Source of the DNA: Candidatus Krumholzibacteriia bacterium
GTDB taxonomy: Bacteria > Krumholzibacteriota > Krumholzibacteriia > LZORAL124-64-63
Length of the DNA: 38,299 nucleotides
Assembly: GCA_024763215.1 (NCBI GenBank)
Contig: JANTFX010000018.1
Coordinates: 1 to 38,299 of the forward strand
Direction: 5' to 3'
Below are positions 1 through 38,299 of this stretch, in pieces. The notes under the pieces were generated by a model. That model saw only the letters and a list, made by a program, of their open reading frames with translations, was not told the origin of the DNA and made no database searches. The translations under genes and the position numbers were made by a program. Position 1 is the first letter of the stretch. Each line of letters opens with the position of its first letter.

Positions 1-2139
1 GTGCTGGGCCATTTCGATCCGGGGACCGATTTCGTCGATGTCGCCGGCACCTTCAACGACTGGGGCTCAAGCCCCCTGACGCCCCTGAGCGATGCCGACG
101 GCGACACCGTCTACACCGTCACCATCGATGGTTTCACCCCGGGCGAGGCCATCGAGTACAAGTACCGCATCAACGGGCTGTGGGACGGCACCGAGGAATT
201 CCCCGGCGTCGGCAACAACCGCCTCTACACCGTGCAGCCGGACGGCAACCTGCTGGACGTGTGGTACAACGACCTGGGCCCGGGCCAGGGGCAGGTGCAG
301 CCGGGGCCGACCCGCTGGTGGAACGATGCGGTCTTCTACGAGATCTTCGTGCGCAGCTTCTGCGACAGCGACGGCGACGGCATCGGCGACCTGCCGGGCC
401 TGACCTCCAAGCTGGACTACCTGAACGACGGCGACCCGGCCACCGATACCGACCTGGGCGTCACCGGCATCTGGCTCATGCCCATCAACGACTCGCCCAG
501 CTACCACGGCTACGATGTCACCGATTACCTGTCCATCAACCCCGACTACGGCACCCTGGACGACTTCACGGCCTTCCTTGACGCCGCCCACGCGCGCGGG
601 ATCAAGGTCATCATCGACTACGTGATGAACCATTGCTCCGACCAGCACCCGTGGTTCACCGCGGCGCAGAACCTCAACCCCCAGTACCGCGACTATTTCC
701 GCTGGTCGGCTACCGACCCCGGCGAGACCGGACCCTGGGGCCAGGACGTGTGGCACTACGACCCGAGCGGCTACTACTACGGCCTGTTCACCGCCGCCAT
801 GCCCGATCTGAACTACGACACCCCCGCGGTGAAGGACGCCATGTTCACCACCGCGAGCTGGTGGCTCGAGACCATGGGCGTGGACGGTTTCCGCCTCGAT
901 GCGGTGCTGTACATCGACGAGGATCCGGGCCAGCTGATGAACACGCCCGGGACCCTGCAGTTCTGGCAGGATTTCGGGGCCCAGGTCCGCGCCACCAATC
1001 CCGAAGCGTTGACCGTGGGCGAGGCGTGGACCGGCAGCAGCACCGTGGTCCAGTACGTCACCGACGACCGCCTGGATCTGTGCTTCGAGTTCGACCTGTC
1101 CTACGCCATGCTGGACGCGGTGAACTGGTCGGATGCCGGCGGCGCCGGCTTCAAGGCCGACCAGGTCTACAACCTTTACCCCTACCTGCAGTTCGCCACT
1201 TTCCTGACCAACCACGACCAGGACCGCTCGTTCAACACCCTGGGTCTGGACGAAGGCAAGATGCGGGCGGCCGCCGCGCTGTACCTGTCCCTGCCCGGGG
1301 TTCCGTTCGTGTACTACGGCGAGGAGATCGGCCTGCAGGGCACGGGCGCCGACCCCAACAAGCGCGCGCCCATGCAATGGGACGGAACCGCCGGTGCGGG
1401 CTTCAGCACCGGCACCCCCTGGGAACCCGTCGGTCCGGGTGCCGGCACCTACAACGTCCAGGCCGAAGACCCCGACCCCGGCTCCCTGCTCAGCTGGTAC
1501 CGCAAGCTGATCGGCGCCCGCAATCAATCCTCGGCTATGCGCCTGGGAACCTTCTCGCTCCTGTCCGCCTCGGACCCGGCGGTGCTGGCGTTCATGCGCG
1601 CAGATTCCCTGCAGACGGTGCTGTGCCTGGTGAACCTCGGGCCGTCAAGCAACGGCGATCTTACCGTCACCGGATCGGCCGCGACCCTGGCCCCAGGCGA
1701 TTATCTGCTGACCGACCTGCTGGATCCTGCCCCATCCCTAGCAGTAACCGTCGCCGCCGACCATTCCCTCACCGGTCTGGACCTGGCCGGCTACGGGGCG
1801 CACCTGTACGAGCTCACCGGCGCTTCGGGGGTGGGCCGGGAGCCCGGCGCCGCACCGGGTCTGGGCCTGTTGCTGGAGCAGAACACACCCAACCCCTTCA
1901 ATCCCGCCACGACCATCACCTACAACCTTCCCACAGATAACCGTGTCCAGCTGGGCATCTACGATCTGCAGGGCCGCCGGGTGGTCCGCCTGCTGGACGA
2001 GGTGCAAACCGCGGGCAGACAACAGACACGGTGGCACGGCACCGATGCCAACGGCCAACCCGTGGGTTCGGGGGTGTACCTGGTGCGCCTGGCCGTCGGC
2101 GCGCAGAGCCGCACCTCGCGCATGCTGCTGCTGAGGTAG
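1..2139 (+). CDS. Secreted GH13 alpha-amylase, N-terminally cut by window edge
   Basis: Glycoside hydrolase family 13 enzyme expected to cleave alpha-1,4-glucans outside the cytoplasm. The reading frame is open at base 1, so the true start and any signal peptide lie upstream. Visible residues 1-80 look like a beta-sandwich starch-binding (CBM48/CBM20-like) module. The catalytic barrel begins near residue 107. All four GH13 motifs are present: DYVMNH at 206-211, GFRLD with nucleophile D300, GEAW with acid/base E341, and NHD with D406. Residues about 622-712 form a FlgD-like/type A sorting domain that opens with a TPNPFNP motif and ends in LLLR, as in cell-surface or secreted proteins of FCB-group bacteria. 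Family and catalytic residues are clear; exact substrate (starch, glycogen, maltodextrin) is not. It is convergent with the next gene and shows no functional link to it. Confidence 0.93.
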   Translation: MLGHFDPGTDFVDVAGTFNDWGSSPLTPLSDADGDTVYTVTIDGFTPGEAIEYKYRINGLWDGTEEFPGVGNNRLYTVQPDGNLLDVWYNDLGPGQGQVQPGPTRWWNDAVFYEIFVRSFCDSDGDGIGDLPGLTSKLDYLNDGDPATDTDLGVTGIWLMPINDSPSYHGYDVTDYLSINPDYGTLDDFTAFLDAAHARGIKVIIDYVMNHCSDQHPWFTAAQNLNPQYRDYFRWSATDPGETGPWGQDVWHYDPSGYYYGLFTAAMPDLNYDTPAVKDAMFTTASWWLETMGVDGFRLDAVLYIDEDPGQLMNTPGTLQFWQDFGAQVRATNPEALTVGEAWTGSSTVVQYVTDDRLDLCFEFDLSYAMLDAVNWSDAGGAGFKADQVYNLYPYLQFATFLTNHDQDRSFNTLGLDEGKMRAAAALYLSLPGVPFVYYGEEIGLQGTGADPNKRAPMQWDGTAGAGFSTGTPWEPVGPGAGTYNVQAEDPDPGSLLSWYRKLIGARNQSSAMRLGTFSLLSASDPAVLAFMRADSLQTVLCLVNLGPSSNGDLTVTGSAATLAPGDYLLTDLLDPAPSLAVTVAADHSLTGLDLAGYGAHLYELTGASGVGREPGAAPGLGLLLEQNTPNPFNPATTITYNLPTDNRVQLGIYDLQGRRVVRLLDEVQTAGRQQTRWHGTDANGQPVGSGVYLVRLAVGAQSRTSRMLLLR

Positions 2140-2202
2140 GACCGTATCGTTACAAAGTCCCTGCGGTAAATGATTTCCCGGCACAAGAGGACAGGGGATG
2201 CC

Positions 2203-2598
2203 CTAGGCCCCGAAGAAGTTCATGGGATCGTACCCGTCGGCATCCTCGCCGTAGGCGTCCACATCTTCCTCGCCGATGATGAAGGTGGCGTGGGTGCCGA
2301 ACACGCGGCTGAACTCCACCCGGCGCGGCGCGTGGCTGCCCACATGCAGCTCCAGGACGGCCAGGCTGTCGTCGGCCGCCGAGGTCAGGTTCGCGTGGCA
2401 TAGCGGGCAGGAAAACGCGATGGTCTCACCGGTGTGCAGATGCGCTTCCATGCTGTCGTCGCAGAGGTACTTGTAGTTGCCCGGCTGGGGGCTGATCAGC
2501 ACCAGGCCCTTGGCCTTGCCGGTGTCGGCGATGAGCAGGATCTTGACGTTGGGGTTCAGCACACCCTGGCAGTGGGAGCAGACGAATTTTTTCTTCAT
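2203..2598 (-). CDS. Small zinc-ribbon protein of unknown function
   Basis: A 131-aa soluble protein with no signal peptide or membrane segment. Two CxxC pairs, CSHC at residues 7-10 and CPLC near residue 66, could form one zinc ribbon. The C-terminal third is acidic and ends in NFFGA. A GAGGT ribosome-binding site lies about 8 bases before the ATG. I do not recognise a named family. It stands alone: convergent with the amylase and 116 bases downstream of the Feo cluster on the same strand. A role in nucleic-acid or protein binding would be a guess. Confidence 0.75.
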   Translation of the reverse strand: MKKKFVCSHCQGVLNPNVKILLIADTGKAKGLVLISPQPGNYKYLCDDSMEAHLHTGETIAFSCPLCHANLTSAADDSLAVLELHVGSHAPRRVEFSRVFGTHATFIIGEEDVDAYGEDADGYDPMNFFGA

Positions 2599-2714
2599 AA
2601 CGGCGACCTCACCGAAAGAAAGGCAGCACTCCGCATGGATTGATCATCCTGATTATGTAGGATGGCCGCATCTGAAAATAGTGAAAAATCTGAAGTATGC
2701 GACTGGACCCCGGG
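2599..2714. other. Intergenic spacer with a 6-bp hairpin
   Basis: This spacer holds an inverted repeat, CATCCT and AGGATG around an 8-base loop (2647-2666), and AT-rich sequence on both sides. It lies between the end of the Feo operon and the start of the zinc-ribbon gene. It may contain a weak terminator and the promoter of the latter (CATAAT-like -10 on the minus strand), but neither is well formed. Confidence 0.3.
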
Positions 2715-2960
2715 TTAAGGGTTGATCTGCGGGTCTTTCTCCCCCCTGGGGGCCTCGGCGGGCTGTTCCGGGCAGGCCCCCGGCAACCCCTCCAGATCCT
2801 GCAGGGTCTGCTTGCCCGCCAGAGGACAATCCCCGCTGGAAGCGCAGGTGGCGCAGATCTTCTTGGCACGCACCGCGCGGACGATGGAGCGGATCGCCCA
2901 CACTCCAGCGACCAGCACGATCGCCCCGACGGCGATGCTATCCCACGCGATCCTCATCAT
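2715..2960 (-). CDS. FeoB-associated Cys-rich membrane protein
   Basis: An 81-aa protein with one N-terminal membrane helix (about residues 5-27), a basic stretch RAVRAKK, and a cysteine cluster CATC...C at residues 37-45, plus one more Cys near residue 63. This is the usual layout of the small FeoB-associated Cys-rich membrane proteins that replace FeoC in many anaerobes. Its first ATG overlaps the feoB stop codon in an ATGA junction, so the two genes are probably translationally coupled; that junction decided the start. A role as an iron- or Fe-S-sensing accessory of FeoB is inferred from family and position. Confidence 0.85.
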   Translation of the reverse strand: MMRIAWDSIAVGAIVLVAGVWAIRSIVRAVRAKKICATCASSGDCPLAGKQTLQDLEGLPGACPEQPAEAPRGEKDPQINP

Positions 2961-5149
2961 GCGCCCCCCAGGCCCAGCAGCAGGCCGCCGTGGTAGACGA
3001 GAAACGCCACGATCCAGGCCAGCGTCGTCAGCCCCAGGTTCTGGGCCACCGCCCACTTGAGCGAGCCGGTCTCCTGGCGGGTGATGGCGAAGGTGGCGAT
3101 GCACGGGGTGCTGATCAGGGTGAACAGCATGATGCAGAACCCCACCAAAGGCGAGTAGCGTTCGCGCAGCCGGGTCCGCAGAACCTCGGAGGTCTCGTCG
3201 GCCTGCCCCACCGCGAACACGATGCCCATCTGGGCCACGAACAGCTCCTTGGCCGGCAAGGCGCCCACCAGGGCGGTGCCCACCCGCCAGTCGAAACCCA
3301 CCGGCTTGAGCACCTTTTCCAGCGCCCGGCCCACGCGCCCGGCGATGGAATAGCTGAGCTCGGCCGACTGGATCTGGACCGGATCCTTCAGCTCGCCGAA
3401 GTGGGTGTCGGCGGCGATGGTCGTCTTGTCGAAACCCGCGGGGACCACGTAATCCGCCGGCGGCTTGGGGTAGAACGTCAGGAACCACATGATGATCGCC
3501 GCGCCCAGGATCACCGTGCCGGCCTTCCTCAGATACAGCTTGGCCCTCGTCCACATCTGCATCAGCAGGCTGCGGACCGTCGGCATCCGATAAGGCGGCA
3601 GCTCCATGACGAACGGCGTGTTGTCGCCCTTGAACAGGGTGGCCCGCAGCAGGCGCGCCCCCACCAGGGCCAGCACGATGCCGGTCACGTAAATGATCCA
3701 CAGCACCGGCCCGTGCCACTTGGCGGGAAAGAAAGCGGGGATCATCAGGGCATAGATGGGCAGCCGGGCGCCGCAGCTCATCAACGGCAACACCATGATG
3801 GTGATCAACCGGTCGCGTCGCGATTCGAGGGTCCGTGTGGCCATGATCGCGGGCACCGTGCAGCCGAAGCCAATCAGCAGGGGGATGAAGCTCTTGCCGT
3901 GCAGGCCCACCTTGCTCATGAACCGGTCCATGACGAACGCGGCGCGGGCCATGTAGCCGGTGCCCTCGAGGATGGCGATGGCCAGGAACAGCAGCACGAT
4001 GTTGGGCAGAAAAACGAGCACGCCGCCCACACCGCCGATGATCCCGTCGACCAGCAGCGAGCGCAAGGGGCTCGCGCTGCCGGCAGGCCAGAACCCGTCG
4101 ATGAAACCGCCCAGAGCCGTGAAACCGCGGTCGATGAGGTCCATGATGGGGTTGCCGAGCCCGAAGGTCATGGTAAAGGCGGCATACATCAAGACCAGGA
4201 AGATGGGCACGCCCCACACCGGGTGCATGGTCCAGCGGTCGACGCGGTCGCTGATGGTCGGGCCGTTTTCCTTCACCTGGGACAGGGTGCCGTCGCACAG
4301 GGCGTGGATGGTCTCGTAACGCTTGGCCGCCAGGATCGTGTCGGGGGTCTGGTCGGGATCGGCGGCGGCGAATTCCTCGGCGATGCGGGAGACCTCGCGC
4401 CGCACTTCCGGGTCATTGATCTCCTCCAGCACCTTCGGGTCCTGCTCCAGCAGCTTGACCGCCCGCCACCGCGAGGCGTCTTCAGCGGGCAACAGGGCGC
4501 AGATCCGAGCCAGGTACGGCTCCACCAGCTCGCCGTAATCCACCTGCACCTTGCCGCTTCCCTCTTCCAGCCTGGTCAGAAATTGCGGGGCGGGGGATGA
4601 CTTGCGGCACAGGTCAACCGGCCCCGGCAGGGAAACGCCGTGGATGGCCACCTTCGTCACCATGGCAATGAGCTCGTCCATGCCCCGGCCCCGGTTGCCC
4701 ACGGTCGAGACGACGGGCACGCCCAGGCGCCGCGCCAGCAGGTTGGTATCGATGCGCAGCCCGCGGTCACGGGCCACATCCGCCATGTTCAGCACCACCA
4801 CAACGGGCAGGCCGATCTCCAGCAGCTCGGTGGTCAGAAAGAGGTTGCGCTCCAGGTTCGAGGCGTCCACCACGTCGATCACCACATCCGGCTTGTGGTT
4901 GAGCAGGAAGTCGCGGGCCACCAGCTCCTCGTCCGAAAACGCCGTCAGGCTGTAGGTGCCGGGCAGGTCGAAAAGCTTCAGGCTCCAGTCCCCGCGGGTG
5001 ACCGTGCCTTCCTTCCACTCGATGGTCACGCCCGGGTAGTTGCCCACGTGCTGGTGGGCCCCGGTCAGGCTGTTGAAGATGGTGGTCTTGCCGGAGTTGG
5101 GGTTGCCGGCCACGGCGACGGTGATGGTCTTGTCCAGGGTGCCCGGCAT
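2957..5149 (-). CDS. feoB: Fe(II) transporter FeoB
   Basis: A 730-aa inner-membrane ferrous iron transporter with an N-terminal GTPase domain. G1 is GNPNSGKT (residues 15-22), followed by the FeoB-typical GNYPGVTIEWKEG segment, G3 DLPG (61-64) and G4 NMAD. The C-terminal half has the usual hydrophobic Gate regions. The frame stays open for 129 codons upstream, but that extension overlaps feoA and part of the regulator gene and has shadow composition. The chosen ATG starts the conserved domain directly. It lies 8 bases after feoA and overlaps the next gene by 4 bases. Length is normal for the family. Confidence 0.97.
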   Translation of the reverse strand: MPGTLDKTITVAVAGNPNSGKTTIFNSLTGAHQHVGNYPGVTIEWKEGTVTRGDWSLKLFDLPGTYSLTAFSDEELVARDFLLNHKPDVVIDVVDASNLERNLFLTTELLEIGLPVVVVLNMADVARDRGLRIDTNLLARRLGVPVVSTVGNRGRGMDELIAMVTKVAIHGVSLPGPVDLCRKSSPAPQFLTRLEEGSGKVQVDYGELVEPYLARICALLPAEDASRWRAVKLLEQDPKVLEEINDPEVRREVSRIAEEFAAADPDQTPDTILAAKRYETIHALCDGTLSQVKENGPTISDRVDRWTMHPVWGVPIFLVLMYAAFTMTFGLGNPIMDLIDRGFTALGGFIDGFWPAGSASPLRSLLVDGIIGGVGGVLVFLPNIVLLFLAIAILEGTGYMARAAFVMDRFMSKVGLHGKSFIPLLIGFGCTVPAIMATRTLESRRDRLITIMVLPLMSCGARLPIYALMIPAFFPAKWHGPVLWIIYVTGIVLALVGARLLRATLFKGDNTPFVMELPPYRMPTVRSLLMQMWTRAKLYLRKAGTVILGAAIIMWFLTFYPKPPADYVVPAGFDKTTIAADTHFGELKDPVQIQSAELSYSIAGRVGRALEKVLKPVGFDWRVGTALVGALPAKELFVAQMGIVFAVGQADETSEVLRTRLRERYSPLVGFCIMLFTLISTPCIATFAITRQETGSLKWAVAQNLGLTTLAWIVAFLVYHGGLLLGLGGA

Positions 5150-5157
5150 GAGGTTTC

Positions 5158-5376
5158 CTATTCGACTTCCATGCGCGAGGCCATGCCGCGGCCGATCACC
5201 ACGCGGCTGCCCTTGACCGCGATCACGAAGGGACCGTGCCCCGAGTTGCGGATCACTTCCAGTTCCGTGCCCGGCAGCAGCCCCAGAGACGCCAGCCTGC
5301 CGCGCAGCTCCTGGCCACCGTCCACGACCCTGAGAATCGCCTTGGCCCCCTCCTGCACCTTGGTCAACGGCATCAT
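5158..5376 (-). CDS. feoA: FeoA, small SH3-like partner of FeoB
   Basis: A 72-aa FeoA-domain protein with the typical LASLGLLPGTELEVIR core and a GPFVIAVKGSRVVIGRGMA strand pair. FeoA is a cytoplasmic SH3-like protein needed for FeoB activity. The start is the first of two ATGs. It overlaps the stop of the upstream DtxR-type gene (ATGA) and has GGAGG 5 bases ahead. Order regulator-feoA-feoB-accessory is a common Feo operon arrangement. Confidence 0.95.
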   Translation of the reverse strand: MMPLTKVQEGAKAILRVVDGGQELRGRLASLGLLPGTELEVIRNSGHGPFVIAVKGSRVVIGRGMASRMEVE

Positions 5377-5948
5377 GGTTCCTCCGCAAGCGGGCCGTTC
5401 GGGCTCGCGTTGTTGTGGTTACTGGTTGCGGCATCGCCGGCAAGGGTTTCCGGATCCAGGCTCTGCCCGCAGGTGTCACGGCCGCAGGTAAGCTCACCCG
5501 AGCCGGGGTTGCGGCCGCAGAAGAACCCCACCTCATCGTCCCAGCGCACGTCGTTCAAGGGGCACTGGTCGAAGTACTCCACGAATTTCAACAGACGATC
5601 CAGGATATGGCCGCTGATGCTGTGCTCCATGCGGCAGGCGCCCTCGTCCGCCTCATCCTCGTCCAGGCCCAGCACCCGGGTCAGGAAGGCCTTCATGGTG
5701 GTGTGCTTCTTGACCACCTCCAGGGCCACGCGCCGGCCGGGATCGGTCAAGGTGATCACGTCGTAGGGGGCGTAGTTCACCAGGTCGCGTTCGGACAGGG
5801 CCCGCAGCGCCTGGGTCACCGAGGAGTTCTGCACCCCCAGGGCCTGGACCAGGTCCTTGGCCCGGGCCGCGCCCTTGGCGGTTTCGGTGTGGTAGATCGC
5901 CTCGAGATAGTCCTCGAGGCTGGCGCTGATGGGAGAATTCCCGGCCAT
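5373..5948 (-). CDS. DtxR/IdeR-family metal-dependent repressor with Cys-rich tail
   Basis: A 191-aa regulator likely to control feoAB by sensing Fe(II). An N-terminal winged helix (residues 8-72) is followed by the dimerisation/metal-binding domain. By eye-alignment to DtxR the primary site is kept as C105, E108, H109 in GACRMEHS, and a Cys rather than Asp favours iron over manganese. The ancillary site looks altered: H82 is kept, but the equivalents of E83 and H98 are K86 and D101. The SH3-like domain is missing; instead residues 129-161 hold four cysteines (C129, C144, C155, C160), then a low-complexity tail. AGGAGG lies upstream of the ATG. It overlaps feoA by 4 bases, so it is probably the first gene of the operon. 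Confidence 0.9.
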   Translation of the reverse strand: MAGNSPISASLEDYLEAIYHTETAKGAARAKDLVQALGVQNSSVTQALRALSERDLVNYAPYDVITLTDPGRRVALEVVKKHTTMKAFLTRVLGLDEDEADEGACRMEHSISGHILDRLLKFVEYFDQCPLNDVRWDDEVGFFCGRNPGSGELTCGRDTCGQSLDPETLAGDAATSNHNNASPNGPLAEEP

Positions 5949-6000
5949 GCTTACTTACCTCCTGGGGTAATGGTAATGCAATTTTTCAATAGGGACAAAA

Positions 6001-6022
6001 AATTTTTGTTGAGACTAAAATT
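6001..6022 (-). promoter_or_regulatory. Candidate metalloregulator operator of the feo operon
   Basis: A 22-bp imperfect palindrome, AATTTTnGT-N4-ACnAAAATT, with 16 of 22 positions symmetric. It is 53-74 bp upstream of the DtxR-type gene in an 86-bp AT-rich gap, where an autoregulated promoter would be expected. DtxR-family operators are interrupted palindromes of similar length. No convincing -10/-35 pair could be assigned around it. Confidence 0.4.
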
Positions 6023-6034
6023 ATTAAACAAGAA

Positions 6035-7198
6035 TCAGTTCTTATTGGATACCGAGGACCTGCCCGCCAGGGAATCGAGGATCCGCCTGGCCTCCGCGGC
6101 CACCCCGGGGAAGGCCAGGGCCCGGTCGAGATCCTGCCGGGCCAAAGCGGGTCGGTCCAGCCTCAGGGCGCTGTAACCCATCAGCAGATAGCCTTTTCCG
6201 AATCCGGGGTCAACCGCCACCGCCGCCTGCAGGCCCTGGCGGGCCCGATCCGGCCGGTGGGCGGCCAGCCAGAAGGAGGCCAGGCGTTCCTGGTCGTTAC
6301 GCCACCGTCTGACGGCGCTGGTGTCCTCGGCGGCGGCAACCGGGGCATGAGCCAGCGCCCGCTCGTAGCAACGCGCCGCCTGCAGGGGCACGCCGCAGGC
6401 GCCATACAGGTCCCCCAACCGGCGCAGCTTATCCGGGCCGAGGGGTTCGAGGTAATCCTCGATGGTCAGATAGACCGCCCCGGCCCTGTACCGCTGCCGT
6501 GATGCGGCGTAAGCGGCGGCCAGGTCCCAGGCCTCCGGGTCGGATGCGAAGTCCGCCACCATCCCATCCAGGTACGGTTCGGCCGCTCCCGGCCGCGTGC
6601 TCTGCAAATCCGCGGAGATCAGGGCGCGGTACCAGTCCAGTTCGGCGTGGGCGCGTAGGTCCCTGACCAGCTGCGCCAGCACCCGGACCGCCGCGTCGGG
6701 CTTGCCGGCCAGCACCAGGCACACGCCCTGGTAGTGCCTCAGCTCCGGATCGGGTGCGGGCGTCAGCGCGGACCCGCGGCCGAAGCCCTCGGCGGCCAGG
6801 TCGTACGAGCCCTGCCCGTAGGCGACCTCGCCCAGCTTCAACCAGGCCCGGGCGAACCTGGGCTCCAGGGCCACGGCCCGGCGCAGATCGCCCAGCGCGG
6901 AATCCGGTTGTTCCAGGGCCAGACGACCCAGGGCGCGCTCGAAGCGCAGCAGGTGGTGATCACGGTCCGGATGCCCCTCCAGCCAGCGATCCAGGGCCGC
7001 GACCGCCCCGGCCGCGTCACCCCCCTCGAGCCGGGTGCGGGCCCGGAACAGGACCTCGCGCGCGCGGCCGGGCAAGTCGGTGCCTGACTCGATTTCCGCC
7101 TGCACCGCAGCGCGCTGGTCCGCGGCGGCCGCAGCCGCCGCACAGACGCCGGCGACAAGAACCATCACCAGCGGCAGCAGGACCAGCGTTCGTTTCAT
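6035..7198 (-). CDS. Periplasmic TPR protein of the TonB2-type cluster
   Basis: A 387-aa protein with a signal peptide (basic MKR, hydrophobic core, Ala-rich cleavage region near residue 25) followed by tetratricopeptide-like helical repeats, for example LDRWLEGHPDRDHHLLRFER and the GLQAAVAVDPGFGKGYLLMG segment near the C-terminus. It is the last gene of the six-gene cluster, 6 bases after tonB, with GAGG ahead of the ATG. In Vibrio TonB2-type systems a TPR protein sits at the same place after tonB2. A scaffolding role for the Ton complex is inferred from that synteny. Confidence 0.85.
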   Translation of the reverse strand: MKRTLVLLPLVMVLVAGVCAAAAAAADQRAAVQAEIESGTDLPGRAREVLFRARTRLEGGDAAGAVAALDRWLEGHPDRDHHLLRFERALGRLALEQPDSALGDLRRAVALEPRFARAWLKLGEVAYGQGSYDLAAEGFGRGSALTPAPDPELRHYQGVCLVLAGKPDAAVRVLAQLVRDLRAHAELDWYRALISADLQSTRPGAAEPYLDGMVADFASDPEAWDLAAAYAASRQRYRAGAVYLTIEDYLEPLGPDKLRRLGDLYGACGVPLQAARCYERALAHAPVAAAEDTSAVRRWRNDQERLASFWLAAHRPDRARQGLQAAVAVDPGFGKGYLLMGYSALRLDRPALARQDLDRALAFPGVAAEARRILDSLAGRSSVSNKN

Positions 7199-7204
7199 GG
7201 CGCC

Positions 7205-7831
7205 TCAGTTGATGGTGAACACGACCCGGGTGACGACCCAGGACGGCACGGCGCGCCCCTCCAGCCTCCCCGGCGAGAATTGCCAGTGGGGCACCGCGTC
7301 CAGGGCCGCCTGGTCGAAAACCCCCGGCGGCTGCGCGTCGAGGATCTCCACCGAACCCACCGAACCGTCCGCCTGCACCAGCAGCTTCACCTGGACGTAG
7401 CCCTCGATGTTCCGCTGCCGCGCCTTGAAGGGGTAGACCGGGGTGGTGCGCACCACTGCCCGGGGCGGCTCGTCCAGGTCGCCCTGGGCGAAGACGAAAT
7501 CCCCCAGCCGGGGTCCACCGGCGAACAGCTTGGGATTCAACTCCACCTGCACCGACCCCAGGTCGGGCATTTCCAGGCGGGGCGGGGCCAACTCCGGAGT
7601 GAAATCCAGGGCCGCAGGCGGGGGCGGTTCCGCCGGGGGCGGCGGCTCGGGCTCCGTTTCCTGCGGGGCGGGTTGTTCGAGGGCCACCAGCTTGACCGGC
7701 ACGGGGCGGATCTCAGGCGGCATCACGGGCTTGTCCCCGGCCAGCAACGCCGCGCCCGCCAGCAGCAACAGGTTCAACAGCAGGGCCCCAGCCAGCGCCG
7801 GCACCAACGCCGCATGGCCGCGCAGGTTCAT
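7205..7831 (-). CDS. tonB: TonB energy-transducing protein
   Basis: A 208-aa protein that should carry energy from the ExbB/ExbD motor to outer-membrane receptors. There is one N-terminal membrane helix (about residues 10-31), a proline-rich periplasmic linker with PEPPPP and PPPPA runs (near 57-73), and a C-terminal TonB domain with the conserved YP segment (TTPVYPFKARQRNIEGYVQVK) and a V...ILDAQPPGVFDQAALDAVPHWQFSP core. The start is fixed by an ATGA overlap with exbD; an upstream in-frame ATG lies inside exbD and is unlikely. It is short, as in TonB2-type proteins. Confidence 0.93.
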   Translation of the reverse strand: MNLRGHAALVPALAGALLLNLLLLAGAALLAGDKPVMPPEIRPVPVKLVALEQPAPQETEPEPPPPAEPPPPAALDFTPELAPPRLEMPDLGSVQVELNPKLFAGGPRLGDFVFAQGDLDEPPRAVVRTTPVYPFKARQRNIEGYVQVKLLVQADGSVGSVEILDAQPPGVFDQAALDAVPHWQFSPGRLEGRAVPSWVVTRVVFTIN

Positions 7832-8244
7832 TGGATGCCCTCGCGGCTGGCGGCCAGGCTCACCGACTGCGCCCCGGCCAGGCGGCACTGGTCCATGGCC
7901 TGGACCACCACGCCGGTGCTGCTGTTCTTGTCGGCGACCACGACGACCCCCGCCTCCGGATCATCGGCCAGGGCGCGTTCGATCAGCCCGCGCACGCTGC
8001 GCACGTCCACCCGCTTGCCCTCGAAGTAGATGTGCCCGGCTGCGCTGACGCCCAGCATGATGGTGGCGTGCTGGTTCACCCCGGCCGTCGCCGCGGTCGA
8101 ACGCTGCACCTCGATGCCCGTCTCGCGCACGAAGCTGGTGGTGACCACGAAGAAGATCAGCAGCAGGAACACCATGTCGATCATGGGCCCCATGTTGATG
8201 GAGACCTCGCCGCCCCCGCGCAGGGATTTGCGCACATCGATCAT
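7828..8244 (-). CDS. exbD: ExbD/TolR-type motor subunit
   Basis: A 138-aa biopolymer transport protein. A short cytoplasmic N-terminus precedes a single membrane helix containing the essential Asp in the motif MIDMVFLLLIFF (Asp23), then a periplasmic domain. It pairs with ExbB to form the proton-driven motor for TonB. Both ends overlap neighbours by 4 bases (ATGA), showing tight translational coupling. Confidence 0.95.
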   Translation of the reverse strand: MIDVRKSLRGGGEVSINMGPMIDMVFLLLIFFVVTTSFVRETGIEVQRSTAATAGVNQHATIMLGVSAAGHIYFEGKRVDVRSVRGLIERALADDPEAGVVVVADKNSSTGVVVQAMDQCRLAGAQSVSLAASREGIQ

Positions 8245-8804
8245 GACGCCTCCTCCCGGGGGCCCAGGCTGCGCGCCCGGGCCGCGGCCGCCTCGTCCAC
8301 GGCGTTCTGCAGCCGGCGGGCCAGCTCGCGCAAACGGCCGCCCATGAACAACCCCGGAATGGCCACCAGCAGCCCCGTCTGGGTGGTGATCAGGGCCACC
8401 GAGATGCCTCCGGCCAGGGCGCGGGCGTTGCCGGTGCCGAACACCGCGATCACATCGAAGGTCTGGACCATCCCCAGCACCGTGCCCAGCAGCCCCAGCA
8501 GCGGGGCCACCGCCGCCAGGATCGAGATGGCCGCCAGCCGGTTGTCCAGCGAGCGCCTCAGGTGCAAGGCGCACTCGCCGAGGATCTCGCGGTCCAGGTC
8601 CCCATGCCCCGGGATGCCGGCTCGCTTGCGCGCGAACAGCGCATCCAGGCGCGCGCCCGGCCCTTCCCCGCGCCGCCACGCCGCGAACTCGCGCCAGCGG
8701 TCCAGGATCAGGGTCCACATCACCACCGACACGGCCAGCAGCGGGACCATGACCCAGCCGCCCTGGACCAGATACGTGCGGATCTGCCAGAAGGCCTCCG
8801 TCAC
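8241..8804 (-). CDS. exbB: ExbB/TolQ/MotA-type proton channel subunit
   Basis: A 187-aa inner-membrane protein of the MotA/TolQ/ExbB family. Helices lie near residues 16-34, 90-112 (AAVAPLLGLLGTVLGMVQTF, the signature segment) and 128-150 (GGISVALITTQTGLLVAIPG). It uses a GTG start that overlaps the stop of the preceding gene as GTGA. It is the small ExbB of the cluster and should form the pentameric channel around ExbD. Confidence 0.94.
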   Translation of the reverse strand: MTEAFWQIRTYLVQGGWVMVPLLAVSVVMWTLILDRWREFAAWRRGEGPGARLDALFARKRAGIPGHGDLDREILGECALHLRRSLDNRLAAISILAAVAPLLGLLGTVLGMVQTFDVIAVFGTGNARALAGGISVALITTQTGLLVAIPGLFMGGRLRELARRLQNAVDEAAAARARSLGPREEAS

Positions 8805-10231
8805 CGCCGGGCCTCCCCGACGGCCTTCTGCTTCTGGATGATGTTGGTCAGCTGCACGGCCTTCTCCTCCATGTCCCCGATCAGGTGGTCGGCCCGCCGC
8901 GAGATGTACGCGTGCAGCAGCATGATGGGGATGGCCACGGCCAGGCCCAGCTCGGTGGTGATCAGGGCCTCGCTGATGCCGCCGGACATGAGCTTGGGAT
9001 CGGAGGTTCCGAACAGGGTGATGACCCGGAAGGTGTCGATCATGCCGGTGACCGTGCCCAGCAACCCCAGCAGGGGCGCCACCGCGCCCAGCACCGCCAG
9101 GATGGCCACGCCCTTCTGGATGCGCGGCAGCTCGTGCAGGATGGCCTCCTGCAGCACGGTCTCCAGGGTGCCGCGGTCCTTGTCGCGCGCCTCCAGGCCC
9201 GCGCGCAGCACGTGGATCACCGGCCAGTTGCGGCCAGCATGCCGGGAGACGATGCGCCGGCAGCCCTCCCAGTCGCCCGCCTCGGCCAGCTCGTTGACCT
9301 GGCCCATGATGCGGTCGGTGTTGCCGTGGACCCGGCGCAGGAACACGATGCGCGAGACCACGATGACCAGCGCTGCCAGGGCGATCAGGAAGATGGGCCA
9401 GACAACCGGCCCCCCGGCGCGGATCTGGTCCCCGAACCCCGTGTGGAAGGTAAGCTGCCGCAGCGCCGAACCGCCGCTGATGTCCACCGGCAGATCATCC
9501 GTCTTCCCGTCCAGGTACTTTCCCAGCTTGCTGCGGATCCGGTGGGACGGCAGGGACGCCAGGGCGAACAGCTGTTCCTTGTCCGGCGACCAGTCCAGGA
9601 AACCGGTTTCGGCGGATGTCCTGTAAACAGACGTGAACTTGCCCACCTGCAGCACCCGGCCCGTGGTCTCGTGCCCGTCCCTGCCGACGAAGGGCTCGTC
9701 CCGCAGGGTCACCTGCCCCGACCTGCTCATCTCGTCCAGGAACACCGTCGACATGGCCGAGATGTCGTCCAGGTCGGGGAAGTACCCTTCGCGCAGCAGG
9801 CCGCGTACGGTATCCAGGCGGTCGGGCCGGCCCGCGCTCAATGGTGAAGCTTTCAGCAGGGATTCCAGCTCCCGTGCCGACACCCGCACGTTGCCGGAGA
9901 TCTCCTTGAGCCCCAGCTCGCGCCGGCCCCACGCGGCCTCCAGTTTCTTCTGCCGCGCCAGGCCTTCCCGCTCCCGCCGGTCCAGATCATCCAGGGCCGC
10001 CTGCCGGTCCTTCTCCTCTTGTTCCAGGCGCGCCACGGCGGCGCGCAGGCTGTCGCGGTCGGCAAAGATGCGTTGCTCGGTGAGGCGAGCCTCCTCCGTG
10101 GCCTCCCGGCGATCGGCGGCCGCCTTGCGGGCCGCCTCGCGGATGTCCTGGGCCGAGGCCGTCCCGGCCGCGGCCAGCAGAGCCAGCACCGTCAGTACCG
10201 GCAGCACCGAGAAAGCAAGCAGGCGCTTCAT
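8801..10231 (-). CDS. ttpC: Large ExbB-like protein with periplasmic coiled coil (TtpC type)
   Basis: A 476-aa protein with a signal peptide (cleavage near TASAQ, residue 28). A charged coiled coil (about 30-115, rich in ARLEQEEKDRQ-type heptads) and a periplasmic globular region (about 120-260) follow. A C-terminal MotA/TolQ/ExbB domain has helices near 285-305 and 375-450, including AVAPLLGLLGTVTGMIDTF. This fits TtpC of Vibrio TonB2 systems, an extra ExbB-like component needed for energy transduction there. It overlaps both neighbours by 4 bases and precedes exbB as in Vibrio. The symbol is assigned by architecture and synteny. Confidence 0.88.
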   Translation of the reverse strand: MKRLLAFSVLPVLTVLALLAAAGTASAQDIREAARKAAADRREATEEARLTEQRIFADRDSLRAAVARLEQEEKDRQAALDDLDRREREGLARQKKLEAAWGRRELGLKEISGNVRVSARELESLLKASPLSAGRPDRLDTVRGLLREGYFPDLDDISAMSTVFLDEMSRSGQVTLRDEPFVGRDGHETTGRVLQVGKFTSVYRTSAETGFLDWSPDKEQLFALASLPSHRIRSKLGKYLDGKTDDLPVDISGGSALRQLTFHTGFGDQIRAGGPVVWPIFLIALAALVIVVSRIVFLRRVHGNTDRIMGQVNELAEAGDWEGCRRIVSRHAGRNWPVIHVLRAGLEARDKDRGTLETVLQEAILHELPRIQKGVAILAVLGAVAPLLGLLGTVTGMIDTFRVITLFGTSDPKLMSGGISEALITTELGLAVAIPIMLLHAYISRRADHLIGDMEEKAVQLTNIIQKQKAVGEARR

Positions 10232-11049
10232 GGCGCCACCTCCTGCGACGCGCCGATCCTGCCTACCGGCAGGTCGGTCAGCTCCACCGGACGCACCCGC
10301 GCGGCCATGTCCATGGCCAGGGCAATGCTGCGGCGCTCACCTGAGCCCGCCGCGACCCACTGCGACCGGCCCTGGTCATACACCCCGCCCTGCTTGCGGT
10401 CGGGCGTCATCCAGAACAGGGCCACCCGCCCCAGGCGCAGCACATCCGCGTACACCGGAACGCCATCGACCTCGATCTTGTCCTGGTACACCTCGACGGT
10501 TGAGCCGTAACCGGTTTCCACCTGCAGGGCCTCGAGCAGACGCCGCAGTTTCTCGGCCGGCACCAGATCGGAACGGGCCAGGTCTTCGCGCAGGGTCTGC
10601 AACCGGAAGGCGCGCTCCTGAGGCAGAAACGGCAGGCTGCCGTGGACGGATTGTTCCAGGCGCCCCAGGATCATCTGCAGGGTGTCCTGCAGGCTGCCTT
10701 CGAGGCGGTCGGCCTCGCGCAGCCGCCGCTCCAGCTCGGCCACCCGCGCCTCCACGGCCTGGACGCGGCGCTGGCGGGCGTCCTGTTGTTCCTGCAGCCA
10801 CTCGATGCGGGAGGCGGCCAGCCGGTAGCGCCTGACGAGGTCGTCCTTCTCTCGGGCCCAGGCGTCCTCTTGTTGCTGGGTCTGCTGCCTGATCTTGACG
10901 GTGCCGTCAACGGTGTCGCGGACGGCGGTGCCGCTCTGGGCCTGGGCAAGGCCCGAGGAGGCGACCGCAAGAGCCGCCGCCAGACCGATGGCCCGCAGCC
11001 AGCAGGCCTGCCGCCGGCTGGGAATGTCAATGGGTGGAATCGAAGCCAT
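10228..11049 (-). CDS. DUF3450 periplasmic coiled-coil protein
   Basis: A 273-aa exported protein. An N-terminal signal sequence (RAIGLAAALAVASSGLAQAQ, about residues 18-37) precedes a long coiled coil (about 45-135). The C-terminal half has the DUF3450 hallmarks: a LP-F-eR--RL--L-edL segment, V--eyQ-----E and a gRVALFwmTPD motif. DUF3450 proteins are found as the first gene of TonB2/TtpC clusters. The frame is open farther upstream into the previous gene; the ATG at 11049, 17 bases after that gene's stop, gives the expected signal peptide. It overlaps ttpC by ATGA. Molecular role unknown. Confidence 0.87.
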   Translation of the reverse strand: MASIPPIDIPSRRQACWLRAIGLAAALAVASSGLAQAQSGTAVRDTVDGTVKIRQQTQQQEDAWAREKDDLVRRYRLAASRIEWLQEQQDARQRRVQAVEARVAELERRLREADRLEGSLQDTLQMILGRLEQSVHGSLPFLPQERAFRLQTLREDLARSDLVPAEKLRRLLEALQVETGYGSTVEVYQDKIEVDGVPVYADVLRLGRVALFWMTPDRKQGGVYDQGRSQWVAAGSGERRSIALAMDMAARVRPVELTDLPVGRIGASQEVAP

Positions 11050-11066
11050 GGCCGCCCCGTCAGCCC

Positions 11067-11702
11067 TCACTCGAGCGAGGGCGCAAATGAGTTGAAGAAG
11101 TCCTGATACTCCCGGGTCTCCCACAGGCCGCCCTGCATGTTCCAAGCGGTCAGCAGGTAGATGTCCGGCCCGCTCAGCAACCCCCTGACCCACAGCTGCC
11201 CGCTGCTACCGGGCTGGACCGCCCGCACATCGATGCCCTCGACCTTCCGGCCGTCCGGGAATTCCTTGGCCACCGGGGATTGTTTCTCGATCCGGACACC
11301 GAACTGCTCGATGACCTTGCGCACCTGCTGCAACACCTGATCCGGGCCCGGGTCGCCACCCACGCCGTCGGTGAGGTGGAAGATGGTGGTCACCGAACAG
11401 CCCTCGCCCTTGCGATCGAAACGGTCACAGGAAACCACCAGCACCCGGACCGCCTCGGGGCTGTCCTCATCGACGGGATTCTGGTCGTCCCCGTTGAGGC
11501 GCTGATGGATCTTGGCGCAACCGCCGGGCATCATGACCTGAAAGCGGCCTATGTCGGACTTGTACAGGTACGGGGTGTTCTTGCTCTTGAGGTTGTTGTC
11601 CGGGGACGTGATGCCCACATCCGAAACCTGGGCGCCGGCCGGCGGGGCCGTCACGCCCCAGGCCAATACAATCATCATGATCAAGACGGCACGAACGGAC
11701 AT
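11067..11702 (-). CDS. Secreted hypothetical protein ahead of the Ton cluster
   Basis: A 211-aa protein with a clear signal peptide (residues 1-25, ending PPAGAQ) and no later membrane segment. The mature part holds three cysteines in the first half (GGCAK, SCDRF, GCSV). It has the form of a small lipid- or protein-binding fold like those described as hypothetical proteins with an F-V-mPg-C motif. I do not recognise a named family. It lies 31 bases after pepF and 17 bases before the DUF3450 gene, so it is likely co-transcribed with the Ton genes. A GAGGAGA ribosome-binding site precedes the ATG. Confidence 0.75.
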   Translation of the reverse strand: MSVRAVLIMMIVLAWGVTAPPAGAQVSDVGITSPDNNLKSKNTPYLYKSDIGRFQVMMPGGCAKIHQRLNGDDQNPVDEDSPEAVRVLVVSCDRFDRKGEGCSVTTIFHLTDGVGGDPGPDQVLQQVRKVIEQFGVRIEKQSPVAKEFPDGRKVEGIDVRAVQPGSSGQLWVRGLLSGPDIYLLTAWNMQGGLWETREYQDFFNSFAPSLE

Positions 11703-11733
11703 GACTTCTCCTCGGCGAACCGGCTGCGGGCCA

Positions 11734-13584
11734 TCAGGCCAGCAACTCCTCCACCTGGTCGATGAGAGACCCGAACAGCGCGATCACATCCTCCACCGGG
11801 CCCGGCGTGGCCAGATCCACGCCGCCCAGCAGGACGGTCGCCACGGGGTAGCGGCTGCATCCTGAACGCAGGATGTCCAGGTACTGTTCCCGTTCCCGCG
11901 GTCCGCCACCGAGGACCTTGCGCGAGAGGGCCACCGCCGCCGCATAGGCCGTGGCGTACTGGTAAACATAGTAGTTGTAGTAGAAATGGGGTATCCGCAT
12001 CCAGGTCAGAGGGCTGCGCTCGGGATCGAACGCCACCCCCGGCCCCCAGTACCGGTGCAGCAGCTCCAGGTACAGCTCGTTGAGCGCGGCCACAGTCAGG
12101 GTTCCCCCCTGCTCGGCCAGGCGGTGCATGCGCAGCTCGAACTCCGCGAACATCGCCTGCCGGAACACCGTGCCGTTGATCTGGGACAGGTGGTAATCCA
12201 GCAGGTAGAGCTGACGTTGCGGATCCTGGTTTTGCTTGAGCAGGTGATCCATCAGCAGCAGCTCGTTGAAGGTCGAGGCCACCTCGGCGGTGAAGATGGG
12301 ATAGCTGCCGTAGACGTAGGGCTGGTTGTGCACCGTCAGCCAGGAATGCATGGAATGGCCCAGCTCGTGGGCCAGGGTGAAGGTGTCCCCCAGCTGGTCC
12401 GACCAGTTCAGCAGGATGTACGGCGGCGTGTCGTAGACCCCGTTGGAGTAGCCCCCGCCCCGCTTGCCCGCGTTCTCGTGGACATCGATCCAGCCGTCGG
12501 CAATGCCGCCGCGCACCGTGGCCACATATTCCTCGCCAAGGGGCGCGAACGCCTCCAGCAACACCTCGCAGGCCTCGTCGTACGTGAATTTGAACTCGCC
12601 GCTGGTGAACAGGGGAACCGCCAGGTCGTATTCCTGCAGCGGGTCGAGCTCCAGCACGCGCTTTTTCAGGGCCGTGTAGCGGTGGATGGTTTGCCGGTTC
12701 CGGTCGATGGTCTCCAGCAGGGCGTGGTAGACCTCCGGGGGCACGGCATCCGGGTGCAGGCTCGCGGCCAGGGTGTCCTCGTGCCGGCGGGCGCCGGCGA
12801 AGAAGACATGGTTCTTCACATTGGCGTCCATGTTGGCCGCCAGGGTGTTCCGCGCCCGGCCGTAACCGTCCAGGAACTTCTCATAGGCCTCCCGGCGCAA
12901 CCTGCGGTCGGGAGACTTGATGAACTTGTAGTAGCGAGCCTTGGTCAACACGACCTGCCGGCCGTCCTCGTCCGTGACCGCCTCCAGCTTCAGATCCGCG
13001 TTGTCGTAGGCGTTGAAGACCTGGGCCGCCCCGCGGGCCATGAGCCCGGCCGAGGCCAGCAGGGCTTCCTGTTCCGCCGGCAGGGTGTGGGCGCGCGCGC
13101 GCTGGATGTCGTCGAAGAAATGGCGGTAGATTTCCAGCTCAGGCTCGCGGTCGATGAAATCGTCGAGGGTTTCCGGGGCCACCGCCAGCAGCTCGGACTC
13201 GAACCAGCTCGTGGCCTCATTGAAGGCCACCGACAGGGTTCCGGCCCGGCCCTTGCGCTCGAGGTTTTCGCTGATCCGCGTATCCTCGTCGCTCTTCATG
13301 GAGGCGTGGACATGGACCTTTTCCAGCGTGCGCTGGACTGCGTGAATCCTGGTGATGGCCTGCAGCAGGGCGGCCGGACCCCGGGACAGGGTGCCCTGAA
13401 GGGCCGCCAGGTCGGGCAGGGCCGCCTCGACCTCGTGGAAGCATTCTTCCCAGCTCTGGGCATCGGGAAAGATCTTCTCGAGCTTCCACTTGTAGCGGTC
13501 GGGGATGGCCTCACGGGGCACCGGTGCGCCGGCGGCGCCCTCGGTATCCCGGGAGAAGGCCGGTTTCAACACCTTATGGGACAT
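11734..13584 (-). CDS. pepF: Oligoendopeptidase F (M3B metallopeptidase)
   Basis: A 616-aa cytoplasmic zinc peptidase that hydrolyses short peptides. The catalytic motif HELGHSMHSW is followed by a glutamate ligand in the TAEVASTFNE segment about 26 residues later, both diagnostic for M3. The N-terminal helical region and the C-terminal PHFYYNYYVYQYATAYAAA segment match oligoendopeptidase F. Length is close to the family norm. GGGAGG lies ahead of the ATG. It may head the transcription unit running into the Ton cluster, given the 31-base gap to the next gene. Confidence 0.95.
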   Translation of the reverse strand: MSHKVLKPAFSRDTEGAAGAPVPREAIPDRYKWKLEKIFPDAQSWEECFHEVEAALPDLAALQGTLSRGPAALLQAITRIHAVQRTLEKVHVHASMKSDEDTRISENLERKGRAGTLSVAFNEATSWFESELLAVAPETLDDFIDREPELEIYRHFFDDIQRARAHTLPAEQEALLASAGLMARGAAQVFNAYDNADLKLEAVTDEDGRQVVLTKARYYKFIKSPDRRLRREAYEKFLDGYGRARNTLAANMDANVKNHVFFAGARRHEDTLAASLHPDAVPPEVYHALLETIDRNRQTIHRYTALKKRVLELDPLQEYDLAVPLFTSGEFKFTYDEACEVLLEAFAPLGEEYVATVRGGIADGWIDVHENAGKRGGGYSNGVYDTPPYILLNWSDQLGDTFTLAHELGHSMHSWLTVHNQPYVYGSYPIFTAEVASTFNELLLMDHLLKQNQDPQRQLYLLDYHLSQINGTVFRQAMFAEFELRMHRLAEQGGTLTVAALNELYLELLHRYWGPGVAFDPERSPLTWMRIPHFYYNYYVYQYATAYAAAVALSRKVLGGGPREREQYLDILRSGCSRYPVATVLLGGVDLATPGPVEDVIALFGSLIDQVEELLA

Positions 13585-13671
13585 GGAATCCTCCCGTTGA
13601 CGGATTCACCGGAGATTCGGATCAACTTCAGTCAAGGGAGGATAAGTCAAGCGGGAGGCTATGCCAACCCG

Positions 13672-13705
13672 GGAGAAAAGAATCAGGGCGCCTGATGAGG
13701 CGCCC
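13672..13705 (-). terminator. Terminator of the receiver-protein gene
   Basis: A perfect 8-bp GC-rich stem (13686-13693 with 13698-13705, loop GATG) is followed on the minus strand by a T-rich run, TTCTTTTCT. It begins 36 bases after the stop of the receiver gene. Confidence 0.65.
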
Positions 13706-13740
13706 CGGGGCCGGTTGCTGCGCTTCCCGCTGCGGCGGGG

Positions 13741-14154
13741 TCAAGCCGAGGGCTGGTCCGCCAACAGGCCGAGCCTGTCGAGGACCGCCATGAAGTTGCG
13801 CTTGAGGATGGGCTTGACGATATAGTCGTCGGCCTGGGCGGCCAGGCTCTCGGCGATGACGTCCTGCTTGTCCAGGGCGCTGTTCATCACGATCTTGCAA
13901 CGCTGCTCGGGTGCAAGCCCATGCTGATCCTCGAGGTCACGAATGCCCTTGAGGACCTCCTGGCCGTCCATGCCTGGCATCATGACGTCCAGGCAGATCA
14001 GCTGGTAATGATCGTTGTTGTCCAGAGCCGAACGCACCGAGGCCAGAGCCTCTTCCCCGTTGATGGCAACCTCGCAGGTGCCGATGCCCTCGAGATATCT
14101 GGTGAGCAGGCGGCGGCTGATGAAGTCGTCTTCCACGATCAGGATTTGCATCAT
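13741..14154 (-). CDS. Stand-alone CheY-like response regulator
   Basis: A 137-aa single-domain receiver. The acidic pocket is E8-D9-D10, the phospho-acceptor D56 lies in LDVMMPGMDG, the switch residue is S92 and the conserved lysine K114 is in VKP. There is no output domain and no kinase nearby, so its partner is elsewhere. It has its own terminator and is divergent from the djlA-like gene. Possible outputs are motility, a phosphorelay or protein-protein control; the sequence does not decide. Confidence 0.92.
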   Translation of the reverse strand: MMQILIVEDDFISRRLLTRYLEGIGTCEVAINGEEALASVRSALDNNDHYQLICLDVMMPGMDGQEVLKGIRDLEDQHGLAPEQRCKIVMNSALDKQDVIAESLAAQADDYIVKPILKRNFMAVLDRLGLLADQPSA

Positions 14155-14353
14155 CTGTTCCTTACGCTTGTCTCCGGCGGAAAGGTAAAACCGGAGGTCG
14201 GGCGAGTATTATTCAGGTCCCGTTCTCCGGAACCTGCCTTCCTGACCTGATTGTCGGAATTTCCAGGGAAAAGTTGAATCTTTTTTTCGCAAGAAGGTTA
14301 TTGATGATCACAGGTTGGATCATTCTTCCCGTAGACGGATCGGAGCACCAGGC
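14155..14353. promoter_or_regulatory. Divergent promoter region, receiver gene / djlA
   Basis: This 199-bp region serves two divergent genes. It holds the inverted repeats TCAGGT...ACCTGA (14215-14250) and GGTCCCG/CGGAACC, and an AT-rich stretch. On the plus strand a TTGAAT box about 17-18 bases before GTTATTG is a weak promoter candidate for djlA. No confident transcription start can be set. Confidence 0.3.
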
Positions 14354-15160
14354 ATGGGCCTTCTCGGCACCTTGATGGGCGGCAGCATCGGTTTTTTCCT
14401 TTTCGGCCCCTTGGGGGCCATCATCGGCGGGGCCATCGGGTCGAACCTCGATGATAACCGCGGGCGGCCAGGGCGCGCCCGTCCCGGCATGGGCGGGGGC
14501 CTCGGGGGCGGGAATCCGCGCCCCGGAGCCCGCACCGGCCGTTTCAACCCCCTGGAGGCCCAGCAGGCCTTCCTGGTGGCCATGATCTCCCTGGCGGCCA
14601 AGGTCGCCAAGGCCGACGGCCACGTCACACCGGAGGAGATCCGCTCTTTCGATCAATTCCTCCAGCGGAACCTGAACATGCCCGCGGCGGAGAGGAAGGT
14701 CGCCGCCAGGATCTTCAACGAGGCCCGCGACTCCGACATCCCCGCGGCCGAGTTCGCGCGGCAGATTCGCGGGATCGTCGGGCCCCAGCGGCAGCGCCTG
14801 CGCGACCTGGTCACCCTCTTGCTGATGATCGCCCTGGCCGACGGCCGGTTGCACCCGGCCGAGGAGGCGCTGATCCGCGAGGTGACCCGTGAGATGGGCC
14901 TTTCGGACCTGGACTACGACAACGCCCTGAAGACGCTGCGGCCCGAGGGGTCGCTGGACTGGGCCTACGCCGCTCTGGGCGTGCTGCCGGACGCCGACCC
15001 GGCGCGCATCAAGTCCGCCTACCGCAAGCTGGCCAAGGAGTACCATCCCGACACCCTGGCCGGCAAGGGCATGAGCGACGACTTCCGCAAGTTCGCCGCC
15101 GAGAAGATGCGCACCGTCAACAACGCCTACGACGCCATCCGCAAGGAACGTGGATTCTGA
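14354..15160 (+). CDS. djlA: DjlA-like membrane co-chaperone (TerB + J domain)
   Basis: A 268-aa protein with a glycine-zipper membrane segment at the N-terminus (GGSIGFFLFGPLGAIIGGAIG). A Gly/Arg/Pro-rich linker leads to a TerB-type helical domain (about residues 70-190, with AKADGHVTPEE and ALADGRLHPAEE as the paired acidic motifs). A C-terminal J domain has the HPD tripeptide in KEYHPDTL. This is the DjlA layout: a membrane-anchored J protein that recruits DnaK. The start at 14354 has GGAG 8 bases ahead; an upstream in-frame ATG (14315) lacks such a site. It overlaps mutM by one base (TGATG). Confidence 0.88.
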   Translation: MGLLGTLMGGSIGFFLFGPLGAIIGGAIGSNLDDNRGRPGRARPGMGGGLGGGNPRPGARTGRFNPLEAQQAFLVAMISLAAKVAKADGHVTPEEIRSFDQFLQRNLNMPAAERKVAARIFNEARDSDIPAAEFARQIRGIVGPQRQRLRDLVTLLLMIALADGRLHPAEEALIREVTREMGLSDLDYDNALKTLRPEGSLDWAYAALGVLPDADPARIKSAYRKLAKEYHPDTLAGKGMSDDFRKFAAEKMRTVNNAYDAIRKERGF

Positions 15161-15990
15161 TGCCGGAGTTGCCCGAAGTCGAGAACGTGGGCCGCGCGTT
15201 GCTGGAAAACCTGCGGGGACGCCGCCTGACCGGCATGACGGTGCGCTTTGGCGGGGTGCTGGAGCCCTCGCCGCGCGCGGTGCGCCGTGTGCTGGTCGGG
15301 GCGCGCCTGACGGACCTGCACCGCCGCGGCAAGTACCTGATCCTGCACTTCGAGCGGCAGGACGGCAAGCCCGCCTACCTCATGGTCCACCTGCGCATGA
15401 CCGGCCAGATCTTCATCCTGGACGGGTACATCCCCGACAACCACGTGCACGTCATGCTGGATTTCGAGGGCCTGCCCGTGCACTACCGCGACATCCGCAA
15501 GTTCGGCCGCCTGACCCTGGTCGAGGATGGTTACCAGCCGGCGGCCATGGCGCACATCGGCCCGGATATGCTGACGGTGCGCCCTCGCGAATGGCTGGAG
15601 CGCATCGCCGGCCGCCTCGCCCCCGTCAAGGCCTGCCTGCTGGACCAGGGGATCGCCTCGGGCCTGGGGAACATCTACGTGGACGAATCGCTTTTTCTGG
15701 CGCGGGTGCACCCGCTGGCCCGGCCCATTGATATGGACGAGGCGACCTTGCGCGAAGTGCTGCGCCGGGCCAAGCAGGTCCTGCGCCTGGCCATCCGCCA
15801 CGGCGGCACGACGTTCATGAACTTCACCAACTTCCGGGGCCGGCCGGGCAACTTCCGCCGCAAGCTGCGGGTGTACGGCCGCGCGGGGCAGGAGTGCCGC
15901 GATTGCGGCGCCACCCTGGAGAAGATCACAGTGGCCGGCAGGGGAACCGTATTCTGTCCGGGGTGTCAGGGGGAGCCCGGCGAAGCCTGA
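15160..15990 (+). CDS. mutM: Formamidopyrimidine-DNA glycosylase MutM/Fpg
   Basis: A 276-aa base-excision repair enzyme that removes oxidised purines such as 8-oxoguanine. The N-terminus MPELPEVE supplies the catalytic Pro2 and Glu3. The helix-two-turn-helix region contains LLDQGIASGLGNIYVDESLF. The C-terminal zinc finger is CRDC...CPGC with the conserved GRGT segment just before the last Cys pair. Length is normal. It starts inside the djlA stop codon, so the two are co-translated; there is no evident functional link beyond stress response. Confidence 0.96.
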   Translation: MPELPEVENVGRALLENLRGRRLTGMTVRFGGVLEPSPRAVRRVLVGARLTDLHRRGKYLILHFERQDGKPAYLMVHLRMTGQIFILDGYIPDNHVHVMLDFEGLPVHYRDIRKFGRLTLVEDGYQPAAMAHIGPDMLTVRPREWLERIAGRLAPVKACLLDQGIASGLGNIYVDESLFLARVHPLARPIDMDEATLREVLRRAKQVLRLAIRHGGTTFMNFTNFRGRPGNFRRKLRVYGRAGQECRDCGATLEKITVAGRGTVFCPGCQGEPGEA

Positions 15991-16006
15991 TCCCATTCTG
16001 GGGAAT

Positions 16007-16035
16007 TTTCCACAACAAATTGTATACTGTATAAT
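16007..16035 (+). promoter_or_regulatory. Sigma70-like promoter with no obvious gene downstream
   Basis: A perfect -10 box TATAAT (16030-16035) has a 4-of-6 match TTTCCA at 16007-16012, spaced 17 bp. It points into the 280-bp gene-free stretch between mutM and dsrC, so any transcript would be non-coding or antisense to dsrC. AT-rich sequence can produce such matches by chance. Confidence 0.35.
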
Positions 16036-16058
16036 TGGCGCTATTTTGTAAATAACAC

Positions 16059-16104
16059 CTAAATATAGCCATCTTGATCCCCCGGGGGTGATATTTGCGT
16101 CCTG
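16059..16104 (+). repeat. Dispersed intergenic repeat, copy 1
   Basis: A 46-bp sequence centred on a CCCCCGGGGGT palindrome, flanked by CTAAAT, GCC-TCTT on the left and ATTT, TCCTG on the right. A second copy at 24572-24616 matches about 35 positions with three short gaps by hand alignment. Both copies are outside genes. Function unknown. Confidence 0.55.
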
Positions 16105-16270
16105 GAGGCCCGGGAGCCAAGGAGGGCGGACGGGCCGGAAGGCCGAGGTTGCCGGAGCCAGGAGGGCGCAGGCAACCGTCCATTTGGCAAGCACTTATGG
16201 TGTGCCAGGCCCGTATCGCCAGCTTCGATCATACCGGTGGACACAATTTCCGAGGCACAAGGGGGATCAT
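16105..16270. ncRNA. GC-rich foldable element between mutM and dsrC (possible RNA)
   Basis: No protein-like frame is supported here. Bases 16128-16181 can fold as a small three-way junction read on the plus strand: GGAC (16128-16131) with GTCC (16178-16181); GGCC (16133-16136) with GGCC (16141-16144) closed by a GGAA loop of GNRA type; and GGTTGCC (16147-16153) with GGCAACC (16171-16177). A further hairpin follows near 16186-16206 (GGCA..CAC / GTG..TGCC). I could not match it to a known riboswitch or RNA family. It could simply be a GC-rich spacer between convergent genes. Confidence 0.3.
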
Positions 16271-16588
16271 TCACACGCAGGAATCCGGCCGGGGCAGGCC
16301 CGCGATCCGGCACGCCCCCTTGGCCGGACCGGCGGGAAAAAGATCGTAGATACGCTGGAGAGAAAGGCCCGTCTCCTTGCACAGCACCCTGATCATGGGC
16401 GCCGCGCTGTGGGCGGCATGGTGGGCGCGCAGGAACTCGATGACCTTCCAGTGGTCGGCGGTCAATTCGCCCAGGCCGTCTTCCTCGGCCAGGGCCGCAG
16501 CGACTTCCGGCGACCAGTCCCCGGCGCGGGCCAGATATCCCTTGTCGTCCAGTTCGATGCGGGTGCCACCGTGGTTGAATTCCGGCAT
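16271..16588 (-). CDS. dsrC: DsrC/TusE-family sulfur-carrier protein with both cysteines
   Basis: A 105-aa DsrC-fold protein. The flexible C-terminal arm CRIAGLPRPDSCV carries both redox cysteines, C93 and the penultimate C104, 11 residues apart as in true DsrC; TusE normally has only the last one. The core GDWSPEVAAALAEEDGL...LTADHWKVIEFLR is typical. DsrC carries sulfur as a persulfide or trisulfide and is oxidised or reduced by membrane complexes. No dsrAB is in the window. It is divergent from the Fe-S/NrfD operon, which hints at a link. GGAGG lies 5 bases before the ATG. Confidence 0.9.
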   Translation of the reverse strand: MPEFNHGGTRIELDDKGYLARAGDWSPEVAAALAEEDGLGELTADHWKVIEFLRAHHAAHSAAPMIRVLCKETGLSLQRIYDLFPAGPAKGACRIAGLPRPDSCV

Positions 16589-16883
16589 GTGAACCTCCTG
16601 ACCCGCGAAGCATCGGTGAATAACGCAACGGCAAATTAGCGGCCTTCAGGAACCTCCGCAAGCCTTTTGAGCAGGGAGCCCCGACCATTGACGTAAAAAA
16701 AATCAACACATAAAAACCCTATGTCCAAATTTAATACGTTACCATACAACAGATTAACAACAAAACACAGCAAACCGGTATCAATTTGTTTATTTTTTAA
16801 CTTGATAACACCCCCCACATGGTACAATTGAATTATTCAACATTCCTTGTGTCGGGTACCCTTCGCTTCGCAAAGGAGCTCTC
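16589..16883. promoter_or_regulatory. AT-rich divergent control region, dsrC / redox operon
   Basis: This is the most AT-rich stretch of the window (about 16690-16840). For the redox operon there is an extended -10, TGgTACAAT (16820-16828), with TTGATA at 16802-16807, a 15-bp spacing that is short, so the extended -10 may carry the weight. GGAG at 16875-16878 is the ribosome-binding site for the 16884 ATG. A direct repeat CAACA-N6-CAACA (16747-16762) resembles half-sites upstream of the GcvH-like gene. I found no GG-N10-GC sigma54 box here on either strand. The dsrC promoter on the other strand is not clear. Confidence 0.45.
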
Positions 16884-17648
16884 ATGTCCACCTATGCCCT
16901 GCTATTCGACCAGAGCCTGTGCATCGGGTGCGGCGCCTGCGAGCAGGCCTGCCAGTCCGAGCACGACCAGCGTCCACACAAACCTGACAAGCTGGACCAC
17001 GATTCCTTCACCTGGGTCGAAGACCTGGGCCATGACCAGTACGCGCGCCATCTCTGCATGAGTTGCGAGAATCCGACCTGCGTCTCGGTCTGCCCGGTGG
17101 GAGCCCTGGAGAAGAACTCCCTCGGTCCGGTGACCTGGGATGCCAAGAAGTGCATCGGCTGCCGCTATTGCATGATGGCCTGCCCCTTCGAGATCCCCAA
17201 GTACGAATGGCACGAGCCGAACCCCCGCATCCGCAAGTGCGACATGTGCGTGCACCGGGTCACAAAGGGCATGCCCACGGCCTGCGCCAGCATCTGCCCC
17301 ACCGGCGCTACGAATTTCGGCACCCGCGAGGCCATGCTCAAGGAAGCCCACCGCCGCCTGAAGAAATACCCCGAACGCTACACGGGCGAAGTCTACGGAG
17401 AGAAGGAAGCCGGCGGCACGGGCGTGTTGATGCTGCTTACCAAATCCCCATCCGAATCCGACCTGCCTGACAACGTGCCCCAGCACGACATGCCCCACCT
17501 GACCTGGAACGTCCTGGAAAAACTGCCCCAGATCATTCCGGTGTGGGGCGCCTTCCTGGGCGGCATGTACTGGCTGGGCAACCGCAAGAACGAGGTCGCC
17601 GCCCATGAGCGGGAAGAACTACAGGAAAGGGGGCACGGTGATGACTGA
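16884..17648 (+). CDS. HybA/DmsB-like Fe-S electron-transfer protein with C-terminal anchor
   Basis: A 254-aa ferredoxin-like subunit binding four [4Fe-4S] clusters. The Cys groups are 13/16/19/23, 58/61/66/70, 90/93/96/100 and 119/122/134/138. A single hydrophobic segment near residues 210-228 (IIPVWGAFLGGMYWLG) would anchor it, as in HybA. No Tat signal is present at the N-terminus, so unlike HybA or DsrO it may face the cytoplasm. The next gene overlaps its end by 8 bases and encodes the usual NrfD/HybB partner. No molybdopterin or hydrogenase catalytic subunit is nearby, so the electron donor or acceptor is unknown. Confidence 0.9.
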   Translation: MSTYALLFDQSLCIGCGACEQACQSEHDQRPHKPDKLDHDSFTWVEDLGHDQYARHLCMSCENPTCVSVCPVGALEKNSLGPVTWDAKKCIGCRYCMMACPFEIPKYEWHEPNPRIRKCDMCVHRVTKGMPTACASICPTGATNFGTREAMLKEAHRRLKKYPERYTGEVYGEKEAGGTGVLMLLTKSPSESDLPDNVPQHDMPHLTWNVLEKLPQIIPVWGAFLGGMYWLGNRKNEVAAHEREELQERGHGDD

Positions 17649-18813
17649 GCGCAAACTGCCCAAGCTGCATTTCTGGTCTTCGTTTTTCGTGCTCCTGATG
17701 ATCACCCTGGCCGTGGTGCTGTTCAAGCGCTACACCCAGGGCATCGGCGCCATCAGCAACCTCAACGATTCGATGCCCTGGGGCCTGTGGATCGGCTTCG
17801 ACCTGCTGTGCGGCGTGGCCCTGGGAGCCGGGGGCTTCACCGTCACCGCGGTGGTCTACATCTTCCATCTCGAGGACTACAAGCCCATGGCCCGGCCCGC
17901 GGTGCTGACGGCCTTCCTCGGCTACCTCATGGTCATCGCGGCGTTGCTGGTGGACCTGGGCCGTCCCTGGAACATCTGGCATCCCCTGGTCTTCTGGAAC
18001 CCCCATTCGGTGATGTTCGAGGTCGGCTGGTGCGTGATGCTCTACACCACGGTCCTGTTCCTTGAATTCCTGCCCCTGGTCTTCGAGCGTCTGGGTTACA
18101 ACAAGCAGGTGCATTTCATGCACAAGTACCTGACGCCGGGCCTGGTCATCGCCGGCGTGCTGCTGTCGACCATGCACCAGAGCAGTCTCGGCACCCTGTA
18201 CGTGATCGTGCCGGAAAAGCTGTATCCGCTGTGGTACTCGCCGATCCTGCCCATCCTGTTCTTCGTCTCGGCCATCACCCTGGGCCTGGCCATGACCAAC
18301 GTGGAATCGTTCCTCAGCTTCCGCGCCTTCGGCAAGCGGCTGGAGGCGCCCCTGCTGCGCAAGATAGGGGCGGCCACCGCCGTCATGCTCATGGTCTACC
18401 TGGTGATCCGCATCGAGGACCTGCTCGTGCACGGTTCGCTCAAGTACGCCTTCAAGTTCGACATGGCCTCGTGGTTCTTCCTGGCCGAGATCGTCATCGG
18501 GGGCATCGTGCCCATGGTGCTGCTGTTCATGAAACGCATCCGCCGCAACCCCCTGGCGTTGACCGGAACCCAGATCCTGGTGGTTCTGGGCATCATGTTC
18601 AACCGCATGAACGTGGCCGTGACGGCCTTCCAGCTGGGCACCGGTTCGGATTACCGGCCCCTGTGGATGGAGTTCGTGGTCTCCATGGGCATGATCGCCA
18701 TCGGCGTGTTCCTGTTCAGCCTGGCGGCCCGATATCTGCCGGTGTTCCCCGAGGGACCGCTGACCGACGCCAAACCCAAGGATCCGTTCGTGGAGCTGGG
18801 CAAGTTGCGGTGA
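17641..18813 (+). CDS. NrfD/HybB-family quinone-interacting membrane subunit
   Basis: A 390-aa integral membrane protein with about ten helices. It belongs to the NrfD/PsrC/HybB superfamily, which exchanges electrons with the menaquinone or ubiquinone pool. Typical features are the PWGLWIGFDLLCGVALGAGGF helix near the N-terminus, the HxxxTPGL segment around residue 160, and TMHQSSLGTL as in HybB. The ATG at 17641 overlaps the upstream stop and has a GGGGG ribosome-binding site; an ATG 12 codons earlier lies inside the Fe-S gene. Together with that Fe-S protein and the tetrahaem cytochrome it probably forms a membrane redox complex. Confidence 0.92.
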   Translation: MTERKLPKLHFWSSFFVLLMITLAVVLFKRYTQGIGAISNLNDSMPWGLWIGFDLLCGVALGAGGFTVTAVVYIFHLEDYKPMARPAVLTAFLGYLMVIAALLVDLGRPWNIWHPLVFWNPHSVMFEVGWCVMLYTTVLFLEFLPLVFERLGYNKQVHFMHKYLTPGLVIAGVLLSTMHQSSLGTLYVIVPEKLYPLWYSPILPILFFVSAITLGLAMTNVESFLSFRAFGKRLEAPLLRKIGAATAVMLMVYLVIRIEDLLVHGSLKYAFKFDMASWFFLAEIVIGGIVPMVLLFMKRIRRNPLALTGTQILVVLGIMFNRMNVAVTAFQLGTGSDYRPLWMEFVVSMGMIAIGVFLFSLAARYLPVFPEGPLTDAKPKDPFVELGKLR

Positions 18814-18846
18814 TCCCGGTTGGGTGATGTCGAAGGGAGACGGGTC

Positions 18847-20441
18847 GTGAAACTCACAGTCGCAGGCAAGATGACCGTCATCACCACGCTTCTGCTGGCG
18901 GTCATCTTCCTGGCCACAACCGTGGTCAACCTCATCCTGCAGGAGAGGGCCACGACCCGGATCGTGCGGCAGAACGGGGTGCAGCTCGCAGAGACGGCGG
19001 CCTCGGTCCTGCGCAACTCCATGCTGACCAACGACCGCGACAAGATCCAGGAGACCATCGACAACTTCGGCGCCCAGCGCGACATCCAGCGCATCCGGAT
19101 CTTCAACCGCCAGGGGTTGATCGCCTACTCGACCCGGCCCGAGGAGATCGGCGCCATCCTGGATACGACCCAGGCCCAGTGCCTGGTCTGCCACGGCAAG
19201 GTCGTCCTGCCCAACTCACTACCGCCGGACGAGCGGGCACGGGTGGTGGACCTGGGCGGGCAGAAGATGCTCGCGGTGACCCACGCCCTGCTCAACGAGC
19301 CCACGTGCGCCACGGCGGCCTGCCATGTCCACCAGGACGAGGGGCCGCTGCTGGGGGTCATGGATGTGGACCTGAATCTGGAACCGTTCCAGAAGGCCCG
19401 GCGGAGCATCGCCTGGGGCATGGGGCTGGCGGCGCTGATCGGGATCCTGCTGGCCGTGGTGGTGGTGTACCTCGCCGGAAGGGAGATCGTCTTCCGCCGG
19501 GTGCGCACCCTCATCCACCAGACCGAGCGCCTGGCTGCCGGAGACCTGACCGTGCGGGTGGCCGAAGGGTCCCAGGACGAGATCGGTTCCCTCGACCGCA
19601 CCTTCAACCAGCTGGCCATGGAACTGCAACAGGCCCGCAATGAACTGCTGGAGTGGGGGCGCACCCTGGAGCAGCGAGTCCAGGCCAAGACCGACGAGCT
19701 GGTGCGCGCCCAGGACCAGATGCTGCAAGTGGAGAAGATGGCCTCGCTGGGCAAGCTGGCCGCCGTGGTCGCCCACGAGATCAACAACCCCCTGGCCAGC
19801 GTGGTGACCTACGCCAAGACCGTGGTGCGCAGGCTCAAGAAACAGAAGGAAATCACCGACGATTGCAAAGAAAACCTGACCTACCTGGAATCCATCGCCA
19901 GCGAGGCGACCCGTTGCGGCAAGATCGTTTCCCAGCTGCTGGCCTTCGCCCGGCGCGGCAACGAGACCCTGGCGCCCATGGACATCAACGAGACCGTGGA
20001 AAACGCCCTGTTCCTGATCAACCACCAGCTCGAGCTCAACGGGGTCGAGGCCGTCCGCAATTTCGACCCCTCGGTGCCCAGGATCCTGGCCGACCAGAAC
20101 CAGGTCCAGCAGTTCCTGATGGCCCTGTTCATCAACGCCGCCCAGGCCATGCCCGAGGGCGGCGAGATCACCGTCACCACCGCGCCGACAACGGGCGGTA
20201 TCGAGGTCCAGGTGGCCGACAACGGGCCCGGCATGGAACCGGAGGTGGCCCGCCACGCCTTCGAACCTTTCTACACCACCAAGAGCGAGGGCAAGGGCGT
20301 GGGCCTCGGCCTGTCGGTGGTCTATGGGATCGTCAAGCGCCACGGGGGCCGCATCGATCTGGACACCGCGCCCGGACAGGGCTGCCGGTTCACCATTTTC
20401 CTGCCCGAAAATCCCCCCGGTTCGCCACAGGAGGAGCAATC

Positions 20442-20445
<4 letters not shown>
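18847..20445 (+). CDS. Sensor histidine kinase with haem-c motifs in the periplasmic domain
   Basis: A 532-aa membrane kinase. Helix one (about residues 11-31) and helix two (about 188-210) enclose a periplasmic sensor domain. That domain contains CLVCH (112-116) and CATAACH (154-160), one CxxCH and one CxxxxCH motif for covalent haem c. A HAMP linker (about 211-265), a coiled coil and a HisKA domain with phospho-acceptor H310 in AHEINNP follow. The HATPase domain has the N box, DNGPGM and GVGLGLS. It is of the NtrB/AtoS type that signals to sigma54 activators, and the next gene is such an activator (ATGA overlap). The GTG start has GGGAG 7 bases ahead. Redox or gas sensing by the haem is an inference. 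Confidence 0.9.
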
Positions 20446-21791
<1,346 letters not shown>

Positions 21792-21793
21792 GC

Positions 21794-22369
21794 GTGGACC
21801 AATGGGGTCTCGAACTGGTCCGCGTGGGGGCGGTGGCCCCTTCCTTGTTGCGCAGGCTGCGCGGCGACCTGGCGGTCTGCCTGGCGCACCCGGTGTGGAT
21901 CGCGGATTTCGAGCTGTCCCCCGCCGAAGCCTTCTCCGGGGACCGAAGGCAGTATTCCGCAGCGAAGCTTCTGGCCCTGCTGCAGGATCCTCCCCTGCCG
22001 GATCATCAGCGCCGCATCGGCGTCACGGACGTGGACCTGTTCCTGCCCGTGTTCGCCCACGTCCTGGGCAGCGCCCAGCTCAAGGGCCAGGTGGGCGTCG
22101 CTTCGGTCCACCGCCTGCGACCCGAATTCCAGGGGGAGAAACCCGACCCCCACACCTTGCGCCTGCGCATCCTCAAGGAGGTCCTGCATGAACTCGGCCA
22201 CACCTTCGGGCTGGTCCACTGCCAGGTTCCCTGGTGCGCCATGAGCGCCTCGCTTCTGCCTGAACACGTCGACCTGAAAGATCCGTCCTACTGCGAACCC
22301 TGCTGCCAGAAGCTGGGGGTGCCGCGGGACGGGATCCTCTCGTTCTTCCTGAAAGGAGATTCACCATGA
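21794..22369 (+). CDS. amzA: Archaemetzincin-like zinc protease
   Basis: A 191-aa protein with the archaemetzincin signature. HELGHTFGLVHC (residues 132-143) has three zinc-ligand histidines and Glu133, then C148-A-M150, and C167xxC170. The family pattern is HEXXHXXGX3CX4CXMX17CXXC; here the last gap is 16 rather than 17 residues, and there is an extra C171. The four cysteines should hold a structural zinc. No signal peptide is seen, so it is cytoplasmic. It uses GTG, 2 bases after the activator's stop, with AAAGGGA ahead. It overlaps the cytochrome gene by ATGA. Substrates of this family in bacteria are not established. Confidence 0.88.
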   Translation: MDQWGLELVRVGAVAPSLLRRLRGDLAVCLAHPVWIADFELSPAEAFSGDRRQYSAAKLLALLQDPPLPDHQRRIGVTDVDLFLPVFAHVLGSAQLKGQVGVASVHRLRPEFQGEKPDPHTLRLRILKEVLHELGHTFGLVHCQVPWCAMSASLLPEHVDLKDPSYCEPCCQKLGVPRDGILSFFLKGDSP

Positions 22370-22782
22370 GGTTCGCCGCCCTGACCGTGACCCTGCTGTC
22401 CTGCCTGCTGCTGGCCGCCGTGCCCCTGACCGCGGAAACACCGCCGGACACCGGCCCGGACACCGTGACCATCGACGGACTGAGCCACTGGTTCGGCCCG
22501 GCGGTGTTCCCCCATGCCGAGCATGCGGAAATGGCCGATTCCTGCGCCGATTGCCACCACCACGGCGACGGTCCCGACGACATCAACACCTGCGACAGCT
22601 GCCACAGCGTGGATTTCGACCCCGCAGAACCGGAAACGCCCCAGCTGAAGATGGCCTACCACCAGCGCTGCATCGGCTGCCATCGCACGGAAGAGGCGGG
22701 CCCCACCGCCTGCGTCGACTGCCACGAGCGCAAGGCCCTGCCCAAAGGTCCGGAGCTGGGGGCGGGCAAGGTGCCGGAGTAG
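22366..22782 (+). CDS. Periplasmic tetrahaem cytochrome c (class III-like)
   Basis: A 138-aa exported protein with a signal peptide (about residues 1-23) and four CxxCH haem-binding motifs at 60-64, 76-80, 102-106 and 116-120. Candidate sixth-ligand histidines include H50 and H53 in FPHAEH, H65/H66 and H99, giving the bis-His pattern of cytochrome c3/c7-type proteins. As the last gene of the operon, it is probably the periplasmic partner of the NrfD-type complex. AAAGGAG precedes the ATG, which overlaps the previous stop. Confidence 0.93.
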   Translation: MRFAALTVTLLSCLLLAAVPLTAETPPDTGPDTVTIDGLSHWFGPAVFPHAEHAEMADSCADCHHHGDGPDDINTCDSCHSVDFDPAEPETPQLKMAYHQRCIGCHRTEEAGPTACVDCHERKALPKGPELGAGKVPE

Positions 22783-22812
22783 AATCTGTTCCCTTTTTTG
22801 CGGCGAGGATCC

Positions 22813-22842
22813 CACCCCCCGGAAAACCGGGGGGTGTTTTTT
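22813..22842 (+). terminator. Rho-independent terminator of the redox operon
   Basis: A 10-bp GC-rich stem (22813-22822 with 22827-22836, loop AAAA) is followed directly by six T. It lies 31 bases after the cytochrome stop codon. This is the clearest terminator in the window. Confidence 0.93.
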
Positions 22843-22862
22843 AGGCCAACACCCTCTGGGTA

Positions 22863-22921
22863 AAATGGACTTCGGTTATTTACTCGATAGCCGCGATGAA
22901 CAGTGGGGCGAAGTCCTATTG
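22863..22921. repeat. 8-bp inverted repeat with 36-nt loop
   Basis: GGACTTCG (22866-22873) and CGAAGTCC (22910-22917) are perfect inverted copies; adding AAT/ATT outside with one bulge gives about 11 pairs. It lies in the otherwise empty 143 bases between the terminator and the next gene's 3' end. Nothing else is visible there. Confidence 0.4.
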
Positions 22922-22985
22922 CCTCTGGCCGCATCATCGCCTCCCCACGCCTGGATCGTTTTCTCAACAAGGTGCTCGCATGCAA

Positions 22986-24467
22986 CTAGTTCAGCAACTT
23001 TGCCACACGCTCACCCGCCTTTTCTGAATAATCGTAGAGGAATTCGTGGTACGCCTTGTAGATCTCTTCGGCCGGTTGGCCATATTCCATATCTCCACGC
23101 ACATACAAATAGTTCGTATTTCTGAAAAAGTAACCGGCGGTGACAACCAAACCCTTCGGGCTGTCCTTCTGGGCCTTTTTCGTGGCCTTCTCGATGATGT
23201 TCTCCTTATCCCCTTCGTCCAACCCCTCCGGAAAACCAAAAGAGAACCCGACCATCATCCGATCGCCGTAATTGTAGAGATCGAAGTCGAGTTCATGGAG
23301 TTTGAAGTTCCAATGACCCGTCGGCGTATCGTCAATGGCGGTGAGGGATTCGAGGTCATCCGCCATGAGGGCCATGAATTCTGTCCGGCTCAGCGAGGTG
23401 ACGGCTGCCTTCCGGCTCTCCTTGTTGATATTTTCGACCTCTTCAAGGAGTTTCTCGCTGCCCTCGGCGACGAGATCATCAGCACTGTCGTAGGCCTTGA
23501 CGATGTCCTTGCCCTTTTTGCCACCGATGTCGTAGACCGCCAGGACCTCAAGCTGCCCTGCCGCACCCTTGTTCCACCGCACCAGCAAATCGTTAGCCTT
23601 GCCGGGTTTTTTCATTTTTGACTCGGCAAAAGAAAGGAAGGTCTCTTGTTCTTCACTTCCCCACCCTTCCGGGACCGAAACAACAAACCCAACCTCCATC
23701 GAGGTTCCCCGGTTGACAATTTTCTTGGAGTAGCCTTCGTCTTTAAACCACCATTCGCCGTACTCGGATACGGGATCATTGACAATGTCCTCGCGGGTGT
23801 AATTGCGGTCGATGACCGCGCAGAATTCATCAATCCCGATAGAATCGAATTTGTGATTGCCGAGCTCTTTGCGGAATTCCTTGTTCACCTTCCATCCCAA
23901 GTAGTGAATTTGGCTGGTCAGATCCTGTGATGCCGCCATGACGTCGAACAGCGGTTCGACGATGTCGTCCCACTCGGTTCCCTGGGAATAATCATAGAAT
24001 GATTGGACCCAAAACCGATTGTCCTCAAACGTCACCGAAGTCTGCAAGGCGGGATGAGCATTGATGACCTCATTGATCCCTTCACTGGCCCGTTCCTTCA
24101 CCTGCTCGACGATGAACATGTTGATCGATTCCGTCGAGTAGAGGAACTCAAGTCGGTCACCGTGATTTGTAAAAAGCGCATTGCGCCGGATCTGGCTGAG
24201 GAAGCCTTGGCGCGCCTGATGTTCCGACCAGTAGCTCAAGATTTGGCAGCTCCAGGCTCCCTGATCCGAAATTCCCTCAACCTTCTCTGCTATGGTACAG
24301 CCTCCCAGATCCTGATCACCAATGCGGGAACCACGATTGTTCCGCATCTTCGCCGTGACCTCATTGATATACCTGCCAAGACTGGACTCATCGATCGCCA
24401 GAGCCGAAGCGGGCAGCAGGATCATCGCTATGAAGATGTAGAGCAGGAAGTGGCGCCGGTTGTTCAT
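22986..24467 (-). CDS. Secreted hypothetical protein with internal repeats
   Basis: A 493-aa exported protein with a signal peptide (residues 1-23, hydrophobic core LLYIFIAMILLPASALA). The remainder is acidic, soluble and without membrane helices. Two segments look like copies of one module: MEVGFVVSVPEGWGSEEQE (middle) and MMVGFSFGFPEGLDEGDKE (near the end), each leading into a Lys-rich helix and a Tyr-rich strand. A third, weaker relative may precede them. Base composition is visibly lower in GC than the neighbours, suggesting transfer. The chosen ATG is followed by the signal peptide and preceded by GGGAG; the frame is open 15 codons farther. Family not recognised. Confidence 0.78.
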   Translation of the reverse strand: MNNRRHFLLYIFIAMILLPASALAIDESSLGRYINEVTAKMRNNRGSRIGDQDLGGCTIAEKVEGISDQGAWSCQILSYWSEHQARQGFLSQIRRNALFTNHGDRLEFLYSTESINMFIVEQVKERASEGINEVINAHPALQTSVTFEDNRFWVQSFYDYSQGTEWDDIVEPLFDVMAASQDLTSQIHYLGWKVNKEFRKELGNHKFDSIGIDEFCAVIDRNYTREDIVNDPVSEYGEWWFKDEGYSKKIVNRGTSMEVGFVVSVPEGWGSEEQETFLSFAESKMKKPGKANDLLVRWNKGAAGQLEVLAVYDIGGKKGKDIVKAYDSADDLVAEGSEKLLEEVENINKESRKAAVTSLSRTEFMALMADDLESLTAIDDTPTGHWNFKLHELDFDLYNYGDRMMVGFSFGFPEGLDEGDKENIIEKATKKAQKDSPKGLVVTAGYFFRNTNYLYVRGDMEYGQPAEEIYKAYHEFLYDYSEKAGERVAKLLN

Positions 24468-24521
24468 TTTTTCGGATCTCCCAGGAAGAGGACGGCCATT
24501 GGCTTGCAACAATTGCCGACA

Positions 24522-24550
24522 ATTATACTCCTAAATATCAGGTTTTTCAA
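24522..24550 (-). promoter_or_regulatory. Sigma70 promoter of the secreted hypothetical gene
   Basis: TTGAAA (24545-24550) and TATAAT (24522-24527) are spaced 17 bp on the minus strand, 55 bp upstream of the ATG at 24467. This is the best sigma70-type match in the window. A copy of the dispersed repeat lies 21 bp upstream of the -35 box. Confidence 0.75.
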
Positions 24551-24571
24551 CCTTGCATTCGCCATTTAAAG

Positions 24572-24616
24572 CTAAATTTCGGCCTTCTTACCCCCCGGGG
24601 GTAGAATTTATTCCTG
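24572..24616 (+). repeat. Dispersed intergenic repeat, copy 2
   Basis: A 45-bp relative of 16059-16104 with the same order of elements: CTAAAT, GGCC-TCTT, CCCCCGGGGGT, ATTT, CCTG. It lies directly upstream of the 24522-24550 promoter, so here it could act as an operator. Confidence 0.55.
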
Positions 24617-24647
24617 CTCTCGCCCAAAGGAAGCCGCACCCACACCA

Positions 24648-24673
24648 GAAGGGAGGCCGTCTGGCCTCCCTTC
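24648..24673 (-). terminator. Hairpin after the GcvH-like gene
   Basis: A perfect 11-bp stem (24648-24658 with 24663-24673, loop GTCT) begins 22 bases after the stop of the GcvH-like gene. There is no T-run on the minus strand, so termination would rely on the stem alone or the hairpin may protect the mRNA end. Confidence 0.55.
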
Positions 24674-24695
24674 GGTTGCTCGGTTGCATCAAGGC

Positions 24696-25361
24696 TTACT
24701 GGATCTGTGCGAACTCCTTTTCGAACTCCTTCCAGCCCTCCTCGTCCAGGCTGAGAGCCGCGCCGACCAGGGGGTGGGCGCCGTCAGCGGCCAGGGCGCC
24801 AACCATCTCCGGGCTGGTCCGGGCGGTCAGGAAGTCGGTGAACCGCTGCACTTCGTGGCCCAGCCAGGAGGAGGCGCGCTCGCCGACCTTCAGGTCACGC
24901 AGGGCTTCGGTGTGCTCGGTGGGCCAGACCTTGGCCAGCCAACCGCGTCCGTAGGGGTCCTGGTGCACACCGTAGGGCTCGTTGACCGCGTTGTCGTTGA
25001 CCGCGACCACGGTGCCGTCCACCGGCGAGGTGACGTCGATCTTGTGGCCCAAGCGGGTCACGGTGGCCAGATGCTCACCCTTGCGCACCTGGGTGCCGGC
25101 CGGGACGATTTCGACCTCATCCACGAAACCCAGGGCCTGGCTCAGCAGCTCGTCCATCCCGACCTTCAGCTCGCCCAGCTCGGTCAAGCGGGCCCAGCTG
25201 TGGTTCTCACCCAGGAACAAGCCCTTGGGGAAGCGGACGGCGGAGAAGGCGGGCACGGCCTCGGGAGCCTCGACCTCGCCGCGGCGGCGCTTGATGTAGA
25301 GCTTCAGGGCATCGATGGCGAAGATCGCGACGACCATGAGGATTACCAGAATCGCTGTCAT
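24696..25361 (-). CDS. Membrane-anchored glycine-cleavage-H-like protein lacking the lipoyl lysine
   Basis: A 221-aa protein with one N-terminal membrane helix (about residues 3-20), basic residues KRRRGE, and a GcvH-type lipoyl domain (about 45-145, with HSWARLTELGELKVGMDELL and VTSPVDGTVVAVNDNAV). In GcvH the lipoylated lysine lies 8 residues before the SPVSG-type turn; here that position is G105, with K107 two residues later. A C-terminal helical tail follows. No gcvT, gcvP or lipoyl ligase is nearby. A sigma54 promoter precedes it. GGTGAG lies ahead of the ATG at 25361, preferred over the GTG at 25370. A structural or redox-linked role is more likely than glycine cleavage. Confidence 0.85.
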   Translation of the reverse strand: MTAILVILMVVAIFAIDALKLYIKRRRGEVEAPEAVPAFSAVRFPKGLFLGENHSWARLTELGELKVGMDELLSQALGFVDEVEIVPAGTQVRKGEHLATVTRLGHKIDVTSPVDGTVVAVNDNAVNEPYGVHQDPYGRGWLAKVWPTEHTEALRDLKVGERASSWLGHEVQRFTDFLTARTSPEMVGALAADGAHPLVGAALSLDEEGWKEFEKEFAQIQ

Positions 25362-25431
25362 TGTTCTCACCTTTCGTTATTGTTCCCTCGGGAACCTTGA
25401 CCTTTGTCATTTCCTTCGACACCCATGGCAT

Positions 25432-25447
25432 TGCATCAGGGGTGCCA
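25432..25447 (-). promoter_or_regulatory. Sigma54 (-24/-12) promoter of the GcvH-like gene
   Basis: On the minus strand TGGCACCCCTGATGCA has the invariant GG and GC with exactly 10 bases between them, close to the TGGCAC-N5-TTGCA consensus. It would start transcription about 60 bases before the ATG. Sigma54 promoters need an enhancer-binding activator; one is encoded at 20442-21791. Confidence 0.75.
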
Positions 25448-25629
25448 AATCTTTAACATATTGCAAATAAACAAGTTAAAGAAAATTCAACACCAGGTGT
25501 CCCCGGAAAACCGTTGAAGAGTTCAGCGCGGGGAAAGGGGGAATACCCGCGAATACCCATAACCGCTTCACTGGCAGGCGTTTACATGTGTTCACATCTT
25601 CAACAGTATGATGTTGTCATTCTCAACAG
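25448..25629. promoter_or_regulatory. Upstream region of the sigma54 promoter with CAACA/TGTTG half-sites
   Basis: No gene is supported in the roughly 330 bases between the GcvH-like start and atpC. Besides the promoter, it holds CAACA (25601-25605), TGTTG (25612-25616) and CAACA (25624-25628), spaced by 6 and 7 bases, i.e. overlapping inverted pairs. They lie about 180-210 bp upstream of the likely start site, a normal distance for activator binding to a sigma54 promoter. An AT-rich stretch (25450-25495) between could ease DNA bending. Confidence 0.4.
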
Positions 25630-25657
25630 AAAACGGGGGCGCCGCTTCGGCGCCCCC
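25630..25657 (-). terminator. Terminator of the ATP synthase operon
   Basis: A 10-bp GC-rich stem (25635-25644 with 25648-25657) around a 3-base loop is followed on the minus strand by CGTTTTCTGTT. It begins 32 bases after the atpC stop. Confidence 0.8.
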
Positions 25658-25689
25658 GACTCAAGCAAAAAGCTCGCAAAAAATCGGAT

Positions 25690-26100
25690 TTATTTTTTCC
25701 CGACCGCCCTCAGCCGTGCCTCAGCGCGGGCCACCGCCAGCCGGGCCCGCTCGCGGTCGATATCATCCTGCATGTCGGCCAGGCGCCGCCGGGCACGTTC
25801 GAGGGCCTTGGTGGCCCTTTCCGCATCGATCTCGCCGGCTGTTTCGCAGGTCTCGACCATGAGGTTGACCACGTTGTCCGCAACCTCGACGAAGCCGGTG
25901 CCCACGGCCATGCGCAGCTCGCTGCCCATGTCGTCCTTCTTCAACGTCACCACGCCGGGGATCACCGCCGCCACCAGGGGCGCGTGATTCGCCCAGATGC
26001 CGATGTAGCCGGCCAGCCCCGGGATCGTGGCCGAGACGGCCTCGCCCTCGTAGGCGGTCTTGTCCGGGGTGACGATCACAACTTTGAAGGACTTGGCCAT
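25690..26100 (-). CDS. atpC: F1 ATP synthase epsilon subunit
   Basis: A 136-aa subunit of the F1 central stalk. The N-terminal beta-sandwich (residues 1-85, with VVTPDKTAYEGEA and GYIGIWANHAPLVAAVIPG) precedes the C-terminal helical hairpin (about 90-134) rich in ERARRRLADMQ-type helices. It starts 3 bases after the atpD stop, with GGAGGG in the end of atpD. It is the last gene of the operon. Confidence 0.95.
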   Translation of the reverse strand: MAKSFKVVIVTPDKTAYEGEAVSATIPGLAGYIGIWANHAPLVAAVIPGVVTLKKDDMGSELRMAVGTGFVEVADNVVNLMVETCETAGEIDAERATKALERARRRLADMQDDIDRERARLAVARAEARLRAVGKK

Positions 26101-26103
26101 GTT

Positions 26104-28444
<2,341 letters not shown>

Positions 28445-28480
28445 GGGTTACCTCCTGCGCTCAAGTGCGCTGCGTCGCGG

Positions 28481-29986
<1,506 letters not shown>

Positions 29987-30037
29987 TGCCCATCTCCTCG
30001 TTGAATACCGTTGCAGCCCGCAGCCGCCGACCCTGGG

Positions 30038-30586
30038 TCAGCGTACCGAGGCCTTGCCAAGCTGCTTGCGCAGCCGGTCCAGGTTCGTGCGCACCGTGCC
30101 GTCGAGGATCTTGTCCCCCATGGTGACGCACACCCCGCCGAGCACCGCGGGGTCGATCTTCTTGGCCAGGATGACCGTCTTGCCGGTCATGGCCGCCAGT
30201 TTCTCCCGCAGGGCCTTTTCCAGGTCCTCGGCCAGGGGCACCGCGGTGACCACGCCCGCGCGCAGCACCCCGCGTTCCCGCTCGACCAGGTCCGCGAAGG
30301 CCTCGGCGATGTCCTGCAGGTTCTCGATGCGGTTCTTGTCCAGCAGCAGGTAGAAGAAGGTCAGCAGCAGATCCTCGATCTTGCCGCCGAACACGTCCTT
30401 CAGAAGCTTTTTCTTCTCGGCCTCGGGCACCTGGGGGCTGTACAGGAAGGTCACCAGGTCGCGGTTCTCACGCACGACCTCGTGGACGGCCGCGAACGAC
30501 TCGGCGACCCCGTCCAGCACACCGGCCTTTTGGGCCGATTCGAGCAGGGCGCCCGCGTATCTGGTGGCGACCTTGCGATCACGCAT
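30038..30586 (-). CDS. atpH: F1 ATP synthase delta subunit
   Basis: A 182-aa peripheral-stalk subunit. The N-terminal helical bundle (VATRYAGALLESAQKAGVLD) and the C-terminal DPAVLGGVCVTMGDKILDGTVRTNLDRL segment are hallmarks of OSCP/delta. It overlaps the end of atpF by 8 bases. Confidence 0.96.
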   Translation of the reverse strand: MRDRKVATRYAGALLESAQKAGVLDGVAESFAAVHEVVRENRDLVTFLYSPQVPEAEKKKLLKDVFGGKIEDLLLTFFYLLLDKNRIENLQDIAEAFADLVERERGVLRAGVVTAVPLAEDLEKALREKLAAMTGKTVILAKKIDPAVLGGVCVTMGDKILDGTVRTNLDRLRKQLGKASVR

Positions 30587-31079
30587 GGGGCTGCTCCCCG
30601 ATCTGAGCGATGTAGTCGCTGATCAGCTTGCGGTGCAGGTCGTCGTCCAGCCGCTCGCCGATGACCTTCTCGGCGGCACCGATGGCCATGTTCACGACCG
30701 AGTCGCGCAGCTCCAGCTGGGCCTTGTGCAGCTCCATGTCGAGGTCCTGTTCGACCTTGTGCTTGGTCTCCTCGGCCTGGTGGCGAGCCTTGCTGACGAT
30801 GGTCTCGCTCAGCTCCTCGCCCTTGTGCACCGCTTCCTGGATCTTCTCGCGCTCGATGACCTTGATGTCGCTCAGCTTGAGCTCGAACTCATGCTTGAGC
30901 TGTTCGGACTCGGCGAGGTTCGACTCGGCGGCCTTGAAATCGGAATCGATCTTCTCGCGCCGCTGGTCGAGCAGATTCAGGATCGGTCCCCAGGCGAACT
31001 TGGCCAGCACCCACACGAACAGCAGGAAGCCCACCGCGGTGGTCAGCAGCTGTGTTAAATCTGGCAGTACCATATCCAT
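30579..31079 (-). CDS. atpF: F0 ATP synthase b subunit
   Basis: A 166-aa subunit with one N-terminal membrane helix (about residues 8-28, LTTAVGFLLFVWVLAKFAW), then the conserved GPILNLLDQRREKI stretch and a long charged coiled coil to the C-terminus, forming the peripheral stalk. GGTGA lies 7 bases before the first ATG; a second ATG two codons on is possible. Only one b-type gene is present. Confidence 0.96.
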   Translation of the reverse strand: MDMVLPDLTQLLTTAVGFLLFVWVLAKFAWGPILNLLDQRREKIDSDFKAAESNLAESEQLKHEFELKLSDIKVIEREKIQEAVHKGEELSETIVSKARHQAEETKHKVEQDLDMELHKAQLELRDSVVNMAIGAAEKVIGERLDDDLHRKLISDYIAQIGEQPHA

Positions 31080-31185
31080 GACGGATCACCTTCCGGATGG
31101 GAATGACCGGTTTCGTCGGCGGAACCGGGAGCGGTCAGGCCACCACCCCCGACCCCGTTCAACGCACGCGGGGTATTCCCGGCGC
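31080..31185 (-). other. atpE-atpF spacer with hairpin
   Basis: A 106-base gap, the longest in the operon, holding CCGGTT/AACCGG (about 31110-31130) as an imperfect hairpin, with GACC/GGTC outside it. Spacers with secondary structure next to atpE are common and often adjust subunit c dosage; that role here is inferred. Confidence 0.4.
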
Positions 31186-31413
31186 TTAGACCTTGCCCAT
31201 CAGCAGGAAGGTGGCGATCAGGGCGTAGATCGTCAGGGCCTCGATGAAGGCGCAGCCGATGATCATGGCCGTCTGGATCTGACCAATGGCTTCGGGCTGA
31301 CGACCCATGGCGTTCATGCCGCCCTCGATGGCCTTGCCCAAACCGAGTCCGCAACCCATGGCAGCAATACCCAGGCCGAGAGGAAGAGCCAGTCCCATAA
31401 TGTTCCCAGTCAT
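31186..31413 (-). CDS. atpE: F0 ATP synthase c subunit
   Basis: A 75-aa two-helix proteolipid that builds the rotor ring. The loop is GRQPEA and the ion-binding carboxylate is E58 in CAFIEAL. The residue after it is Ala rather than Ser/Thr and helix one lacks the Gln of sodium-type rings, so protons are the likely coupling ion. Start choice: GGAG is 6 bases before the ATG at 31413; the ATG at 31419 touches GGAG and is unlikely. Confidence 0.96.
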   Translation of the reverse strand: MTGNIMGLALPLGLGIAAMGCGLGLGKAIEGGMNAMGRQPEAIGQIQTAMIIGCAFIEALTIYALIATFLLMGKV

Positions 31414-31470
31414 TGTCATCTCCTTTTGGCGCGTGCGTCGCGCGTTCAAGCTCGCGGGTTTCCCCGCCGT

Positions 31471-31487
31471 TGCGGGCCAGAAGGCCC
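31471..31487 (-). other. Hairpin in the atpB-atpE spacer
   Basis: GGGCC (31474-31478) and GGCCC (31483-31487) around an AGAA loop in the 76-base gap between atpB and atpE. It may protect or separate the atpE message. Confidence 0.4.
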
Positions 31488-31489
31488 TC

Positions 31490-32530
31490 TCAATGCCCGT
31501 GCGCCTCCCCGTGACCTTCATGGTCGCCGTGGGGGAGCCACAGGGCAATGTAGACCGTCGACAAGAGCGTGAAGACCAGCGCCTGGATGGTGCTGGACAA
31601 CAGGCCCAGGAAATAGAACGGGAACTGCAGGGGCAGCCCCGGTACGAAACTCGTGGAAGTCAGCTTGTACATGATGACCGTGCCCAGCATGACCATGGTG
31701 GCCACCAGGGCGTCCTCGCCGAAGATGTTCCCGAACAGACGCAGGCTCAGGCTGATGGGCTTGATCAGCTCGCCCAGCAGGTGCAAGGGGAACAGAAGCA
31801 CCGAGAAGCCCCACTCCAGACCGCAGGTGGGTGATCCGGCCATGTGGTGCAGATAGCCCAGAATGCCGTTCTTCTTCAGGGCGATGCCCTGCACGTAGAA
31901 GAAGGTCAGCATGCCCAGGGCGAAGGTCGTGGTGGCGAAGCTGCTGGTTGCCGAGTGGCCCAAGGGCACCAAACCGAACAGGTTGTTGGCCAGGATGAAG
32001 ATGAACAGGGTGCCCAGATAGGGGGTATAGCGCCGGGCCTCGTCGCCGAGGACGGCCTTGAACAGGTCGTACAGCCAGCCGAAGAACAGCTCGACCAGCA
32101 TCTGGGTCCGACCGGGGTTGCGCACCGAGAGGCGGCCGCTGAGCCAGATGAAGAACACGGCCACCATCAAGGCCACGAACATGGAATAAATAGGGTTCTC
32201 GAATTTTTCAAGGGTTGCGGCGACGTGTTCCGGCAAGAGCTTCGCGATCAGGGACAGGATGTTGGGAAGATGGGGCGGCCCCGCCTCATGGGCCTCTGCG
32301 CCGTGTCCGTCCGCATGATGCTCACCCTCGGCGGCCTCACCGTGTTGCACGGCCGCAGCCTCGTGGTCAGCAGACCCGTGCTCGGTGACCTGGTCGTGGG
32401 CATCGTTGACCGCCGGATGGTCATGGTGCTGGGCTGCGGCCACCGTGGCCATACCGGCCACGAGCAGGGCTACCGTCAGGGCGATCCACCACCTGGTCGA
32501 AGCTTTCCCATTCTGCTTACACATCTTCAT
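31490..32530 (-). CDS. atpB: F0 ATP synthase a subunit with His-rich ends
   Basis: A 346-aa membrane subunit forming the proton half-channels. The essential arginine is R264 in SLSLRLFGN, and the C-terminal helices (STIQALVFTLLSTVYIAL) are typical. It is about 80 residues longer than the classic protein. The N-terminus has a signal-like helix (14-33), then an exported-looking stretch with 12 His between residues 35 and 87; the last 13 residues contain 5 more His. Similar extensions occur in FCB-group subunit a proteins. The start ATG overlaps the upstream atpI-like gene by 14 bases. Confidence 0.94.
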   Translation of the reverse strand: MKMCKQNGKASTRWWIALTVALLVAGMATVAAAQHHDHPAVNDAHDQVTEHGSADHEAAAVQHGEAAEGEHHADGHGAEAHEAGPPHLPNILSLIAKLLPEHVAATLEKFENPIYSMFVALMVAVFFIWLSGRLSVRNPGRTQMLVELFFGWLYDLFKAVLGDEARRYTPYLGTLFIFILANNLFGLVPLGHSATSSFATTTFALGMLTFFYVQGIALKKNGILGYLHHMAGSPTCGLEWGFSVLLFPLHLLGELIKPISLSLRLFGNIFGEDALVATMVMLGTVIMYKLTSTSFVPGLPLQFPFYFLGLLSSTIQALVFTLLSTVYIALWLPHGDHEGHGEAHGH

Positions 32531-32972
32531 CCCGCTCACTTTGCGAGGCCGGTGCGTCATCCGGGCGACGTTCGGTTGGACCGGCCGCCGGCGATTGCTG
32601 CAGATTCTTGATTTCCCGCGACCGGACCGTGGCGCCCATGGCGGTCAGCACCACGATCAGCAGAGTCAAGCCCACGACGTGGCTCATCCCCGGGAACGGG
32701 CGGGAAAATAACACCCAGATAGCCAGGCCGTAAACAGCCAATTTGGCCATCAGCCACAAAAAAACGGCAAAACCGTTGCGCGGCGCGCCCGGCGCCACCA
32801 CGGCGGCCCGGAGCAACCGTTCCAGAATAAAGAATCCGGCCACCGCCCACAGGGCTGTCAGAAACACACCCAGGGCGAAGATACCGGACGACAACAGCCA
32901 GCATACGCCGGCTGTGGGTAACGCGAGTAAAATAGTCCATAAACGGACACGGGCAAGGAGGGATTCGTTCAA
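32517..32972 (-). CDS. atpI: AtpI-like small membrane protein
   Basis: A 151-aa protein with four predicted helices (about residues 11-30, 32-52, 69-90, 94-113) and a hydrophilic, Pro-rich tail. Its position, first in the operon and overlapping atpB, is that of ATP synthase protein I, which helps assemble the c-ring. The sequence is diverged, so the assignment rests mainly on position and topology. The start appears to be TTG, as no in-frame ATG or GTG is better placed. Confidence 0.72.
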   Translation of the reverse strand: MNESLLARVRLWTILLALPTAGVCWLLSSGIFALGVFLTALWAVAGFFILERLLRAAVVAPGAPRNGFAVFLWLMAKLAVYGLAIWVLFSRPFPGMSHVVGLTLLIVVLTAMGATVRSREIKNLQQSPAAGPTERRPDDAPASQSERDEDV

Positions 32973-33044
32973 AACGGCGATTTTTCCTCTTGCTCAAGTT
33001 GGCGGTCCGGCGCCACGGCTTCACGGCGGCGCCTGATCGCTGGT

Positions 33045-33073
33045 AAAGATGGTCAAATGAAAGGGAATGTCAA
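33045..33073 (-). promoter_or_regulatory. Candidate promoter of the ATP synthase operon
   Basis: A perfect TTGACA (33068-33073) on the minus strand with ATCTTT 17 bp on (33045-33050), a poor -10. It is about 75 bp upstream of the atpI start. Confidence 0.45.
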
Positions 33074-33083
33074 CATAATGAAC

Positions 33084-33102
33084 GGGGCGGCCGCGGCGCC
33101 CC
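33084..33102 (-). terminator. Hairpin after the AAA ATPase gene
   Basis: GGGGCG (33084-33089) and CGCCCC (33097-33102) form a GC stem 20 bases after the ATPase stop. The following minus-strand bases are only mildly T-rich. Confidence 0.45.
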
Positions 33103-33121
33103 GCCCTTACCGGGAATAGTT

Positions 33122-35350
33122 CTAGAACCCCACCGTCCGGACCGCAGCCCTGGCCTGGGGCTTGATCATGACCTCGTGCTCCAGGTCCAGTAAAAGCTGC
33201 CGGTGGTTGGCCTTGCCGTTTCGCAAAAACCCGTGGTTGCGGCGCACCAGCACCAGGTCAGCGGTCGTAACCGGGTCCAGGGCGCGCAAACGCCTTGTTT
33301 CACCGTCGGATAGCTTGCCCCGGGCCAGCGGACCCAGGATTCGGTCGTAAACCTCCTCGATCTGGCCGGGGGTCAGGGGTCGGAACGCCACCTTGAGGGC
33401 GAAACGCCGCAACCCAGCCTCATCCAGGCTTTCCAGCCGGTTGGTGGTGCAGATAACCAGACCCTGGTGCTGTTCGATCTGGACCAGCAGCTCGTTGACC
33501 ATGCTGATTTCCCAGCTGCGCCTTCGCCCGCTGCGGGCACCCAGGAAGGTGTCGACCTCATCCAGCACCAGCACCGCACCCTTGTCCTTTGCCTCACTGA
33601 ATGCAGCCGCCAGGTTTTTTTCGGTCATTCCCACGTAGGGATCCAGCAGGTCGCTGGCCCGCTTGCTGATGACCGACCGGCCGATCTTCTCGGCCAGAAA
33701 AGCGGCCGTGGCCGTCTTGCCCGTGCCCGGCAGTCCATGAAACAGCAGGGCCAAGGGACCGGGCGCCATCCGGGGATGTTCACCGGTCCAGATCCCTGCG
33801 TAACGTTCCACGTGCCCCTGGATATCGGTCAGGGTTCGGTCGGGATTCACACCGCAGCTCAGGAAGGGGAGGGACCGCCGCGACTTCCGGCGGCCGGCCA
33901 CCTTGCCCTTGCCCTGCAAAAGGGTCTGCGCGGCCAGAACTTCCCGCACCGCTTCCCTGCAGGCTTTGGGGGAGGATTGCACCCGCGAACCCACCTGCGC
34001 GGCCAGGGCGAACAGGGCCGGGGTGAGCTCGAAGTCCTCGGCCAGCTCACGGATCTGCACGCGGGTGAAATGCCGCTTGATGCCGTGCCTGCGCAGGGCG
34101 GCCTCCAGCATGACCGTCCGCTTATCCACCCCCAGCGGCGGCATCTCCAAACTGTAGGCGAAACGGCGGCGCACCGCCTGGTCGATTTCCTCGTGCCGGT
34201 TGACGATCCATATGCCCTTGACCCCCGGCTGCTCCAGCGCCCCGTTCAGATAGCCCTTGTCCATGGCCTCACCGCTGCGGAACCAGGGAAGGTCGGTGCT
34301 GAGGATCTGGTCGGCCTCGTCCACCACGATCACGCCGTCGGGCCGGCCGGTAACCATTTCCATACACGCAGCCAGGGCCGCGCGGCGGGAACTGGCCCTG
34401 TTCTCCTTCTGCCCCAGCACCTCGACCCCCTTCAGGCCCAGCTCCGAGCACAGGGCCCGCGCCAGGGTGGTCTTGCCCGTGCCCGGAGGACCATAGAACA
34501 GGACATGAACAGGCTTCTCGCCCGGGCTCGACAGCAGGCTGCGCAGGAACGCCAATTTTTCCGGATTCAGCCCGAGCAGGTCCGAGGCAAGCTCGGGCCC
34601 GGGCACCTCGCGGAACAGATCCTGACGGTTGGGGGCCAGGTCCGGATCCAGAAAATACGGCTTGAACTCGTCCTCCACGTCCAGATAGTGCGCGCCCAGA
34701 TCAAGGATCCCGATGGCCCCCACCTTGCCCGCCAGGATCCGGCCGAATTCGGCCTGGTCGAGCCCCACGGCGAGCAGCAGGTGGCGCCGGCCCCGGATAT
34801 CATCGCAGCTCAGGTGGTGTTCGAAATAGTCCTGCGCCGGCCCCCACCACTTCATGACCGACAGGAAAAAACACAACTCCAGGTCCTGGTCCGTCAGACC
34901 GAACAACTGGCGGGTGTCCCGGAGGTGTTTGGCCAGGCCGCAATCCGCATACGTTGCCCGTTCCCGACCCCATTTTTCCAGCAGCTCCGCCATCTCGGCG
35001 GCCATGCGCCTGGTCCGACCTGCGGGCGCCTCCCGGTGGGTGATCCTGACCAGCGAGGCCAGATCATCCGGCTTGTTCATGGCCTTTTTCAGCTCCGGCA
35101 ACAGGCGCTCCCGGTCGGTGGGGCTGAAGAAGACATCCAGGAGCTCCTCCGTCCCGTTCGGGTCCAGTCCCGACAGCCAGAACGCGAAGGTCAACGGTGA
35201 TTCCTCAAGTTCCCCGCGCCCGGCCATGACGTGGGCGCCCCAGCCCGCGCATGCGGTGACGGTATAGAGGGTGTTGGCGTCCTGGGGAGAGAGCTTGTTC
35301 CTTGTGTGGCGGCCGTTCCTGCGCAGGCATTTCGCATGGATCTTGTTCAT
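33122..35350 (-). CDS. ATPase with two AAA domains and a long N-terminal region
   Basis: A 742-aa cytoplasmic protein. Residues 1-260 are a helical region I do not recognise. AAA domain one has Walker A GPPGTGKT (287-294), Walker B VIVVDEAD (about 340-346), sensor N384 and RRRF. AAA domain two has Walker A GLPGTGKT (539-546), Walker B VLVLDEVD (593-600), sensor N637 and RRF (648-650). Both sites look active, suggesting a remodelling or unfolding machine. It is not ClpA/B, VCP or FtsH by its other regions. The ATG at 35350 has GGGG ahead. It is downstream of a WYL regulator and preceded by an operator shared with two neighbours, so it likely acts with them. Confidence 0.9.
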   Translation of the reverse strand: MNKIHAKCLRRNGRHTRNKLSPQDANTLYTVTACAGWGAHVMAGRGELEESPLTFAFWLSGLDPNGTEELLDVFFSPTDRERLLPELKKAMNKPDDLASLVRITHREAPAGRTRRMAAEMAELLEKWGRERATYADCGLAKHLRDTRQLFGLTDQDLELCFFLSVMKWWGPAQDYFEHHLSCDDIRGRRHLLLAVGLDQAEFGRILAGKVGAIGILDLGAHYLDVEDEFKPYFLDPDLAPNRQDLFREVPGPELASDLLGLNPEKLAFLRSLLSSPGEKPVHVLFYGPPGTGKTTLARALCSELGLKGVEVLGQKENRASSRRAALAACMEMVTGRPDGVIVVDEADQILSTDLPWFRSGEAMDKGYLNGALEQPGVKGIWIVNRHEEIDQAVRRRFAYSLEMPPLGVDKRTVMLEAALRRHGIKRHFTRVQIRELAEDFELTPALFALAAQVGSRVQSSPKACREAVREVLAAQTLLQGKGKVAGRRKSRRSLPFLSCGVNPDRTLTDIQGHVERYAGIWTGEHPRMAPGPLALLFHGLPGTGKTATAAFLAEKIGRSVISKRASDLLDPYVGMTEKNLAAAFSEAKDKGAVLVLDEVDTFLGARSGRRRSWEISMVNELLVQIEQHQGLVICTTNRLESLDEAGLRRFALKVAFRPLTPGQIEEVYDRILGPLARGKLSDGETRRLRALDPVTTADLVLVRRNHGFLRNGKANHRQLLLDLEHEVMIKPQARAAVRTVGF

Positions 35351-35397
35351 GATGGTACCCCTTTCCCTATGCAGTGGTTGCATAAGGTAGTCGGGGA

Positions 35398-35430
35398 CCG
35401 TTCCGTGTTCCGGAATGACATGGAAACCGG
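35398..35430 (-). promoter_or_regulatory. Shared operator, site 1 (upstream of AAA ATPase)
   Basis: The core GTTCCGTGTTCCGGAATG (35400-35417) contains a GTTCC-N7-GGAAT inverted repeat. The full 33 bases match site 2 at 27 positions without gaps. It is about 50 bp before the ATPase start. Confidence 0.65.
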
Positions 35431-35433
35431 GGC

Positions 35434-36435
35434 CTACTTTTTCGAATACAGGTCCGCGATCTCGTCCAGCCGGGTCTTCAGCTTCGCGACCAGCTTCTGC
35501 GGCGCCAGCAGCCGGGCCTCGGTGCCGAAGCTCAGCACCCAGGCCAGGACCTCCGGCTCGCTGGTGGCCGAGAAGGCGATTTCAAGGCGGCCGTCGCGCT
35601 TTTTCCTGAGGGTCTGATCGGGGCTGATCTTCCGCTCGGCGGCAAACCCCGCCGCCCAGCCGGAAAGCACCGCCCGCACCTTGAAGGTCCGGCCCTTGAT
35701 GATCCCGAAGTGCTGGTTGAAGATCTTTTCGAAGTCGTAGTTCTGCGGCCGCTTGAAGGGCGTGCCGGTGACCTTGACCGCCGAGAACCGGTGCAGCGCG
35801 AACAGGGGGTCGAAGCCGGGGTTCTTGAACACCTTGCCCGGCATCTTGGCGTAACGCGCGTGGACGTAGATGGTCTCGTGGTGGGAAAAGATCTTCAGCG
35901 GCTTGATGCGGAATACCTTGGCCCGATTGTCCTTGAGGCGCTTGTACGCCACCTCGCACACACGTTGCTCCTCCATGCCCTGCACCAGGGCCTGCAGGTG
36001 GCCGTGGTGGGGGGTGTAGTCGATGACGCCTGGACGGTACACCCCGAACACGCCGCGGTCCGGGTCCCGCGTCCCCTTGTGGATCTTCGCGCTCTTGCTC
36101 ACGGCGTTCATGGCCGCGGCGAATTCCTTGCGGCCGAGCAGGTGGCTGGTGAAGGCCCGGCACATGAGCAGGGCCTCGAATTCCTCGTCGGTCATGGGCA
36201 ACAGGCCCTTGGGGCGCCTGGCCCGGGGAATGCGGTAGAAGTTGCGGTTGCCGTGCTTGTTGACCTCGATGCCCGTGATGCCGGCCTCGCCCAGGTCCGC
36301 CACCAGGCGCAGGATGGTCTGCTTGCTGCAGTCCAGCCGGGAACTCAGCTCGGTCAGGGAATACTCCCGATCGTTGAACATGAGCATGGCGTAGAGCTGG
36401 ATGAGGCGGGAACCGGGGGAGATGTCCTTGGCCAT
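35434..36435 (-). CDS. WYL-domain transcriptional regulator
   Basis: A 333-aa protein with an N-terminal winged helix-turn-helix (about residues 8-65, REYSLTELSSRLDCSKQTILRLVADL), a central linker, and a WYL-type ligand-binding domain (about 140-230, with RIKPLKIFSHHETIYVHARY in place of the canonical WYL strand). A C-terminal WCX-like extension follows (about 240-333). WYL regulators often control stress, DNA-damage or defence genes and may sense nucleotides or nucleic acid. An AAAGGA site precedes the ATG at 36435; the frame is open for 56 codons upstream but without support. Sites like its own upstream site are found before two neighbours, so it is the natural candidate to bind them. Confidence 0.9.
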   Translation of the reverse strand: MAKDISPGSRLIQLYAMLMFNDREYSLTELSSRLDCSKQTILRLVADLGEAGITGIEVNKHGNRNFYRIPRARRPKGLLPMTDEEFEALLMCRAFTSHLLGRKEFAAAMNAVSKSAKIHKGTRDPDRGVFGVYRPGVIDYTPHHGHLQALVQGMEEQRVCEVAYKRLKDNRAKVFRIKPLKIFSHHETIYVHARYAKMPGKVFKNPGFDPLFALHRFSAVKVTGTPFKRPQNYDFEKIFNQHFGIIKGRTFKVRAVLSGWAAGFAAERKISPDQTLRKKRDGRLEIAFSATSEPEVLAWVLSFGTEARLLAPQKLVAKLKTRLDEIADLYSKK

Positions 36436-36504
36436 GGCGAATCCTTTCGCGGCGAGGGTGTGGTGGGGGTGATTGTCCGACCGCCGCAAGGATCCTGCAA
36501 GGGT

Positions 36505-36522
36505 GTTCTGGATTACGGAATG
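36505..36522 (-). promoter_or_regulatory. Shared operator, site 3 (upstream of WYL regulator)
   Basis: GTTCTGGATTACGGAATG fits GTTCY-N7-GGAAY and matches site 1 at 13 of 18 positions; a TGGAGAC follows as TGGAAAC does in site 1. It is 70 bp before the WYL start, suggesting autoregulation. The rest of the 189-bp gap shows nothing clear. Confidence 0.5.
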
Positions 36523-36624
36523 GTTGGAGACAATGCGCCCGGCGGCCCCCTTTGCAGAGGTCCGCCGGACTTCCCGCCGCGGGGGCTCGCCCTTCCCCTG
36601 CAACGGGCTTCTCCCTCGTAGGCG

Positions 36625-36807
36625 CTATTCCAGGGTCAGGTCGATGGTGACGGATTCCAGACCGCAGTTGCGGCCCTCCAGATCGGTGTCGTTTTCCGTG
36701 TTAACGTAACTCACGAACATTCCCGTTTCCTCCTCCAGCTTCTTGAGCATGGCGAAGATCCGCCCGGCAACGTCAACCCGCATGGTTTTGATCTGCTGGA
36801 TGTCCAT
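36625..36807 (-). CDS. 60-aa hypothetical protein under the shared operator
   Basis: A small soluble protein: an amphipathic helix (about residues 3-30, IKTMRVDVAGRIFAMLKKLEEE) followed by a probable beta strand pair ending VTIDLTLE. No cysteine pair or membrane segment. AAAGGGGG lies 5-6 bases before the ATG, and the operator site 2 is 58 bp upstream, which supports it as a real gene. A longer open frame runs through the phosphoesterase gene but is a shadow. Family not recognised; it may be a partner of the AAA ATPase. Confidence 0.7.
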   Translation of the reverse strand: MDIQQIKTMRVDVAGRIFAMLKKLEEETGMFVSYVNTENDTDLEGRNCGLESVTIDLTLE

Positions 36808-36862
36808 GATGACCCCCTTTCCTTGTGAATGGTTTGTCGGTGACAAGGACATTACCGGCAGA

Positions 36863-36895
36863 CTGTTCCATATTCCGGAACGAAATGGAAATCGG
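36863..36895 (-). promoter_or_regulatory. Shared operator, site 2 (upstream of 60-aa gene)
   Basis: The core GTTCCATATTCCGGAACG (36865-36882) contains a perfect GTTCC-N7-GGAAC inverted repeat. It is 10 bases after the stop of the phosphoesterase gene and is 27/33 identical to site 1. Confidence 0.65.
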
Positions 36896-36905
36896 ATGGA
36901 TGTTT

Positions 36906-37874
36906 TCAGCGCGAGGCCGTGAAGCTTGCGGCGGTGATCGGTTCGCCGCGCCGCCAGGTGCAGGCGACCAGCTTGCCGACCCTGGCCACGGAGTAGTCCA
37001 GGCAGACGGCGTTGGGGGTCTGGACCGCCACTTCGCCCGTCAACCAGTAGTGGCCGAAAAAAACAGGGGGAGCGGCCGCGGGGTAGGCGTTTCCCGGTAA
37101 GCGCAACGCGCACAGCGCCTCGTCCGGCACCGGCACCGTTGGCAGGTCGGTGGTTGAACTGGCCGGAAAGACCATTTCGGGATAGGTCGGCCGGGGTGGC
37201 AGGCCGAACCAGCGCACGCGTATCTTGCTGCGCCGGATGCCTTCCTTGTCCGCGACGGGCGCGTAACCGTTGGGCAGGGGGATCTCCTTGCCCTTGAGCA
37301 GCCACTCCACGGCCATGTACAGAGCGCTGTTCTGATCCAAAGGCAACGCTTCCGTCATGAACGCGTCCGTCATCCCACCGTGGCGGCTCAGGGCTTCATC
37401 CATGACCTCGACCGCCCAGGGATCCCAGCACGCGTGCACCACCCGCAACTCGTCGTTGGCCAGATAGGGAGGCAGGGTGCGGAACCAGTCCAGCCAGGAA
37501 TCCTGGACCGCCAGCCCGCCCAGCTGTTCCAGGGTGTGCCGGTGCTGGCGCTCGTGGCCCGGCGTGTGTTCGCGCAGGTAACGACCATCATGCCGGGTTG
37601 CATAGGCGATGGCGTTGAACTCGTGGTTGCCCAGAACTGCGTAAGCCGTTCCGGCCTCAATCATGTCGCGCACAATCTTCAGCACGCGCAGGATGTCCGG
37701 CCCGCGGTCGATGAAATCGCCCAAAAAGACCACGCGGCGTTCACCGTCCGGGTGGCGATACGCCCCGTCCCGGTCGCGGTAGCCGAGGCGGCCCAGCAAG
37801 ACCTCGAGATCTTCCGCGTAACCGTGAATATCCCCTATGATGTCAAAACATGCATGAGGCGGTAGACCAGCCAT
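36906..37874 (-). CDS. Calcineurin-like metallophosphoesterase
   Basis: A 322-aa protein of the protein phosphatase/ApaH/PrpE-like group. Metal-binding motifs are GDIHG (14-18), GDFIDRG (52-58) and GNHE (82-85), with later histidines in VVHACWD and FFGHYW. Possible substrates are dinucleoside polyphosphates, phosphoproteins or RNA ends; the sequence does not decide. The ATG at 37874 has AAAGGAT ahead. It is upstream of the 60-aa gene on the same strand, with 98 bases and an operator between, so co-regulation with the WYL group is likely only partial. A TATACT -10-like box lies near 37957 on the minus strand. Confidence 0.9.
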   Translation of the reverse strand: MAGLPPHACFDIIGDIHGYAEDLEVLLGRLGYRDRDGAYRHPDGERRVVFLGDFIDRGPDILRVLKIVRDMIEAGTAYAVLGNHEFNAIAYATRHDGRYLREHTPGHERQHRHTLEQLGGLAVQDSWLDWFRTLPPYLANDELRVVHACWDPWAVEVMDEALSRHGGMTDAFMTEALPLDQNSALYMAVEWLLKGKEIPLPNGYAPVADKEGIRRSKIRVRWFGLPPRPTYPEMVFPASSTTDLPTVPVPDEALCALRLPGNAYPAAAPPVFFGHYWLTGEVAVQTPNAVCLDYSVARVGKLVACTWRRGEPITAASFTASR

Positions 37875-38019
37875 GGTGATGATCCTTTCGGGATAATATT
37901 CCCTTTGCCAACACAGAATTATCTTTTCGTGCTGACACGACATGGGGAATGTGTTAGTATACCCGCACTTGAGATATATATCCTATCGAAACCCGGCTCG
38001 CCCAGCTTGGATAAGAATC
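37875..38019. promoter_or_regulatory. Divergent region, phosphoesterase / DUF2779 gene
   Basis: This is a 145-bp AT-rich gap with TATATATAT (about 37974-37982) and a minus-strand TATACT. Promoters for both genes probably lie here, but no spaced -35/-10 pair is convincing, and none of the GTTCY-N7-GGAAY sites is found. Confidence 0.35.
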
Positions 38020-38299
38020 ATGGCGGTTTTGGTCTCCAAGTCCAAATTCCTGTCCGGTTTGCAATGCCCGCGGCTACTGTGGACCCACTACAACAAACGT
38101 GACCTGATCCCCCTGCCCGGGCCCGCCCAGCAGTTCATCTTCGACACCGGCCACCTGGTCGGCGATCTGGCCAAACAGCTGTACCCTGACGGAATCGAGA
38201 TCAAATGCGACCGGCCCGACGGCAGGCCCGACATACCCGCCACCGTGGCCGAAACCGCCCGTCTGTTGCCTCGGCGCAAGCCCCTGTTCGAGGCCAGTT
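38020..38299 (+). CDS. DUF2779 protein, 5' part, cut by window edge
   Basis: The first 93 codons of a frame open to the window end. The N-terminus has the DUF2779 pattern: SKSKFLSGLQCPRLLW, then GHLVGDLAKQLYPDGIEI, then ETARLLPRRKPLFEA. DUF2779 proteins are related to PD-(D/E)XK/Cas4-like nucleases and usually carry a C-terminal Cys cluster, which would be outside this window. The ATG has only a weak purine-rich site upstream. Confidence 0.8.
   Translation, partial: MAVLVSKSKFLSGLQCPRLLWTHYNKRDLIPLPGPAQQFIFDTGHLVGDLAKQLYPDGIEIKCDRPDGRPDIPATVAETARLLPRRKPLFEAS

Follow-up and report, generated by a model that had tools for sequence, protein, structure and literature searches.

Few WYL-domain regulators have a known operator and regulon. 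At promoters controlled by DriD, an N7 inverted repeat overlaps a poor -35 element at a fixed distance from the -10 box, and binding of ssDNA in the WYL domain leads to activation (PMC12340889). PafBC is a WYL activator whose promoters likewise lack a usable -35 (PMC11804915), and CapW is a repressor that sits on the -10 box (PMC9122588). Here we analysed a 38,299-nucleotide stretch of DNA from a Candidatus Krumholzibacteriia bacterium (contig JANTFX010000018.1; the window), for which a preliminary description had proposed an autoregulated regulon of a WYL protein, an AAA ATPase and a small protein. This regulon is real, since both the operator and the pairing of WYL with AAA genes are found again in other phyla, and it is apparently undescribed; no description of the WYL/AAA pair or of its operator was found in the open-licence papers searched. 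The features of the locus are given below, with the letters of the 19-bp operators on the coding (minus) strand.

33122 to 35350, minus strand: tandem AAA+ ATPase of 742 aa, Cdc48/Rix7-like, with a helical N-domain and two AAA modules
35384 to 35389, minus strand: -10-like box TACCTT of the AAA promoter, 9 bp downstream of operator A, a spacing that is the same in relatives
35399 to 35417, minus strand: operator A at the AAA promoter, CATTCCGGAACACGGAACG, at about -40 to -22, where a -35 box would be
35434 to 36435, minus strand: WYL-domain regulator of 333 aa (HTH_11, WYL and WCX domains by Pfam)
36472 to 36477, minus strand: -10-like box GACAAT of the WYL promoter, separated from TTGCAG by a 17-bp spacer
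36495 to 36500, minus strand: -35-like box TTGCAG in the separate promoter of the WYL gene, 3 bp after operator B
36504 to 36522, minus strand: operator B at the WYL gene promoter, CATTCCGTAATCCAGAACA
36625 to 36807, minus strand: 60-aa protein with no family assigned, found only in this species and in the same-genus genome G003
36849 to 36854, minus strand: -10-like box TAATGT of the 60-aa promoter, 9 bp downstream of operator C
36864 to 36882, minus strand: operator C at the promoter of the 60-aa gene, CGTTCCGGAATATGGAACA
36906 to 37877, minus strand: calcineurin-like phosphoesterase (Pnkp/PrpE-like), a neighbour without an operator of its own
38020 to 38299, plus strand: start of a DUF2779 (RecB-like) gene, cut by the contig end, a neighbour with no operator in the window

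The sites at 35398-35430 and 36863-36895 are identical at 27 of 33 bases, as had been claimed, whereas the maximum reached when the two intergenic stretches were shuffled 500 times was 21 matches. The third proposed site, at 36505-36521, does fit GTTCY-N7-GGAAY, a pattern found at three places in the window against 0.5 expected. All three lie at the 50-70 bp originally stated before the start codons of the AAA (35350), 60-aa (36807) and WYL (36435) genes. Judged from the sequences, the conserved unit is a 19-bp inverted repeat, CGTTCC-N7-GGAACG, which operator B, with 9/12 arm bases, matches least well among the three copies. A genome-wide scan, suggested earlier as a check on the regulon, found that the motif is not scattered at unrelated sites: all three exact matches to the 17-bp consensus in the 3.23-Mb genome fall at this locus, and allowing one mismatch adds three further matches, compared with one for the reversed control.

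A TTTCCAT arm is also common to the AAA and 60-aa sites and lies outside the operator conserved in relatives. The extended form of this arm, TTTCCATnTC, stands at 35418-35430 and 36883-36895, about one helical turn upstream of operators A and C, and may represent either a third half-site or what is left of a promoter duplication. Could the likeness of sites A and C reflect nothing more than a recent promoter duplication without function? The likeness does run on into the leader (CCCCTTTCC repeat; alignment). Site B, however, is separate, and relatives keep the operator amid diverged surroundings, including G003, where it precedes the AAA, WYL and 60-aa genes alike. A functionless duplication is contradicted by this conservation of the operator in distant relatives, and we give it almost no weight.

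We evaluated conservation of the operator among WYL orthologs, which are encoded in 20 of 58 relatives' genomes. In named genomes these orthologs account for 74 loci, mostly in Krumholzibacteriota and Thermodesulfobacteriota, with others in single Acidobacteriota, Omnitrophota and Hydrogenedentes genomes. Scoring up to 250 bp before the WYL gene, with at least 10 of 12 arm bases matching, we found the inverted repeat at 55/67 loci, compared with 2% of 1159 control windows; among the closer orthologs it was present at 51 of 55. Read toward WYL, the consensus is CGTTCC-ATATTRC-GGAACG, and on a Desulfosarcina plasmid, where the WYL and AAA genes diverge, CGTTCCGCTATATGGAATG stands between them. 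No operator was seen at the WYL gene of a Thiodictyon plasmid, which is too diverged. Gene calls lying opposite true genes (e.g. x846 at L158) were left out as simple gene-finder artefacts.

As a genome-wide probe, plain CGTTCC-N7-GGAACG was rejected as too noisy, with many matches inside genes, and was cleaned by adding the -10 at its fixed spacing. The resulting composite pattern, GTTCC-N7-GGAAYG-N9-TAnnnT (operator, 9 bp, -10), was searched in 58 genomes and gave 18 sites in 11 of them, with a single match for the reversed control. It occurs in 11 of the 20 genomes that encode the WYL protein and in none of the 38 that do not (Fisher 7e-7), and is specific enough for listing regulon members in other genomes.

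These data bear on whether the sites might instead belong to another regulator or to an alternative sigma factor, with the WYL gene a bystander. GGAAC resembles an ECF -35 element, and binding by the WYL protein is here a prediction. Against this, the composite pattern is confined to WYL-encoding genomes, and in several phyla the operator goes with WYL orthologs; a 19-bp site with two-fold symmetry also fits a dimer with conserved HTH residues, which in the WYL protein are CSKQ, better than it fits a sigma factor. We consider the bystander explanation very improbable. On present sequence evidence, the WYL protein very probably binds all three operators.

The WYL protein has the domain order HTH-WYL-WCX (HTH_11 10-57, WYL 146-194, WCX 251-327; Pfam). 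Searching the PDB with the single sequence gave no match and an alignment was needed, with which DriD was the closest solved relative (E 1.5e-9 over WYL-WCX). Consistent with an operator placed as in DriD promoters, the operator sits between the two genes at 19/19 divergent WYL/AAA loci, and TAnnnT follows it by exactly 9 bp at 13/19 on the AAA side compared with 1/19 on the WYL side. The mean -10 match on the AAA side of these loci was 4.4/6, against 1.6 at random, while the mean best -35 match was 2.5, against 2.4 at random, and so carried no -35 signal; an extended -10 TG was present in 11 of the 19. Given the fixed 9-bp spacing to the -10 box and the missing -35 signal, the operator covers about -40 to -22. 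In the window, this layout of operator, 9 bp and -10 box is shared by the AAA and 60-aa promoters, whose -10 boxes are mediocre (3/6 matches).

An operator in the -35 position, 9 bp before the -10, suggests that the WYL protein would most likely recruit RNA polymerase in a DriD-like manner. Activation of the AAA and 60-aa genes is the better reading than repression since the geometry matches that of DriD, and from the promoter sequences it is fairly likely that the WYL protein activates both. The same regulon could nevertheless have the opposite sign, the WYL protein repressing from the core promoter until a ligand frees it, which is how CapW and BrxR act on defence operons. Where the extended -10 is good, as are the strong boxes in several relatives, a promoter might need no -35, so that an overlapping protein could equally repress. 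CapW itself is a palindrome-binding homodimeric WYL repressor that acts on both directions of a shared promoter (PMC9122588), and negative regulation has been proposed for the WYL proteins of predicted ADP-ribose systems (PMC9503650). The palindromes bound by CapW do overlap the -10, however, whereas here the -10 lies outside the operator at a fixed 9 bp and the -35 signal is absent, as at DriD promoters. Such strict spacing would be expected of an activator that touches the polymerase, and less of a blocker. We therefore regard repression as rather unlikely and retain activation as the preferred reading.

The mediocre -10 boxes of the window speak against the regulatory model as a whole, as do the weakness of operator B and a WYL promoter unlike the other two. 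In the case of the WYL gene, a TTGCRG box lies a few bp downstream of the operator, which places the operator near -48, and TTGCRG-N17-GACAAT is kept in three species of the genus. With this separate promoter just downstream of the operator, the WYL gene is probably autoregulated.

The ATPase is nearest to Cdc48/VCP and Rix7 both by profile and by fold, and in each of its two AAA modules the Walker A, Walker B and arginine-finger residues are conserved in 20 aligned sequences. Superposition of the full-length fold was poor (TM about 0.25, pTM 0.58) and the module assignment alone was used. True orthologs of the ATPase occur in seven genomes, all of which encode the WYL protein, adjacent in six. 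The two genes thus adjoin in relatives, and the outcome that would have spoken against the proposed regulon, genes that are never neighbours, was absent. We also considered IetA of the anti-phage system IetAS and rejected it, the score being 104.7 bits against a cut-off of 510 and the best match falling on the second AAA module, a domain-level resemblance only. No IetS subtilase was found among the neighbouring window genes by Pfam or PADLOC.

That four genes travel together, a point put up for checking in the preliminary description, was not supported by comparison with relatives. The 60-aa gene is restricted to the genus, being present in 2 of 80 genomes of the class, and its product had no match in Pfam, NCBIfam, PADLOC or phage searches. 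In the same-genus genome G002 the phosphoesterase stands alone, next to the ATP synthase operon and without an operator, and WYL, AAA and DUF2779 genes are absent. This gene content indicates that WYL, AAA and 60-aa genes form a unit of gain and loss of which the phosphoesterase is no obligate part. In another genome of the genus, G001, the operator precedes the AAA and WYL genes, and an orphan copy marks the place of the missing 60-aa gene. In G003, a VapBC-like pair, consisting of a small gene and a gene for a PIN-domain toxin, is inserted on the opposite strand between the WYL and 60-aa genes (L031 3430-3974). Contig C107 of the window's own genome begins with another, almost complete DUF2779 gene (G000:C107:6-1484), which is either a second copy or the product of an assembly split.

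Operators were also found at other genes in relatives. In G001 one precedes a distant 131-aa gene with a TY-Chap1 match below its cut-off. In genus g10 the operator precedes a microbial PARG with the same -10 spacing, and a radical-SAM gene with less regular -10 boxes; operator-like sites before PARG and radical-SAM maturase-like genes are present in several copies per genome in this genus (L112, L116, L122, L109, L114, L120, L121). Three Syntrophaceae-type loci have the operator before a ClpP gene, followed by the AAA gene. At these loci (L166 9173-12089, L167 9327-12259, L205 1985-4896) the ClpP-family peptidase and the AAA ATPase are directly divergent, and we regard them as a candidate unfoldase-protease pair. 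DUF2779 nuclease genes lie near 16/67 loci, and an ADP-ribosylglycohydrolase is found at the locus of one relative only, G020. The links to ClpP, PARG, ADP-ribosylglycohydrolase and TY-Chap-like genes hint at a response to protein damage or ADP-ribose, in which damaged or modified proteins would be handled; this agrees with what has been predicted for ADP-ribose systems (PMC9503650).

The module might accordingly be read as a system for phage defence or against ADP-ribosylation, of the type centred on an ADP-ribosylglycohydrolase (ARG), in which the WYL protein would be the sensor and the effectors would be the ATPase and nuclease; either regulatory sign is compatible with this. Besides the ADP-ribose and nuclease genes added in relatives and the TY-Chap1-like target, the Desulfosarcina copy lies on a plasmid beside ZacB/DrmD-like genes, and systems with WYL regulators and phosphatases have been predicted (PMC9503650). 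Yet an ADP-ribosylglycohydrolase (PF03747) is absent from the window and from the whole genome, the phosphoesterase has no operator, the TY-Chap1 match is sub-threshold, and PADLOC gave only generic AAA and WYL matches for the window genes. Such a role is possible but doubtful. The plasmid neighbourhood lends some substance to the defence function raised in the preliminary description, while the lack of any known system beyond generic domains leaves it suggestive only.

On the Desulfosarcina sp. BuS5 plasmid (L149 10809-20304), and likewise at L190, the operator-bearing WYL/AAA genes are followed by genes for a 395-aa protein, a 651-aa ZacB-like protein and a DrmD/helicase-like protein, which are possibly a defence cassette. 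Similar gene orders occur on plasmids of Pantoea and Rhodoferax, where they include PLD-like or SNF2/DEAD helicase genes.

These data allow us to propose a model in which a homodimeric WYL protein recognises CGTTCC-N7-GGAACG and would control the AAA and 60-aa promoters as well as its own. Judging by its family, the WYL domain probably holds a nucleic acid or nucleotide as the inducing ligand. By analogy, proteins that are damaged or modified are the probable substrates that the ATPase, once induced, would remodel or unfold. We consider this WYL-controlled regulon of three promoters, activating at the AAA and 60-aa genes, likely as a whole. More tentatively, a DriD-type WYL activator in several phyla may sense nucleic-acid or ADP-ribose damage and induce a Cdc48-like unfoldase, joined in some lineages by ClpP, PARG or a DUF2779 nuclease, as an undescribed protein-remodelling stress or anti-phage response. 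What makes the locus useful is that the operator, its position relative to the -10 and its main target can be read from sequence across phyla, which yields the prediction of activation by an operator that replaces the -35. It also opens a way into a family of tandem AAA ATPases, as yet uncharacterised, that travels with a WYL regulator.

Among known systems, the locus resembles DriD, the activator of the SOS-independent DNA damage response of Caulobacter, which has the same HTH-WYL-WCX architecture, an N7 inverted repeat that overlaps a poor -35 and keeps a fixed distance to the -10, and a further site at its own gene. The DriD operator is ATACGAC-N7-GTCGTAT rather than CGTTCC-N7-GGAACG, and its targets are didA, bapE, recJ and dnaG rather than an AAA ATPase and a 60-aa protein. 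The mycobacterial DNA damage activator PafBC resembles the predicted role in using the housekeeping sigma factor at promoters lacking a usable -35, but is a heterodimer with a -26 motif, in contrast to a single protein with a symmetric 19-bp site. Common to CapW and BrxR are a homodimeric WYL protein and, between divergent genes, a palindrome about 20 bp long; the CapW sites overlap the -10 and repress, whereas ours lies upstream of it. The two AAA modules with intact catalytic residues are common to Cdc48/p97, Rix7 and VCP-like proteins, from which the window ATPase differs in being bacterial, in its different, all-helical N-terminal domain, and in having relatives that sometimes neighbour ClpP or DUF2779 genes. 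ARG-centred systems (PMC9503650) combine a WYL regulator, a calcineurin-like phosphatase and nuclease-fold neighbours, as do some relatives, with G020 having the ADP-ribosylglycohydrolase too. The window has a tandem AAA ATPase at its core instead of that enzyme, and where ARG-centred systems couple phosphatase to regulator, its phosphoesterase is adjacent without an operator and occurs without WYL in G002.
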